A DNA stretch of 59,943 bases from Candidatus Dormiibacterota bacterium (GCA_035544955.1 DASZZN010000040.1:1-59943); one strand, 5' to 3'; shown: positions 1 to 59,943, numbered from the stretch's first letter. Translations and numbers: made by a program. The notes: generated by a model from the letters alone, not told the origin.

Positions 1-174
1 CTGATCGAGCACTTCGATGGTGCGGGAGTGCAGACCTCGCGAGCGCGAGCTTTCCAGCTTGAAGCTGGCGCGTCGCTCGACGATGACAACGTCGGTCCCC
101 GCCAATGTCAGCTCTGCCGCCAGCATCATCCCCGTCGGACCTCCTCCGGCGATCACCACCGCATGCTCGGTCAT
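1..174 (-). CDS. FAD-dependent monooxygenase, N-terminal fragment
   Basis: Reading the minus strand from an ATG at 174 gives 58 codons that run off the left edge without a stop. The peptide has the dinucleotide-binding fold start of PheA/TetX-type flavoprotein hydroxylases: a hydrophobic strand, GGGPTG (the GxGxxG turn holding the ADP part of FAD), a helix, then a strand ending in an acidic residue (VVIVER) that normally contacts the ribose. It ends in RGLHSRTIEVLD, matching the R-G-x-x-x-R-T-x-E-x-L-D stretch after the first beta-alpha-beta unit in this family. Substrate cannot be told. It diverges from the ABC exporter operon across about 207 bp. Confidence 0.75.
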   Translation of the reverse strand, partial: MTEHAVVIAGGGPTGMMLAAELTLAGTDVVIVERRASFKLESSRSRGLHSRTIEVLDQ

Positions 175-280
175 CGCCACACTCCGGTCGGCATCACCCC
201 GGTACGGCCCAAAAACACGCATTCGTGACTCCCATTTCCGTAGGTTCTGGCTTCGTCCGGCGATTATGCGGCACTACCCG

Positions 281-313
281 GGGCTTGCCGCAAGCCCCCC
301 GTTGCGCTATATA
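281..313 (+). promoter_or_regulatory. Promoter with palindromic operator for the ABC-2 exporter operon
   Basis: TTGCCG (285-290) and TATATA (308-313) are 17 nt apart. The palindrome GGGCTTG-CCG-CAAGCCC (281-297, 7-bp perfect arms) covers the -35, as a repressor site would. A second possible -10, TAGCAT, lies at 366-371, 10 nt before the ATG at 382. Assignment as a promoter is inference from spacing. Confidence 0.4.
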
Positions 314-321
314 TTGAAAGT

Positions 322-342
322 GGAGAGGAGCGGGTACTCTCC
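322..342 (+). other. Leader hairpin GGAGAG/CTCTCC
   Basis: Perfect 6-bp inverted repeat with a 9-nt loop, in the region that would be transcribed from the 285-313 promoter. A short pyrimidine run follows but it is not a clear terminator. Confidence 0.25.
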
Positions 343-381
343 TTTCCGGCCTCATCACCGTTCGCTAGCATTCGACGTGCC

Positions 382-1371
382 ATGTCGGAGCGCACACCGG
401 ATGTCCTCGTATCGAACCTATCGCGCACCTTTTTCGTCCCCGAGCGCGAGGCTGGCATGCGCGCGGCAATCGGCAGCCTCATTCACCGAAAGACGCGCGC
501 AGTTCGCGCGGTCCACGCCATCTCATTCGAAATCAAACCTGGCGAAATCGTCGGCTTCCTGGGTCCGAATGGCGCGGGCAAGACGACGACCCTCAAAATG
601 CTCTCCGGCCTTGTTTATCCGACCAGCGGCGAGGCGCGTGTCCTTGGCCACATCCCCGCGCGACGAGAGCGAGATTTTCTCAGCGGGATCACGCTCGTCA
701 TGGGAAACCGCAGCCAGTTGCAGTGGGACCTGCCCGCCCTCGACTCGTTCGAGCTGAATCGGGCGATCTACCGCTTGCGCCGTGACGACTTCATGGCGAT
801 ACGGGACGAGATGATCGAGCTGCTCGAGGTCGCCGACGTGGTCCGCAAGCCGGTGCGCAACCTCTCCCTCGGGGAACGGATGAAAGTCGAAATGGTGGGC
901 TCGCTGCTCCACCGCCCCCGCGTGCTCTTTCTCGACGAGCCGACCATCGGCCTCGACGTGACCATGCAGAAGCGGGTGCGCTCCTTCATCGCCGAGTACA
1001 ACCGGCGCTATGGGGCCACGGTGCTCCTCACCAGCCATTACATGGCCGACGTCGTGGCGCTGTGCCGCCGGGTGATCGTGATTCACCACGGGCGAGTGCT
1101 CTTCGACGGCGACCTGACGGCCCTTGCGGATCGCTTTGCCGCCTACAAGACGATCAACGTCACCCTTGCCAACGCCTCGGTGCCGCTCGATTCCTACGGT
1201 GAGGTCATGGAGCGGGATGGCTATCGGGTGAAGCTGCGCGTGGCGAGGGCAGACGTGTCGCGCATCGCCGCGCGCTTGCTCAGCGAGCAGCAGGTCACCG
1301 ACCTCACGATCGAAGAGCCGCCGATCGAGGACGTGATCGAGCTGGTGTTCGCTCAAAAGGCAACGGCATGA
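382..1371 (+). CDS. ABC-2 exporter ATP-binding protein
   Basis: 329-aa ATPase of the DrrA/NatA type that powers an ABC-2 exporter. Visible motifs: Walker A GPNGAGKT (residues 61-68), signature LSLGER (about 163-168), Walker B with FLDEPTIGLD (about 183-192) and the switch histidine in LLTSH. An N-terminal extension of about 40 residues precedes the ATPase fold and a C-terminal domain of about 80 residues follows, ending VIELVFAQ, as in this subfamily. It overlaps the next gene by 4 nt (ATGA), so translation is probably coupled to the two permeases. The substrate is unknown; relatives export drugs, lipids or polysaccharide. Confidence 0.93.
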   Translation: MSERTPDVLVSNLSRTFFVPEREAGMRAAIGSLIHRKTRAVRAVHAISFEIKPGEIVGFLGPNGAGKTTTLKMLSGLVYPTSGEARVLGHIPARRERDFLSGITLVMGNRSQLQWDLPALDSFELNRAIYRLRRDDFMAIRDEMIELLEVADVVRKPVRNLSLGERMKVEMVGSLLHRPRVLFLDEPTIGLDVTMQKRVRSFIAEYNRRYGATVLLTSHYMADVVALCRRVIVIHHGRVLFDGDLTALADRFAAYKTINVTLANASVPLDSYGEVMERDGYRVKLRVARADVSRIAARLLSEQQVTDLTIEEPPIEDVIELVFAQKATA

Positions 1372-2210
1372 CCATCGCTGCTCCCGTTCGCGGCCAACCG
1401 TCCCCGCTGCGCGCGATGATCGATTTCTACCTCACGATGATGCGGACCGCGATCCAGACCCAGTTCCAATACCGGGCTGCGACCTATATGTACCTGCTCG
1501 GGATGGTCGCCGAGCCCGTGATCTACCTCGTGGTCTGGACGACCATCGCTCGATCCCATGGCGGCGAGGTTGCGGGCATCACCGCCGGTGGGTTCGCCGC
1601 CTACTACATCGTGTGGACCCTGGTCCGCAATGTGAACATCGTCTTCACGCCCTACGGGTGGGAGGCGCGGATTCGCGAGGGGCAGCTCTCTGGCCAGCTG
1701 CTGCGACCGCTGCACCCGATTCATTACGACATTGCCGACTTCGCCGGCGGCAAGGTGATCTGGGTGTTGTTCTACCTCCCGATCGCGGTCGGACTGACGC
1801 TCGTCTTCAAGCCGACCTTCGACCTGACGCCACTCGGACTCGTCGTGTTTTTCCCGGCGATCGTGGGCGCGTACCTGATTCGCACCATGAACCTCTGGCT
1901 GCTTGGGATGGTGACCTTCTGGACCACTCGGGGCAGCGCCATTTTCGAAACCTACATCATGGCCGAGCTTCTTCTTTCCGGTCGCCTCGTCCCCTTGCAG
2001 CTGATGCCGGCCTGGGTCCAGGGAATCGCGAACTGGCTTCCGTTCAAGTGGACCTTCTTTTTCCCCATCGAGGTCCTGGTAGGACATCAGTCCGCAACGT
2101 CGCTCCTGATCGGCCTGGGCATGCAGGTCTTCTGGACGGCGGTTGGTGCGGGTCTGGTGTGGCTCCTCTGGCGCGCCTCCGTAAGGCACTACACGGCGGT
2201 GGGCAACTGA
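1368..2210 (+). CDS. ABC-2 family exporter permease, subunit 1
   Basis: 280-aa integral membrane protein with about six hydrophobic segments, after a charged amphipathic N-terminus (MIDFYLTMMRTAIQTQFQYR) that is typical of ABC-2 permeases of the PF06182 type. The short motif REGQLSGQLLRPLHP sits in the first cytoplasmic loop, where these permeases carry the coupling helix that contacts the ATPase. It lies between its ATPase (4-nt overlap) and a second permease (1-nt overlap), so the exporter is probably a heterodimer of two unlike membrane subunits with a dimer of the ATPase. Confidence 0.9.
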   Translation: MTIAAPVRGQPSPLRAMIDFYLTMMRTAIQTQFQYRAATYMYLLGMVAEPVIYLVVWTTIARSHGGEVAGITAGGFAAYYIVWTLVRNVNIVFTPYGWEARIREGQLSGQLLRPLHPIHYDIADFAGGKVIWVLFYLPIAVGLTLVFKPTFDLTPLGLVVFFPAIVGAYLIRTMNLWLLGMVTFWTTRGSAIFETYIMAELLLSGRLVPLQLMPAWVQGIANWLPFKWTFFFPIEVLVGHQSATSLLIGLGMQVFWTAVGAGLVWLLWRASVRHYTAVGN

Positions 2211-2998
2211 TGCCCCGTCCTCTCGCGGTCGCCTGGCTCTACGTTCGCATCGGGGCCATGAACGAGCTTCAGTACCGCGCCAACTTTATCGTCGCGCTTT
2301 TCCAGGCGCTGCTCGCGCTCGCGGTTGCCCTTGTCGTGCTCAGTCTCGTCTACGCCCATACGACGGAGCTCAACGGCTGGACGCAACCGCAACTCCTCTG
2401 CCTGCTCGGAATCCAGATCTTGATGGGAGGCGTGATCAACGCTGTGATCCAGCCCAACATGGAACGGCTGATGGAGGAGATCGGAGACGGAAAGCTGGAC
2501 CATGCCCTCACCAAGCCTGAGGATGCGCAGCTGCTCGTCAGCGTCCGCGAGCTGCGCATCTGGCGGACGATCGACCTCATCACGGGTGCGATCGTGATCG
2601 GCGTCGGCCTCACCCAGCTCCATCGCGGCATGGCGGTTGGCGACTGGCTGGCGTTCGCGCTGCTCATCTTGCTCGGTGGCGTGATGATGTACTGCTTCTT
2701 GCTCATCCTCACGACCGGCGCCTTCTGGGTTGTCCGAATGGGGTTTCTGCCGGACTTGTTCGAAGGCGTCTATCAAACCGGCCGGTGGCCGATCGGCATC
2801 TATCCGGACTGGCTGCGCTACTCGCTGACCTTCCTGGTCCCGATTGGATTTGCCATCACCGTACCGGCGGAAGCCCTAACCTCTCGGCTTCAGGAAAACA
2901 CCGTCCTGCTGGCGACAGGATTTGCGATCGTTCTGCTCACGGTCAGCCGCTGGTTCTGGCGTCGCGGGCTCCGCCGTTATTCGGGCGCGTCGGCCTGA
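2210..2998 (+). CDS. ABC-2 family exporter permease, subunit 2
   Basis: The 262-aa protein starts at the ATG whose A is the last base of the upstream TGA. It has the same plan as its neighbour: N-terminal amphipathic stretch (AMNELQYRANF), loop with EEIGDGKLDHALTKPEDAQ, and about six membrane spans ending in a basic tail. The G-D/E-G-x-L-x-x-x-L-x-x-P pattern is shared by both permeases at the same place and supports a common origin. An open frame extends upstream inside the first permease to 1613 but is only the other frame of that gene. Last gene of the operon. Confidence 0.9.
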   Translation: MPRPLAVAWLYVRIGAMNELQYRANFIVALFQALLALAVALVVLSLVYAHTTELNGWTQPQLLCLLGIQILMGGVINAVIQPNMERLMEEIGDGKLDHALTKPEDAQLLVSVRELRIWRTIDLITGAIVIGVGLTQLHRGMAVGDWLAFALLILLGGVMMYCFLLILTTGAFWVVRMGFLPDLFEGVYQTGRWPIGIYPDWLRYSLTFLVPIGFAITVPAEALTSRLQENTVLLATGFAIVLLTVSRWFWRRGLRRYSGASA

Positions 2999-3015
2999 AT
3001 TCGCGGCGGCAGGAG

Positions 3016-3381
3016 CTAGCCGGTCAGGCGCCGCCGGCGCTTCCCGGCGATGTTGAGGCGCCCAAGGATGAAGGCGTCGAGGACGCGGTGCGAGGCGATG
3101 ACGCCGTCGCCCACGCGGCGGGATCCCTTACGCCGGTCCGCCTTGAGATCGATCAAGTACTTCTCCTGCTGTGCCCACACCATCTCGATCAGGCGGCTGA
3201 AGCTCGTGCCGTCCTCGACGGTGATGCCTTCCTTCTCGATCCGGGCCTTGACCGCCTCGGGCAGCGTTTTGGCCTCGGCGAGGTTCAGCCGCTCCAGCGC
3301 TTCCAGCAGGTCGTCGAGCCGTCGGAGGTGGTAGCGGCGCTCCGCCTCGTTGCCGTATGCGTGAGGTGCTGATGCGTCCAA
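3016..3381 (-). CDS. Conserved hypothetical, small charged helical protein
   Basis: 121 aa from a TTG start; a GAGGAGG Shine-Dalgarno sits 5 nt upstream, which decides the start. The protein is rich in Leu, Glu, Lys and Arg and predicted mostly helical, with no membrane span or signal peptide, and ends in a basic KRRRR patch that could touch nucleic acid. It begins 20 nt after the stop of the Nif3-like gene on the same strand and is probably its operon partner. I do not recognise the family. Confidence 0.65.
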   Translation of the reverse strand: MDASAPHAYGNEAERRYHLRRLDDLLEALERLNLAEAKTLPEAVKARIEKEGITVEDGTSFSRLIEMVWAQQEKYLIDLKADRRKGSRRVGDGVIASHRVLDAFILGRLNIAGKRRRRLTG

Positions 3382-3401
3382 GCGGTCCTCCTCGTTGTGG
3401 T

Positions 3402-4226
3402 CTACGGTCGTATAACTCCGGAGCCCGCGATAACTTCGATTCCCTGCTTCTCCAGGGCATCGATCACCCGGTTCATCCCGATGGAGTCGCTGGGGATGTG
3501 GCCGGTGATCACCAGGTTCGCTGTAGGCCGCTGCAACTGCTCCAGCTCCCGCAGGTCCCGCTCGTCGATGTGCATCGCCAGAATGGTATCAATGCCATGC
3601 TCATAATACGTGCGATAGACGAGTGCGCCACCATTGGTTCCGGCTGCCATCTGGACCACCCAGCGTCCAACCGGGTTTTGGGCCTCCCCCAGCCAGAGTT
3701 CCGGCTGCACCAGCGAAGCCTCCATTTCCGGGATCGTCTTGAGCTCGCCCAAGAGGCCGCCGACACTCGTCGTTCCGGCGTCGACCACCCGGCCCACGAA
3801 GTCGATGAAGAACTGGCGCCCGATCAGGTCGGCCGCCAAATGGATGTTCATCATCGGCATCTCGAGCTGGCGCGCCGCATCCACCACGCGGTCGTAGTTG
3901 GTTGTGTGCAGGCCGTGGGCCACGGGTCGCTGACGGGCCAGCATCATCTCGTGGGCGACCTCGGCCGGGATCCCGGCAGCCCGCATCTGGGTCTTATGGC
4001 CTTCGATCACCGTGGCCAGGCCGAGCCGGGCGTGCGAACCGATCGGGTGGTGAGCGATCACCCCGTCGGCGCCGAGCGCCCGGGCCAGGAGCAGCTCACC
4101 GACGTCGACGTCGATACCGACAAAGACCCGCCGTACCTCACCGTCGAGGTAGACCTGCGAGTCGGACGGAGTCTGGTCGCAGCCCGCGAGGCGATTGGCC
4201 GTCGCCATGATGTCGCTGAGCCGCAC
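3402..4226 (-). CDS. Nif3-like dinuclear metal-centre protein
   Basis: 274 aa with the look of the NIF3/DUF34 family: an early strand and turn FVGIDVDVGELLLARALGAD, followed by VIAHHPIG, which corresponds to the family's HHP metal-binding motif, and a C-terminal segment LVITGHIPSDSIGMNRVI, where the family has its second ligand set (the usual GxxE end is replaced here). Family members form toroidal hexamers; the biochemical role is not established. I place the start at GTG 4226 because a GATAAT hexamer lies exactly 6 nt upstream, the leaderless arrangement seen elsewhere in the window; ATG 4208 is the alternative. The mid-part (residues 60-200) is divergent from Nif3 proper. Confidence 0.7.
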   Translation of the reverse strand: MRLSDIMATANRLAGCDQTPSDSQVYLDGEVRRVFVGIDVDVGELLLARALGADGVIAHHPIGSHARLGLATVIEGHKTQMRAAGIPAEVAHEMMLARQRPVAHGLHTTNYDRVVDAARQLEMPMMNIHLAADLIGRQFFIDFVGRVVDAGTTSVGGLLGELKTIPEMEASLVQPELWLGEAQNPVGRWVVQMAAGTNGGALVYRTYYEHGIDTILAMHIDERDLRELEQLQRPTANLVITGHIPSDSIGMNRVIDALEKQGIEVIAGSGVIRP

Positions 4227-4250
4227 TCCGGCATTATCTTCTCTGCCTCT

Positions 4251-4331
4251 CCCTCCCCCGCTCCGGGCCTGTCGGCCCACGCGAGCGGCGCTTCAGTGCC
4301 AGGCGAGCGGTTGAGACGTTCCGGGGGAGGG
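4251..4331. repeat. G/C-tract inverted repeat element
   Basis: CCCTCCCCC (4251-4259) is the exact reverse complement of GGGGGAGGG (4323-4331), followed by TTGGGGTGAGGG. The same arms and a similar trailing purine stretch recur at 28131-28165. It fills most of the gap between two divergent genes. Confidence 0.5.
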
Positions 4332-4356
4332 TTGGGGTGAGGGCGTTAAGGCCAAT

Positions 4357-4368
4357 TAGAATCCGTCC
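4357..4368 (+). promoter_or_regulatory. Leaderless-type -10 element
   Basis: TAGAAT (4357-4362) followed by a 6-nt spacer and the GTG start at 4369. No Shine-Dalgarno is present, so the transcript probably begins at the start codon. Confidence 0.45.
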
Positions 4369-4734
4369 GTGCCGGCCAATGCGGGAACCGATCGCCGGGG
4401 CGGCGACGGCGGATTCGCGCCGACCTTCAAGGAAGCGGTGGGTCGCTGGCGTCGCCGCCATCGACACCCCGGGCCCAGCGAAACCTGGTTCGCCGTGCAC
4501 TACCGGGTCGGCTGGCTTGTCGAGCGCCTCTCCTACCTGGAGAGCATCCACCTCCTTCGCCAGGGCCTCGACGTCCGCTCCCTCGCGGCTGAACGCCCGG
4601 CACGGCGGAAAAAGGGCGAGGCCAGCGCTGATGACGCGCACCCCGACGACGCCAACCCCCTCGATGTCGAAGACGAACCAGCGGACGCCCTGGCGTCGAC
4701 CGAGACAGGCACACCGCCCGGCGATGCCCGATAA
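4369..4734 (+). CDS. Hypothetical protein
   Basis: 121 aa from a GTG directly behind a leaderless -10. The middle (residues 35-70, SETWFAVHYRVGWLVERLSYLESIHLL) reads as a folded helical core and has the strong third-position G/C of real genes here; both ends are low-complexity, Arg/Gly-rich first and Asp/Glu/Ala-rich last. No family recognised. It overlaps the following small gene by 11 nt, which in turn overlaps the deoxyribosyltransferase-like gene, so the three probably form one transcript. A longer frame on the opposite strand across 4234-5055 has poor codon use and is rejected. Confidence 0.6.
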   Translation: MPANAGTDRRGGDGGFAPTFKEAVGRWRRRHRHPGPSETWFAVHYRVGWLVERLSYLESIHLLRQGLDVRSLAAERPARRKKGEASADDAHPDDANPLDVEDEPADALASTETGTPPGDAR

Positions 4735-4879
4735 TCCGCCCATGCCGCGCTTTCGGCCGCGCTGGCTTAGTGCGCTCCTCGGTGGCATCGTCCTGCCATT
4801 TGATCCCGTGCTCGGCATGGTGATACTGATGGTCGGGTTGTTGCCAAAGCGAAGGACCGCCCCCAGAGTCCTGAAGTGA
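4724..4879 (+). CDS. Small two-span membrane protein
   Basis: 51 aa from ATG 4724. Two hydrophobic stretches, WLSALLGGIVLPF and VLGMVILMVGLLP, are joined by a short turn and followed by a basic tail (KRRTAPR), so a helical hairpin in the membrane with the tail inside is likely. It overlaps the gene before by 11 nt and the gene after by 4 nt (GTGA), the normal spacing for coupled genes. Function unknown; its size means it could be missed or could be a chance frame. Confidence 0.5.
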   Translation: MPDNPPMPRFRPRWLSALLGGIVLPFDPVLGMVILMVGLLPKRRTAPRVLK

Positions 4880-5325
4880 AGGTGTACCTCGGCCGCGCGG
4901 TCAGCGGCGAATTGGGTCCGCGCAGCTTGGAGGCGATCCAGCTGGCCCACCGGGCGCTGCGTGAGTTCGGGGTCGGCATCCTCGCCGAGCGGGTGGCGGA
5001 TCCTGATTACCGGCCCGGGCTCGATCGTCCCGAGCTGATCGCCGAAATGATGCACCGCGAACTCCTCGAAGCGGACGCCGGCTGCATGGAGATGACCGGG
5101 CGCAGCACGGGGGTTGGCTTCGAGGCGGGCTGGCTGCTGGGGCGTGGGCGGCCGGTGCTGGCGCTCTATGACGCCGACGTTCCGCCGGCGTCATCCGTGG
5201 TTCGCTTCCCGCCCTTTGATCACTGCGTGCCCTTCGGCTATCACGACCTGATGGACGTTGGCGGCGCCGTCACCGACTTCTGCCGCACCATCGCCGCGCA
5301 CGCCGCCTACCGCGCCGAAGGCTGA
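4876..5325 (+). CDS. Nucleoside 2-deoxyribosyltransferase / DNPH1-like protein
   Basis: 149 aa. The N-terminal strand MKVYLGRAV, the later E-A-D stretch (LLEADAGCMEM) and STGVGFEAGWLLGRGRPVLAL match the nucleoside 2-deoxyribosyltransferase fold, in which a glutamate in the GxxxEl/A segment (here GFEAG) is the nucleophile attacking C1' of a deoxyribonucleoside. Such enzymes swap bases or hydrolyse deoxynucleoside monophosphates in salvage and pool cleaning. An insertion around residues 100-120 is unusual. The GTG start overlaps the TGA of the small gene before it. Confidence 0.7.
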   Translation: MKVYLGRAVSGELGPRSLEAIQLAHRALREFGVGILAERVADPDYRPGLDRPELIAEMMHRELLEADAGCMEMTGRSTGVGFEAGWLLGRGRPVLALYDADVPPASSVVRFPPFDHCVPFGYHDLMDVGGAVTDFCRTIAAHAAYRAEG

Positions 5326-5345
5326 TCTAGCTTTCCTGCGCCTCC

Positions 5346-5357
5346 TAGACTTCATGG
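5346..5357 (+). promoter_or_regulatory. Leaderless-type -10 element
   Basis: TAGACT (5346-5351), 6-nt spacer, GTG start at 5358; no Shine-Dalgarno. Confidence 0.45.
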
Positions 5358-5864
5358 GTGAGCTTTCGCGCGTGCGTCCTGACCGTGAGTACCAAAGGAG
5401 CGCGTGGCGAACGCGCCGATGAGAGCGGGGAGAGAGTCAGCGAGGAACTCGCGCGCGTCCCATGCGAGATCGTCGGACGCGCGGTGGTCAGCGATGAGGT
5501 CGCCGACATCCAGCGCCAGATCCGCGAGTGGCGGCAGGCGACCGACCCCGACCTGATTGTTTTGACCGGTGGCACGGGGCTGGGCCCGCGCGACGTCACG
5601 CCGCAGGCTTTGGAACCCATGCTCGACTACCCGGTGCCGGGCATCGCGGAAGCGATGCGCGCGGCGGGGCTGCGCAAGACGCCGCATGCGATGTTGTCGC
5701 GCTCGCTCGCCGGCGTGATCGGCAAAACCCTGATCCTGGCGCTTCCCGGAAGTCCTCGCGGCGTCGTGGATAGCCTCGAGGCCGTGATGGAAGCGTTGCC
5801 GCACGGCCTGCGGACGCTCCGCGGCGACGTCAGCGACGCCCCGGCCGCCCACCGTCCCCGTTGA
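5358..5864 (+). CDS. Molybdopterin adenylyltransferase-family protein (MogA/MoaB)
   Basis: 168 aa, full length for the MogA/MoaB family, which adenylylates molybdopterin during molybdenum cofactor synthesis (or is an inactive MoaB paralogue). Hallmarks: LTVSTKG near the N-terminus, DLIVLTGGTGLGPRDVTPQAL (the GGTG substrate loop plus the D-x-T-x-E/Q-A), a C-terminal LPGSPRGVVDSLEAVMEALPH. Another cofactor gene, moaC, lies 2.2 kb away on the other strand, so the pathway is scattered. The stop overlaps the ATG of the DUF72 gene by one base. Confidence 0.88.
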   Translation: MSFRACVLTVSTKGARGERADESGERVSEELARVPCEIVGRAVVSDEVADIQRQIREWRQATDPDLIVLTGGTGLGPRDVTPQALEPMLDYPVPGIAEAMRAAGLRKTPHAMLSRSLAGVIGKTLILALPGSPRGVVDSLEAVMEALPHGLRTLRGDVSDAPAAHRPR

Positions 5865-6745
5865 TGGGTCGCATCAGGGTCGGCATTTCTTCCTGGACCG
5901 AGCCGACGCTGATCAAGAGCGGGTGGTATCCACCGGATGCCACTACCGCGGAGGATCGGCTGCGCTACTACGCGTCGAAGTTTCCCGTTGTCGAAGTGGA
6001 CAGCACGTTCTATGCGATCCCCAACGACAAGACGGCGCAGCTGTGGGTCGAACGCACACCGAAGGATTTCACTTTCAACGCCAAGGCGTACGCGCTGCTG
6101 ACGCAGCACCCGACCCCCGCGGCCAGGCTGCCCAAAGACCTGCGCGAGAAGCTCGCCGACTCCAAAGCCAATCTCTATTTCAAGGACCTGGCACCGAAAG
6201 ACAAAGAAAGCGTATGGGACCGTTTTCGCGAGGGCCTGCAGCCGTTGCAGGATGCCGGCAAGCTGGGTGCGATCGTCTTCCAGTTTCCCAAGTGGTTCCT
6301 GCCTTCGCCCGCCTCCTACCGATTCATGGAAGACCTTCGGGAGTGGCTCCCGGATTTCGGCATCGCGATCGAGTTTCGCCAGGCCTTGTGGATGAAGGAA
6401 GAGCGTCGTGCGCGCGTCGTCAAATTCCTCGACGAGCACGGCTTTACCTACGTGGTCGTCGATGAGCCGCAGGGCTTTACCTCGAGCGTGCCGCCGGTGG
6501 TCGCTGCGACGGCGCCGCTGGGGATGGTGCGCTTCCACGGACGCAACCGCGAGACCTGGGAGAAGAAGGGGATCAGCACCGCCGAGAAATTCCGGTACCT
6601 CTACGAGCCGAGCGAGCTGAAGCCCTGGGTCCCGAACCTTCGCGATATGGCGAAGGTGGCCAAGGACGTGCACGCCATCTTCAACAACTGCTACTCCGAT
6701 TACGCCGTCCGCAACGCGGAGGACCTCACCCACCTCCTGAGCTGA
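5864..6745 (+). CDS. DUF72 family protein (YecE-like)
   Basis: 293 aa with the DUF72 TIM-barrel signature: RVGISSWTEP at the start, a WYP...RLRYYASKFPVVEVDSTFYAIP block, the F-x-F-N-x-K motif in FTFNAKAY, QFPKWF in the middle and VRFHGRN near the C-terminus. The family is widespread and structurally a barrel resembling AP endonuclease-type folds, but its biochemical role is unproven. Start taken at ATG 5864, translationally coupled to the MogA/MoaB stop; a TTG one codon earlier is possible. Confidence 0.88.
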   Translation: MGRIRVGISSWTEPTLIKSGWYPPDATTAEDRLRYYASKFPVVEVDSTFYAIPNDKTAQLWVERTPKDFTFNAKAYALLTQHPTPAARLPKDLREKLADSKANLYFKDLAPKDKESVWDRFREGLQPLQDAGKLGAIVFQFPKWFLPSPASYRFMEDLREWLPDFGIAIEFRQALWMKEERRARVVKFLDEHGFTYVVVDEPQGFTSSVPPVVAATAPLGMVRFHGRNRETWEKKGISTAEKFRYLYEPSELKPWVPNLRDMAKVAKDVHAIFNNCYSDYAVRNAEDLTHLLS

Positions 6746-6801
6746 GCGCCGAAAGGTTCCCGGTGCGGGCCGAGTTGCATGGGTAGCGCCGCGGCGCAGC
6801 T

Positions 6802-8061
6802 ATGCAGGCTTACCAATCGCCTCCGTGTCCGTATTGTGGCGCTACCTGGAACCAACCGGGCGCCCAGGCCTGCGCAAATTGCCGAAACCCTCTGCCGCCG
6901 CCGCAGCCGAGCTATGGGCCACCTGGCTATCCACAGGGACAACAGCCGGGCCAGGGCTACGGTGCCCCCAACTATCCTCCACAAACCTATCCCCAGCAGC
7001 CGCAGTACCCGGGAGCTCCGCCAGGATACCCGGGGCAGCCGCCGCAAGGGTATCCCGCCTACGGGCCGCCCGGATATCCGCAGCAACCGGGCCCCTACGG
7101 CCCCGACCCGGGGTACGGGGCATACGCGCCCGCGGGCCAACCCACCGCCGCGTTAGGTACGACGATCCGGCTCTTTGGCCAGACCTTCTCGCTGCCGGTC
7201 GCGCTGCCGCCGGCCCTGCTGCAGTTGCCGCTGCCGACCGCCCGGTCAGCGGCCGTTGTGGTCGCGGGAGTGGTCGTTGTGCTGGTGCTGTTCGTTGGGG
7301 TGCTCCCTGCGGTCGCCTCGAGTCAGATTTCAACCGCCAACCAGTCGCTGAAGACTGCTGCCTCCCACCAGGACAAGATCGATGCCGCCTTCACCCAGGC
7401 CTTCACCCTGCGGAACACCACCAGTGACCCTGTCGCCGCCAAGACCCAATTCGACAAGCTGTCGAAGTCGTTAAACGACGGCCTTAACCTGGTACGGTCC
7501 GATGAGGCGGCCGTGACATCCGTCGATCAGCGGCTGACCTTCCTCCAGGGGTTGGCGCCGTCGAAAGGTGCCGGCATCACCGCCGTGCGGAACCGTATCA
7601 ACGGCGCCATGGTGGGCCTGAAGCAAGCAGACCAGGCACTCACCGCAGCAGTCAACGAGACAAAGGTCATCCAGCCATACAACGACGCGCTGATCGACTA
7701 CGGAAAAATTGGTGCCGCGCTCGCCAAGCACGACCTGGTGGGCGCCGGCGCGCCGTATCCCGACGCCCAACAGAAGATCGACCTGGCCGTGTCGAACTCA
7801 CATGCCGCCGGACTCCCTCCCCAAATCGCCGAGCAGGTCAGCAGCTTCAGCGACGTCCTCCAGAACACAGAGAGCCTGATCCAGGCCATCCAGGCCAAGG
7901 ACACGGCGGGCATCAAGAAGAGCACCGATGCCATGAATGCCGCCCTCAAGGCGATGTCGACTCCAGAAGAGACGGTGCCCGCGGACTATGAAGCGAAAAC
8001 GTTCGCTCCGATGCAGAAGGCCTACGACGCGGCGATGAAGGCGGTCAAGAGCGCGAGCTAG
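6802..8061 (+). CDS. Zinc-ribbon, Pro/Gly/Tyr/Gln-rich, membrane-anchored protein
   Basis: 419 aa in three parts. Residues about 8-31 hold two CxxC-type pairs (CPYC, CANC) of a zinc ribbon. Residues 32-115 are a low-complexity run of PGYP, YPQQP and GPPGY units, the type that drives phase separation or protein sorting. A single membrane span (about 153-172) follows, then a long Ala/Lys/Gln-rich region predicted as extended helices or coiled coil outside the membrane, without Cys. There is no signal peptide, so the ribbon and PGY tract should be cytoplasmic and the helical part extracellular. Function unknown; the plan resembles DUF4190/Tfp-type anchors only superficially. Its 3' end overlaps moaC by 17 nt. 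Confidence 0.8.
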
Positions 8062-8542
8062 CCGGGCGACGCTGGTCGCCGCTCTTTCCTCCGCGCTTCT
8101 CGACGAGCTCGATCCCTTCGATCGTCATCCAGCGGTCGGCGCTCTTGGCCATATCGACGACGGTCAACGCCGCCACCGCGACCGCCGTCAGCGCCTCCAT
8201 CTCGGCGCCTGTTTTTCCGTCGCAGCGCACCCGTGCCTCGATCCGCACGCCAGGCAGGTGAGGGTCTGGCACACAGTCCACATCGACCAGCGTTAGCAGC
8301 AGCGGGTGGCACATCGGGATCAGCTCGCTGGTGCGCTTGGCAGCCAGGATGCCGGCAATGCGAGCCGTGGCAACCACCTCGCCTTTGGGAAGGTTGCCGA
8401 GCATGATCGCCTGGAGCGCCCCCGCGCTCATTTTTACCGCGCCGCGCGCCCGGGCCTCGCGGCTGGTCACCTGCTTGTCACCGACGTCGACCATCCTCGC
8501 CTCGCCGCTCGGTTTTAGGTGGGTGAGCTTTTTGGCCGTCAC
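8045..8542 (-). CDS. moaC: Cyclic pyranopterin monophosphate synthase MoaC
   Basis: 165 aa covering the whole family. MoaC makes cyclic pyranopterin monophosphate from the MoaA product in molybdenum cofactor synthesis. Signatures seen: MVDVGDK with the following T-S-R-E-A-x-[30 protein letters not shown] (the family's most conserved block, carrying K and H of the active site), and [29 protein letters not shown]. It starts with a GTG overlapping the dinB stop (GTGA), so the two are co-transcribed from the dinB promoter; a link between cofactor synthesis and translesion synthesis is not obvious. Confidence 0.95.
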
Positions 8543-9744
8543 CGCAGCGCATCCAGGTCGTCGCGCCGGACGTCCTTCTGGTGCGGACGGGGGGCCGCGC
8601 CGCGAGCGATGACGTGGTCGCCGTAGCGGCCGCGCAGCTCATCGAGCTGCTCATCGAGCATGGCCAGGCGTGACGATCGCGATTCGAGCAGGCTCAGCTG
8701 CGTGGCGCCTTGCTCCAGGTTGCTGACGCCGGCTCCGATCAAGCGGATCGGTCGAGAGGGGTCGAGCTGTGTTTCCAGCAGCTGGCGGAGCGCCGCCGCC
8801 AGCTGGTCATCGCGGTCGGTGGGATGGGGCAGCGTCGCCTGCCGCGATTGGGTATCGAAGGGCTGGTATCGGATCTTCAGCACGATGGTCCTGGCTGAGA
8901 GGTGGTGTGAGCGCAGACTCTGCGCGACGTCCTGCAACAGAGCGAGGGCGGTTTCCCGCACCTTGGCGGCGTCGCTCACGTCGCGATCGAAGGTGACCTC
9001 ACGCGAGATGCTCTTCGGATCACCGGGCGGTAGCACCGGGCTCAGATCGATGCCCCGAGCGTGAGCGCCGAGCAGTCGGCCGTACTGGCCGAAGAGTTCG
9101 CCAAGCAGCGGGTCAGGGAGGGCGGCCAGGTCGCCGACGGTGCGAACCCCCATCCGTTCGAGGCGGAGTATCGACGCCGGCCCGCAGCCGGGCAGCCTGA
9201 CAAGCGGTAAAGGGGCGAGGAACGAGGCCTCACCGCCGGCCGGCACGACGACGAGGCCGCGCGGTTTGCGAAGCTCGGAGGCGACCTTGGCGACCAGCTT
9301 GCAACTGGCCACCCCGATGCTGAGATCGAGACCGCAGCGCGTCTTGACCTCGTCACGAAGGCGGACCGCCACCGTGCCCGGTGGGCCGAACAGCGCCTCC
9401 TCGCCGGTGAGGTCCAGGTAGGCCTCGTCCAGGGCGATCGGCTCGATGACCGGCGAATAACGATCGAGGATGGCAAAGACCGACTTTGACGCCTCGCGGT
9501 ACGCGGGAAAGTCGCAGGGAACGAAGACGGCGCCTGGACAGAGCCGTCGCGCCCGGCTGAGCGGCATGGCCGAACGGACGCCGAAGGGTCGGGCCTCGTA
9601 CGAGGCCGCGGCAACCACACCCCGCTCGCCCTCGACGCCGGCCCCGCCCACGATCACCGGCTTGCCGCGCAGCTCAGGGCGGCGCAACTGCTCGACCGAT
9701 GCGTAGAAGGCGTCGAGATCGACATGCATCACGACCCGCTGCAC
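8539..9744 (-). CDS. dinB: DNA polymerase IV (Y-family)
   Basis: 401-aa translesion polymerase. [15 protein letters not shown] near the N-terminus and [12 protein letters not shown] (about residues 101-112) carry the carboxylates that bind the catalytic metals, and the palm, thumb HhH ([17 protein letters not shown]) and little-finger domains follow in order. Near the C-terminus QLSLLE fits a beta-clamp-binding motif. The start is GTG 9744, because TAAGAT lies 6 nt upstream with no Shine-Dalgarno; ATG 9729, the usual family start, is the alternative. Two 11-bp tandem repeats lie upstream in the -35 region. Confidence 0.95.
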
Positions 9745-9750
9745 GGGCCT

Positions 9751-9787
9751 ATCTTAGGTGGGTGTAACAAGCGCGTGACAAGCGCGT
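9751..9787 (-). promoter_or_regulatory. dinB promoter with two 11-bp tandem repeats
   Basis: On the minus strand TAAGAT (9756-9751) is followed by 6 nt and the GTG of dinB. Upstream, AACAAGCGCGT (9766-9776) and GACAAGCGCGT (9777-9787) are adjacent, 10 of 11 identical and one helical turn apart. They cover the expected -35, so a regulator site is plausible; the repeats do not resemble the classical LexA box GAAC-N4-GTTC. Confidence 0.4.
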
Positions 9788-9815
9788 ATATGGCGTGTCG
9801 CGGCGAGATTGCGTT

Positions 9816-9823
9816 GCTATGAT
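9816..9823 (+). promoter_or_regulatory. Possible extended -10 for the 9947 gene
   Basis: TGCTATGAT (9815-9823 region) fits the TGnTANNNT extended -10; no good -35 is seen. The leader would be about 115 nt. Confidence 0.25.
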
Positions 9824-9946
9824 CCCGGGGCTGGCTAGGCCCGCCGGCGTCCCTGATTCCCGTCCCCTCTTCGGATCCAACGACAACCCCTCCTTCCGGC
9901 GGGCCGCGCTTCTCCTTAGCAAGGAAGGTCAGAGGCTGGCGTTGCC

Positions 9947-10702
9947 ATGGGGATGGGTCGCCTCATCACCCTGGGCGTCGCGGTCGCCTCTATCCTGCTG
10001 ATCTGGAAGGGCGGCGTCCTCAATTCGATGCTGCCGCAGCAGGCGGCCCCGCCTCTGGATCCCGGGCCGGTCATCAGCAAGAGCGGTGACGCGATGCAGG
10101 CCCTCAAGAGCGTTCACCTGTCGCTGAACGGCATCCTGGTCCTCAATGGCGTCGCGGGCGTCAAAGTCACCGGCTCCGGCGACCTCATCTATCCCCACAA
10201 AGAGAACCTCAGCCTCCAGCTGGAGATCCCGGCCGCGAATGGCCAGACCGCGATCGTCGCCATGAATGAGCGCATCGAGGGTGGCCACGACTTCGTCCAG
10301 ATCCCGAGCCAGGGCCCGGCCTGGAAGGACGTCACCGGGAACTCAAAGGGCCAGGTCGCGCCCGGGATGGATCCGATCGCAAACCTCGAGTTCGCCCATG
10401 CCTTTCGGGCGTCCGACGACCTGGGCGACATCACGATGGACCAGATCGCCATGCACCATTTCTCCCTGACCGTCGACCCCGGCAAGTACGTCGGTCAGCT
10501 CAAGGCCGATCCGAATAGCGGCGTAACCGCCCAGGACGAGGCGGTCCTGACCAACGCCGGCATCCAGGTCGAGGTCTGGATCTCGGCCAGCGACTCGCTC
10601 ATGCATCAGATGAAGATCGACATGAGCACCACCCAGTTCACGTGGACCCTGACCTATCACTTCTCGAACTTCGTGACCGGCGGCGGGTCGACCTCTACCT
10701 AG
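9947..10702 (+). CDS. LolA/LppX-like exported protein
   Basis: 251 aa with an N-terminal membrane segment (residues 5-25) and no lipobox cysteine, so it is either membrane anchored or secreted after cleavage. The body shows alternating strands with SGDLIYPHKENLSLQLEIPAANGQTAIVAMN and the final FTWTLTYHFSNF, a plan like LolA/LppX_LprAFG half-barrel lipid carriers. The match is by fold impression rather than a diagnostic motif. The window has a second, clearer member at 35680. ATG 9953 is an alternative start. Confidence 0.6.
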   Translation: MGMGRLITLGVAVASILLIWKGGVLNSMLPQQAAPPLDPGPVISKSGDAMQALKSVHLSLNGILVLNGVAGVKVTGSGDLIYPHKENLSLQLEIPAANGQTAIVAMNERIEGGHDFVQIPSQGPAWKDVTGNSKGQVAPGMDPIANLEFAHAFRASDDLGDITMDQIAMHHFSLTVDPGKYVGQLKADPNSGVTAQDEAVLTNAGIQVEVWISASDSLMHQMKIDMSTTQFTWTLTYHFSNFVTGGGSTST

Positions 10703-10717
10703 CGACGAAGCCTCCGG

Positions 10718-11014
10718 TCAGACGCCGACCTTCTCGCGCTCCCGCTCCCGCTCTTTTTCGGGCGGCCTGGGTGGGTGGGTGCCGTACTCACGAAGCTCGT
10801 CCTCGGTCAGGTGCCCGGCGGCGATCAGCAATTCGACGTACGTTACGCCCAGATGCGGCGCCGCCCGCCGGAGCACCCAGGGTGGCGGATTCTCCTTGTT
10901 CTTGTTGACGGCCTGGTAGAAGTAGATCTGGTTCAGGTCACAGCGGACCGCAAGCCGGTGCAGGGAGATGTTCTGCTCGCGACACTTGCGCTTCAGATAA
11001 TCGCGGAAGTCCAC
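10718..11014 (-). CDS. XRE-type helix-turn-helix regulator
   Basis: 98 aa from GTG 11014, chosen because GGAGG lies 12 nt upstream; an ATG at 11041 has no such site. Residues 3-65 form a Cro/C1-like helical DNA-binding domain (ISLHRLAVRCDLNQIYFYQAVN with the turn at C-D-L), then a segment ending LTEDELREYG. The C-terminal tail is a run of alternating Glu and Arg encoded by a CCGCTC-type tandem repeat on the plus strand. The domain is complete but divergent, and its targets are unknown. It converges with the LppX-like gene across 15 nt. Confidence 0.7.
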   Translation of the reverse strand: MDFRDYLKRKCREQNISLHRLAVRCDLNQIYFYQAVNKNKENPPPWVLRRAAPHLGVTYVELLIAAGHLTEDELREYGTHPPRPPEKEREREREKVGV

Positions 11015-11051
11015 CGCCCCACCTACCTCCAGAAAGCCCATCCGCGAAACA

Positions 11052-11840
11052 CTACTCGCGCGACGTGACCCCATTATAGGTATCGGCCTCGCGCGCCCTG
11101 GGGACAAGACGGGCGACGATCGCCGGCAGCTCACCGAGCCGCTGGATGACGAAATCCGCAACACCCGGGTCATCCTCCTGGCGCCATTCGCGCGTCAGCA
11201 CAGCCCGCATCCCCAACGCCTTGGGCCCCTGCACGTCCTCCAGCACCCGGTCGCCGACGAACAGCGTGCGGCCGGGGTCCGCGCCCAGCTTTTTCAACGC
11301 GTCAGCGTAAATTTTGGGGTGCGGTTTGCGTACGCCGACCTCGGAGGAGAAGGTCACCGCGTCGAAATAGTTCGCGAGACCCATCGCGACCAGCTGTTGC
11401 TTCATCAGGCGCGGCAGGTAGGCGGCGTTGGAGACGATTCCGAGTCGCAGTGGCTGTCCGCGCAGGGCCTCGAGCGTGCTTATGACGTCGGGGCCGACAT
11501 GGACGCTGCTCAGCCAGCCCTCCTGTTCCAGCTCCATGACCCGCTCGATCAATTCCGGCTCGAGCTCCAGGCCCAGTCCGCGTAACGCGGTGTCGTAAAC
11601 GGTCGCGATCTCGACCTCCTCGGCCCGGCCGGCCGCATAGTCGCGCTGGATCGCGTCGTCGACCGCCTTCGATACCTTCTCGATCAGGACGTGCGCCGCC
11701 GGCACGTCACGTTCTAGTTTGTCAGCCAGCAGCCGGTTGACCTTCTCGTAGGCCTCGACCAGCAGGGAGTGCGGCCGATCATCGAAGTAGATCAGCGTGT
11801 GTCCGTAGTCAAAGAGCACCGTCTCGATGGGTGCGCTCAC
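11052..11840 (-). CDS. HAD-superfamily phosphohydrolase
   Basis: 262 aa with all four HAD motifs: FDYGHT (motif I, nucleophile Asp), IVSNA (motif II), KPHPKIYADAL (motif III Lys) and FVGDRVLEDVQGP (motif IV acidic pair). The alpha-helical cap between motifs I and II (about residues 20-110) makes it a class I HAD of the YjjG/phosphoglycolate type. Substrate unknown. The GTG start at 11840 overlaps the nfo stop (GTGA), so it is the second gene of a nfo operon; a damage-repair or sugar-phosphate clean-up role is an inference. Confidence 0.85.
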   Translation of the reverse strand: MSAPIETVLFDYGHTLIYFDDRPHSLLVEAYEKVNRLLADKLERDVPAAHVLIEKVSKAVDDAIQRDYAAGRAEEVEIATVYDTALRGLGLELEPELIERVMELEQEGWLSSVHVGPDVISTLEALRGQPLRLGIVSNAAYLPRLMKQQLVAMGLANYFDAVTFSSEVGVRKPHPKIYADALKKLGADPGRTLFVGDRVLEDVQGPKALGMRAVLTREWRQEDDPGVADFVIQRLGELPAIVARLVPRAREADTYNGVTSRE

Positions 11841-12688
11841 AGGAGCGAACGCAGCGCGTCCAGATTCTCGCGTCCTTCCAACATCTCCTCCCCGGGCGTC
11901 TCGAGCACGAACGCGCAGTGGGCCAGCGGTTCGTAGTTGAGTAACGTCCGGAAGCCTTCGAGCCCGATGTTGCCCTTGCCGATGTTGACGTGCCGGTCGG
12001 CCTTGCCGCCGAGGGCGACAGTGGTGTCGTTGCAGTGGCAGGCCCGGATCCGTTCCGCGGGAAGGATGGAGGTGAGTTGATCCAGGGTGGTGCGCATCCC
12101 CTCGGCGCCGGCGACGTCGTGGCCCGAGGCGTAGGCGTGGGCGGTATCGAGGGTGACACCCAGCCGCGCGGCGTGCTGCGGTAACCGGCCGAGGATCTGG
12201 GCGAGATCCTCGAAGTTTGCCCCGACGTACGCGCCGCCGCCGGCCGAGGTTTCGAGCAGGCACATGCTCGAGCCGCCAGCCTTGCTGAGTACGTGGTCGA
12301 GCGTCGCCACGACACGATCGATCCCCGCTTGGGCGCCATCGCCCATGTGGCTCCCGACATGGGTGACCACATAGGCGCAGCCGTACACCTCGGCGCGCTC
12401 GAGTTCCGCAATAAGCGCCTCCCGTGACTTCTTCTGGAAGTTGGGGTTGGGGCTGGCCAGATTGATCAGGTACATGGCGTGTGACATGGCTGGTCGTACG
12501 TCCAACTCTTCGAGCGCTCGCTTGAACTGCGCCGTCGCCTGGGCGTCCACCGGTGCCGACCGCCAGGCACTCGGGTTGCCGGTAAAAATCTGGACGGCCT
12601 TGAGTTGCAGCGCCTTGATCGTCTCGACCGCCTTGTCCAGGCCACGGCCGGTGTGGATGTGCATGCCGATTCGTCGCTCCTTGGCCAT
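11837..12688 (-). CDS. nfo: Endonuclease IV (AP endonuclease)
   Basis: 283 aa, typical length. This Zn-dependent TIM-barrel enzyme cuts abasic sites in base-excision repair. Ligand-bearing segments are all present: MHIHTGRG, VTHVGSHMG, LLETSAGGG, LDTAHAYASGHD, RACHCNDTTVALGGKADRHVNIGKGNIG in two pieces, and VLETPG. The start is ATG 12688, with TAGAAT 8 nt upstream on the minus strand. It diverges from the MBL hydrolase gene; the two -10 elements lie within 26 bp of each other. Confidence 0.95.
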   Translation of the reverse strand: MAKERRIGMHIHTGRGLDKAVETIKALQLKAVQIFTGNPSAWRSAPVDAQATAQFKRALEELDVRPAMSHAMYLINLASPNPNFQKKSREALIAELERAEVYGCAYVVTHVGSHMGDGAQAGIDRVVATLDHVLSKAGGSSMCLLETSAGGGAYVGANFEDLAQILGRLPQHAARLGVTLDTAHAYASGHDVAGAEGMRTTLDQLTSILPAERIRACHCNDTTVALGGKADRHVNIGKGNIGLEGFRTLLNYEPLAHCAFVLETPGEEMLEGRENLDALRSLL

Positions 12689-12696
12689 CGCTCTCA

Positions 12697-12730
12697 ATTC
12701 TAGGTAGGGCCGGTGCGTAGACTGACTGCC
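12697..12730. promoter_or_regulatory. Divergent leaderless -10 pair
   Basis: TAGAAT on the minus strand (12702-12697) serves nfo with an 8-nt spacer; TAGACT on the plus strand (12718-12723) is 7 nt before GTG 12731 of the MBL gene. Neither gene has a Shine-Dalgarno. Confidence 0.45.
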
Positions 12731-13312
12731 GTGTACAAGCTCACGAGCTTCGCGGTGGGCCCCTACGACAACAACGTCTACCTGCTCAGTGATCCGAAAA
12801 GCAAGGAGGCCCTGTTGATCGACGCCGCCAACGACGCGCCGCGCATCATCAAGGAGCTCGAGGGTCTGCGGGTCACGCACATCCTCACCACGCATGGACA
12901 CGCCGACCATGTTCAGGCGCTGCAACCGGTACGAGAGCAGACCCACGCCCGCTTCAGCTGTCACGAGTCGGACGAGTCGATGATGCCGATCAAGGCCGAT
13001 CACCGCGTTCGTGACGGTGACCGTTTCCGTTTCGGCGAGTACGAACTGCTTGCCCTGCACACGCCCGGTCATACGCCAGGCAGCATCTGTTTGCTCAGCG
13101 GCGAGCACCTCTTTTCTGGCGACACGCTGTTCCCGGGCGGGCCGGGGAACACGGCGAATCCCTACGCCAGCTTTCCGACCATCATTGAGAGCATCCGCGG
13201 CAAGCTGTTCACGCTCCCGGACGAGACCCAGGTGCTGCCTGGCCATGGGAAGCCCACCACCATCGGCCACGAACGACCCCATCTCGACGAGTGGATCCAG
13301 CGCGGCTGGTAG
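12731..13312 (+). CDS. MBL-fold hydrolase (glyoxalase II-like)
   Basis: 193 aa. The metallo-beta-lactamase metal motif THGHADH, the later H in HTPGHTPGS, D in FSGDTLF and H in VLPGHGKPTTIG supply a complete di-metal site, and the overall size and order fit hydroxyacylglutathione hydrolase-like thioesterases, including bacterial forms that act on other thiols. GTG 12731 is preferred, since TAGACT sits 7 nt upstream; GTG 12713 would add six residues. It overlaps the reading frame used for the GH31 gene by 22 nt if that gene starts at 13291. Confidence 0.88.
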   Translation: MYKLTSFAVGPYDNNVYLLSDPKSKEALLIDAANDAPRIIKELEGLRVTHILTTHGHADHVQALQPVREQTHARFSCHESDESMMPIKADHRVRDGDRFRFGEYELLALHTPGHTPGSICLLSGEHLFSGDTLFPGGPGNTANPYASFPTIIESIRGKLFTLPDETQVLPGHGKPTTIGHERPHLDEWIQRGW

Positions 13313-15573
13313 CGGCCCGGCCCGCCCGGCCTGCGAGTGACTTTGCGCCACGCGACCCCCGAGCGATCGTGCGCGTGCGTAGCGTGCGGGCACGCCGCGA
13401 TCGGGTCGAGGTGGCGGCGGAGGACGACCGTGGCGCGCTGATCCCCATCGAGATCCGGCCGGTGGCGCCGAACATCGTACGGCTCCATTTTGGGGCCGGA
13501 GCGACCCGCCCATCCCGATTGCTCGTGGACGATGCGCCGTTCGCCACCGACTGGAAGATGGATGAAAGAGCCGACGGGTGGTCCGTCGCAACATCGGCGC
13601 TGACGCTGGAGGTGGATCGCGCTCCGTTCCGGATCCGCGTGAAGGACGCGGCGGGCACGGTGCGCTTTGAGGACGAACCAAACGATCGCGATATCCGCGG
13701 TGGCTACCACCATTTTCCGACCGGGCATGCGCGTGGGTTGCGGTGGTTGACGGCGGGACTCAAGCCGGATGAGGCGCTCTTCGGCCTGGGCGAGCACTTC
13801 GGCGCGCTGAACCGGCGCGGACAGGTATTCGCGTCCTGGACGGTCGATGCGTTCGGCGTCCGCAGCGACCGGGCTTACAAGAACGTCCCGCTGCTCCTGA
13901 GCTCCGAGGGTTATGGCGTCTACTTCGACATGACCGGACCTCTCTATTACGACCTCGGCCAGGCATCGGTCGCCGCCTGGCAGGCCACCGCCCGCGCCGA
14001 TCACCTGCGTGCCTACTTGATCGTGGGCGACGGGATTGCGCCGATGATGCACGCCTACCATCGGCTGACCGGCGCACCAACGGTGCCGCCGGATTGGTCC
14101 TTCGGTTTCTGGATCAGCCGCTGGGGCTATCGCAACCGCGACGAGGTGATGCAGGTCGCCCGCCGGATGCGAGAGGAACGCGTCCCCTGCGACGTCATCC
14201 ACATCGACCCCTACTGGATGCGCTACCACGAAGGGCACCACGGCGACCTGGAGTGGGACGAGTCAGCTTTCCCCGATCCGAAAGGGATGATCGCCGAGTT
14301 GAACGCGCTTGGATTCCGCCTCAGCCTCTGGGAGAGCCCCTACGTGCCCCTCGACTCCGAGATGCGAGCCGAAGGCGAGCAGAAGGGCTTCTTGTTGATG
14401 GCCAAGGATGGAAGCGGCCCAGCCCTCGTCCATGGCTTCGCCAAGCCGAGCGCGGCCGTCGATTTCACGAACCCCGACGCCGTGGAGTGGTTCAAGGCGA
14501 AGAACCGGCGGCTGCTGGAGATGGGCGTCGCGGTGCTCAAGACCGACTTTGCAGAGGACATGCCCGAAGACGCTGTGCCTTACGACGGCACGGCAGCCGA
14601 GCAGCTGCACAACTTATATCCACTCCTCTACCAGCAAGCCGTCTTCGAGGTCACGAAAGAGGTCCACGGCTACGGCCTCATCTGGGGGCGTTCGGGCTAT
14701 GCCGGATCGCAGCGATACCCGGTGCACTGGGGTGGTGATCCGGGCTGCACCTTCGACGATATGGCAGCGAGCCTGCGCGGCGCGCTGAGCTGGATCCTGT
14801 CGGGAGCGGCCTTCGCCAGCTTCGACATGGGTGGTTTCTTTGGGATTCCGACGCTGACCGACCCGCCCAGCCCCGAACTCTACGTGCGATGGTCACAGAT
14901 GGGCTTGCTGTTCTCCCACGCGCGGGCTCATGGCCATACCGCGCCACGCGAACCCTGGGCCTACGGCGAGCCCGCGCTTTCGATCTTCCGGCGGTATGCG
15001 CAGCTGCGCTACCGGCTGCTTCCGTACTTGTATGCGGCGGCGCGTCGCGTCGGTGGAGGCGTGCCACTGGCACGGCCGTTGGTCTACGACTATCCATTGA
15101 ATCCAGCCACGCACCACATCGATGACGAATACATGCTGGGACCCGACCTCCTGGTCGCACCCATGTTCAAACCTCGCGGCTCGCGCGAGATCTACTTACC
15201 CAATGGTGGCTGGTACGACTTCTGGAACGATCAGCGGTTCGACGGGGCACGCTGGATCACCTACGACGCTGAGCTTGAAACGCTTCCGCTGTTCGTGCGG
15301 GCCGGCGCCGTGCTGCCAATGGGACCCGACCTCCAGTACGCGAACGAGCGAAGCTGGGATCCGCTCAGCTTCGAGGTCTATCTGGGCGTCGATGGCGTGA
15401 CCGAGATGGAGTTGACCGACGGCCACCGCCGGCTCCACTTCACGTCGACCGTCGGCCGGGAGTATCTGCGGCTGGAGGGTGGCCCTCTCGAGTACGCGGC
15501 CACGGTTCGTGTGCACCGGCGCGGCGGGCCACCGGTCGATGGCCGTCTCGGACAAACGATTGAACTCAGCTAA
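13291..15573 (+). CDS. GH31 alpha-glycosidase, YicI/alpha-xylosidase-like
   Basis: 760 aa, full length. It has the GH31 N-terminal beta-sandwich, then the (beta/alpha)8 barrel: WSFGFWISRWGYRNRDEV, the nucleophile region VAVLKTDFAED (K-T-D-F is typical of alpha-xylosidase YicI, where alpha-glucosidases have D-x-N-E) and the acid-base region FPVHWGGD-like YPVHWGGD, then the C-terminal beta domains starting with LPLFVRAGAVLPMGPD. Xyloglucan- or isoprimeverose-type oligosaccharides are the likely substrates. No signal peptide, so it acts in the cytoplasm. GTG 13369 is an alternative start without overlap of the preceding gene. A hairpin with a T run follows the stop. Confidence 0.9.
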   Translation: MDPARLVAARPARPASDFAPRDPRAIVRVRSVRARRDRVEVAAEDDRGALIPIEIRPVAPNIVRLHFGAGATRPSRLLVDDAPFATDWKMDERADGWSVATSALTLEVDRAPFRIRVKDAAGTVRFEDEPNDRDIRGGYHHFPTGHARGLRWLTAGLKPDEALFGLGEHFGALNRRGQVFASWTVDAFGVRSDRAYKNVPLLLSSEGYGVYFDMTGPLYYDLGQASVAAWQATARADHLRAYLIVGDGIAPMMHAYHRLTGAPTVPPDWSFGFWISRWGYRNRDEVMQVARRMREERVPCDVIHIDPYWMRYHEGHHGDLEWDESAFPDPKGMIAELNALGFRLSLWESPYVPLDSEMRAEGEQKGFLLMAKDGSGPALVHGFAKPSAAVDFTNPDAVEWFKAKNRRLLEMGVAVLKTDFAEDMPEDAVPYDGTAAEQLHNLYPLLYQQAVFEVTKEVHGYGLIWGRSGYAGSQRYPVHWGGDPGCTFDDMAASLRGALSWILSGAAFASFDMGGFFGIPTLTDPPSPELYVRWSQMGLLFSHARAHGHTAPREPWAYGEPALSIFRRYAQLRYRLLPYLYAAARRVGGGVPLARPLVYDYPLNPATHHIDDEYMLGPDLLVAPMFKPRGSREIYLPNGGWYDFWNDQRFDGARWITYDAELETLPLFVRAGAVLPMGPDLQYANERSWDPLSFEVYLGVDGVTEMELTDGHRRLHFTSTVGREYLRLEGGPLEYAATVRVHRRGGPPVDGRLGQTIELS

Positions 15574-15615
15574 GTCTGCTATGCGGCGTGGCTGAGTGAA
15601 CTGGTCAGAATAGTC

Positions 15616-15649
15616 GGCCCTTGATTGAAGGCGATGGCTGGGCCAACTG
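15616..15649 (+). repeat. Imperfect direct repeat, copy 1
   Basis: A 34-nt stretch whose core GAAGGCGATGGCTGGGCC, plus AACTG, matches 19 of 23 positions with a second copy at 16825-16858. The two copies bracket the orphan membrane gene. Confidence 0.4.
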
Positions 15650-15653
15650 ATCA

Positions 15654-15683
15654 GGGTTGGCAACTCTGCTAGCCCGTCTTTTT
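15654..15683 (+). terminator. Rho-independent terminator after the GH31 gene
   Basis: GGGTTGGC and GCTAGCCC pair over 8 bp (two G-U pairs) around the loop AACTCT, followed by GTCTTTTT. It touches the stop of the convergent gene. Confidence 0.55.
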
Positions 15684-16761
15684 ATGGTGAAGAGCTGGCC
15701 GCGCTGGATGGCTGCGCGGCCCGGAAAGTCAGATTCAGGCGAAGCGTTGCTCCACTCTCAACAGTGATCACGCGCGGATTAGTAGTCAGCACATAGCCCG
15801 AGTCATTCCAAATCGTGTATGTGCCGGGAGGGAGGGGGATGGTGTAGTTGCCTGAGTCATCCGTCGTCACTTCAAAGACGAGGCGAGTCGAAGCGGCCTG
15901 GAAGCCAACGTGCTCGCGCTTGAGCGGAAAACTGTAGCAGTTGACCGGTGAACTGCCCGAACAACCCGCATAGCTGACGTAGCCACGCACCGTGCCTTCG
16001 GAAGGACACTGGTCCGGCGCCGTGACCGCGGCTCCGAGGGGTACCTGCACGGTCGCCAACGTTGGGTGATCCCAGTCGCCGTCGCAAGCCTGAGCATAGC
16101 GGTACGTGCCCGGATTCACAGTACCGGTGATCCAGTCAGTCCCATTCCTGTGCAGCCGGGCACCCACGTCCTCTCCGCCGGGCACCCGAATCACCGAACC
16201 GGCTGAGGCGGGAATGGTCAGGACCCCCTCGAGATGCAGCGCCGGCGCCGGCGGTACGGTCGGCGGGAGGGCGTAGGTGGCGGCGTAGCCGATCAGGACC
16301 ACGATGCCTCCCGTGGCGCATGCCGCAAGTGGTGTCGGCGGTCGGACGATCGCGATGAGCAGGAGAAGAGTCGACCCGGCGGTTGCCGCCGCGATCACCG
16401 CGTAATAAGGAACCGGATCGGGTTGCCAGAACGCCAGCGCCCCGGTGACGATGGCGCCCAGGGTGTTGACGAGGAGGAAGATTGGAGCGCGCCGGCCACG
16501 CGGCAGTCCTGGACGCAACGCGAAAACCAGGGCTGGAATGCCGAATAGCAGCGCCGGGCCCAGCAGGATGGCGACCGCCCCAATCCCGTAATAGAGGACG
16601 ATCGCGCCGTAGGCGATGGCAATCACGATGACGACCGCCCACAGTCCCAGGCCCTCGGCCAGCAGCAGAAGGCGGATGCTGACGCTGAGCCACCACGGGA
16701 AGCGATCATTAAGTGACGGCGACCGGAACCTGCCGTGCATCCACAACACCAAAGCGTTCAC
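15682..16761 (-). CDS. Orphan membrane protein with C-terminal carboxypeptidase-regulatory-like domain
   Basis: 359 aa from a GTG start. Residues about 25-175 hold five or six hydrophobic spans; a periplasmic/extracellular part follows with a segment DDSGNYTIPLPPGTYTIWNDSGYV, the usual look of a carboxypeptidase-regulatory or CNA-B-like beta-sandwich. Two cysteine-containing turns (GCSGSSPVNCYS) may form a disulfide. GC3 is lower than in the flanking genes, and imperfect direct repeats bracket it, so acquisition by insertion is possible. No family recognised. Confidence 0.7.
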   Translation of the reverse strand: MNALVLWMHGRFRSPSLNDRFPWWLSVSIRLLLLAEGLGLWAVVIVIAIAYGAIVLYYGIGAVAILLGPALLFGIPALVFALRPGLPRGRRAPIFLLVNTLGAIVTGALAFWQPDPVPYYAVIAAATAGSTLLLLIAIVRPPTPLAACATGGIVVLIGYAATYALPPTVPPAPALHLEGVLTIPASAGSVIRVPGGEDVGARLHRNGTDWITGTVNPGTYRYAQACDGDWDHPTLATVQVPLGAAVTAPDQCPSEGTVRGYVSYAGCSGSSPVNCYSFPLKREHVGFQAASTRLVFEVTTDDSGNYTIPLPPGTYTIWNDSGYVLTTNPRVITVESGATLRLNLTFRAAQPSSAASSSP

Positions 16762-16824
16762 TGTCTGAAAAAACGGGGATCAGGCCCACTTCATGTGGCC
16801 GGACGGTGATGAGCTCGAGGCGAG

Positions 16825-16858
16825 GCCCTCAGGGTGAAGGCCGTTGCTGGGCCGACTG
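16825..16858 (+). repeat. Imperfect direct repeat, copy 2, beside a tRNA-3'-end-like sequence
   Basis: Second copy of the 15616 repeat. On the minus strand the adjacent bases read GGGGTTCGAATCCAG, the T-loop consensus of a tRNA, but no complete cloverleaf can be drawn. Confidence 0.4.
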
Positions 16859-16899
16859 GATTCGAACCCCCAGAGTGACGACCGGGACCACCTGCGGGG

Positions 16900-17433
16900 C
16901 TAGCCGCTCCCTCTCAACCGAACGAAGACTTCGGACGCTTCGAGGATCTTCTCCGTCCGGCTGTTGGGAATGTGGATGCGCACGCCGGGATGCGCCGATG
17001 TCCCGAAGTCCCAGCCCTCGAGATAGCGCGCGCGGATCTCAGCGATCGTCTTGACGCCCTCCGTGCTCGACCCGTTCGTCATCCAGACGGTCGGCTCTCG
17101 CGCCGTCGCGTAGCCGAGCCCGACTTCGGTTCCGCTGTCCCGAAAGAACCGTAGGCCCGTAAGCGCGGTATCCGGCGGGACCAGGTCGCTGGAGCTCTCG
17201 GCCACCTGTTGCAGCGTCGCCATCTGTCCCTGAGCGACGGTGGTCCGGACCTGCATCCGCGCCTTGAGGTGTTGTGAGCGCTCCCTTTTCTTCTGCTCGC
17301 TGGCCACCTGCTGGATTTGGACCCGCAGCCGGGCCAATGCCTCCTCGAGAGGTGCCATCTCCGCCATGATTTCCCGAACCCGGTGGGCCAGGTCTTCGTC
17401 GGAGGCCTGGTCGAGGTTCACGTGCTCTGCCAT
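16900..17433 (-). CDS. Hypothetical coiled-coil protein
   Basis: 177 aa. Residues 10-60 are charged heptad-like (Ala, Leu, Glu, Arg, Gln) and probably form a coiled coil; residues 85-177 are a compact domain with LRFFRDSGTEVGLGYATAREPTVW and ending VFVRLRGSG. No membrane segment or known motif. It diverges from the M20 gene with only 22 bp between start codons, so the two share one promoter region. I do not recognise the family. Confidence 0.65.
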   Translation of the reverse strand: MAEHVNLDQASDEDLAHRVREIMAEMAPLEEALARLRVQIQQVASEQKKRERSQHLKARMQVRTTVAQGQMATLQQVAESSSDLVPPDTALTGLRFFRDSGTEVGLGYATAREPTVWMTNGSSTEGVKTIAEIRARYLEGWDFGTSAHPGVRIHIPNSRTEKILEASEVFVRLRGSG

Positions 17434-17455
17434 CGACCTACAATTATTGGCCAGC

Positions 17456-18643
17456 GTGTCAGTTGCTCAAGCGTCGACCGGCCAGCTCAAGGATTCCATC
17501 AGCACCCGCGTCGACGCATTGCGGCCGGAACTCGAACGGATTGGCCGCGATATCCACGCCAATCCCGAGATCGCCTACGAAGAGCGGCAGGCCGTCGCCT
17601 GGCTGGCCGAGCTGCTCAAGAAACACGGCTTCAGCGTCGAGGTCGGCGTGGCCGACACCCCGACCGCCTTCGTCGCGACGCGCCGGAATGGAACCGGCCC
17701 GACGGTTGCCTTCCTCTCCGAATACGACGCCCTCCGTGGCCTCGGCCACGGCTGTGGCCACAACCTGATCGCCACCGCCTCCGCCGGGGCCGGGATTGCG
17801 CTGGCCGAGTCGCTAGACCGCTTGCGCGGACGGGTGCTTGTCATCGGCACGCCCGCCGAGGAAGGTGGCGGCGGCAAAATCCGGCTGATCAACGCCGGCA
17901 TCTTCCAGGAAGTCGACGCGGCGATGATGTTCCATCCCGACACGCGCACCCAGGTGCTGCATTGGGCGCTGGCGGTCACCCACATGCACTTCGAGTTCAT
18001 CGGTCGGGCGGCGCACGCCTCGGGGGATCCGGAAAAGGGGATCAACGCGCTCGATGCCTTTGTGCTCGCCTACAACGGGATCAGCCTGCTCCGCCAGCAG
18101 ATGAAGGAGGGTGCCCGGCTCCACGGTTTCCTCAAAGAGGGCGGCACGGCCCCCAATATCATTCCCGAGCGCACCAGCGGCGAATTCCTGGTGCGGGCCC
18201 GCGATCAGGCATACATGGAGGAACTGCTCCAGAAGGTGAAGAATATCTTTCAGGCGGCGGCGCTCGCCACTGGCTGCAGCCTGAATCTCACCTACGAAGA
18301 GTCGGCCTACACCGACCTTCGGAACAACGGGGTGCTGGCTCGGCTGTTCGAGGAGAACCTCCGTCGGGTCGGGATCGATCCGGTGGAAGGCGTGCCCTGG
18401 GAAAACGCTGGTTCGACCGACATGGGCAACGTCAGCCACGTGGTTCCCGCGCTCCATCCCACGCTCGCCATCGCGTCGGAGGATGTGCCGGGTCACTCGC
18501 AGGCGTTTTTGGAGGCTTCGGGCTCGCCGCGCGGCTACCAGGCGATGATCGACGCCGCCAAGGCGCTGGCGATGACCGGCGCGGATCTGCTCGCTGACCC
18601 CAGCCTGGTCGAGCAGGCGAAAGTGGAGTTCCGCCGCACCTGA
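17456..18643 (+). CDS. M20-family amidohydrolase
   Basis: 395 aa of the M20D type (AbgA/AbgB, HipO-like amidohydrolases). It has the metal-binding GHGCGHN, GTPAEEGGGGKI with the catalytic glutamate, MFHPDTRT, and the dimerisation domain starting AVTHMHFEFIGRAAHASGDPEKGINALDA; a final glutamate-histidine region, MGNVSHVVPALHPT, fits the AbgB class that cleaves p-aminobenzoyl-glutamate-like amides. Start GTG 17456; a TACAAT box lies 11 nt upstream. An in-frame extension to 17240 runs through the divergent gene and is not used. Exact substrate unknown. Confidence 0.85.
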   Translation: MSVAQASTGQLKDSISTRVDALRPELERIGRDIHANPEIAYEERQAVAWLAELLKKHGFSVEVGVADTPTAFVATRRNGTGPTVAFLSEYDALRGLGHGCGHNLIATASAGAGIALAESLDRLRGRVLVIGTPAEEGGGGKIRLINAGIFQEVDAAMMFHPDTRTQVLHWALAVTHMHFEFIGRAAHASGDPEKGINALDAFVLAYNGISLLRQQMKEGARLHGFLKEGGTAPNIIPERTSGEFLVRARDQAYMEELLQKVKNIFQAAALATGCSLNLTYEESAYTDLRNNGVLARLFEENLRRVGIDPVEGVPWENAGSTDMGNVSHVVPALHPTLAIASEDVPGHSQAFLEASGSPRGYQAMIDAAKALAMTGADLLADPSLVEQAKVEFRRT

Positions 18644-18667
18644 GCCCGCCTCGGCGAAACTAAGCCC

Positions 18668-19828
18668 ATGATCAACGAGCGCTACCGCGAGGATCGCGAG
18701 CGCCGCCGCCTCGGCAGCCTCACGGTGTTCTCCGGCCCGACCCACTCCGGCAAGACCAAGAAGCTGGAGGCCGAAGCCGAACGCGCCCAGCGGCAGGGAC
18801 GCCACAACCAACTCCTGGCCGGTCCGCCGGACGCCAACCAACTGCTGGACCAGCTCGACCCCGCCGCCGAACTCGTGACCATCGATGGCGCGCAGCTGTA
18901 CGACGATCGCCTGGTCGAGGTGCTCAACGACCTGGCGACCATCCATCGCGTCGACGTCGTGGTCGCGGGCTGGGAGCTCGACTACACCGGCCAACCGGCC
19001 GGCCCGCTGCCGGAGTTGATGTGCGCCGCCGATTTTGCGCTCAAGCTCGACGACGGCGTCTGCGCCCAGCCCGGCTGTCGAAACCTGGCCAGCCGCACGC
19101 AACGGTTTCACCCGGTGAATGGCACGCCCGAGCGCTTCTTGCCCGTCTGCCGGCGACATCACACGGCCGAAGCCCGCGCGGCCAGCTTCCAGGAAGTGTG
19201 GTTCGACGAGCCGTCTGGCAGCCTCGACCTGATTAGCGGTTGTATGTTCAGCGGCAAGACCCAGGAATTGATCCGCCGGCTCGACCAGGCGCGCTACGCC
19301 GGCTCGACGATCCAGGCATTCAAGCCCGCGCTCGACGATCGCTACGCCATCGAGGCGGTAGCCTCGCACCGCGAGGTCCGTTTTCCGGCGATCGCGGTGC
19401 CGGATGTGGCGGCCCTCCGCGATCAGCTCCGAGACGACACTCGGGTGATCGGTATCGACGAGGCGCAATTCCTCGGGCCGGAAATCGTGAGCCTGGCGGA
19501 GGAGCTGGCCGATCGCGGCCGTCACGTGATCGTCGCCGGCCTCGACCTGGACTTCCTCGCCCGGCCGTTCGGACCGATGCCGCTGCTGGCCGCCTACGCG
19601 GACCGGCTCACCAAGCTGCAGGCATCATGTCAGTACCCGGGTTGCGGCTCGCGACAGGCGACCCGTACGCAGCGGCTGGTCGACGGCGAGCCGGCGTCCG
19701 CGGATTCCCCGCTCGTCGTGATTGGCGGCGCGGCCACGTACGAAGCGCGCTGCCGCCACCATCACCGCGTCGGGGTCGTCAGCAGACCAGAACCGGCATC
19801 GATGGTCGAGGAGTCAGCCGAGCTCTAG
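18668..19828 (+). CDS. Tandem two-domain thymidine kinase with degenerate first domain
   Basis: 386 aa, twice the usual TK1 length of about 190. Two TK1 domains follow one another. Domain 1: P-loop GPTHSGKT (23-30), IDGAQ (72-76), zinc pairs CAQPGC (132-137) and CRRHH (161-165). Domain 2: GCMFSGKT (191-198), IDEAQ (263-267), CQYPGC (321-326), CRHHH (362-366). Both halves share an aligned run, VVAGWELDYTGQPAGPLP and IVAGLDLDFLARPFGPMP. Domain 1 lacks the catalytic glutamate of the DEAQ motif (Gly instead) and is probably inactive or regulatory; domain 2 looks competent for thymidine phosphorylation. It converges with the ABC permease, overlapping by 15 nt. Confidence 0.88.
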   Translation: MINERYREDRERRRLGSLTVFSGPTHSGKTKKLEAEAERAQRQGRHNQLLAGPPDANQLLDQLDPAAELVTIDGAQLYDDRLVEVLNDLATIHRVDVVVAGWELDYTGQPAGPLPELMCAADFALKLDDGVCAQPGCRNLASRTQRFHPVNGTPERFLPVCRRHHTAEARAASFQEVWFDEPSGSLDLISGCMFSGKTQELIRRLDQARYAGSTIQAFKPALDDRYAIEAVASHREVRFPAIAVPDVAALRDQLRDDTRVIGIDEAQFLGPEIVSLAEELADRGRHVIVAGLDLDFLARPFGPMPLLAAYADRLTKLQASCQYPGCGSRQATRTQRLVDGEPASADSPLVVIGGAATYEARCRHHHRVGVVSRPEPASMVEESAEL

Positions 19829-21517
19829 GCCGCGCAGGCGCTCGTTGCCGATCAATACCCCGAGAACCGCCACGGCGACAGCACCGCCCACCGCGAGCGT
19901 CATCGCCGCCAGCCAGGTGGTGAATGTCGAGAACCCGGTTGCGCTCGCAAGCGCCAACGAGATCGCCAGCAGGAGGGCGCTGCCGCCGGTGATGATGCCA
20001 AAGAAGGCGATGCCGATGACGACCCCGACCGGGCTCAACATCCGTCGCGCATCGGTCCAATCGAAGCGGGCGAAGACCGCACCGATGCCGACCATCAGGG
20101 TGGTGACCGTGACCGCCTGGGCGACCGCGAGCAAAATCGCCGTGGCTGCCCACAACCAACCGGGCCGGATGAGGATCTCGGCGGCAAGCGCGACTAGGGC
20201 AACCAGGAGCGCGGTGGGCAAGGCGGCCGACCAGCACTTGCCCTGCAAAAAGCGCAGGGTCGTATTCGGCGACACCGCGTAGACCCAGATACTCTTGCCC
20301 TCCAAACTGACGGCGGTCAGCCCGAGCGAGATGCTCAGGGAGAAGAGCAGGATCCAGGCCGGAACGAGGCCGACCATGGCCGCCGCCGGCCCGTCGCCCA
20401 GGCTCTGGACGGCACTGCGCAAGCCGCCAAAGCGCAGCCCAAAGATGACGAAGATGAACACGACCGGCATCACAAAGCGCACGAGTTGGGCCAGGTCGCG
20501 GGTTCGCATGCGCCAGTCCTTGACGACGATCGATGCCAGCAGCGGACTCAGCAGCGGAAGCGCGCCGCTGAGCCGGCGGGTGCGTGCCCCCGCTGGACGG
20601 CGTCGCCGCGGCGGGACCGCCTGGATCCACCCGGCAAGGTAGAGCCGGCCGCTGAGCATCGTTCCCGCGACGAAGATCGCGAGCGAGACGGCGAGGAGCA
20701 CCAGCGCCCACTCGGCCGCGACGGACCAGTCGCCCCGCAGAATCGCCGCTCCGCTCCGCCCGGCCCACCCGGAGGGCAGCCAGGTCGCGCTGGCGGCCGG
20801 CACATCGGGCAAGGATGGTGGTACGCCCCGGCGGGCGAAGCCGGGATCGCGCAATGCCGGGTTGAAGAGGAAGTTGAGCACGTTGATGCCCAGCGCCAGC
20901 ACCACGCCGAAGATCGTCACGACCTCGCGTCCCCGTCCCACCGGAATGAAGCGGACGAGGAGGAGGCTTGCCAGGGAGATGATGACGACGATGGAGACGG
21001 GATAGAGCAGGTAGAGCGCGGCGAAGACCACTGGGATCGCGAAATTGTGATTGGCGATCGCGAGGACGAGCAGGGCCGGTAGGGTGAACACCAGGCTCAG
21101 CAGCAGGAGTCGCAGGACCTGGACCACCATCCGCCCGGCAAGCACACTCTCGACGGGAAGCGGCGACGCGAGCAGCAGGTCCAGGTCCGAATTGAGCAGC
21201 AAAGCATTGAGGCTGAACACCAGGCTGCTGAAGATGAGGACGCCCGTGTAGCCGAGAAACGCGAGGTTGAGCAGATGCACCGTGTCGATCTGGATCGGTG
21301 AGCGATGCGACGCCTGGACCCCGAGCCAGGTGATGAACGCCTCCCACGACCAGGCAACCACGATGACGGCCGCACTCACGATAGCGCCGGCGATTCGTCC
21401 CGGCTTGTGGCTGCGGAGGGTCTGATTGAGGAACATTTGCAGCTGGGCACGCCAGAGCAGCAGCCCGACATCGAGCCCGGCAACGAGCCGGCCGATCGGG
21501 TTATCCCTCGAGGCCAC
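19814..21517 (-). CDS. ABC exporter permease (putative ABC-2 type)
   Basis: 567-aa polytopic protein with about 12 hydrophobic spans in two similar halves separated by a charged loop at about residues 290-325 (RRRRPAGARTRR). The motif NSDLDLLLASPLPVESVLAGR near residue 110 matches the putative ABC exporter family (PF16949), in which the D-L-L-x-S-x-P motif follows the first spans. It is translated just after its ATPase with a 17-nt overlap. Substrate unknown. Confidence 0.85.
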   Translation of the reverse strand: MASRDNPIGRLVAGLDVGLLLWRAQLQMFLNQTLRSHKPGRIAGAIVSAAVIVVAWSWEAFITWLGVQASHRSPIQIDTVHLLNLAFLGYTGVLIFSSLVFSLNALLLNSDLDLLLASPLPVESVLAGRMVVQVLRLLLLSLVFTLPALLVLAIANHNFAIPVVFAALYLLYPVSIVVIISLASLLLVRFIPVGRGREVVTIFGVVLALGINVLNFLFNPALRDPGFARRGVPPSLPDVPAASATWLPSGWAGRSGAAILRGDWSVAAEWALVLLAVSLAIFVAGTMLSGRLYLAGWIQAVPPRRRRPAGARTRRLSGALPLLSPLLASIVVKDWRMRTRDLAQLVRFVMPVVFIFVIFGLRFGGLRSAVQSLGDGPAAAMVGLVPAWILLFSLSISLGLTAVSLEGKSIWVYAVSPNTTLRFLQGKCWSAALPTALLVALVALAAEILIRPGWLWAATAILLAVAQAVTVTTLMVGIGAVFARFDWTDARRMLSPVGVVIGIAFFGIITGGSALLLAISLALASATGFSTFTTWLAAMTLAVGGAVAVAVLGVLIGNERLRGLELG

Positions 21518-22265
21518 GCAAGACCGCGCTGACGTCTTCCTCGCGGCTCCCGGTCAGCTCGAGGAAGATCTGCTCCAGCGATTGCCCGTCCTGTCCGACC
21601 ATGTGCCGCAGCTCCTGCAGGCTGCCCATGGCGACCAGCCGGCCGCGATTGATGATGGCCAGCCGGGTGCACATCCGCTCCGCGATCTCCAGGATGTGGG
21701 TGGAGAAGAACACCGTCTTCCCCTCCTTACAAAAGTCCTGGAGGATGTCCTTCATCTGGCGGGCACTGTGTGGATCCAGGCCTACGGTGGGTTCGTCGAG
21801 GAAGAGCACCTGTGGGTCATGCAGCAGGGCGGCGGCCAGCGACACCTTCTGGCGCATGCCGCGCGAGTAGCCGGAAAGGAAGTCGTTGGCGCGTTCGTGC
21901 AGGTCGAAGAGCTTCAACAGTGCCTCGATCCGGCGATCGCGAAGGCGGCGCTCGACGTGGTAGAGGTCACCCGAAAACTCGAGGAATTCGCGGGCGCTCA
22001 GCTTGTCGTAGAGCGTCGCAGCATCCGGCACGTACCCGATCCGGGCCTTCGCTCGCTCCGGCTCCACCATGATGTCGACACCCGCCACCCGGGCGCTGCC
22101 GCTGGTGGGGCGCAGCAGGCCCACCAGCATCTTGATGGTGGTCGTCTTGCCGGCGCCGTTGGGCCCCAGGAAGCCGAACAGCTCCCCGGCCGAAACCTCC
22201 AGATCCAGGTCCTCCACGGCCGTCAGGCTGCCGTACCGCTTGGTCAGGAGCCGGGTGGAGAGCAC
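21501..22265 (-). CDS. ABC exporter ATP-binding protein
   Basis: 254 aa. Walker A GPNGAGKT, a Q-loop, signature YSRGMRQKVSLA, Walker B VLFLDEPTVGLD and switch STH in VFFSTHILEIAERMCTRL are all in order. The C-terminal part ends LTGSREEDVSAVL. Together with the downstream 567-aa permease it forms a two-gene exporter. The GTG start is set by TAGACT 7 nt upstream on the minus strand, with no Shine-Dalgarno. Confidence 0.93.
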   Translation of the reverse strand: MLSTRLLTKRYGSLTAVEDLDLEVSAGELFGFLGPNGAGKTTTIKMLVGLLRPTSGSARVAGVDIMVEPERAKARIGYVPDAATLYDKLSAREFLEFSGDLYHVERRLRDRRIEALLKLFDLHERANDFLSGYSRGMRQKVSLAAALLHDPQVLFLDEPTVGLDPHSARQMKDILQDFCKEGKTVFFSTHILEIAERMCTRLAIINRGRLVAMGSLQELRHMVGQDGQSLEQIFLELTGSREEDVSAVLRGLEG

Positions 22266-22278
22266 CGTGCCAAGTCTA
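22266..22278 (-). promoter_or_regulatory. Leaderless-type -10 element
   Basis: TAGACT (22278-22273 on the minus strand), 7-nt spacer, GTG start of the exporter ATPase at 22265. Confidence 0.45.
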
Positions 22279-22302
22279 GCGGGGCAGCTCGAAAAACCGG
22301 CC

Positions 22303-22308
22303 TAAAAT
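22303..22308 (+). promoter_or_regulatory. Possible -10 for the PocR-domain gene
   Basis: TAAAAT, with no recognisable -35. The leader of about 115 nt holds a small inverted repeat GTAAC...GTTAC (around 22370-22388). Confidence 0.25.
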
Positions 22309-22430
22309 GGCCCTCGAAGGGCGGCCTCCGCTGAATTCAGCTCGAATTGGGCCTGAGGGCGCCGCTGCGTAACAGGTTTTGCGCCGTTACAGCGTTGTTT
22401 CCGTGACCCACACCGAAAAGGCCGGTCAGC

Positions 22431-23933
22431 ATGATGGAGGCAGAACCGCAGGAGGGCGAACTCGGCGTCCTCGTCAGCAGCCCGGAGTTCGCGCGGATGG
22501 TGGACCGCTTCCAGGCCTCCACCGGGCTCAAGCTCCAGGTTTTCGACCTTGACGCGCACCCGCTGACGCCGGTCGAAGACTACCCCCGGTATTGCCGGAT
22601 GCTCCAGGAGCGCAAGGCCTGTCCCCTCTACAACGACCCCGAGTTCCTCAGGCGCGCCGAGGAGACGATGGGGGTCTGCAAGTCGGGCGTCGGGCACTTC
22701 ATCGCCCCGGTGCGCAACGAAAAGGAGGTCCAGATCGGTGCCGTCCTGGGCCCGGCTGTGAAGTTTGCGCCAAACTCCGTTGAGGAGTTTGCCGAGCTCG
22801 CCTTCCAGCTCAAGATCTTTCCCGACGACCTGATTCAGGCCGCCGACGCCGTCCAGGAACACGATGCCGAGAAGCTGCTGGGAGCGGGAGAGCTGGTTTC
22901 GGTTGGGCTGAACCTGCTCGCCGAGATGCAGGCCGAAGAGCGCGTCGGCCAAACCCTGCGCCGGCTGGAAGCCCAGATCGCGGAGTCAAACTCGCAGATG
23001 CTGTCGCAGCACGTCGTCGACGCCATCCTCTATCTAACCCGTGCCGACTACGGCCTGGTCCTCTTGCTGGACGACAACGGGGCGGACCTGGCCTCGGGCT
23101 ACGATCAGCCCGCGCCGGACCACCTGGTCGAGGCGAAGCGACGGCTGCTGGAGGGAATCGCGGAATGGGTGAGACACGCCGACCGAAGCGTGAGCGTCCC
23201 TGACATTTCGAAGAGCGCCTGGTCCCGATATCTGACAGACGATGTCGTCAAGGAGGGAAGCATCGTGGGCGTCCCGATCACCGAGCAGAAGGGCAAAGGG
23301 ACGGTCGGCGCCATCGTCGTCGGCTTCGACCGTCCACGCGATGACCTCGAGGAACCGCTGGCCGCGCTGGAGAGCTTCGTCGGCGAGGGTCTGTACGCGC
23401 TGATGATGGGCCGCAAGCTGATCCAGGCTGAGAAGCTCGCCCTACTCGACGTGCAATCGGGGGCGTACAGCCAGGCGTTCCTGGAGGAGCTCCTCGAAAA
23501 AGAGATCAGCCGCGCCTCTCGCCACAACCACGACCTCGCGGTCATGATCTTCGAGATCGAGGCGTTCGAGGTTCTTAGAGGCAAGTACGGTGAAGTCGGG
23601 CTCAGCCGGATCCTCCGCGAATTCGTCGCCGTCATCCGCTCCAAGACGCGCAAGGTGAACACGCTGGCCCGCATCAGGGACGGCCAGTTCTCCCTCGTCA
23701 TCCCGGAGGCGGACCGGGCGATCGCGGTTCGGCAGGCCGACCGGATCCGCCTGATGCTGGAGGAGCATCCCTATGCGGCCAGCCCGAACGGCGACATCGT
23801 GCGCCTCGCGGTCGATACCGGCGTGGCTGCCAGTGAGCGCGGCCAGCTCGATCGGGTTTCACTGCTGGCGCTCGCCGAGGAAAGCCTGCAGCAGGCTCGC
23901 ACCGAACGCCGCACGCGTAGCTTCAACCCCTAA
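22431..23933 (+). CDS. PocR/GAF sensor with degenerate GGDEF-like domain
   Basis: 500 aa in three parts. Residues 10-150: PocR-type small-molecule sensor, with CRMLQERKACPLYNDPE and MGVCKSGVGHFIAPVR, the cysteine-rich pattern of these ligand-binding domains. A linker helix (about 165-195) leads to a GAF-like domain (195-320). Residues 330-500 have the layout of a diguanylate-cyclase fold (DVQSGAYSQAFLEELLEKEISRASRHNHDLAVMIFEIE) but the GGDEF loop reads RDGQF, so it should not make cyclic di-GMP. It therefore looks like a signalling protein that binds something or passes a signal to a partner. No DNA-binding domain. Confidence 0.8.
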   Translation: MMEAEPQEGELGVLVSSPEFARMVDRFQASTGLKLQVFDLDAHPLTPVEDYPRYCRMLQERKACPLYNDPEFLRRAEETMGVCKSGVGHFIAPVRNEKEVQIGAVLGPAVKFAPNSVEEFAELAFQLKIFPDDLIQAADAVQEHDAEKLLGAGELVSVGLNLLAEMQAEERVGQTLRRLEAQIAESNSQMLSQHVVDAILYLTRADYGLVLLLDDNGADLASGYDQPAPDHLVEAKRRLLEGIAEWVRHADRSVSVPDISKSAWSRYLTDDVVKEGSIVGVPITEQKGKGTVGAIVVGFDRPRDDLEEPLAALESFVGEGLYALMMGRKLIQAEKLALLDVQSGAYSQAFLEELLEKEISRASRHNHDLAVMIFEIEAFEVLRGKYGEVGLSRILREFVAVIRSKTRKVNTLARIRDGQFSLVIPEADRAIAVRQADRIRLMLEEHPYAASPNGDIVRLAVDTGVAASERGQLDRVSLLALAEESLQQARTERRTRSFNP

Positions 23934-23942
23934 CGGGCCCAT

Positions 23943-23962
23943 GATCGGGACGCCGCCCGATC
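23943..23962. other. Intergenic hairpin GATCGGG/CCCGATC
   Basis: Perfect 7-bp inverted repeat with a 6-nt loop (ACGCCG) between the sensor and epimerase genes, with no U run. Confidence 0.3.
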
Positions 23963-23998
23963 GCCCTGCCGGCTGGTCTGGCAGAGGATAGTAAGAGG

Positions 23999-24919
23999 AT
24001 GAAAGTCCTGATCAGCGGTGGATCCGGCTTTATCGGCCGTCACCTGGTCGCGAGCCTGGTCGAGGACGGTCACGAAGTGGTCGTACTCACTCGGCGGCCT
24101 CAAACGACGAATCCGCAGAAGGGGGCCCGTTACGTCGCCTGGGATCCGCGCACCGAGAACGGCGAGTGGGTTAAGGAAGTAGCGGGAGCTGCCGGAGTAG
24201 TCAATCTCGCCGGGACGAGTATCGGCAGCTGGCCATGGACGCGACAAAAGATGGCGGAGCTGTTGTCCAGCCGGCTTTCCGCGACCGCCACGCTGGTCAA
24301 GGCGCTCGAGCGCACGCCGGCCGAACGTCGGCCGTCCGTGCTCGTCAGCGCCTCGGGCATCGACTACTACGGTGACCGCGGCGACGAGGCGATCACGGAG
24401 GAGAGCCGCGCCGGCGATTCGTTCCTCGCGCGGCTGAGCCAGCAGTGGGAAGCCGAGGCGGAAAAGGCGCAACCACTCGGCGTCCGCGTCGTCCGGATTC
24501 GCACCGCCATGGTTTTCGGCCGCGAAGCGTCTGCGTTTCGACTGTTGACCCTACCATTTCGACTCTTTGTCGGTGGTCCATTGGGTAATGGTCGCCAGTG
24601 GTTTACCTGGATTCACATCGACGACATCATCGGGCTCTACCGGCTCGCGCTGGAGGACCCCCGCGTCACTGGTCCGGTGAATGCCGTGGCCCCCGATATC
24701 CGGCGCGAGCGGGAGGTCGCGAAGGAAATTGGTCGCGTGCTCCATCGTCCCGCCCTGATTCCCGTTCCGTCGTTCGCGCTCAAGTTGGTGCTCGGCAAAG
24801 AGGCACAGCTCCTCTTGCATGGCCGCCACGCCGAACCGAAGAAGGCCCTGGGATATGGTTACCGGTTTCGATTGGGTGGGCTTCATGAGGCCCTTGAGGA
24901 AACCTTCCGGCGCCGCTGA
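23999..24919 (+). CDS. TIGR01777-family NAD(P)-dependent epimerase (YfcH/SulA-like)
   Basis: 306 aa. Rossmann GGSGFIG near the N-terminus and the middle segment LVSASGIDYYGDRGDEAITEES, where the Y-x-x-x-K-type site is replaced as in this family, and IRTAMVFGREASAF, WIHIDDIIGLYRLALE, all specific to TIGR01777 proteins. They are taken to be sugar-nucleotide-like epimerases acting in cell-wall or division processes, with no proven reaction. GATAGT lies 6 nt before the ATG. The 3' end overlaps the start of the DUF4166 gene by 35 nt, so a two-gene unit is likely. Confidence 0.85.
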   Translation: MKVLISGGSGFIGRHLVASLVEDGHEVVVLTRRPQTTNPQKGARYVAWDPRTENGEWVKEVAGAAGVVNLAGTSIGSWPWTRQKMAELLSSRLSATATLVKALERTPAERRPSVLVSASGIDYYGDRGDEAITEESRAGDSFLARLSQQWEAEAEKAQPLGVRVVRIRTAMVFGREASAFRLLTLPFRLFVGGPLGNGRQWFTWIHIDDIIGLYRLALEDPRVTGPVNAVAPDIRREREVAKEIGRVLHRPALIPVPSFALKLVLGKEAQLLLHGRHAEPKKALGYGYRFRLGGLHEALEETFRRR

Positions 24920-25987
24920 CCCCAACCGGGCCGAATCCCGGCTCGGCCCATCCTCACCGTTTGCTCCAGTTCTAGGCAATTACCGCGACCGCCTGGCGAG
25001 ACCGCTCGCGGATCAATTCCTTGGCGCCGACCGTCGTCATCGCGTGCGCCTTGACGGAACCATGCACCAGATCTGGGCCGGCACGGCTGGCTGCGGCCAT
25101 TGTTCACCGTGCTGGCCTGGGCTGACATCCTGTTCCCCGAGACCGGCCGCGATGTTCCCGTCTCGCTGACGATCGAGCCTGACGGCCACGGTGGCGATGT
25201 CTGGCGGCGCACCTTCGCCTTTGCGCGCGAGCGGCGGTTCAACGCGACGATGGCCTACGAGGGCTCAAGCGTGATCGAGCGCCTGGGACCTCGCGGGATA
25301 CTACAGGTGCCATGGCATCTGCGAGTTCAGTCGAGGGATGCGATCCAGATCACGACCGGCGAAACCTGCCTGCGGATCGGCGGACTGCGGCTGCGTTTTC
25401 CGCGCTGGCTGCGTTTCCAGGTTGGCGCGCTACAGCATGCCCGACCGAACGGCCGCATGGAACTCGACCTCGTTGTCACGCACCCTCGGCTCGGTCGGAT
25501 TTTCGGCTACTCGGGAACGTTCACGGTTCAGCGCGAGTCGCTCGATGCCCCGCCACACGAAGCGTCTCCGGGGATCTATCTCGATAGGTACCGCCCGTGG
25601 TTTTACGCAGCCGCCGCGTACAACCTTGCCTGGGGACTGATGGCGATTCTTTGGCCGCTGGCATTCTTCCCGCTCATTCGTATGACATCCCCCACCGAGA
25701 CCGCCATCTGGCGAGCGCTGGGCATGATGGTTCTCGTCTACGCACCGGCGTACTGGTGGGTCGCGCGTGATCCGGTCGCGCATCGGCACCTGGTCGCGAT
25801 CGCACTTCTTGGCAAGATCCTCGGCCCACTCGGATTCCTATGGGCACTGAACGCACACACGCTGCCGCTCGTCTTCGGCCTCACCATCGTGACGAACGAT
25901 TGTTTCTGGTGGCCGGCCTTTACAGCGTTCCTAGTCAGAGCCGCGCGATTTTCTGGCGGGTGGAGAGAACTGGTTCAGGGCCGTTAG
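24885..25987 (+). pseudogene. DUF4166 + membrane protein, broken by a frameshift
   Basis: A DUF4166 protein followed by four membrane spans can only be read with one frame change. The first part starts at ATG 24885 and reads to about 25078, ending LDGTMHQIW. The continuation RHGWLRPLFTVLAWADILFP starts in another frame at about 25080, preceded there by a stop at 25052, and runs to 25987. The junction lies in TGGGCCGG. The second part shows the DUF4166 landmarks FPETGRDVPVSLTI, WRRTF and ERLGP, then four spans. It is a recent pseudogene, a sequencing error or a programmed shift; no slippery heptamer is visible. Its neighbour is the TIGR01777 epimerase, a common pairing. An independent TTG start at 25100 would give only a truncated product. 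Confidence 0.75.
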
Positions 25988-25995
25988 TTCTCGTC

Positions 25996-26024
25996 TTGAC
26001 AAATACACAGATCTGTGTAAGGAT
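25996..26024 (+). promoter_or_regulatory. Promoter with 16-bp palindromic operator
   Basis: Perfect -35 TTGACA (25996-26001); 16-17 nt later a weak -10 (TAAGGA/AAGGAT). Between them TACACAGATCTGTGTA (26004-26019) is a perfect 16-bp palindrome, the classic place for a repressor. The first coding gene, at 26065, has its own Shine-Dalgarno. Confidence 0.6.
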
Positions 26025-26064
26025 GGCAGCGTTGCCGCCCGCCAAGCCGCTCGAGGAGTCCCCC

Positions 26065-26427
26065 ATGCGCCCATCGTGGAAGCTCGCCCTCATCGGGGGC
26101 GAGGTCACCGTGCTCGCCGCCTTCACCGGAGTCGGGATTCACCTGGCGATGCAGCCACACCGCATCGCCTTTCGCCCGCCGCCGCTCGTCCTGCCGACGA
26201 CACGACCGGCCGTGATTCCAAGCGTTGGTATCCCGTTGGTCCCCGTTCCGCGGCCGACACCACCGAGCGCCAGTCCGCCCGGGCTGGGGCCTGAGCTCTT
26301 TCGCAAGTTCGGTCAGCAGGACCATGACCTGGCGATGCAGGAATGGGACATCCTGCGGGGCGTGACCGGTGCCATCGAGCGCTACGTCGAGGCCCAGATC
26401 GCCGAGCGTTTCCCCAAGAAGCGCTGA
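26065..26427 (+). CDS. Proline-rich membrane-anchored protein of the T4SS-like module
   Basis: 120 aa, start set by GAGGAG 6 nt before the ATG; an ATG at 26023 lies inside the promoter -10 and is not used. Residues 8-27 are one transmembrane helix (ALIGGEVTVLAAFTG), then a proline-rich stretch (about 35-85; PPPL, VPVPRPTPP) and a charged helical tail. Single-span proline-rich proteins like this occur in T4SS and TonB-type systems. No family recognised. It is coupled to the next gene by an ATGA overlap. Confidence 0.7.
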   Translation: MRPSWKLALIGGEVTVLAAFTGVGIHLAMQPHRIAFRPPPLVLPTTRPAVIPSVGIPLVPVPRPTPPSASPPGLGPELFRKFGQQDHDLAMQEWDILRGVTGAIERYVEAQIAERFPKKR

Positions 26428-26657
26428 TGGATCAGCTCAAACACCTGATCGAGGTCTGGACCAGCTACGCGCAGGGACTGACGGGCAGCATTGGCGCCCT
26501 GGCGTTCGTTTGCGCCTTTATCTGGAAGATGATCGCCATCGAGCCTCGCAGCGTGATGGAGGCCAAGCGATGGATCGGCCGGATCGTCTTCGGCACGATC
26601 GGCGTGGAGATGGCCGGCATGCTGGTCCGCGTGCTGGTGGATTCGGTCAATCACTGA
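26427..26657 (+). CDS. Small two-span membrane protein, VirB2/TrbC-like in size and layout
   Basis: 76 aa. Two hydrophobic helices, ALAFVCAFIWKM and IVFGTIGVEMAGMLVRVLV, with a short basic loop between (KRWIGR) and small polar ends. This is how conjugative pilin subunits of the VirB2/TrbC type look, apart from the absence of a long cleaved signal. Assignment rests on size, topology and the TrbL-like neighbour, not on a motif. It overlaps the upstream stop by one base (ATGA). Confidence 0.55.
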   Translation: MDQLKHLIEVWTSYAQGLTGSIGALAFVCAFIWKMIAIEPRSVMEAKRWIGRIVFGTIGVEMAGMLVRVLVDSVNH

Positions 26658-26670
26658 GCGGACTTGAAAC

Positions 26671-27549
26671 CTGCTAGAGATCTTCTCCGCCCTGATCATC
26701 GGCTTCTTCAACAACCTGATCAACGACGTCCGCGACTCGATTGCCGGCAATGTAGAGACCTACCTGCTGAGTACGCACGACCTTTCGACCCTGACCCCGC
26801 GTCCACTGACCGAGGAGCCGGCGCTGCAAGCGATGTACCACCTGACGCTTGGCATGGCGGACCTTCTTTTAGTGCTGGTTTTCACCTGGGCCTCCCTTCG
26901 CAGCCTGTGGGAACACAGCTTTCGTGCCCATTACACCTTGAAGGTCGTGTTGCCACGGGCGATGGCCGCCATCGCCATGGCTCACTTCGCGCTGCTGTTC
27001 GGCCAGATGGCGATCGACTTGAACAATGCCCTGGTCCACACCATCTGGACGCAGGCGCTTCCGGGCGGGTCGCCCCGGATGCCGTGGACCTTCGCCATGT
27101 CGAACGGCTTTGGCCTGCCGCTCTTCGAGGTCGTGGTACGGCTGGCGATCGCGGTGATGCTCGTCATCGTCGCCTTTACCTACGTCGTGCGGTTCGCCCT
27201 GCTGGCGGTGCTCCTCGCGGTGGCGCCGCTGGCCTCGATCTGCATGATCCTTCCGGAAACCAAGCGATACGCGCAGTCATGGCTGCGCCTCTTTCTCCTT
27301 ACCGTCTTCATGCAGTTTGGTCAGGTCCTCGTGCTCCGTTTCGCCAGTTTGTTTGCCGATCAACTCGGCGCCCGGCCTCTTGAGGCGCTCTACGGCGTTG
27401 CGGTGCTCTACCTCCTAATCAAGGTGCCGGGGCTGATGAACGCGTCCTCCCATTTCGAGTCGAAGGCGCAGCACGTCGCCGAGGGTTGGGCCAAGCGGGC
27501 CATCAAAGCCGGCATGGCGACCGCGACGACACGGAGTTCGAGCGCATGA
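26671..27549 (+). CDS. TrbL/VirB6-like polytopic membrane protein
   Basis: 292 aa if read from the in-frame CTG at 26671, the first codon after a TGA; the first ATG is 26833. The peptide before that ATG (LEIFSALIIGFFNNLINDVRDS) is hydrophobic and protein-like, so the true start is likely upstream and non-ATG. Six or seven spans and the RFALLAVLLAVAPLASI block, together with the loops, resemble TrbL/VirB6 channel subunits of type IV secretion, which also have an N-terminal periplasmic region. No coupling ATPase is seen. It overlaps the next ATG by 4 nt. Confidence 0.65.
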   Translation: MLEIFSALIIGFFNNLINDVRDSIAGNVETYLLSTHDLSTLTPRPLTEEPALQAMYHLTLGMADLLLVLVFTWASLRSLWEHSFRAHYTLKVVLPRAMAAIAMAHFALLFGQMAIDLNNALVHTIWTQALPGGSPRMPWTFAMSNGFGLPLFEVVVRLAIAVMLVIVAFTYVVRFALLAVLLAVAPLASICMILPETKRYAQSWLRLFLLTVFMQFGQVLVLRFASLFADQLGARPLEALYGVAVLYLLIKVPGLMNASSHFESKAQHVAEGWAKRAIKAGMATATTRSSSA

Positions 27550-28112
27550 TCTTGCTGACCTCGACGCGCCTGGCGCTGTTCGTCTGGTCCTGCCGGCGGC
27601 CCCTGCTCGCCGGCGGCGCTGCCTGCCTGATGGTGCCCTTGCTGATCGCCGGGATGGTGGTGCAGGCCCGGCAGGATGGAGCCGGCGTCCTGATGCCGCC
27701 GGTGAAGGAGGCGATCATCACCCAGCCCTTCGGTTGCACGACGCTCGCGATCGAGCCCTGGTCGGCGGCGTGCCCCGGTCACCACTTCCACAGTGGAGTC
27801 GACCTGGCGGGGCCGCTCGGCACACCGATTTATGCCGCCACGCGAGGCACCGTGACCGTACGCCGCGAACGCGGGGGCTACGGCCTTTACATTCTCCTCA
27901 CTCGCGATCCTCAGCTCAGCACGCTGTACGGCCATCTCGACTGGCCGCTCGTGCAGCCGGGCGACGTCGTTGCCGCGGGACAGGCGATCGCCCTCATGGG
28001 ATCGACCGGCAACAGCACCGGACCGCACCTCCACTTCGAGGCGCGCATCGCAGGGGTTCCGGTCGATCCGCTCCCGCTTCTCCAACATGCGGCATTGGGA
28101 GGTGGTGGATAA
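27546..28112 (+). CDS. M23-family metallopeptidase
   Basis: 188 aa with an N-terminal membrane segment (about residues 20-40) and a LytM/M23 domain. Zinc ligands and catalytic His are at HFHSGVDLA, LYGHLD and HLHFE, all conserved, so it should cut peptidoglycan cross-bridges. In conjugation and T4SS loci such enzymes open the wall locally. Follows the TrbL-like gene with an ATGA overlap, so it belongs to the same transcript. Confidence 0.88.
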   Translation: MILLTSTRLALFVWSCRRPLLAGGAACLMVPLLIAGMVVQARQDGAGVLMPPVKEAIITQPFGCTTLAIEPWSAACPGHHFHSGVDLAGPLGTPIYAATRGTVTVRRERGGYGLYILLTRDPQLSTLYGHLDWPLVQPGDVVAAGQAIALMGSTGNSTGPHLHFEARIAGVPVDPLPLLQHAALGGGG

Positions 28113-28130
28113 GCCGAGACTCTCAAATAT

Positions 28131-28152
28131 CCCTCCCCCCTCGGGGGGAGGG
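28131..28152. repeat. G/C-tract inverted repeat, second copy
   Basis: CCCTCCCCCC (28131-28140) and GGGGGGAGGG (28143-28152), 10-bp arms with a 2-nt loop, followed by a purine-rich tract. Related to the element at 4251-4331. It lies between the peptidase and ssb. Confidence 0.5.
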
Positions 28153-28187
28153 CAGGGTGGGGGCACTCAATGGTAGGGAGTAAGAAA

Positions 28188-28565
28188 ATGGTCAACCGTG
28201 TGATTTTGGTCGGCCGCTTGACACGTGACCCAGAGATCGTCGTCAGCCCCAAGGGATTGACGATCGCGAAGCTTCGGCTCGCGACCAATAGCTACTCGAA
28301 GGACGATGACGGCAACCGGCAGGAGGACGTTCAGTATCACTCGCTGGTGGCCTTCGATCGCTTGGCCTCGATTTGCCAGGAGTTCTTGACCCGCGGCAAG
28401 TTGATCTATGCCGAGGGCAGGCTACGCAGTCACGAGTGGGACGGCAAGGACGGTTTGCGCCGCTACACGACCGAGGTCGTGATGGACCAGATGAAGATGC
28501 TCAGCCCGAAGACCGAGAGTCCCGTCGAGAACGGTCAGCCGGCCGCTGAGCCGGTCACTGCCTGA
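28188..28565 (+). CDS. ssb: Single-stranded DNA-binding protein, without acidic tip
   Basis: 125 aa. One OB-fold, starting NRVILVGRLTRDPE and continuing with LRLATNSY and YHSLVAFDRLA, RGKLIYAEGRLRS. The C-terminus ends KTESPVENGQPAAEPVTA, without the usual DDDIPF tip that recruits partners. So this SSB can coat DNA but may not recruit partners normally; a second ssb may lie elsewhere. ATG 28188 is used (GGGAG upstream); an ATG at 28170 is possible. Neighbour to the T4SS-like module and to ychF. Confidence 0.88.
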   Translation: MVNRVILVGRLTRDPEIVVSPKGLTIAKLRLATNSYSKDDDGNRQEDVQYHSLVAFDRLASICQEFLTRGKLIYAEGRLRSHEWDGKDGLRRYTTEVVMDQMKMLSPKTESPVENGQPAAEPVTA

Positions 28566-28580
28566 GGAGCAACAGCAAGA

Positions 28581-28718
28581 ATGATCCCCGAACCGCATCC
28601 CTACGATCCGGACGATCCAACCTATTACGACGAGACCTCCGAGGAGCTCGGCTATCTGGTTCCAGACCGGGGATTCCGGCCCGACCCGATGGAGGTCGAC
28701 GATTACCTGAGCCACTAA
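28581..28718 (+). CDS. Small acidic protein
   Basis: 45 aa, start ATG 28581 with GAGGAG 12 nt upstream. The peptide is rich in Asp, Glu, Pro and Tyr (DPDDPTYYDETSEEL) and ends DDYLSH. It sits between ssb and ychF, and its stop overlaps the -10 of ychF (TAAACT). A free-standing acidic peptide next to a tail-less SSB could in principle supply the missing acidic tail, but this is only a guess. Confidence 0.5.
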   Translation: MIPEPHPYDPDDPTYYDETSEELGYLVPDRGFRPDPMEVDDYLSH

Positions 28719-28730
28719 ACTCCGGTAGCA

Positions 28731-29828
28731 ATGACGCTTGGCGTCGGTATCGTCGGCTTGCCTAACGTCGGTAAGACGACTCTGTTCAACGCCTTGACGC
28801 GCGCGGGCGCGGGCGTCGCCTCGTACGCCTTCAGCACGGTCGAGCCGAACACCGCGATGGTCGAAGTGCCAGACAAGCGGCTCGACGTGCTGGCGGAGAT
28901 GTATAAGCCCAAGAAAGTCACGCCGACCATGATGAAATTCGTCGACGTCGCCGGGCTGGTCGCCGGCGCCAGCCGCGGCGAGGGAATGGGCAACCAGTTT
29001 CTCTCGACCATTCGCGATCTCGACGCCCTGGCCATGGTGGTGCGCTCATTCAGCGACGCCAACGTGCAACACGTCGACAGCAAGCTGGACCCGCGCCGCG
29101 ATATGGCCATGGTGAATCTCGAGCTGGCGCTCGCCGACCTCGACGTGGTCAACAAGCGGCGCGAGAAGATCAGCGGGACCGCGCGCCTCAAGCCAGGGGC
29201 CAAGGAGAAGGAGGAGCTCGAACTTCTCGACCGGCTGGCCGCTCACCTCGATGAAGGCAAACCGATTCGCACGCTGAGTTTCGAGGCGGAGCAGGCCAAG
29301 CTGCTCAAGAGCTTCTCTTTCCTCACCGCCAAGCCGGTGCTGTACGTCGCCAACATCGGTGAGGATCAGATCGGAAAGGAGACTCCCGAGCTGCAGGCCC
29401 TCCGTGAGGAAGCCGCCACCGAGCATGCCGAGGTCATCGCGCTCTCAACGCGCCTCGAGGCGGAGATCCGTGAGCTGCCGGACGAAGAGGCGGCGGTGTT
29501 CCTCGAGGACGCTGGCCTGAAAGAGGCGGCGCTTCCGACCTTCATCCATGCGGCCTATCGATTGCTGAACCTCGTCACCTTCCTCACGGCGGGCGATCCA
29601 GAGGTCCGTGCCTGGACGGTTCGCGAGGGCGCGAAGGCCCCCGAAGCCGCCGGCGTGATCCACAGCGACATCGAGCGTGGGTTCATCAAGGCCGAGATCG
29701 TGGCCTACGACGACCTCATTGCGGCCGGATCCTATGCCGCGGCTCGGGAACGGGGCAAAGTGCGGCTCGAAGGACGCGACTACGTGATGAAAGATGGCGA
29801 CGTCTGTCTCTTTCGCTTCAATGTCTGA
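28731..29828 (+). CDS. ychF: Redox-regulated ATPase/GTPase YchF (OLA1)
   Basis: 365 aa, complete. G1 GLPNVGKTTLFNAL, then the TVEPNTAMVEVPD segment typical of YchF, G3 DVAGLVAGASRGEG, and a coiled-coil insert (about 130-190). The G4 motif is not NKxD but YVANIGED, which is why YchF favours ATP. The C-terminal TGS domain ends KDGDVCLFRFNV. It binds ribosomes and takes part in stress tuning. TAAACT lies 9 nt before the ATG. Overlaps the lipoate ligase gene by 8 nt. Confidence 0.95.
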   Translation: MTLGVGIVGLPNVGKTTLFNALTRAGAGVASYAFSTVEPNTAMVEVPDKRLDVLAEMYKPKKVTPTMMKFVDVAGLVAGASRGEGMGNQFLSTIRDLDALAMVVRSFSDANVQHVDSKLDPRRDMAMVNLELALADLDVVNKRREKISGTARLKPGAKEKEELELLDRLAAHLDEGKPIRTLSFEAEQAKLLKSFSFLTAKPVLYVANIGEDQIGKETPELQALREEAATEHAEVIALSTRLEAEIRELPDEEAAVFLEDAGLKEAALPTFIHAAYRLLNLVTFLTAGDPEVRAWTVREGAKAPEAAGVIHSDIERGFIKAEIVAYDDLIAAGSYAAARERGKVRLEGRDYVMKDGDVCLFRFNV

Positions 29829-30651
29829 CGCCTGGCGCCTGCTGGTCGATGCACCGGCCGATGGCGCCTGGAACATGGCCGTCGACGAGATCCTCCTGGA
29901 TGGCGTGGCCGCCGGCGCGGCACCGCCCACCCTTCGCTTCTACGAGTGGATGCCCGCCTGCCTCTCGCTCGGCTATTTCCAGCCATTCGATGTCGTCGAC
30001 ACGGATGGATGTCGCCGGCTAGGCGTCGACGTGGTCCGGCGCCCGACCGGCGGTCGAGCCATCCTTCATGATCGCGAGCTCACCTACAGCGTCGCGCTGC
30101 CGGCGTCGCTGCTGGGGCACGATGGCGGCGTGCTGCCCTCGTACTACCGGCTTAGCCTCGCCTTGCAGGACGGCCTACGCCATCTGGGCGTCCCGGCTAC
30201 GCTCGCTCCACAATTCGCCGCACGTGGCCCGGTTGCGCACGGGCCCGTCTGCTTCGATCGCCCCTCAGCCCACGAGATTCTCCTCCAGGGGCGCAAGCTC
30301 GTGGGAAGTGCCCAGATGCGGCGCGGCGGCGGCATCCTCCAGCACGGCAGCATCCTGGTCGAGCCGCGCATCGACAAGCTCACCGCGTGTCTGCGCTTGC
30401 CCGATGGCTCTGCGGGAATCGAGGATGGGGTGGTCGGCGTTGCCGAGGTGGGTCTGACTGAACCGGCCCGGATCGCGGCCGCCATCAGCGACGCCTTTGC
30501 CGGGCGGTTCGGCGTTAGCCTGGTGCCGGCCCCCCTCGAGCCGACCGAGCTCGCGGCGGCGAGGGCCCTGGCCAACTCGAAATATCAGTCAGTCTCCTGG
30601 ACGCACGGGCTGACGCCGGCAGTGGCTGGAAAAACAACAAGGACCAGATGA
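29821..30651 (+). CDS. Lipoate-protein ligase / octanoyltransferase family (LipM/LplA-like)
   Basis: 276 aa. BPL/LplA/LipB fold: MAVDEILLDG, LSLGYFQP, RRPTGGRAILHDRELTYSVALP (the RR-x-x-G-G-G-A-x-x-H motif of the family, with the glycine-rich loop) and LLQGRKLVGSAQMRR, carrying the lysine that contacts the acyl-AMP phosphate. A cysteine follows at VCFDRP, which fits the LipM class (acyl-Cys intermediate), although a ligase is not excluded. It modifies lipoyl domains of 2-oxoacid dehydrogenases or GcvH. ATG 29821 overlaps the ychF stop. Confidence 0.85.
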   Translation: MSDAWRLLVDAPADGAWNMAVDEILLDGVAAGAAPPTLRFYEWMPACLSLGYFQPFDVVDTDGCRRLGVDVVRRPTGGRAILHDRELTYSVALPASLLGHDGGVLPSYYRLSLALQDGLRHLGVPATLAPQFAARGPVAHGPVCFDRPSAHEILLQGRKLVGSAQMRRGGGILQHGSILVEPRIDKLTACLRLPDGSAGIEDGVVGVAEVGLTEPARIAAAISDAFAGRFGVSLVPAPLEPTELAAARALANSKYQSVSWTHGLTPAVAGKTTRTR

Positions 30652-30823
30652 GGAGGGGCATTGCAGCGGCGATGGCAGGACGGCTGCAGGATCTGGCCCT
30701 TGTTGGCTCGCGGCTTCGGGCACACGCTATATCTTGTACCCGGGGCAGTTTGTACCACAGCCTGTTGGACGTGTCAAGCGCTTATCCACGTTCGCGCTAA
30801 ACTCCACTCGGCGTACGCTCCGC

Positions 30824-31204
30824 ATGTCTCGAAAAAACAGACGCTCGCAACTCAGGAAGCCCCAGCGCGGATCATCCGGTGGTGGGCGTGCCGCCCGCCC
30901 GGCTGGGATGCCACCCGCGCCCGCGTCGCAGCCTGAAGCGTCGGGACCGTCGGCCCAGGCGGCCAAGCCGGTCCAGGTCCCACCCGCGGCTGCTGCCAAG
31001 CCGGCGCCCGTTGCGCGGCCGCTCCCGCGCGGTCCCCGCGGCCGGCAGCAGGCCGGCCCGCTGCCAGCCGAGGATGCCGCGATCCCGATGGACCGCGTGC
31101 CGTACTTCCGTTCGGACCTGCGGCGGATCGCGATCACGGCCGCTTTGATGTTCGTGCTACTGATCGCTGGCTCGATCGTGCTGCGCGGTTTGCTCCAGGC
31201 GTGA
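30824..31204 (+). CDS. Hypothetical Pro/Ala-rich tail-anchored protein
   Basis: 126 aa. A basic N-terminus (SRKNRRSQLRKPQR), a long Pro/Ala/Gln/Lys low-complexity middle and a single C-terminal hydrophobic helix (ITAALMFVLLIAGSIVLRGLL) suggest a cytoplasmic disordered region anchored by the tail. No family recognised. A -10 TAAACT (30798-30803) lies upstream; the 170 bases before it contain nothing else that I can identify. Confidence 0.65.
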   Translation: MSRKNRRSQLRKPQRGSSGGGRAARPAGMPPAPASQPEASGPSAQAAKPVQVPPAAAAKPAPVARPLPRGPRGRQQAGPLPAEDAAIPMDRVPYFRSDLRRIAITAALMFVLLIAGSIVLRGLLQA

Positions 31205-31208
31205 GGGT

Positions 31209-31224
31209 CGCGGGATTTCCCGCG
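31209..31224 (+). other. Hairpin CGCGGG/CCCGCG
   Basis: Perfect 6-bp stem with an ATTT loop just after the stop of the tail-anchored protein gene. There is no U run, so it is a weak or Rho-assisted terminator at best. Confidence 0.3.
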
Positions 31225-31290
31225 TGTGCAAGAAAGCCGATCAGGTAACCGTTCTGCCCCAAGACGCTAACAACTTGGCAGGAGGTTTCC

Positions 31291-31704
31291 GTGTTCGACA
31301 AGAGGTCCCCGCGCGAAGCGGCTCCCATCGTCGCTGAGACGGTGCTGAGCAACCAGATCAAGCTGGAAGGCCGGCTGCAGTCGACTTCCAACATCCGGTT
31401 CGACGGCGAAATGAACGGCGACCTGACAACCGAAGGTGACCTGTCGGTCGGCGAGCACGGCCGGGTCAAAGGCAATGTCAGCGGGCGGAATGTCGTCGTC
31501 GGCGGGACGATCCAGGGCAACGTGAACACCACGGGCCGCCTCGAGATCCTGGCCACCGGCAAAGTGTTCGGCGACATCGTCGTCGGTTCGCTGATCATCG
31601 ACGAGGGCGGCATCCTCCGTGGGAAGAGCGCCGTCCATGCCGAGGAATCCGCGTCCTCCACCGTCTCGGTAGGGGTCCGCGCGGAGGTTGGCGCCGCCGC
31701 CTGA
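31291..31704 (+). CDS. Bactofilin
   Basis: 137 aa. DUF583 polymer-forming core of short beta-helical rungs: LEGRLQSTSNIRFDGEMNG, LSVGEHGRVKGNVSGRNVVVGGTIQGNVNTTGRLEILATGKVFGDI in pieces, each ending in Gly-x-[VI]. Bactofilins polymerise without nucleotide and help position cell-wall enzymes and polarity factors. Start GTG 31291 with GGAGG 6 nt upstream. A clear terminator follows, so it is a single-gene unit. Confidence 0.88.
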   Translation: MFDKRSPREAAPIVAETVLSNQIKLEGRLQSTSNIRFDGEMNGDLTTEGDLSVGEHGRVKGNVSGRNVVVGGTIQGNVNTTGRLEILATGKVFGDIVVGSLIIDEGGILRGKSAVHAEESASSTVSVGVRAEVGAAA

Positions 31705-31728
31705 CCCGTCGGGTTTCATTCGTCAACA

Positions 31729-31761
31729 GGGTCCGGACGCGTCCGGGCCCTTTTCCTTTTT
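31729..31761 (+). terminator. Rho-independent terminator after the bactofilin gene
   Basis: GGGTCCGGAC pairs with GTCCGGGCCC (one G-U), followed by TTTTCCTTTTT at 31751-31761. Confidence 0.75.
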
Positions 31762-31764
31762 GCC

Positions 31765-31776
31765 GATACTTACGGC
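31765..31776 (+). promoter_or_regulatory. Leaderless-type -10 element
   Basis: GATACT (31765-31770), 6-nt spacer, GTG start of the M50 gene at 31777, immediately downstream of the terminator. Confidence 0.4.
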
Positions 31777-32439
31777 GTGTTGATATCCGGGGATCCAGTC
31801 CAGTTCCTCGTCAGCGCTCTCTACCTGATTCCAGCGCTCCTCCTGGGGCTGATCGCCCACGAGATGGCGCACGCTGCCGTGGCCGTCGCTCGGGGCGACC
31901 AGACGCCCCGACTCGACGGCCGCCTCTCCCCGAACCCTAGGAATCACCTCGACCCTCTCGGCACCATCGCCATCCTCCTGATCGGTTTCGGCTGGGCGAA
32001 GCCAGTCCGAATCGATCCTCGGCGCATGCGGGGGCGCTTCGATGCCGCGCTCGTGGCGCTGGCCGGCCCCCTCACCAACCTTATGATCGCCTTCGTGCTG
32101 GCGATCCCGATCAAGCTACTGCTTCGCGCCGGGAGCTTTGACCTCGGATTTCCCCCCTGGCGCTTACTCTGGGTGGCCTTCATTCTCAACGTAGTGCTCA
32201 CCGTCTTCAACCTTCTCCCGATTCCGCCGCTGGATGGGTACAGCTTCGTGTCCGCCCTCTTCCGCCGGACCTTTCCGGAGTTTTTCTTCCGGATCGACAG
32301 CAACCGGCAGGCCATCATGCTCATACTCGTGCTCGTCTTGCTGCTCAGCAGCTTTGTGGGGATGAGCTTGCTCGCGTCCATCTACACGCCCGTTGTGCGG
32401 TTCATCCTCTCCTCGCCGCCGTTTCCGATTGGGGGCTGA
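31777..32439 (+). CDS. M50-family site-2 protease-like protein
   Basis: 220 aa membrane protease of the M50 family. HEMAH (HExxH) and the second-ligand motif NLLPIPPLDG are intact, with about five spans. NPRNHLDPLGT resembles the conserved N-x-x-x-H-L-D-P-x-G loop. Related proteins cut transmembrane anti-sigma factors, but no PDZ domain is present here and the target is unknown. Followed by selA after 2 nt. Confidence 0.88.
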   Translation: MLISGDPVQFLVSALYLIPALLLGLIAHEMAHAAVAVARGDQTPRLDGRLSPNPRNHLDPLGTIAILLIGFGWAKPVRIDPRRMRGRFDAALVALAGPLTNLMIAFVLAIPIKLLLRAGSFDLGFPPWRLLWVAFILNVVLTVFNLLPIPPLDGYSFVSALFRRTFPEFFFRIDSNRQAIMLILVLVLLLSSFVGMSLLASIYTPVVRFILSSPPFPIGG

Positions 32440-32441
32440 CC

Positions 32442-33794
32442 ATGGCTACCCTGCGGGCTCTGCCCAGCGTTCATCAACTGCTCGAGGACGAGCCGGCGGC
32501 CGCGCTGATCGCCGAGCATGGCCGTCCGCTGGTGCGATTCGCGGTGCAGCGCATCCTCGAGGAGGAGCGTGGGGGCGGCGTTATCGCCGAGCCCGGGGCC
32601 CGCTGGTCGGCCATCGGGCACGCGATTGAGGAGCTGCGCCGCCCGCGGCTGCGGCCGGTGGTCAACGCCACCGGGGTGATCCTTCACACCAACCTCGGCC
32701 GGGCCCCCCTGGCGCCTGCTGCGGCGCAAGCCGCTGCCGCCATTGCCGGTCGCTACTCGACGCTGGAGTTCGACCCGCGGACCGGCCGCCGAGGCCGGCG
32801 GCATGACCTCGTCAGCGACCTGCTGCGCCATCTGACAGGCGCGGAGGCGGCGGCGGTTGTCAACAATTGCGCCGCGGCGGTGCTCTTGATGTTGACGGCC
32901 CTGGCCAAGGGCAAGGAGGTCATCGTTGCGCGCGGCGAGCTGGTCGAGATCGGCGGCGGATTCCGGATGCCGGATGTCATGCGCCTTTCGGGCGCTCGGC
33001 TGGTCGAGGTCGGCACCACCAACCGCACCCGCGCCGAGGACTACACCGCCGCGATCACGCCCCGCACCGCCGCCATCATGAAAGTCCACGCCAGCAACTT
33101 CCAGGTGATTGGGTTCACCGAAAGCGTGGAGCTCAAGGCGCTGGTAGAGATCGCCCAGCAACACAAGGTGCTGCTCCTTCACGATCTGGGTAGCGGTTCG
33201 CTCCTCGAGACCGCATCCTACGGACTGGCCGACGAACCCCGCATCCAGGACAGCATTCGGTCCGGGGTAGACCTCGTCGCCTGCAGCGGCGACAAGTTGC
33301 TGGGTGGGCCGCAGGCGGGCCTGTTGCTCGGTCGTGCGGCGCTGGTGGGCCGGGCGATGAAGCATCCGCTGGCGCGGGCGCTCCGCGTTGACAAGCTCAC
33401 GCTGGCGGCGCTGATCGCCACCCTCGACCTTTATCTGACCCAATCCCTATCCCGGTTGCCGGTCTGGGACATGCTCGGCGCGGCAACGGAGTCGATTGCC
33501 GCGCGCGCACGTGCGTGGCAGAGCCGGCTGATGGAGCGTGGCGCCGCGGTCGAGGTCGTCGCCGCGGAGTCCACTGTCGGTGGCGGTTCGCTGCCGGGGG
33601 AGCGGCTGGCCACGATGGCGCTCGCGATCACGCCGGCGCGCGGTGGTGCCGCGGAGCTGCTCCGCCGTTTGCGCGACCACGAGCCGCCTGTCATCGGGCG
33701 AATTGTTGAGGAGCGGGTTCTGCTCGATCCGCGCACGGTGCTGTCCGATGAGGACGATGTCGTCATCGACGCCGTGCTCGCGGCACTGGCATGA
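32442..33794 (+). CDS. selA: L-seryl-tRNA(Sec) selenium transferase
   Basis: 450 aa. PLP-dependent SelA converts Ser-tRNA(Sec) to Sec-tRNA(Sec) using selenophosphate. Landmarks: [34 protein letters not shown]-type block (AAVVNNCAA), [16 protein letters not shown], and the PLP lysine in [13 protein letters not shown]. Full length. It overlaps selB by 4 nt (ATGA). A tRNA(Sec), selC, is not visible in this window. Confidence 0.95.
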
Positions 33795-35680
33795 CCGACC
33801 TCCCGGTAGGCTCGTTCGTCGTCGGCACGGCCGGCCACATCGACCACGGCAAGTCATCGCTGGTGCTGGCGCTGACGCAAATCGACCCTGATCGATTAGA
33901 GGAAGAGAAGCGCCGCGGCATGACCATCGACCTCGGCTTCGCTTACATGCAATTGCCCAGCGGCCGGCGGGTCGGGATCGTCGACGTACCGGGCCATCAG
34001 CGCTTTCTCAAGAACATGCTCGCGGGCGTCCACGGGATGGACGCGGTCCTGCTGGTGATCGCGGCGGACGAGGGGCCGATGCCGCAAACGCGGGAACATC
34101 TCGCGATCGTGGACCTGCTCGGCATCGAGCATGGTCTCGTGGTGCTGACCAAGGCCGACCTGGTGGATGACGCCTGGCTTGGCCTGGTGCGTGAGGATGT
34201 GGCCAGCTTGATCGCCGGAACCTCGCTGCAGCAGGCGCCGATCATGGTGGTGTCGAGCGCCACCGGCGCCGGCTTAGACGAGCTTCGGGCGGCGCTCGAC
34301 GCGGAGCTCGCAAAAACCGCCGCGCGTCCCGATGTCGGACGGCCGCGCTTGCCGGTCGATCGCTCATTTGCCATGTCGGGATTCGGCACGGTGGTCACCG
34401 GTACCCTGGTCGGCGGTGCCCTGCGGCAGGGCGCCGAACTCGCCCTCTTGCCCGCCGGCCGCCGGGTGCGCATCCGCGGCCTGCAGCAGCACAACCAGCC
34501 GGTCGACGAAGCCCGGCCGGGGAGCCGGACTGCCGTCAATCTCAGCGGGCTCGACCACTCGCAGGTCCGGCGAGGCGACGTGCTCGCGCTTCCGGGAACA
34601 CTGCCGTCGAGCCGGCGCCTGGACGCGCGCCTCGAGGTGCTGCCCGGTGTCCCGCCATTAAGGCACCACCAGCGCCTGCAGATGTATCACGAGACCAGTG
34701 AGGTAATGATCGAGCTGAGCCTGCTCGAGCGAGATGAACTTCGCGGCGGCGAGGCGGGTTGGGTCCAGCTCTTTGCCACGCAGCCGCTGGTGGCCCTCGA
34801 CGGTGACCGCTTCATCCTGCGGGTGCCCTCACCGGCCGCCACGGTCGCGGGCGGCGTGATCGTCGACAGCGCGCCACGCCGTCACCGGCGGCGGGACCCG
34901 GCGGTCCTGGCGGATCTCGCCGCCCGCGAGCGCGCCGATCCGGCAACCGCCGCGGTTCTCGAGCTCGGTAAGCACCCCTGGGGCCTGGTGGGGGCGGAGC
35001 TGGCTGGCCGATTGGGCCTGTCTCCGGAACAGGTGGAGACGGTTCTCGCGCCCCTGAGAGACCGCGGGGCCGTGCGACGGATGGCCTCGCGATGGTTGAC
35101 CCGCGAGCAGTGGGAGCGCTCGGTGGCGCGCGTGTTGAGTGGCCTGACCGCATACCACAAGGCGCAACCGCTTCGGCGTGGGATGCCGAAGGAAGAGCTG
35201 CGCAGCCGCACCGGGATCCCGGCCGAAATGTTTGCCGCGCTGCTCACGACGCTCGCCGCCGAGCAGACGGTTGTCGACGAGGGGGGCGAGGTCGCCGCCA
35301 CCGCCCACCACCCGGCACTCACCTCCGAACAGGAGACTGCGATTGCGGCATTTGTCGCCGAGTTGCAAGGGCAGCCCTTCAACCCGCCGCCGCTACCAGA
35401 CCTCATCCGTCGGTACCAGCTGACGCCCGCACTCCTCCAGTACCTCGTCGTCGATGGGCGGGTGGTTCGCGTCAACGATGACACGGCGTTCGCCCGCTCG
35501 GCGTACGATGACGCCGTCCGCCGGATCCGCGACCATCTCACCGAGCACCGCACGCTGACGGTCGCCGCCGCTCGCGATGTGCTGGGATCGAGCCGCCGCT
35601 ACGTTCTTCCCTTGCTCGAGTGGCTGGACGCGCAGAAGATCACGCGCCGGGTCGGAGACGACCGCATCCTGAGGAATTGA
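33791..35680 (+). CDS. selB: Selenocysteine-specific elongation factor SelB
   Basis: 629 aa. GTPase motifs [10 protein letters not shown] (15-24), [24 protein letters not shown], then TKADL; the last C-terminal part has winged-helix repeats (about 420-629) that would bind the SECIS hairpin, ending [12 protein letters not shown]. The order of domains is that of bacterial SelB. The next gene begins on the last base of the TGA. No selenoprotein gene with an in-frame TGA is recognised in the window. Confidence 0.95.
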
Positions 35681-36378
35681 TGCTGGCCGGCGGTGCCTCG
35701 CGGTCTCGCGGCGTACTCGCCGGCCTCGCCCTCATCCTGGGGCTCGCGGCGTGCGGCCCCCAGCCGCCGGACGCGGCGACCTTGCTCAACCAGTCGAGCC
35801 AGCACATGCTTCACTTGAACGGATTTCACTTCCAGATGCAGATCACGGGCTTCACCGGCGCCAGCGAGCCGGTGCAGAGTGCGCAGGGCGATGCGCATCC
35901 GCCCGATCTTCACGCGCGGGTGAATCTCAAGGAGGGCACCATCCTGCTGGAGGTCGAGGTTGTCTTCGCCGCCGAGAAGGTCTATCTGAAGTCATTCACG
36001 GGCGGCTGGCAGCAGCTCACCGACGCCCAGCTCGCCGCGTTTTTTGATGCCCGAACGCTATTCGATCCGCAGGCGGGTCTGTTCGCCGCGATGCGCGATA
36101 CCACGTCGCCCACGCGCGGCAACAGCGAAAAGATCGCCGGCCACGACACCTATCCCGTCGCGGGCCAGGTCTCAGCGGTTCGGATGCACCAATTGCTGAC
36201 GCTGATCCGCGACCAGGGCACCTTTGTGGCCACCTACTGGATCGAAAGCCAGGGAAGTAACCTGTGGCGAGCACGTTTGACCGGCAGCCTCTTCGATGCC
36301 TCAAAGTCGGCGACCATCACGTTCGACTTCTCCAATCATGATCACTCCGTTTCGGTCACTCCGCCGCCGCTCGGCTAA
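35680..36378 (+). CDS. LprG/LppX-family lipoprotein
   Basis: 232 aa. Signal peptide with lipobox LAAC (Cys 25), so a lipid-anchored exported protein. The body fits LppX_LprAFG: LLNQSSQHMLHLNGFHFQMQITG, SAQGDAHPPDLHARVNLKEGTILLEVEVVF, the ligand-cavity strands and KIAGHDTYPVAGQVSAVRMHQLL. In mycobacteria LprG carries triacylated lipids and is encoded beside the P55 exporter; here too the next gene is a P55-like MFS protein. The ATG overlaps the selB stop by one base. Confidence 0.78.
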   Translation: MLAGGASRSRGVLAGLALILGLAACGPQPPDAATLLNQSSQHMLHLNGFHFQMQITGFTGASEPVQSAQGDAHPPDLHARVNLKEGTILLEVEVVFAAEKVYLKSFTGGWQQLTDAQLAAFFDARTLFDPQAGLFAAMRDTTSPTRGNSEKIAGHDTYPVAGQVSAVRMHQLLTLIRDQGTFVATYWIESQGSNLWRARLTGSLFDASKSATITFDFSNHDHSVSVTPPPLG

Positions 36379-37882
36379 CCGGTCGGTCCTGCTCGCCCTG
36401 AGCGGCGCCGGGCTCTTCCTCGCATCCCTCGACGCCTATGTCGTCGTCACGGTCCTCTTCAACTCAACCGATCCGCGGGCGTCCATCTTGACGACCTTGA
36501 ACATTCCGGCCAACCATTTCGAGCGGGCGACGCCGATCATCACGGGCTTCTTGCTCGGCTACCTGGCGGCGATGCCTCTCGCCGGCGGCCTCAGCGATCG
36601 CTTGGGCCGCCTCCGCGTGTTCGCGCTGTCGATGGTGCTGTTCGCTTTCGGATCCTTGCTGACCGCGACGGCACCCAACCTCGGGCAGCTCGTGACCGGC
36701 CGTGTCCTCCAGGGGGCCGGCGGTGGCGCGCTCGTGCCCGCGGTGCTCGCGCTCGCGGCGGACCTCTATCCCGCGGGAGGCCGGAGTCCGGTGCTCGGCG
36801 CGGTCAGCGCGCTGCAGGAGATCGGTAGCGTGTTGGGCCCGCTGTGGGGCGGCTTCATCGCGGCCCTTCTGGGGTGGACCTGGATCTTCTGGATCAACAT
36901 TCCATTTGCCGCGCTGCTCCTGTGGGGGCTCTGGCCGGAAATCCGTAGCGGCGGCGAGCCGCGCCGACCGGCGCAGCTCGACGGGCTCGGTGTGCTCCTG
37001 GCCACCGCCGGCCTTGCCTCACTCACGTTGGCGCTGTACGCCGCCAACCCCGAGCAGAGCCCGGTAGGCGAAGGCTTCTTCTGGCAGGCGCCGTTGGCGA
37101 TCCTGTTCTTCGCCGCCTTTGTCTGGCATGAGCGCCGAAGCTCTCACCCACTGATCAACGTCCGCCGCTTTGGGGATTCGTCCTTCAGCGGTTCGGCGCT
37201 GACGAACGCGATCGCGGGTGCCGGCCTGATGGTGGCGCTTGTCTATATTCCGGTGCTCGCGAACGCCGTCTTCTCGATGAATGCCAGTGGCGCGGCGCTG
37301 CTCCTCTTCCGTCTGATGCTCGGCATACCCATCGGGGCTCTGCTTGGCGGTTGGCTGGCGCAACGGATGCGGAGCTACCGCGTTGTCGCGGCACTCGGCC
37401 TGGTCCTCGCAGCCGCCGGATTTCTCATGCTGTCCGGCTGGAACGAAGGCTCGCTCAAGCCGCACCTGCTCGGCCTGCCCATCACGGTGGCCGACGCCGA
37501 GTTGTTCCTCACCGGTCTTGGGCTTGGCATCGAAATCGCGCCGGTCAGCGCGGCCCTGCTGGATGCCGTCGGTGAGTCGGAACGCGGCGCCGGGGCGTCC
37601 TTCCTGATCATCATGCGATTGGTTGGCATGCTGGTCGGCTTCTCTCTGGTGGCCGGCTTTGGGCTGTGGGAATTTCACCGGGCGACAGCGCACCTGCTGC
37701 CGCCGCTGCCCGGCCTGAACCCGAACTTCGCGACGCAATTCGCGATCTACACCTTCAAGGTGAAGGCCGCCATCTTTGACGAATACCACCTGATCTTTCG
37801 CGCCACGGCCGTTGCGCTTTTCATTGGCGCACTGCTGGCCGCGGCGACCTTGCGGCCGCTGCCCCGTCCTCGCTGGCGATAG
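36338..37882 (+). CDS. P55-like MFS exporter (14 TM, DHA2 type)
   Basis: 514 aa with about 14 spans. The N-terminal motif GAGLFLASLDAYVVVTV, then GYLAAMPLAGGLSDRLGR (MFS motif A), GRVLQGAGGGALVPAVLALAADLYP and ALQEIGSVLGPLWGG line up with the corresponding stretches of mycobacterial P55 (Rv1410c) as I recall them. P55 works with LprG to move triacylglycerol-like lipids to the cell surface. ATG 36338 lies inside the lipoprotein gene (41-nt overlap), so the pair is probably coupled. Confidence 0.8.
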   Translation: MITPFRSLRRRSANRSVLLALSGAGLFLASLDAYVVVTVLFNSTDPRASILTTLNIPANHFERATPIITGFLLGYLAAMPLAGGLSDRLGRLRVFALSMVLFAFGSLLTATAPNLGQLVTGRVLQGAGGGALVPAVLALAADLYPAGGRSPVLGAVSALQEIGSVLGPLWGGFIAALLGWTWIFWINIPFAALLLWGLWPEIRSGGEPRRPAQLDGLGVLLATAGLASLTLALYAANPEQSPVGEGFFWQAPLAILFFAAFVWHERRSSHPLINVRRFGDSSFSGSALTNAIAGAGLMVALVYIPVLANAVFSMNASGAALLLFRLMLGIPIGALLGGWLAQRMRSYRVVAALGLVLAAAGFLMLSGWNEGSLKPHLLGLPITVADAELFLTGLGLGIEIAPVSAALLDAVGESERGAGASFLIIMRLVGMLVGFSLVAGFGLWEFHRATAHLLPPLPGLNPNFATQFAIYTFKVKAAIFDEYHLIFRATAVALFIGALLAAATLRPLPRPRWR

Positions 37883-37909
37883 CGGGACTATTCTGAGCCG
37901 CGACAACCC

Positions 37910-38869
37910 ATGCCCTACGTCGGTATCGATCTTGGGGGCACGCAGCTGCGTGTCGCAGTGGCGGATGCTCGAGGCCGCCTCCGCACGGTCGTACGGCATC
38001 CCACCGAGGCCGCGCGCGGCCGTCAGCACGTCATCAACCGGATCGTTGCCGCGGTTGCGGAAGCGCTCGAAGCGGACGGCACACCGGCTGGTGGGGTCCA
38101 CGCGCTGGGCATCGGGCTGCCTGGACCGGTGGACCCGGCGGCGGGCCTCGTCATCAGTCCCGCCAACCTGCCAGGCTTCAGAAACGTGCCGCTCAACCGG
38201 ATCCTGACGCGCGCGACCGGCATCCCGAGCTTTCTCCATCATGACGCGCACCTGGCCGCGCTCGGCGAGCATCGACGCGGCGCCGCCCGTGGCGCCAGCG
38301 AGCTGATCTATGTCACGGTGTCCACCGGGATTGGGGCCGGCATCCTGCTGCGCGGCGAGCTCTACGCCGGCGCCCATGGCATCGCCGGCGAGGTCGGCCA
38401 CATCGTGGTGCAGCGCGATGGGCCGCTCTGCACCTGCGGCAATCGGGGCTGCCTCGAGGCGATCGCCAGTGGCACCGGGATTGCCCGCGCGGCGCGCGAG
38501 TCGGCGCCGCAGAGACCCGGCAGCGCGCTCCACGGGTTGCTCGAACCGCATGCCGAGGACGTGGTCCGCGCCGCCCGCGCCGGCGACGAGCTGGCGACGG
38601 CGATCCTGGAGAACGCCGGCAGCTACCTCGGGCTGGCGATCGGCACCCTCGTCAACCTCTTCAACCCGCAAGTGATCGTGCTTGGGGGGAGCGTCATCAA
38701 GGCCGGGCACTTTCTGCTCGCCCCCATGCGCCGCTCGCTGAACGACTCGTCGTGGAAGGCGGCGCGGCGCGGCCTTCGGATCGTCCGCCCCGCGCTGGGC
38801 GACGATGTGGGATTGATCGGTGCCGTCGAATTCGCGCGGCTTCGCGCCCGGCATGCCCCCTCGGCTTGA
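37910..38869 (+). CDS. ROK-family sugar kinase (glucokinase-like)
   Basis: 319 aa. N-terminal phosphate loop GIDLGGTQLRVAVAD, the ROK signature around IAGEVGHIVV, and the cysteine cluster LCTCGNRGCLEAIASG that binds zinc; no DNA-binding domain, so a kinase rather than a repressor. The likely substrates are glucose or N-acetylmannosamine-type sugars. The CCA nucleotidyltransferase gene starts inside its 3' end (17-nt overlap). Confidence 0.9.
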   Translation: MPYVGIDLGGTQLRVAVADARGRLRTVVRHPTEAARGRQHVINRIVAAVAEALEADGTPAGGVHALGIGLPGPVDPAAGLVISPANLPGFRNVPLNRILTRATGIPSFLHHDAHLAALGEHRRGAARGASELIYVTVSTGIGAGILLRGELYAGAHGIAGEVGHIVVQRDGPLCTCGNRGCLEAIASGTGIARAARESAPQRPGSALHGLLEPHAEDVVRAARAGDELATAILENAGSYLGLAIGTLVNLFNPQVIVLGGSVIKAGHFLLAPMRRSLNDSSWKAARRGLRIVRPALGDDVGLIGAVEFARLRARHAPSA

Positions 38870-40250
38870 TCCGCCGGCGCTCCCGGATTGGGAGCGGCCG
38901 TTCGCCGCGGTACGGGAGCAAGCCAAGCACCGCGGACAACGCGCATTCGTGGTCGGCGGTTATGTGCGCGACCGCTTGCTGGGCGGAGACCGAGAAAAGC
39001 AGATTCACGAAGTCGACATCCTGGTCGAGGGTCAGGGTGCAACCCAACTCGCGACGGCGGTTGGCTCTGCTTTGCAACTGCATCCGCCCGTGATCTTCGA
39101 GCGATTCGGGACCGCCCACCTCGATATCGATGCTGGCCACGCGCTGGAGTTCGTCTCCAGCCGGACCGAGCAATACGACCGTGCCAGCCGAAAGCCCGAC
39201 GTCAGTCCGGGGACCCTTAAGGATGACGTCATGCGTCGGGACTTCACGGTGAATACCCTGCTGATGGAGTGGGATGGGACCGTGCTCGACCTCACCGGTC
39301 GTGGCCTCGATGACCTGAACGCCCGCCGGATCGTGACGCCACTCGAACCGCGGACGACTTTCGACGAAGACCCGCTCCGCATGTTGCGCGCGATACGGTT
39401 CGCCACGACGCTCCAGTTCAGTCTCGATCCGTCTGTCGAGGCCGCCATCCGGGATCAATCCTCACGGTTGCAGCCGCCCACGGTGTCGATGGAACGCATC
39501 CGCGACGAGTTCTCGAAGCTCCTGCTGGCCGAGACGGTGCAGGGCGGCCTCGACCTGTTGGATGCGACCCGGCTCCTGCCGCGCATCCTGCCGCAACTCG
39601 AGGCCGGCAAGGGCATGCGGCAGGGAGGCTGGCATAGCCACGACGTCTTCGGGCACGGCCTGCTGGCCGCGTCCCTTGCCCCGCCGGAGTTGATCACTCG
39701 GCTGGCCGCGCTGCTGCACGACGTCGGGAAACCCGCGGTGCACGAGTTGCGCGACGGCAAACCCACCTTCATCGGTCACCAGGACGTTGGCGCAACCATG
39801 GCCGCTGCCGCACTCCGTCATCTGCGTTATCCGGGCGAGGTCGTCGACGCCGTCACCAAATTGATCCGTTTGCACATGCGGCCCATCCAGTACGACCCGC
39901 AGGGCTGGGAGGACAAGGCGGTGCGACGACTGGTCCGCGACGCCGGTGAGCAGCTCGATCGCCTGCTCGTGCTGGCGCGTGCCGATATGCGTGCCAGTCA
40001 CTACCCGGATGTCAAGAAGATCGACGACCTCGAGGCGCGCATCCGACAACTCGACGCCGATGCGATCGCCGCCATCCGCTCGCCGCTTACCGGCGAGCAG
40101 CTGATGGCACGGACTGGCCGTCCCGCCGGACCCTGGATCAAGCGTGTCAAGTCGGCGCTGGAAGACGCGATTGTGGATGGAACGCTGCCGCCCGACGCGC
40201 AGTCGGCCTGGCGGTACCTCGAGGCGCACCCCGAGCTGCTGGGCCCGTGA
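38853..40250 (+). CDS. CCA tRNA nucleotidyltransferase / poly(A) polymerase with HD domain
   Basis: 465 aa from ATG 38853. Class II nucleotidyltransferase: FVVGGYVRDRLLGG, HEVDILV (acid pair that binds metals), RRDFTVNTLLMEWDG, then RRIVTPLEPRTTFDEDPLRMLRAIRFA, in the normal order. From about residue 260 an HD phosphohydrolase domain follows (HDVFGH, LLHDVGKP), as in CCA enzymes that also trim 2',3'-cyclic ends or in poly(A) polymerases. Which of the two activities dominates cannot be read from the sequence. GTGA overlap with the antiporter gene. Confidence 0.88.
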   Translation: MPPRLDPPALPDWERPFAAVREQAKHRGQRAFVVGGYVRDRLLGGDREKQIHEVDILVEGQGATQLATAVGSALQLHPPVIFERFGTAHLDIDAGHALEFVSSRTEQYDRASRKPDVSPGTLKDDVMRRDFTVNTLLMEWDGTVLDLTGRGLDDLNARRIVTPLEPRTTFDEDPLRMLRAIRFATTLQFSLDPSVEAAIRDQSSRLQPPTVSMERIRDEFSKLLLAETVQGGLDLLDATRLLPRILPQLEAGKGMRQGGWHSHDVFGHGLLAASLAPPELITRLAALLHDVGKPAVHELRDGKPTFIGHQDVGATMAAAALRHLRYPGEVVDAVTKLIRLHMRPIQYDPQGWEDKAVRRLVRDAGEQLDRLLVLARADMRASHYPDVKKIDDLEARIRQLDADAIAAIRSPLTGEQLMARTGRPAGPWIKRVKSALEDAIVDGTLPPDAQSAWRYLEAHPELLGP

Positions 40251-41359
40251 CCGCGTTGCGCCGCTGGCCCTGGCCCTTCCTGCTCCTGCTAGTCGGTGCC
40301 GTGATAGCCAGCGCGCGCCTCGTGCCGGCCTTCACCGTGAGCCCGACGCTGGTGCTCGCTGTCTTCTTGCCGCCGCTGCTGTTCGACGCCGGGTTCTCGA
40401 TGCGGGCCGCGGCGATACGCCGCGAGCTGCCGTGGATCCTCTTGCTCGGTCTGGCGGGTGCGGTGCTGACCGCTGCCGTGGGCTTCTGGCTTCTTCGGGC
40501 CGCCGGCCTTCCATCCGATGAAGCCCTCTTGCTATCGGCCATCCTGGCGGCAACCGATCCCGTGTCAGTCTTCGCCGCGCTGCGCCGCTTGCACACGCCG
40601 GAGCGCCTGCGGGTGGCGCTGGAGGGGGAGAGCCTTGTCAATGACGGCGTCGCGGTGCTCCTTTTCGTGGTCGCGCTCGCGGTGGTCGAGCGGCGCGTGA
40701 TCGACCCACCCGGCGTGATCGGCCTCGTCCTGTTCCAGACGGCGGGCGGCCTGGTGGTCGGGGTGGTTATTGGTCTGCTGGCACGCCGGATTCTTGCTGC
40801 GCTTCCCCATGTGGTGCAAATCGCAGTCACGGTGCTGGCGGCCTACGCCGGCTACCTCCTCGCCGATCGGGTTGGGGCTAGTGGCCTGCTGGCGGTGATC
40901 GCGATGTCGCTGATCCTGGGAACCGCCTATGAGCCATCGGCGCACCACCAGGTGCATCGCTTCTGGCGCGGGCTCGGCTTTGTCATGTCGAGTGCCGTCT
41001 TCCTTCTGGTAGGTCTGCAGGTCCACCTCGATAAGGTGGTCCGGGCCGGTGGGCGATTGATGCCGCTGATCGGCGCGGTGTTATTGGCGCGGGCGCTGAT
41101 GGTGACCGTCGTCACGCTCCCCAGGACCGACCTCTGGCCGTGGTCGTGGCGTCTGGCGCTGGTCTGGGCCGGGCTGCGGGGCGCCCTCTCGCTGGCGCTC
41201 GCCCTCGGCGTCCCGGCGGTGGTCGCCGGCCACGACGAAATCCTGGTCCTGGTCTTCGGCTTCGTCTTTCTCTCCCTGGTTGTTCAGGGCCTTTCCACAG
41301 GCCCTGTATTCAAGGCTCTGGGGATAACGCGACAGACAGCTGTCACAACGGTTCTTTAG
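40247..41359 (+). CDS. CPA1-type Na+/H+ antiporter, short form
   Basis: 370 aa with 11-12 spans. The ion-site segment LLSAILAATDPVSVFAALRRL contains the T-D-P-V that holds the sodium or proton, and GESLVNDGVAVLLF is the conserved second site. There is no long cytoplasmic C-terminal tail. Likely role in pH and sodium homeostasis. Starts with GTG overlapping the CCA gene stop. Confidence 0.85.
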   Translation: MTALRRWPWPFLLLLVGAVIASARLVPAFTVSPTLVLAVFLPPLLFDAGFSMRAAAIRRELPWILLLGLAGAVLTAAVGFWLLRAAGLPSDEALLLSAILAATDPVSVFAALRRLHTPERLRVALEGESLVNDGVAVLLFVVALAVVERRVIDPPGVIGLVLFQTAGGLVVGVVIGLLARRILAALPHVVQIAVTVLAAYAGYLLADRVGASGLLAVIAMSLILGTAYEPSAHHQVHRFWRGLGFVMSSAVFLLVGLQVHLDKVVRAGGRLMPLIGAVLLARALMVTVVTLPRTDLWPWSWRLALVWAGLRGALSLALALGVPAVVAGHDEILVLVFGFVFLSLVVQGLSTGPVFKALGITRQTAVTTVL

Positions 41360-41369
41360 GCTGTGCTCT

Positions 41370-41416
41370 GCTAAAATCTGCGGCGCCACGTCGCGTCGGG
41401 TAAGGGTCGACGCGAC
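41370..41416 (+). promoter_or_regulatory. Promoter and leader hairpin of the DUF1232-rplI-dnaB-purA unit
   Basis: TGCTAAAAT (-10 at 41372-41377, with the TGn extension) is followed after 12 nt by GTCGCGTCG (41390-41398), 9-nt loop, CGACGCGAC (41408-41416), a perfect 9-bp stem in the predicted 5' leader. No U run, so it is not a simple terminator. Confidence 0.5.
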
Positions 41417-41443
41417 CGTAGGCTCGCAATAAAGAGAGGAAGC

Positions 41444-41839
41444 ATGCTGTTTAGTCTCGGGCTGCTCCGGCGGATCGCTCGGGAACTTCCTCGTTACGGA
41501 AAGCTGACCTACTGCCTCTATCGGGATCCACGCGTGCCGCAACGCAACAAATTGGCGCTCGCGGCTGCCATGGCGCTGATTCTCAACCCGGTGGTCGATG
41601 TCCCGCTGCGCCTGCCGGTCTTCGGTGAGATGGATGCGGTGGCGCTGACCGTGCTCGCCATCCGATTGTTCGTCGACAAGGCACCCAAAGACGTGGTCGC
41701 CGAGCACCAGGAACGCATCGCGCTGGGGACCAGCGTTTTTGACCAGGATTTACGCCGGAGCCGTGAAGGGCTCCGTGGCCGCGTCAATGCGTTGCGCGGA
41801 CTGGCCCTCGAACGGGTCGGCCGGAGGAGGGCGATTTGA
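41444..41839 (+). CDS. DUF1232-like membrane-associated protein
   Basis: 131 aa. The middle, [48 protein letters not shown], follows the YkvA/DUF1232 pattern (K-x-x-x-x-x-x-x-x-x-P-x-D-x-x-P..G..D). Probably a small membrane protein. First gene of the unit, with GAGAGGAAGC before its ATG. Overlaps the rplI TTG by 4 nt. Function unknown. Confidence 0.75.
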
Positions 41840-42282
41840 AAGTCGTGCTGATCGAGGACGTCAAGGGAACCGGGAAGGCCGGTGAGACCAGGGACGTGGC
41901 CGACGGCTACGCGCGCAACTTCCTCCTGCCGCGCAAGCTCGCCCAGCAAGCAACCAGGGGTGCGCAGGAGCAGGTCGATCGCGTCAAGGCCACGGCGGTC
42001 CAGCGCGAGAACCGCGAGCTGGAGGACGCGAAGGCGTTGGCCGTCAAGCTGGAGGCCGTGCAGGTGGTGTTGAAACTGCGAAGCGGGAAGGATGGCAAGT
42101 TGTTTGGTGCCGTGACGAATGCAGATGTGGCGTCGGCACTCAAGCAGCAGCACGGGATCACGCTCGACCGCCGGAAGATCGAGTTCGACGAGCCGGTGAA
42201 GGCGATGGGCGTCGGCACCGCTCACGTGAAGCTCCACCGTGAGGTCACGGCCCGGATCCCGTTGATGGTCACCTCCGCTTGA
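41836..42282 (+). CDS. rplI: 50S ribosomal protein L9
   Basis: 148 aa. N-terminal domain [35 protein letters not shown] is the L9 signature, then the long connecting helix and the C-terminal RNA-binding domain with [16 protein letters not shown]. Starts at TTG 41836 behind GGAGG; the stop overlaps the dnaB TTG (TTGA). Confidence 0.96.
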
Positions 42283-43649
42283 CCGTTGACCTGAGACGCG
42301 CGCCGGCGCCGCCGGCAACAGGCGGCCGCGTGCCGCCCCACAACCTGGAGGCGGAAGCATCGGTGCTCGGCTCCCTGATGCTCGATCGCAACGCCATCGT
42401 GCGAGTCGCCGACTTCCTACGACCCGAGGACTTCTACCTCGACCATCACGCCCAGGTCTACCGGGCTGCGCTGAACCTTTACGACCGGAGCGACCCAATC
42501 GACCTGCTCACGCTCGCATCCGAACTCGAGAAAATGCTGGTCCTGGAACGCATCGGTGGCCAGGTGTTTCTCGCAGAGCTCGAGAGTCGGGTCCCTACTG
42601 CGGCCAACGTCGAGTACTACGGCCACCTCGTGGAGGAGGCCGCCACCAAGAGAAAGTTGATCAGCGCCGGCGGACGGATCACGGCGCTGGGGTTCGACGA
42701 CAGCACGCCCGCGGGTCAAGCATTGGATACGGCGGAAGGCGTGATCTTCAACATCGCGGAAGGCCGCATCACGCAGGACTTCGTTGCATTGAAGGACATT
42801 CTCAAGACGACCTGGGATCAGATCGAGCAGATCCACAAGGACCAGTCAGTTATCTCGGGCGTGCCGAGCGGCTTCAGTGACCTCGATGCGAAAACCGGTG
42901 GCTTCCAGAAGTCAGATCTGATCATCATTGCCGCACGCCCAGGCGTGGGTAAAACCAGCCTAACCTTGAATATCGCGCAGCACGCCTCGATTCAATACAA
43001 AATTCCGGTCGCAATTTTCTCGCTAGAGATGTCCGAACAGCAGCTCGTGACTCGACTCCTCTGTAGCGAGGCTTCAGTTGATTCGTATCGGCTGCGCACC
43101 GGACTCCTTAAGGATGCCGAGTGGCCGCGAATCGCCCAGGCGATGGGTGCGCTCTCCGAAGCGCAGATTTACATCGACGACTCACCGAGCGTGTCCGTTA
43201 TGGAAATGCGCACCAAAGCTCGCCGACTGAAGTCCGCGAATAACCTCGGTCTGATCATCGTCGACTATCTTCAGCTGATGCAGGGTCGCAACCAGGAAAA
43301 CCGTGTGCAGGAGATTTCAGATATCTCGCGTTCGCTGAAAAGTCTGGCGCGCGAATTGCAGATACCGGTGATTGCCTGCTCTCAGCTAAGTCGCGAACCT
43401 GAGAAGCGTCCTGATCACCGGCCGGTTCTTGCGGATCTTCGCGAAAGTGGTTCGATAGAGCAAGATAGCGACCTCGTGCTCTTCATTTATCGCGAGCGTT
43501 TTTACAACGACAACGTTGCCGAGGACAGACGGAACATCGCCGAGGTCATCATTGCGAAGCATCGCAACGGGCCGACCGGAAAGATCGAATTGCTCTTCAT
43601 CGATGAGCAGACGAAGTTCGCCAATCTCGACCGGAGACGCGGGAGCTAG
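42279..43649 (+). CDS. dnaB: Replicative DNA helicase DnaB
   Basis: 456 aa hexameric 5'-3' helicase. N-terminal dimer domain ([18 protein letters not shown]), linker, and RecA-like domain with Walker [10 protein letters not shown] (about 222), H1a and IIVDYLQLM (Walker B region) plus [17 protein letters not shown]. The last third (about 42890-43560) has visibly lower GC3 than the rest. The motifs are uninterrupted and no intein is present. Sits directly after rplI, as in many bacteria. Confidence 0.96.
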
Positions 43650-46292
<2,643 letters not shown>

Positions 46293-46299
46293 GTCGAGC

Positions 46300-46391
46300 A
46301 TTGTAGTCGAGCTTCGCGCGAATTGGGCCCTGACTTGGACGCTCCGTCCAAAGTTGGCCGGAGGGATCGCGCGAATTGCGTCTGCTATCCT
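46300..46391. promoter_or_regulatory. Divergent promoter region with palindrome and 12-bp repeats
   Basis: Minus-strand -10 TACAAT (46305-46300) serves the RnfD-like gene; plus-strand extended -10 TGCTATCCT (46383-46391) serves the beta-propeller gene. Between them: direct repeats TCGCGCGAATTG at 46314-46325 and 46367-46378, with a palindrome TTGGAC-GCTCC-GTCCAA (46335-46351) nearly midway. Confidence 0.5.
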
Positions 46392-46415
46392 TACTCCGTT
46401 TTTCCGGGCACCCAC

Positions 46416-47696
46416 GTGAAATTGTCGCGCCACACGCTGCTTACGCCCATCTTGCTGGCCGCCGGGTTGCTCGCCACCGTTGTCGCTGCGTCCGCGGCGG
46501 ACACCAGCTGGACGTTGACGGGTGCCCAGCAACCCGGGACGCGAGACCTTCCGGTGTGGTCGATCGCTGTTGCGCCCGCCCATCCGTCGGTGTTGCTCGA
46601 GGCGACGCAGGGCCGAGGCGTCCTGCGCAGCAGCGACTCCGGCGCCACCTGGACCTCGGCGATCACCGGGATCGACAACGCCTGGGTCGTGCGCTTCGAC
46701 CCGCTGCAGCCGGCGACCGCCTACGCCGGCACGCAGGCTGACGGCGTCTACAAGTCCGTCGACGAAGGGAAGACATGGGTCGCGCAGAGCCAGGGACTCA
46801 ACAGCATGGATGTCCGCTCGATCGCGGTGGACAGCGGTCTACTGCTCGCTGGGACTGCGCACGGCGTCTACTACTCCAGCGATGGCGCCGGCTCCTGGCA
46901 TTCGCTCGGCCTCGAGACATTGAATGTCGCCGCGGTGGCGGTGCTGCCGAAGACCAACGGCCCCACGCTGTTTGCGGGCGCCGACAACGGCAACGCCGTC
47001 TCGGGCTATCTGCTCAAGTCCGAAGGACTCGGCGGGAACTGGGCGGTGGTCAAAGGGAACTTCCCCGGCGACGCGGTGGTTGCCTCGCTCGCAGCAGCCT
47101 CGGCGCCCTCGGGCGGCACCGATCCGCCGGTGCTGGCCGGCACCTCGCAGGGCCTCTTTCGCAGCGATGATCGCGGCGTGACCTGGAGCCCGCTGGCCGG
47201 TCTGCCAACCACCGACTTCAACATCGTGCTCTTCAACGCCGCGAATCCCGATCAGATCTACGCGGGCAGCGATGGCGACCAGGGCAACGGCGGCGTCTTT
47301 CGGTCGCTGGATCGGGGGGCGAGCTGGGGCACGCTTGGCGGCGGCCTCCCGCTCAAACCCCGGATCACGGCCCTCGCGCTCCAGCCGCTCAACCCGGCGC
47401 AGGTCGTCGCGGCGGCCTGGAATCCGACGGATGGCTTGGCCGGGGCGTACCGCATCGCCGATCCCGCCGCCACGGTCGCGGGCGTGACGGCCACGGCCGT
47501 TCCGTCCGCAACCAGCCGTGCCTCCGCCACGCCGCCTGCCGGCACCGCCGGGGCGGTTCCGGTCCGGCGCTCGAGTGGGACGCCCGGCTACGCCAGCTAC
47601 GCCGCCGCGCTGGCGGCGCTGCTCGCCCTGGGCGCCGTCATCCTGGCGCGGCGCTGGCGGGTCCGCCGGCAAGACCAAAACTCGTTTCGCCCGTGA
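46416..47696 (+). CDS. Asp-box beta-propeller surface protein
   Basis: 426 aa. Signal segment (residues 5-25), then repeating blades each ending in an Asp-box: SSDSGATWT, SVDEGKTWV, SSDGAGSWH, RSDDRGVTWSP, RSLDRGASWGT (the S-x-D-x-G-x-x-W pattern), as in BNR/sialidase or WD40-like Ycf48/VPS10 propellers. A Thr/Ala/Pro-rich linker leads to one membrane helix (AALAALLALGAVILARRW) and a short basic tail. It is therefore a secreted, membrane-anchored propeller that probably binds carbohydrate or protein. GTG start at 46416. Confidence 0.8.
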   Translation: MKLSRHTLLTPILLAAGLLATVVAASAADTSWTLTGAQQPGTRDLPVWSIAVAPAHPSVLLEATQGRGVLRSSDSGATWTSAITGIDNAWVVRFDPLQPATAYAGTQADGVYKSVDEGKTWVAQSQGLNSMDVRSIAVDSGLLLAGTAHGVYYSSDGAGSWHSLGLETLNVAAVAVLPKTNGPTLFAGADNGNAVSGYLLKSEGLGGNWAVVKGNFPGDAVVASLAAASAPSGGTDPPVLAGTSQGLFRSDDRGVTWSPLAGLPTTDFNIVLFNAANPDQIYAGSDGDQGNGGVFRSLDRGASWGTLGGGLPLKPRITALALQPLNPAQVVAAAWNPTDGLAGAYRIADPAATVAGVTATAVPSATSRASATPPAGTAGAVPVRRSSGTPGYASYAAALAALLALGAVILARRWRVRRQDQNSFRP

Positions 47697-47856
47697 CCCG
47701 CCGTCACAACCAGGCCGGCCGCGTTAACCATCCTTTCACCGGTTCAAGGTGGTGGTTTGAGACCGGCGACGGTACCCTCTTTTCTACGGCCCGTCCAATG
47801 CGGGCTGAGGAGGTCGATCGCGGCTGCTCACCACACGGTCGAGGCGGAACCTGAGC

Positions 47857-48321
47857 GTGGATTCGGCTGAAGCGACCCTGCGCACGCTCGGACTCCAGCT
47901 GCCGGAACCTCCAAAGGCGCTCGCCTCCTACGTGCCGGTCCAGCAGGTTGGGGAGCTGCTCTATACGTCGGGCGTCATCCCCAGCTGGAACGGCCAGGTC
48001 CAATTCCACGGCGTGGTGGGCGGCGATGTCAGCCTCAAGGACGGCACCAGGGCGGCAGAGATCTGTGCCCTCAACATCATGGCGCTCATCCGCCAGCATG
48101 CGGGATCGCTGGACCGGGTCGAGCAATTCGTCCAGCTCAGCGGCTTCGTCCGCTCGGCGCCCGGCTTCGAGGAGCAGCCGAAAGTCCTCAACGGGGCTTC
48201 CGACCTGATCTTCAAAGTGTTCGGGGAGCGGGGGCGGCACACCCGGCAAGCGCTGGGAACCAGCGAGCTGCCGCTCGGTGTGCCGGTCGAGATCTCGGCG
48301 ATTATCCGCTTGCGGAGCTAA
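47857..48321 (+). CDS. RidA family protein (YjgF/UK114-like)
   Basis: 154 aa. LYTSGVIPSWNGQV, then HGVVGGDVSLKDGTRAAEICALNIMALI, the final VSLQLS..PLGVPVEISAI-like block. The arginine of the canonical RidA enamine-deaminase site (about residue 105, ..GR..) is not clearly present, so the class may be a non-RidA RutC-like subgroup. Removal of reactive enamines is the family's typical role. GTG start; the 160-nt stretch before it holds no recognised signal. Its end overlaps the convergent kinase by 4 nt. Confidence 0.8.
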   Translation: MDSAEATLRTLGLQLPEPPKALASYVPVQQVGELLYTSGVIPSWNGQVQFHGVVGGDVSLKDGTRAAEICALNIMALIRQHAGSLDRVEQFVQLSGFVRSAPGFEEQPKVLNGASDLIFKVFGERGRHTRQALGTSELPLGVPVEISAIIRLRS

Positions 48322-49760
48322 GCCGCCAGCGGCAGCCAGGCAGTGAAGGTCGCCCCCTGGCCGGGTTCGCTGGCCGCCTCGATCGTGCCCTGGTGCGCCT
48401 CGACGATCGACTTGGCGATGGCCAGGCCCAGCCCCGAGCCGCCCATCGACCGGTCGCGCGCCTTGTCCCCGCGGTAGAAGCGCTCGAAGATGTGTGGAAG
48501 ATCCTGCCGGGAGATGCCCGGGCCGGTGTCCTGCAGCCGGATCGCGGCCCGCCCATCCGCCTGAAAGACGCTCCAGTGCTGTTCCGCCCCCGGTGCGTAC
48601 TTGAGCGCGTTTTGGGCAAAGTTGGTCACCACCTGTTTCAGTGCCTCGGGGTCGGCCCGCACGGTGACCCCCGGCTGCAGATCCTTTGACACGACCGCGC
48701 CCTTGTCGCGCAGGCTCAGCTCGTCAAGCGCCTGGTTGACGAACTGGTCGAGCCGCACCGGTTGGCGACTGGGCACCTTGCCGGATTCGAATCGGGTGAG
48801 CGTGAGCAGGTCGTTGACCAGCCGGGTCATGCGGGCGCTTTCCTGCTGCATGGCGGCGAGCGACGTTTGCAGCGTCTCCGGGTCGACCACGTCACGCCGG
48901 CCGAGCACATCGATGTAGCCCGCGATCGAGGTCAGCGGCGTACGGAGCTCGTGCGAGGCGTCCGCGACGAAGTGCCGCATCTGTTCTTCCGACTGCCGGC
49001 GGATTTCGAAGGCACGGTCGATGCCGGCGGCCATCTGGTTGAACGCGACCGCGAGCGTGCCGATCTCATCCCTGGTCTTCGGCACGTTCACCCGTTGTTT
49101 GTAATCGCCGGCGGCCAGGGCCCCGGCCGTGGTCGACATCTGCTGTAGGGGACGGAGCGCCCGGCCGACGATCAGCGGACTCAGCAGCAAGGCCAGCAGC
49201 AGCACGAGCAACGACCCTACGACGGCAACCTCCCGGTCCAGCCGCAGCGTTTGATCGATCTCGCTGGTCGGAATGGCGAGCTGGGCCAGGCCGATCGGCC
49301 GGGTGCCGTTGCGGATTACGTTGAGCACCACGAGGTAGGTCGAGCCATCGGCAGCGGCGGCGACGTAATAGGGCCGGGGCCCGTGGAGCACCGCGTTGCG
49401 GTACTCCTGGGTGGTGAGGCTCGGGGGGTCCAGCGTGGCAAACAGGGTCGCCGGCGACGATGTGACCCAGCCCCCGTTCACGTCGATGATGGTCGCGGCC
49501 GTCCGGCGGGAACTCAGTTCGAGGCTGAACGTCTGCGACAGGATCAGCGCGCGCAGCGTGGCCGCCGGCCGGCTCGCGTTCTGCCTGCGGAAGGCGGTGA
49601 AGACGGCGTTGTACTCGCTCACAAGCACATCGGCGTTGGTTCGAAACAGGACCTCCCGTGCGGCGAAATACTGGGCGACGCCGGCGGCCAACAACAAGAC
49701 GGCGAGCAGGCCGAGGTAGAGGAACGTGAGTCGCCAGCGCAGCGATCGAAAGCGTGACAT
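48318..49760 (-). CDS. Sensor histidine kinase (HAMP-HisKA-HATPase)
   Basis: 480 aa. First span at about 10-30, a periplasmic region of 150 residues (no recognised ligand motif), a second span (190-210), HAMP, then ASHELRTPLTSIAGY with the phosphorylated His at about 270, and HATPase_c boxes N (NFAQNALKYAPG), G1 (DTGPGIS), F (FERFYRGD), G2 (GSGLGLAIAKSIV). Complete. It lies just downstream of its response regulator with a 34-nt gap and probably autophosphorylates to phosphorylate it. Confidence 0.93.
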   Translation of the reverse strand: MSRFRSLRWRLTFLYLGLLAVLLLAAGVAQYFAAREVLFRTNADVLVSEYNAVFTAFRRQNASRPAATLRALILSQTFSLELSSRRTAATIIDVNGGWVTSSPATLFATLDPPSLTTQEYRNAVLHGPRPYYVAAAADGSTYLVVLNVIRNGTRPIGLAQLAIPTSEIDQTLRLDREVAVVGSLLVLLLALLLSPLIVGRALRPLQQMSTTAGALAAGDYKQRVNVPKTRDEIGTLAVAFNQMAAGIDRAFEIRRQSEEQMRHFVADASHELRTPLTSIAGYIDVLGRRDVVDPETLQTSLAAMQQESARMTRLVNDLLTLTRFESGKVPSRQPVRLDQFVNQALDELSLRDKGAVVSKDLQPGVTVRADPEALKQVVTNFAQNALKYAPGAEQHWSVFQADGRAAIRLQDTGPGISRQDLPHIFERFYRGDKARDRSMGGSGLGLAIAKSIVEAHQGTIEAASEPGQGATFTAWLPLAA

Positions 49761-49794
49761 GGCTAGCCGCGCCCACCGCGGCGCGACTGCAGGT

Positions 49795-50496
49795 TCATGC
49801 CTTGATCCGGTACCCGACTCCCCTTACCGTCTGGATCAACTGGTGCTGCTCATCGCCAAGCTTTTGCCGGAGATAGCGAATGTAAACCTCGACGTTGTTC
49901 GCGTCGCCGAAGAAGTTATAACCCCAGACCTGATCGAGAATGCGATCCCGGGGCAGGACCTGGTTCGGATGCATCATCAGCAGTCGCAAGAGGTCGAACT
50001 CGCGAGCCGATAGATCGATGGCACGGCCGTCCCGTTTGACTTCGCGCGTCGTCTCATCCATCGTGACGTCCTGTACCTGAAGTTGCGGACCGGCATTCGG
50101 ATTCCGGCGTCGCATGACGGCGCGGATCCGCGCGAGCAGTTCACCGAAGTCGAACGGCTTGACCAGGTAATCGTCGGCACCGACCTCGAGCCCCTTGATC
50201 CGATCCTGGACCTCGTCCTTGGCGGACAGGATGATGACACCGGTGTCCTTGTTGCCACGGATCGCTTCGGCGACGGCCAGGCCGTCCAGCTTCGGCATCA
50301 TGATGTCGAGCACCACCACGTGCGGCCTGAACTCACTAATCATGCGCAGGGCCGCCTGCCCATCCGGTGCGGTCTGTACCTGGAAACCCTCGTACTGCAA
50401 GCCGAGACGGATGAAGTCGACGATGCTCCGCTCGTCATCGACGACCAGCACCCGCGGGCTGCGTGAGGCCGAAGGCTCCGGGGCGGTTTCTGCCAT
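49795..50496 (-). CDS. OmpR/PhoB-type response regulator
   Basis: 233 aa from ATG 50496. Receiver domain with DDE (residues about 20-22), phosphorylation Asp in VVLDIMMPKLDG, conserved Thr/Ser and Lys (ILSAKDE), and a C-terminal winged-helix (EVKRDGRAIDLSAREFDLLRLLMMHPNQ, RDRILDQVWGYNF, VEVYIRYLRQKL). A TATATT box sits 10 nt upstream of the start. An in-frame extension upstream (to 50634) has no sign of being coding. It and the kinase form one unit. Confidence 0.93.
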   Translation of the reverse strand: MAETAPEPSASRSPRVLVVDDERSIVDFIRLGLQYEGFQVQTAPDGQAALRMISEFRPHVVVLDIMMPKLDGLAVAEAIRGNKDTGVIILSAKDEVQDRIKGLEVGADDYLVKPFDFGELLARIRAVMRRRNPNAGPQLQVQDVTMDETTREVKRDGRAIDLSAREFDLLRLLMMHPNQVLPRDRILDQVWGYNFFGDANNVEVYIRYLRQKLGDEQHQLIQTVRGVGYRIKA

Positions 50497-50591
50497 TTCG
50501 AGTCTCAATATAACGGCAGTTTTAGCGAAATCCCATCTTCTCGCCGGCTTCTCAGCCGGCTTTAAGGGAGGGTGTTGAGGGAGTCCTTGAG

Positions 50592-50603
50592 TAAGCTCTT
50601 TCG
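50592..50603 (+). promoter_or_regulatory. Leaderless-type -10 element
   Basis: TAAGCT (50592-50597), 6-nt spacer, GTG start at 50604. Between this and the divergent regulator gene lies a GCCGGC-TTCTCA-GCCGGC repeat. Confidence 0.45.
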
Positions 50604-51545
50604 GTGCAGCCGGGTGACGCGCCTCAGCGCCCAACGGTAGGTCGCCGGCGCTCCTGGCTCATACCGTTGCTGGTGGGCGGCTACCTGGCGGCGGTGACGC
50701 TCTTCATGGTCTTCGTCCTCCACCTTTCCGTTTCGCCCGAACGCTTCCTCCTCCTGATGTTGATCGCTGCGCTGATTCTGGGCCGGGCCAAACTGTTTCT
50801 CGCGGACTGGATCCCATTTCTCGTGCTGTTCCTGTCCTACGAGTACCTGCGCGGCTTGGGCGGCAAGCTCGGCATGCCAATCCACGACGTCACCTCGCTC
50901 GAGCGGCTGGTCAGCTTCGGGCAGGTGCCGACGCTGGTCCTGCAGCAGGCCTTCTACCATGCGGGCCACCTGAGCTGGTACGACATCGCCGCCACGATGT
51001 TCTATTTCCTGCACTTTGCATTTCCGCTCGGGCTCGGCTATCTCTTCTGGGTCGTCGACCGGCGGACCTTCTTACGATTCTCCAGGGCCTTGATCGCAAT
51101 GTCGTTCGCCGCGTTCGTCTTCTATTTGTTGCTACCGGTCGCGCCGCCCTGGAAGGCGCTGCCCACCGTCGTCAAGATCATCGACCACACGCTGCCGAGC
51201 TTCACCGACATCCCGGGCATCCCGGTACCCGCCACCGTCTACCACTGGCTGACCCCCAACCAGTACGCCGCCATGCCGTCGCTGCACGCGGCCTACCCGC
51301 TGCTGGGTACGCTCTTCGCGCTACGGCTCTGGGGCCGCCGCGCCTGGCCGGCGCTGCTTTACACGGCGTGCGTCTGGCTGAGCATCGTGTACCTCGGCGA
51401 GCACTACGTCGTCGACATCATCGGTGCCATCATCTTTGCGTTCGCCGCGTTCTTCGGCGAGGACTGGTTCACCCAGTTCTGGCGGCGACGGCGATCCCAG
51501 CGCGAAGACGCGCAGCTGGTTACGAGTGCCAGATCTTCTTCATGA
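50604..51545 (+). CDS. PAP2-family membrane phosphatase / inositol-phosphoryl-transferase-like
   Basis: 313 aa with about six spans. PAP2 motifs 2 and 3: AMPSLHAAYPLL (P-S-x-H) and YLGEHYVVDIIGA (the S-R-x-x-x-x-x-H-x-x-x-D equivalent with the last H and D retained). The spacing and the inner loop with VTSLERLVSFGQVPT resemble the Aur1/Ipt-type lipid phosphotransferases as much as phosphatidate phosphatases. Its role would be in lipid or isoprenoid phosphate turnover. A GTG start with a leaderless -10. Converges with yvcK, overlap 26 nt. Confidence 0.8.
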   Translation: MQPGDAPQRPTVGRRRSWLIPLLVGGYLAAVTLFMVFVLHLSVSPERFLLLMLIAALILGRAKLFLADWIPFLVLFLSYEYLRGLGGKLGMPIHDVTSLERLVSFGQVPTLVLQQAFYHAGHLSWYDIAATMFYFLHFAFPLGLGYLFWVVDRRTFLRFSRALIAMSFAAFVFYLLLPVAPPWKALPTVVKIIDHTLPSFTDIPGIPVPATVYHWLTPNQYAAMPSLHAAYPLLGTLFALRLWGRRAWPALLYTACVWLSIVYLGEHYVVDIIGAIIFAFAAFFGEDWFTQFWRRRRSQREDAQLVTSARSSS

Positions 51546-52830
51546 TCGCGCGCGCCAGCTTGTCGGGATCGTGATGGGTTGAGATCCGTGGATTGACGAC
51601 GTCGACCAGCACGGCGTGGATGCTGCGCTGGCTCACCGTCGCCGGATCGTAGACCACGCGCCTGATGCCCGCCGCCTGCGCCGAAGGCGGAAGGGTGAAG
51701 TTGTTGTTGCTGTTGACCACGACGAAGTCGAAGATGTTGGTGCCCAGGTGGCTCTCGATCGCCTTCAGGTGATCGCTCACGCGGAAGGCATCGGTTTCGC
51801 CCGGCTGGGTGGCGACATTGCAGACGAAAACCTTGATCGCCGGTGAGGCCTTGAGCGCTTCGGCCATCCCGTCGACGACGAGGTTGGGCAGGATGCTGGT
51901 GTAGAGGCTGCCCGGGCCGATGATGATCATCTCGGCGTTGAGGATCGCCTCCTCGGCCTCCGGGTTGATGGTGGGCTCCGGCTGGAGAAAGACTCGTTTG
52001 ATGGCGGTCGCCACCGCGACGTTACCGTCGCCATCGCCATTAGGGTGGGGGATGCTCGACTCGCCAACCCGGGTCTGGCCGTCGGCCATCTCGGCGATCA
52101 GCGTGACGTCGCGCAAAGTCGATGGCACGATCTGTCCCCGGACGGCGAGAACGCGCCCGGACTCGCGAATCGCGTGCTCGAAGTCTCCGGTGATCTCGGC
52201 CATCGCCATGATGAAGAGGTTGCCGAAGGAGTGCCCGTTGAGGCTGCCCTCCTTGAATCGGTGCTGAAAGAGCGTCGTCATCAGCGGTTCGACGTCGGCC
52301 AGCGCGGTGATGCACTGCCGGAAGTCGCCGGGGGGCAGGATCCGGTACTCGGCGCGCAGCTTGCCGGAGCTGCCGCCGTCATCCGCCACGGTCACGATCG
52401 CGGTCAGGTTGCCGGTGTACTTCTTCAGCCCGCGAAGCATGGTGGAGAGGCCCGTCCCGCCTCCCAGCGCGACCACGCGCGGCCCCTTTTGCAGGAAGCG
52501 GTAGTTGTAAATGATCTCGGAGAGCGCCCGATCCCGGCCGGGCAGGAAGGGGCCAAGGACCGACTGGGTCAGCTTGTACAACGCGTAGCCGACGAGGCCA
52601 AAGCCGAGAAGTCCGAAGAGCACGGCTCGGTAACCACGAGGGATGAACTGGAGGGTCAGCGGGCCGACGAACTGGGGGAAGTGACCGTACTGGTAAAAGT
52701 CACGCAGAAGGTAGCCGATCCCGAGGCTGATGATGACCAGGCCGACAGTCAAAAGGACCAGCCATCGCTTGACGTGGAGGCCGGGGGTGAACCAGCGCAC
52801 CACCCGGGGGTTCATACGTATGGGGGCCAC
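51520..52830 (-). CDS. YvcK/CofD-like protein with N-terminal membrane domain
   Basis: 436 aa. The soluble part starts at about 120 with VVALGGGTGLSTMLRGLKKYTGNLTAIVTVADDGGSSGKLR (split by the family's G-G-G-T-G and D-D-G-G-S loops), then PPGDFRQC, GNLFIMAMAEITGDFEHAI and VVVNSNNNF. YvcK proteins bind UDP-sugars and shape cell-wall growth and gluconeogenic growth. Two membrane helices (about 21-45, 60-90) precede it, an extension seen in Actinomycetota and Chloroflexota forms. The start is uncertain: GTG 52830 or ATG 52815; the promoter TTGAGT-16-TAAGCT (-10 at 52846-52841) favours the former. Confidence 0.88.
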   Translation of the reverse strand: MAPIRMNPRVVRWFTPGLHVKRWLVLLTVGLVIISLGIGYLLRDFYQYGHFPQFVGPLTLQFIPRGYRAVLFGLLGFGLVGYALYKLTQSVLGPFLPGRDRALSEIIYNYRFLQKGPRVVALGGGTGLSTMLRGLKKYTGNLTAIVTVADDGGSSGKLRAEYRILPPGDFRQCITALADVEPLMTTLFQHRFKEGSLNGHSFGNLFIMAMAEITGDFEHAIRESGRVLAVRGQIVPSTLRDVTLIAEMADGQTRVGESSIPHPNGDGDGNVAVATAIKRVFLQPEPTINPEAEEAILNAEMIIIGPGSLYTSILPNLVVDGMAEALKASPAIKVFVCNVATQPGETDAFRVSDHLKAIESHLGTNIFDFVVVNSNNNFTLPPSAQAAGIRRVVYDPATVSQRSIHAVLVDVVNPRISTHHDPDKLARAIMKKIWHS

Positions 52831-52924
52831 CGGCGCCCCAAGCTTAGCACAGCATTTTTTGAACTCAATTGCGGCCCATTTCGTTACATCCATTGGACCC
52901 TATCCGGGTCGGCGGAAGCGGGCA

Positions 52925-53009
52925 TATAATCCAGTCAGGGTCGCCGAGCGCGAATTCGGACCCAGTTCAAAGCTAGCCGCTTCGCAGGCACAAAGGAGGT
53001 CGTCTGTCG
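52925..53009 (+). promoter_or_regulatory. ilvE promoter, leader hairpin and strong Shine-Dalgarno
   Basis: TATAAT at 52925-52930, leader with an imperfect GGGTCGCCGA/TCGGACCC hairpin, and AAAGGAGGT (52992-53000), 9 nt before the ATG. No good -35. Confidence 0.45.
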
Positions 53010-53981
53010 ATGGCGATCAAGGCAGAAGGCGTCACGCGCGCGACTGAAGCCCGGCGGAAGGAGCAGGCGCAGTACTGGGTCTACCTCGACGGCGAGATCA
53101 AGCGCTACGCCGACGCGCGACTGGGCCTGATGACCCATGCCCTGCACTACGGCACGGGGGTCTTCGAGGGCATCCGCGGCTACTGGAGCGCGGAACACGA
53201 GCAGCTCTTTCTCCTCAAGCTGCGGGAGCACTACCGCCGGATGCAGAACTCCGTGAAGGTGCTCAAGCTCGCGATCCCGATCAGCCTGGATGAGCTGTGC
53301 ACCACCAGCATCGAGCTCATCAAGCGCAACAACTTCCGGCAGGACGTGTACATTCGACCGATCGCCTTCAAGAGCTCCGAAGAGATCGGCGTCCGTCTCC
53401 ATAACCTCAAGGATTCGTTCGCTATTTACGTCAGCCCCTTCGGAAATTACGTCGACATCGAGCGCGGCATTCGCTGCATGGTGTCGAGCTGGCGGCGCAT
53501 CGACGACAATGCGGCACCTGCCAGGTCCAAGATCACCGGCATCTACGTCAACTCCGCGCTCGCCAAGACCGAGGCCATGGAAAACGGTTTCGACGAGGCG
53601 ATCATGCTGACCCACGAAGGCCATGTCTGCGAAGGCAGCGCCGAGAACATCTTCCTGATCCGCGACGGCAAGGTGTTTACACCGCCCACCTCGGACAACA
53701 TCCTGGAAGGGCTGACCCGGCTCGCCATGATCGAGCTGCTGCGCGCCGAGCTCGACCTGGAGGTGGTGGAGCGCTCCATCGACCGCTCGGAGCTCTACAT
53801 CGCCGATGAGATCTTCCTGTGCGGCACCGGCGCACAGATCTCGCCGGTGGTCGATGTCGACCGGCGGCCGATCGGCGATGGCCAGGTGGGACCGGTGGTC
53901 GACCGGCTGCAGAAGCTCTATTTCGAGATCGTGCGGGGCCGCAGCGCCAAGTACCGTCACTGGTTGACGCCCGTCTACTGA
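53010..53981 (+). CDS. ilvE: Branched-chain amino acid aminotransferase
   Basis: 323 aa, class IV PLP aminotransferase. The start segment YLDGEIKRYADARLGLMTHALHYGTGVFEGIRGYW is typical, and NSALAKTEAMENGFDEAIMLTHEGHVCEGSAENIFLI carries the PLP lysine (K of LAK) and the conserved E-G-S/T. It transfers amino groups between Leu, Ile, Val and 2-oxoglutarate. One of the few genes here with a perfect Shine-Dalgarno. A glycerate kinase gene follows 31 nt later. Confidence 0.93.
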   Translation: MAIKAEGVTRATEARRKEQAQYWVYLDGEIKRYADARLGLMTHALHYGTGVFEGIRGYWSAEHEQLFLLKLREHYRRMQNSVKVLKLAIPISLDELCTTSIELIKRNNFRQDVYIRPIAFKSSEEIGVRLHNLKDSFAIYVSPFGNYVDIERGIRCMVSSWRRIDDNAAPARSKITGIYVNSALAKTEAMENGFDEAIMLTHEGHVCEGSAENIFLIRDGKVFTPPTSDNILEGLTRLAMIELLRAELDLEVVERSIDRSELYIADEIFLCGTGAQISPVVDVDRRPIGDGQVGPVVDRLQKLYFEIVRGRSAKYRHWLTPVY

Positions 53982-54012
53982 CCGCCGCCGCACGCCTGCC
54001 GGCGATGGGCTG

Positions 54013-55152
54013 ATGCGCATCGTCATCGCACCCAACGCGTTTAAGGGTTCGCTCTCCGCACTCGACGCCGCGCAGGCGATTGCCGAGGGCGTCCGGGCCG
54101 CCGCTCCAGACGCGGATATCGCGCTGGTTCCGATTGCGGACGGTGGTGACGGCACCGTCGATGCACTGGTCGCCGCGACCCGCGGAGAGCGCCGCACCCT
54201 CGGGGTTCGCGGACCGCTGGGTGATCCCGTGGACGCCGACTACGGACTGATCGACGGCGGATCGACCGCGGTGATCGAAATGGCGAAGGCGGCCGGTCTG
54301 GCGTTGGTGCCGCCAGGGAAACGCGACCCGCGGATCACGACCACCTACGGCGTCGGGGAGCTGTTGCAACATGCCTACGACGCGGGCGCCCGCCACGTCA
54401 TCGTCGGCATCGGCGGCAGCGCCACCAACGACGGCGGTGCCGGTATGGCGCAGGCGCTCGGCTATCACCTCCTCGCCGAGAACGGCCACGAGCTTCCTCC
54501 GGGCGGCCTGGCGCTGAAAGGCTTGGCGCGGATCCACGTGGGAGGCGTGCACGCCAACTGGAAGGAGGCCGAGGTCGAGGTCGCCTGCGACGTCACGAAC
54601 CCGCTGACGGGACCCGGCGGGGCGAGCGCCGTTTACGGCCCGCAGAAGGGGGCGACGCCGGAGATGGTGGCCGAGCTCGACGCCGCGCTACAGCATTTCG
54701 CCGAGATCATTCGGCGCGATTTGGGTGTCGACGTCGAACGGCTGCCGGGTGCCGGCGCGGCCGGCGGCCTGGGTGCCGGGCTGGTCGCCTTCACCGGAGC
54801 ACGGCTCCGGCCGGGCGCCGAGATGGTGATGGAGGCGCTGCGCCTGGACGAGCGGCTCGCCGGCGCCCAGTTGGTGATCACCGGCGAGGGCCGCCTCGAT
54901 TCACAAACCGCGCGCTTCGGCAAGGGGCCCGCCGCGGTGGCTCGTCACGCCCGTCAGGCGGGCATCCCGGTGCTCGCCCTGGGTGGCAGCATCGCGGATG
55001 AGGCGGAGCTGCGGCTCCTGTTCGATGGGCTGGAGGCGACCATCGTCGAGCCCGGCACCACCGATGAGGCGATCGCCCAGGCGAGGCCGCTGCTGGTGCG
55101 AGCGTCGACGCGGATGATGCGGCTGCTACTGACCGGCCGCCGCCTGGTCTGA
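54013..55152 (+). CDS. Glycerate kinase (GlxK/GarK type)
   Basis: 379 aa. Type II glycerate kinase signature: IVIAPNAFKGSLSALDAAQAI, PIADGGDGTVDAL, GGSATNDGGAGMAQALGY, VACDVTNPLTGPGGASAVYGPQKGA and the end GEGRLDSQTARFGKGPAAVARHARQA. It makes 2-phosphoglycerate from glycerate, linking photorespiration- or glyoxylate-type carbon to glycolysis. Complete, ends LLTGRRLV. No glyoxylate genes are adjacent. Confidence 0.94.
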   Translation: MRIVIAPNAFKGSLSALDAAQAIAEGVRAAAPDADIALVPIADGGDGTVDALVAATRGERRTLGVRGPLGDPVDADYGLIDGGSTAVIEMAKAAGLALVPPGKRDPRITTTYGVGELLQHAYDAGARHVIVGIGGSATNDGGAGMAQALGYHLLAENGHELPPGGLALKGLARIHVGGVHANWKEAEVEVACDVTNPLTGPGGASAVYGPQKGATPEMVAELDAALQHFAEIIRRDLGVDVERLPGAGAAGGLGAGLVAFTGARLRPGAEMVMEALRLDERLAGAQLVITGEGRLDSQTARFGKGPAAVARHARQAGIPVLALGGSIADEAELRLLFDGLEATIVEPGTTDEAIAQARPLLVRASTRMMRLLLTGRRLV

Positions 55153-55167
55153 ACGCGCGCCGCCTTG

Positions 55168-55179
55168 TAACATCGGCCT
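55168..55179 (+). promoter_or_regulatory. Leaderless-type -10 element
   Basis: TAACAT (55168-55173), 6-nt spacer, ATG of the histidine-rich gene at 55180. Confidence 0.45.
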
Positions 55180-55536
55180 ATGCCGCACCGGCACGATGAC
55201 GAGTACGTTCACCGCCACGATTTTGGTGCGGATTCGCATGTCCACCGGCTCGTCGAGGTGGTCGAGCACGCGCATGGGGCACATGGTCAAGACCCCCACG
55301 GTCACACCCACATCATCATGACCGACCGGTCCGAGCGGGCCAACGGTGACGCAGACCATCGACATCGGCTGAGGGAACCCTTTGAGCACGACCACCCGTC
55401 GAAGCCTCCCCGGCACCGCCACCGGCTCGGCGATCTCGAGCATGAGGTCGCCGACCGCCACTGGCACCCGGTCGAAATCACGGAGATCGAGCTGGTGATA
55501 GAGCCACGCAAGCCGCAGGGCCGTCAGCGAAAGTAG
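55180..55536 (+). CDS. Histidine-rich metal-binding-like protein
   Basis: 118 aa, about one residue in five is His; clusters such as HRHDDEYVHRHDF, HAHGAHGQDPHGHTHI and HDHPSKPPRHRHR. Metal (Ni, Zn or Cu) binding is likely. There is no signal peptide, so it is cytoplasmic. A leaderless -10 at the right distance supports the plus-strand reading against a longer opposite frame. The C-terminal part (about 75-118) lacks His and is predicted folded. It is not HypB or SlyD as neither GTPase nor FKBP motifs are present. Confidence 0.6.
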   Translation: MPHRHDDEYVHRHDFGADSHVHRLVEVVEHAHGAHGQDPHGHTHIIMTDRSERANGDADHRHRLREPFEHDHPSKPPRHRHRLGDLEHEVADRHWHPVEITEIELVIEPRKPQGRQRK

Positions 55537-55556
55537 CGGGGGTCGCCCCAAGTCGC

Positions 55557-56021
55557 GTGGTGCTGGCCGGTCTGGCGTTGCTGGCGGCCGTCGCGATCGG
55601 TGCTGCTGTTTGGGTGGCTGCCTCACGGCATGCAGCGGACAGCCTGGATCCGGCGATCACCGCGAGTCTCCTGAGCCAGGGCATCACCCTTAGCGCACCG
55701 TCGACAACCAGCGTCCCAACCACGAGAGATCAGGCAATCGCGATTGCCTTGAAAGACTCCCCGAACCGCACGACGGTTAGCGGGGCGGTCCTCGCTAAAG
55801 TTCTTTTTCAGCCTAACCCGGCTTTCAATTGCACGTGCTGGGTCGTATCCTGGCTCATTGGGACCGGGGTGCCTCCTCCCGGCGGACCTGTGGGCCTCAA
55901 GCCTTCACGTAGCCAGTTTCAGTCCTGGATGCGTTACCACGTGACATTCATCGACGCGCAGTCAGGCAAGTATGAGTCTGCCCTCGAGAGCTACTTTCCG
56001 GTTCAACCGTCGCCGAAATAA
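55557..56021 (+). CDS. Hypothetical exported or anchored protein
   Basis: 154 aa. N-terminal membrane segment of 18 residues (VLAGLALLAAVAIGAAVWV), followed by a Ser/Thr/Pro-rich stretch and a domain with FNCTCWVVSW (possible disulfide or metal pair). Predicted extracellular after the anchor. Its start at GTG 55557 has only a weak upstream site. No family recognised. It follows the histidine-rich gene after 20 nt and may share its transcript. Confidence 0.6.
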   Translation: MVLAGLALLAAVAIGAAVWVAASRHAADSLDPAITASLLSQGITLSAPSTTSVPTTRDQAIAIALKDSPNRTTVSGAVLAKVLFQPNPAFNCTCWVVSWLIGTGVPPPGGPVGLKPSRSQFQSWMRYHVTFIDAQSGKYESALESYFPVQPSPK

Positions 56022-56026
56022 CTGGC

Positions 56027-56461
56027 CTATTGCACGTCGAACTCGTTGCCTTCGGGATCGAACATGTTGGCGAAGTATTCGCCTCGCTCGTCGATCGTCC
56101 GTGACTGGCGAGCGCCGAGCCGCACCAGCCGGTCGACCTCCGCATCGACTCGGCGGCGTCGCTCATCGGCCGGCGCCGTTCTGGGTCCGCCGACGTTCAA
56201 GTCGAGGTGGACCCGGTTCTTGACGACTTTGCCCTCCGGTACCCGCTGAAAGAAGATGCGCGGACCGACCCCATCGGGGTCGACCACCGCGCTGGCCGAG
56301 GTCCAATCGCTCTCTGGGATCCCTTGCGCCTTCAGGAAGTCCGGCCATGAGGCAAAGCCCGCCGGCGGGTCTTGCTTCTTGTAGTGCAGCGCGGCGGCCC
56401 AGAAGGTGGCGAGTTTGTCGGGGTCCGCGCAATCTAAAACGATCTGAACGCTGCTGGCCAC
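56027..56461 (-). CDS. VOC-superfamily (glyoxalase-like) protein
   Basis: 144 aa. VASSVQIVLDCADPDKLATFWAAAL is the first VOC half, VHLDLNVGGPRT the second, and ANMFDPEGNEFDVQ the C-terminal metal-ligand strand. Proteins of this glyoxalase-like type have no proven substrate. The start is GTG 56461: TATATT lies 7 nt upstream on the minus strand. A longer open frame upstream (to 56644) belongs to another frame of the sigma gene. Confidence 0.8.
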   Translation of the reverse strand: MASSVQIVLDCADPDKLATFWAAALHYKKQDPPAGFASWPDFLKAQGIPESDWTSASAVVDPDGVGPRIFFQRVPEGKVVKNRVHLDLNVGGPRTAPADERRRRVDAEVDRLVRLGARQSRTIDERGEYFANMFDPEGNEFDVQ

Positions 56462-56474
56462 GCCGCTAAATATA
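56462..56474 (-). promoter_or_regulatory. Leaderless-type -10 element
   Basis: TATATT (56474-56469), 7-nt spacer, GTG start of the VOC gene; it lies directly after the stop of the sigma factor gene. Confidence 0.45.
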
Positions 56475-56475
56475 T

Positions 56476-57342
56476 CTAGTGCTTGCGGTAGCCGCCCTGT
56501 ACGCGCCCGTCCATGAAGGAAATCTTCGGATGGCGCACCTTCGAGGTGAGGCGGCGAGTCACGACCGCGGTGTTGAGCTGCACCACCACGTCGTTGCGCT
56601 GCAGGTGGGGCGGGTTCGGGAACCGTTCCGAACACGCCGGGCACGAATCGAGGTGTTGGGCGACCATCTTGCGCTGCTCGCGGCGGAGCGTGCCGGGCGG
56701 GAAGTTGTCGAGCAGGTAGGCGATGGTCGGGCAGCGCGTCTCTTCCGTCTGGGCCTTCCCCTCCATGAAGAGAAATTCCTCCTTAAAGCGGCGGCGGGCC
56801 CGGTGCAACAGGGTTTCGACCGCACTCTCGGAGACCCGCATCTTGCGTGCGATGTTCGCATAGCTCAAGCCTTGCAGCTCGCGGAGCGTCAGCACCAGCC
56901 GGTACTTCTCGGGTAACCGCCGGGCCACCGACCAGACGGCGTCGCGCAGCTCACTGATCTCCAGCGCGACCTCAGGACTCTTCCGGGCGTCGCCATCTGG
57001 CACCTGCAGCACCGAGTCCTCGTTTTCTTCGTCGTCGATCTCCTGCGCCTCGGGGAACTTCTTACGCCGCCGGAGCTCGTCGTAGCAAAGGTTGGTGGCG
57101 ATCCGATGGATCCAGGCGGAGAAGTTGAAACTGTCGTTGATGCGATGGATGGTGCGGAGGATCTGGAAGAAGGTCTCCTGGGTCAGGTCCTCAGCCAGCT
57201 GCCGGTCTCGCAGCAGCCGGAAGGTCAGGCCGTAGATGGCCTTGTGGTAGCGCTTGAACAGAGTGTCGAAGGCGGCGACATCGCCGCCAAGATAGTCGCG
57301 AATCAGATCGAGGTCCGAGGGTCCCTTGGCAACTCGTGTCAC
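56476..57342 (-). CDS. ECF-type sigma factor with C-terminal zinc-finger domain
   Basis: 288 aa. Sigma-70 region 2 (about 24-92: RYHKAIYGLTFRLLRDRQLAEDLTQETFF, AWIHRIATNLCYDELRRR) and region 4 (about 130-188: LPEKYRLVLTLRELQGLSYANIARKMRVSESAVETLLHRARRRF in pieces) are intact. After it, Cys 204 and H-x3-C-x2-C (His 230, Cys 234, Cys 237) have the pattern of anti-sigma zinc fingers, fused to the same chain. An internal brake or redox sensor is plausible. No separate anti-sigma gene is adjacent. GTG start at 57342. Confidence 0.88.
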   Translation of the reverse strand: MTRVAKGPSDLDLIRDYLGGDVAAFDTLFKRYHKAIYGLTFRLLRDRQLAEDLTQETFFQILRTIHRINDSFNFSAWIHRIATNLCYDELRRRKKFPEAQEIDDEENEDSVLQVPDGDARKSPEVALEISELRDAVWSVARRLPEKYRLVLTLRELQGLSYANIARKMRVSESAVETLLHRARRRFKEEFLFMEGKAQTEETRCPTIAYLLDNFPPGTLRREQRKMVAQHLDSCPACSERFPNPPHLQRNDVVVQLNTAVVTRRLTSKVRHPKISFMDGRVQGGYRKH

Positions 57343-57439
57343 TACCCTCTATACCGCCCGGACTCGGCAAAATCCGTCATCGACGTGAAGTCCACCCACC
57401 GAGTCGCGGGGCGAATCATAGCACCCGTTCTTGCGCACC

Positions 57440-57523
57440 TTGCACGACTCTCCGGTGCAATTTCCAACTTTGTCACACGGCCGCGATCTTTTCGCAGGAG
57501 TTCTGCAATCGGCTCGTTATAAT
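57440..57523 (+). promoter_or_regulatory. Inverted repeat and TATAAT box before the 57555 gene
   Basis: TTGCAC (57440-57445) and GTGCAA (57455-57460) are perfect arms 9 nt apart; a TATAAT (57518-57523) follows, and the predicted start site would lie about 25 nt before ATG 57555. The ATG inside the TATAAT (57522) is therefore not used. Confidence 0.4.
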
Positions 57524-57554
57524 GCCGCTGACGTCCACATCACGAGGGCCACAA

Positions 57555-58142
57555 ATGGGCAGTCCGGGGGCCGGAAAAGCCACCACCGTCACCATCACCA
57601 TCCGATTTCTTGACGATGAGATCATGGAAGGCAAGGTTGCCACCATCAGCTTGGACCAGCCCAATCTCGAGCTGGAGATGCTCGATCAGGCCAGCAACAA
57701 CGAGCGCGCACTCATCCCGCTGCCCTCGATCAAACGCATTGCCCTCGGAAGTGGAGCACCGACCGCCGCGGAGCAGGCACGTGCCGAACAGAAGGTGGCG
57801 ATCCGCTTCCAGGATGGCGAGGTCCTCAAGGGTTACCTCGACGGCGAGCTCCTGCATGCCACCTACGGCGTCACCATGCGGCTGATGGCCGCGGAGAAGG
57901 ATCGCATCGAGACGTTGGGCATCCCCTATACCGCCCTCAAGGCGCTCTTCTACTTGAAATCGTGGGACACGCGGCCGCCAGAGTTCGACGGTGAGGAAGA
58001 CCTGCATCTGAACAAGCGGCTTTCGTCGCCTCTCGTGGACCTGATCTCGGACATGGGTCAGCTGGACAAGCTCCGCAAGCGCGGAGCCATCACGGAGAGC
58101 GAATTCCAGCGAAAGCGCCGCAAGATCCTCGATAACATCTAA
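57555..58142 (+). CDS. DUF6982-like repeats with SHOCT domain
   Basis: 195 aa. Two similar segments (residues about 12-60 and 75-125: ITIRFLDDEIMEGKVATISLDQ and VAIRFQDGEVLKGYLDGELL) look like small beta-rich repeats of the F-x-D-G-E-x-x-x-G type. The C-terminus has a SHOCT motif, LDKLRKRGAITESEFQRKRRKIL, used for oligomerisation. The role is unknown; such proteins often accompany type II/IV pilus or polar-associated genes. Next to the sigma factor, diverging from it. Confidence 0.75.
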   Translation: MGSPGAGKATTVTITIRFLDDEIMEGKVATISLDQPNLELEMLDQASNNERALIPLPSIKRIALGSGAPTAAEQARAEQKVAIRFQDGEVLKGYLDGELLHATYGVTMRLMAAEKDRIETLGIPYTALKALFYLKSWDTRPPEFDGEEDLHLNKRLSSPLVDLISDMGQLDKLRKRGAITESEFQRKRRKILDNI

Positions 58143-58191
58143 CAGGCGGCCCTTCTCACACCGGCGGCCGCGTAAAGCCGCGGTCGTTGCC

Positions 58192-59904
58192 TTGGCGCTG
58201 CTGCCACTCGTGGGAGGCTGCAGTTCGCTGCCGTCGGTGCACGGGATTTCGCTGGGCTCGCCCACGCCACCAGCCTCGCAGTATCAGGCCGAACCCGCGC
58301 GGCATGAGGGTGGCACGCTGGTGGTGGGGGACTGGGAGAGCCCAACCAATTTCTCACCACTCTTCAACGAAGAAGTTCCGGCCGCACAGGTGGACGCTCT
58401 GCTGTACGCCGGCTTGGTGCGGCTCGATCCCAATCTGCAACCGGTGCCCGACCTCGTCGAGCGCGTGCCGACGCTGGACAACGGCGACGTGACCTGGAAC
58501 CGGGGCGCCGGCACGATGGACGTCACCTACCGGCTGCGTCCCGGATTGCGCTGGTCGGATGGCCAGCCGCTGACCGCGGACGACGTCGCCTTCACCTGGC
58601 GGCTGATCGTCAACCCCAAGGTGCAGGGTGTCCTCTCACCCGACGGCTACGCGGCGATCTCGCGAATCGATATCCACGACCTGCAGCGATTTACGCTTCA
58701 TTTCGATCGTGTCTACCCCAAGTTTCTGAACCTGTTTCCGGCGGTGTTACCGCAGCATCGCCTATCCGGGATCGCCCCGGGCCAGCTGGCCGGGGACCCC
58801 TTCTGGGCGCGCCCCGACGTCGTCAGCGGTCCGTTCAAGATCTCCGAACTCGTCCCGGACGACCACATCACACTGTTGCGCAACGATGCCTGGTCCCAGG
58901 GACGAGGGGGGCGCCGCGTACACCTCGACGGCATCGTGTACAAGATCTACCCGGAGGCGGGACAACTGCTCGATGCGGCGCGCGCCGGACAGGTCTCGAT
59001 GGCCCTCGAGCTGCCGGACGACCAGCTCGCCACGCTGGCGAACACCGGCTCGATGACCGTGCAGCGCCGGTCGCAGCTGGCCTACGAGCAGGTCACCTTC
59101 AACCAGACGGACCCCAATCCCCTGACTGGGCAGCCGCCTCTCTGGAAAAACGATCCGGTGCTCCTCCAGGCGCTGCGCACCGCGATCGACCGTCCCGCCA
59201 TCGTCAAGAAATTTTTCGCCGACCGGGCACGGCTCGCGGAGTCGCCGATCCCCAGCGTGTTGGCGTCTTTCCACGATCCCGATGTGTCGCTGGCCTACAA
59301 CCTGGCCGCCGCCACCAAACTGCTCGACGGCGACGGCTGGGCCGTTGGATCGGACGGGATTCGCAGCAAGAATGGGCGGCGATTGAGCTTTCACATCGTG
59401 ACCGCGCTGGGCAGCCCGCTGCGCAGCGCCGTCCGGGATGAGCTGGTTGTGGAGTGGCGAAAGGTCGGCGCCGAGGTGATCGCGACTGAGGCTCACCCCA
59501 GCGAGTTGTTCAGCGGCTACGCGCAGGGCGGCCTGCTGGAACGCGGTCAGTTCGAAGCGGGACTGTGGACCTGGAGCATCGGCCCCGACCCCGACGGCGT
59601 CTACCCACTCGAGCACTCCTCGCAGATCCCCACCGACCAGAACCAGGGGCAGGGATCGAACTTCGGCCGCTTCAACAATCCCGATCTCGATCGCAATCTT
59701 GACAAGGGACGCATGTCGCTCGTCACCGTCGAACGGGCGCGCTCTTATGCGGCGTTCGAGCGCGCCTACGCTCGCCTGGGCTTCGAACTTCCGCTCTTCG
59801 AGCGCGTGCTCGTCGTGCTCTCAAGCCCCCATCTGCACAATCTCGCGCCCAACGCCGCGCCAGACACCACGCTGTGGAACGCGGCGGACTGGTGGATCGA
59901 CTGA
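58192..59904 (+). CDS. Oligopeptide-binding lipoprotein (SBP_bac_5)
   Basis: 570 aa. Lipobox LVGGC at the N-terminus, then the Cluster C solute-binding domain: GTLVVGDWESPTNFSPLF, LDNGDVTWNRGAGTMDVTYRLRPGLRWSDGQPLTADDVAFTW in pieces, WARPDVVSGPFKISELVPDD, ALRTAIDRPAIVKKFFADR and the C-terminal half. It binds peptides or nickel- or sugar-like solutes for an ABC transporter whose genes may lie beyond the window. The first start codon is TTG 58192, only about 10 residues before the Cys; the preceding in-frame codons encode RRPRKAAVV, an ideal signal n-region, with no ATG, GTG or TTG back to the stop at 58042. Confidence 0.85.
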   Translation: MALLPLVGGCSSLPSVHGISLGSPTPPASQYQAEPARHEGGTLVVGDWESPTNFSPLFNEEVPAAQVDALLYAGLVRLDPNLQPVPDLVERVPTLDNGDVTWNRGAGTMDVTYRLRPGLRWSDGQPLTADDVAFTWRLIVNPKVQGVLSPDGYAAISRIDIHDLQRFTLHFDRVYPKFLNLFPAVLPQHRLSGIAPGQLAGDPFWARPDVVSGPFKISELVPDDHITLLRNDAWSQGRGGRRVHLDGIVYKIYPEAGQLLDAARAGQVSMALELPDDQLATLANTGSMTVQRRSQLAYEQVTFNQTDPNPLTGQPPLWKNDPVLLQALRTAIDRPAIVKKFFADRARLAESPIPSVLASFHDPDVSLAYNLAAATKLLDGDGWAVGSDGIRSKNGRRLSFHIVTALGSPLRSAVRDELVVEWRKVGAEVIATEAHPSELFSGYAQGGLLERGQFEAGLWTWSIGPDPDGVYPLEHSSQIPTDQNQGQGSNFGRFNNPDLDRNLDKGRMSLVTVERARSYAAFERAYARLGFELPLFERVLVVLSSPHLHNLAPNAAPDTTLWNAADWWID

Positions 59905-59943
59905 AGCGGGGGTGTTAGACAACCTTAGAAAAGGTGGGGTTTC

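Follow-up and report, generated by a model that had tools for sequence, protein, structure and literature searches.

The window, i.e. the whole stretch of 59,943 nucleotides that was analyzed, is the complete contig G000:C40 of a 3.67-Mb, 95% complete genome (G000) of a Candidatus Dormiibacterota bacterium. An earlier note, made from the sequence of the window, had described five genes behind a palindrome-containing promoter as a minimal type IV secretion system (T4SS)-like membrane module next to ssb. All of these elements were found in place, as follows.

25996 to 26024, plus strand: promoter, with a -35 TTGACA at 25996-26001 and a weak -10 AAGGAT at 26019-26024
26005 to 26018: palindrome ACACAGATCTGTGT, within the spacer between -35 and -10
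26065 to 26427, plus strand: bitopic Pro-rich anchored protein, 120 aa
26427 to 26657, plus strand: VirB2-like two-helix peptide, 76 aa
26671 to 27549, plus strand: TrbL/VirB6-like polytopic protein, 292 aa, CTG start
27546 to 28112, plus strand: membrane-anchored M23 endopeptidase, 188 aa (PF01551, 1.5e-30)
28131 to 28152, no strand assigned: GC-rich perfect hairpin CCCTCCCCCCTCGGGGGGAGGG between the M23 gene and ssb, read from the sequence
28188 to 28565, plus strand: second, dedicated SSB (PF00436, 3.1e-29)
28581 to 28718, plus strand: 45-aa acidic ORF, rich in D, E, P and Y, conserved in the genus after ssb

The first three junctions between the genes are tight (an ATGA overlap, 13 nt and an ATGA overlap), and the 75-nt gap between the M23 gene and ssb holds the GC-rich hairpin. 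The gene spacing leads us to infer that all five are transcribed together. The promoter, TTGACA-AAT-ACACAGATCTGTGT, is kept throughout the genus and family; a generic sigma-70 scan did not call it, because its -10 element is weak. The TrbL-like protein appears to initiate at the CTG at 26671, a position occupied by GTG in most relatives, and because the true start is apparently this CTG, a standard ORF list shortens the gene to 26833. The gene immediately 5' of the module (25100-25987) encodes a DUF4166 domain and a weak DUF4345-like part.

By its Pfam match and predicted fold, the 292-aa protein is a TrbL/VirB6 relative, which upholds the description of the module as T4SS-like. It matched PF19597 (TrbL_4) at 1.2e-7, above the Pfam cut-off, and the family assignment extended to its relatives, with TrbL_4 matched by 20 of 22 homologues. 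The five best PDB fold matches of its AlphaFold model (pLDDT 76) were all R388 TrwI/VirB6, with probabilities of 0.89-0.99 and modest E-values of 0.05-0.34. The proposed VirB2 identity of the 76-aa peptide fared less well: its own match to T4SS_pilin (PF18895; E=0.022) fell below the Pfam cut-off, and 11 of 21 homologues matched this family at weak significance (best E 7e-5), so that the resemblance to VirB2 is weakly suggested. The peptide is 47-99% identical across the class, and was modeled as a confident helical hairpin (pLDDT 93.5), for which a PDB fold search gave no useful match. Its family was found in records labelled Dormibacterota, in Chloroflexi CF_ soil MAGs and under a few other or unspecific labels, which places G000 in Dormibacterota. 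A phage origin of the membrane proteins was rejected, as neither the VirB2-like nor the TrbL-like protein had a significant PHROG match.

The Pro-rich protein consists of a TM helix, a Pro-rich linker and a conserved C-terminal helix, and a Pfam search with it returned no match. Counterparts of like layout occur in families f1, f2 and f3 (f1-f4 are family labels within the class, f1 being the family of G000); for f2 and f3 the relationship is defined by the layout and a short C-terminal pattern. The Pro-rich genes of f2 and f3 are also present at separate loci with regulon-type promoters.

Both metal-site motifs of the M23 endopeptidase, HSGVD and HLH, are intact. In f1-f3 the hydrolase slot takes an M23 protein or, in G050, a CHAP protein and, in G021, one with a borderline SLT match; such sharing of one slot by non-homologous hydrolases is expected if the slot serves wall opening. 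The primary SSB of G000, encoded on contig C29, ends in DPEDIPF, whereas the module SSB lacks an acidic tip of the DDDIPF type; two SSBs are present in most f1-f3 genomes. The acidic ORF follows ssb at six loci of the genus (cluster c26). Its membership of the module is uncertain, and it is speculation that, placed after a tip-less ssb, it might supply an acidic tail in trans.

Homologues of TrbL were found in 58 of the 61 genomes searched, G000 included, mostly in one copy. As to the five-gene order, for which a search in relatives had been suggested, VirB2-VirB6-wall hydrolase-SSB recurs in f1, f2 and f3 at chromosomal sites and with flanks that differ. The T4SS reading withstood both checks set in the earlier note, gene order in relatives and matches to TrbL. 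Family f4 keeps VirB2-TrbL without the hydrolase, and SSB adjoins TrbL in G060. Comparisons with five congeners gave dN/dS values of 0.01-0.04 for VirB2, 0.08-0.15 for TrbL, 0.16-0.31 for M23, 0.01-0.06 for SSB and 0.13-0.32 for the Pro-rich protein. These values (0.01-0.32) indicate that the module is intact and under purifying selection, but they are no proof of a working orphan module, because much of the divergence may predate the loss of its motor (below). Together with the breadth of TrbL and the order shared by three families, they make the module more than a chance arrangement. In two f3 genomes (L057:7915-9120 and L059:7033-9120) the VirB2 gene is duplicated with its own motif before each copy, and the first copy is cut at ~44 aa in both.

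The earlier note had seen no VirB4 or VirD4 in the window, and this absence extends to the whole assembled genome. Searches of the assembly with PF03135, PF12846 and two VirB4 protein queries found no VirB4, and a PF02534 search found no VirD4. AAA_10 matches in G000 were considered as VirB4 candidates and rejected, the one on C51 looking FtsK-like and that on C14 lying in a 1672-aa protein unlike VirB4. The view that the set is ATPase-free by nature did not hold, however, since VirB4 and PrgI partners are present in nearly every relative, mostly away from the module. VirB4-like ATPase (P-loop_TraG) matches were obtained in 55 of 61 genomes, a few of them being fragments or parts of other T4SS loci. 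In f1, VirB4 is the last gene of the operon XRE-PrgI/CpaE-TadA-TadB-TadC-Flp-TadE-Tad-PKD-RcpC-VirB4, and protein clustering revealed a comparable Tad operon ending in VirB4, without the XRE and PKD genes, in G020 of f2. VirB4 follows PrgI as a pair in f3 and lies close upstream of VirB2-VirB6 in f4, and in G018 the module directly continues a T4SS cluster that has a VirB4 ATPase. The G018 cluster (L046:5638-8824) also contains an EccE-matching protein (PF11203) beside its VirB4, TrbL and pilin genes. A second T4SS-like locus in f4, including L031:9919-14904, comprises a 96-aa protein, a TrbL-like 703-aa protein, a 125-aa protein and VirB4, with VirD4 nearby.

The VirB4 motor was lost in G000 by replacement of the Tad-VirB4 operon. 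Both flanks of the f1 operon are present on contig G000:C37, folB-motif-XRE on one side and, on the other, a 69-aa gene that follows VirB4 in relatives, and 11.5 kb of unrelated DNA lies between them (G000:C37:49589-61053; L185:4590-16053). The Tad genes (TadA, TadB/C, Flp, TadE and RcpC) are likewise gone from this orthologous site. Within the replacing stretch, ssb is present as a frameshifted copy followed by an acidic ORF, and XRE as a second, diverged copy; a Panacea/SocA-type antitoxin gene is also found there. An assembly gap was dismissed as the reason for the missing VirB4, as both flanks lie on one 114-kb contig; in G002, VirB4 is missing merely through a contig end. Thus, in this species the module is an orphan part; probably its uptake is impaired, or else the loss is recent.

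Genome-wide motif counts were obtained by pattern searches with up to 3 mismatches. In several genomes, the f1 motif, TTGACA-N3-ACACARATNYGTRT, precedes the module, recA, a PLD lipoprotein nuclease gene, radC and the Tad-VirB4 operon, and a weaker form precedes leuS-comEA-comEC. In G000, sites with at most one mismatch lie before the module, recA and the PLD gene, which encodes an exported PLD-family nuclease, and among the two-mismatch sites are those at the XRE gene and in the leuS-comEA-comEC region; at 3 mismatches, 18 sites were found vs 7 for the reversed pattern, so that only low-mismatch sites are trustworthy. A further motif site adjoins metH (L111:1552 and L201:4121, with PPK2 alongside in L111), where no obvious regulon gene is seen.

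The strongest evidence came from f3, because its motif, cTTAACAnnCCnGGGTTCC, was built from module sites only and thus tested out of sample, and because it ties the module to the DNA-uptake channel. It was found 30-32 nt before comEA in 3 of 4 comEA-comEC loci, and at the fourth it lies upstream of a start call that is probably too short. Of 6 prgI-virB4 loci, 4 also carry it 31-32 nt upstream (in one case as a weak site), those of G033 and G041 being without it, and it precedes ssb at 3 loci. The reversed matrix gave 0 matches in 316 kb. In f2, a motif was seen before the module and the Pro-rich gene, and none that was convincing before comEA/comEC. Control by SOS/LexA was ruled out, as lexA promoters carry CGAACN4GTTCG boxes instead of the motif; the module and recA promoters of G000 have no LexA-type box. 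The shared motifs suggest that the module is co-regulated with uptake genes, and the 90-aa XRE protein heading the f1 Tad-VirB4 operon is a candidate regulator.

DNA uptake, one of the options raised earlier, is retained as the best reading, as it fits the observations taken together. We consider it probable that a set of T4SS components was co-opted for natural transformation, working with a Tad/Flp pilus (in f1 and at least one f2 genome), ComEA/ComEC, RecA and RadC. According to this proposal, the palindromic promoter would turn on the module along with other uptake genes, and the wall would be opened locally by the hydrolase anchored in the membrane, an M23 protein here and CHAP or SLT in some relatives. 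PrgI and the VirB4 ATPase would then join the VirB2-like and VirB6-like proteins to build the part of a DNA-import machine that lies in the envelope, next to the Pro-rich bitopic protein. Incoming DNA would be passed to ComEA/ComEC, and its single strands, coated by the dedicated SSB that lacks the tip, would be available to RecA. The channel genes are intact in G000, where ComEC (PF03772) is encoded at G000:C9:129379 with comEA directly upstream. A T4SS serving DNA uptake is known from ComB of Helicobacter pylori (PMC13395361).

Several facts run contrary to uptake. G029 and G043 of f3 have ComEC while the module was undetected in them, the f1 link to comEA-comEC is a weak site upstream of leuS, the match of the 76-aa peptide to VirB2 is weak, VirB4 is missing from G000, and dprA was not located. 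Furthermore, f4 keeps VirB4-VirB2-VirB6, yet ComEC was undetected in 11 of 11 f4 genomes. The f4 arrangement would be natural for a chromosomal T4SS with protein or ssDNA as its secreted substrate, as in Patescibacteria or the gonococcal genetic island, with the SSB and the promoter sharing being secondary. VirD4, present in several f2-f4 genomes, points the same way, as does the finding that T4SSs, mostly without a relaxase, are widespread in Patescibacteria, a lineage placed near Chloroflexota and Dormibacterota (PMC12102498). However, VirD4 is absent from f1 save for partial matches in G005 and G008, the module has no candidate effector, and the motifs are common to comEA/comEC, recA, radC and a nuclease. 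On this evidence, we regard secretion as unlikely.

PafBC in mycobacteria provides comparable LexA-independent control of the DNA-damage response, and the module might be an incidental member of such a regulon, repairing or remodeling the envelope. The motif before both recA and the ssb operon of the module, and the lack of a LexA-type box at recA of G000, agree with this idea; however, damage genes would not typically include a Tad pilus, PrgI-VirB4, comEA-comEC or a secreted nuclease, and f3 reaches comEA-comEC through another motif. We therefore judge a damage regulon improbable. A wall-modifying complex, in which the endopeptidase and a membrane scaffold have nothing to do with DNA, would explain why M23, CHAP or SLT hydrolases share a common slot in f1-f3. 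It is very improbable, given the SSB within the operon, the VirB6-like fold, the motif shared with recA and comEA/comEC, and the retention of VirB2-VirB6 in f4, where the hydrolase is absent. Finally, the degraded conjugative element considered in the earlier note is hardly credible: TrbL and VirB2 are conjugation families and G000 has no VirB4, but the set is class-wide, nearly always single-copy and under strong purifying selection, with a conserved promoter and an intact second SSB, VirD4 is missing from G000, and f1 as a whole gave no more than two partial matches to this coupling protein.

The co-option of T4SS parts for DNA uptake, as favored here, can be set beside known systems. T4SSs usually export their substrates; ComB of H. 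pylori is the well-known DNA-importing case and acts upstream of ComEC. Like ComB, the proposed machine would use T4SS parts for DNA import, encoded by genes spread over separate loci. H. pylori, however, is a diderm whose ComB has VirB7-VirB10-type parts and is not known to involve a Tad pilus or a hydrolase-SSB operon; the module genes include no VirB8-VirB10, and VirB4 of the relatives sits in a Tad operon. The module is T4SS-derived and, on the proposed reading, would work like ComB, but we do not file it as a member of ComB because the motor is missing from G000. A second SSB besides the housekeeping one is also found in Bacillus subtilis, whose SsbB is a competence protein without an acidic tip, and in the gonococcal genetic island (GGI). 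The Dormibacterota SSB differs from these second SSBs in sharing an operon with T4SS-like membrane proteins, and GGI SsbB had no demonstrable role in DNA secretion or uptake (PMC3334931).

Tad genes are required for natural transformation in Micrococcus luteus, and the available text of that study mentions no VirB4, VirB6 or VirB2 partner (PMC4322843), in contrast to the Dormibacterota f1 Tad operon, which ends in VirB4. As described in the accessible portion of the Patescibacteria report, the T4SS of that lineage resembles the present one in its VirB4, PrgI, VirB6 and VirB2-like proteins and its broad chromosomal conservation, and one species cannot grow epibiotically without its components; unlike here, no M23-SSB operon or Tad link is mentioned in that portion (PMC12102498).

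A wider proposition, to which we give an even chance, is that this is a phylum-wide transformation machine, in which a T4SS core of VirB4, VirB6 and VirB2 is combined with a Tad pilus and controlled jointly with ComEA/ComEC, the wall hydrolase and the dedicated SSB, and that a T4SS was thus turned into a DNA importer a second time, independently of H. pylori ComB. A search of the available literature for a Tad-VirB4-TrbL competence link or for Dormibacterota competence found nothing. If true, a second importing T4SS, paired with a Tad pilus and belonging to a soil phylum that is uncultured, would reveal how export machines are turned round, and gene exchange in Dormibacterota would become testable. 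The promoter signatures offer a means of finding uptake genes in uncultured genomes, and the species studied here, with its module kept and its motor lost, constitutes a natural loss experiment. Among the soil bacteria of a meadow survey, a Dormibacteraeota species included, ComEC loci accompanied signs of high recombination (PMC7305173).

As a separate observation, Flp-pilin-like genes adjoin HIT-leuS-comEA-comEC in L118 (174-700), L119 and L126, the latter two having TadE/TadG-like genes in the vicinity as well.
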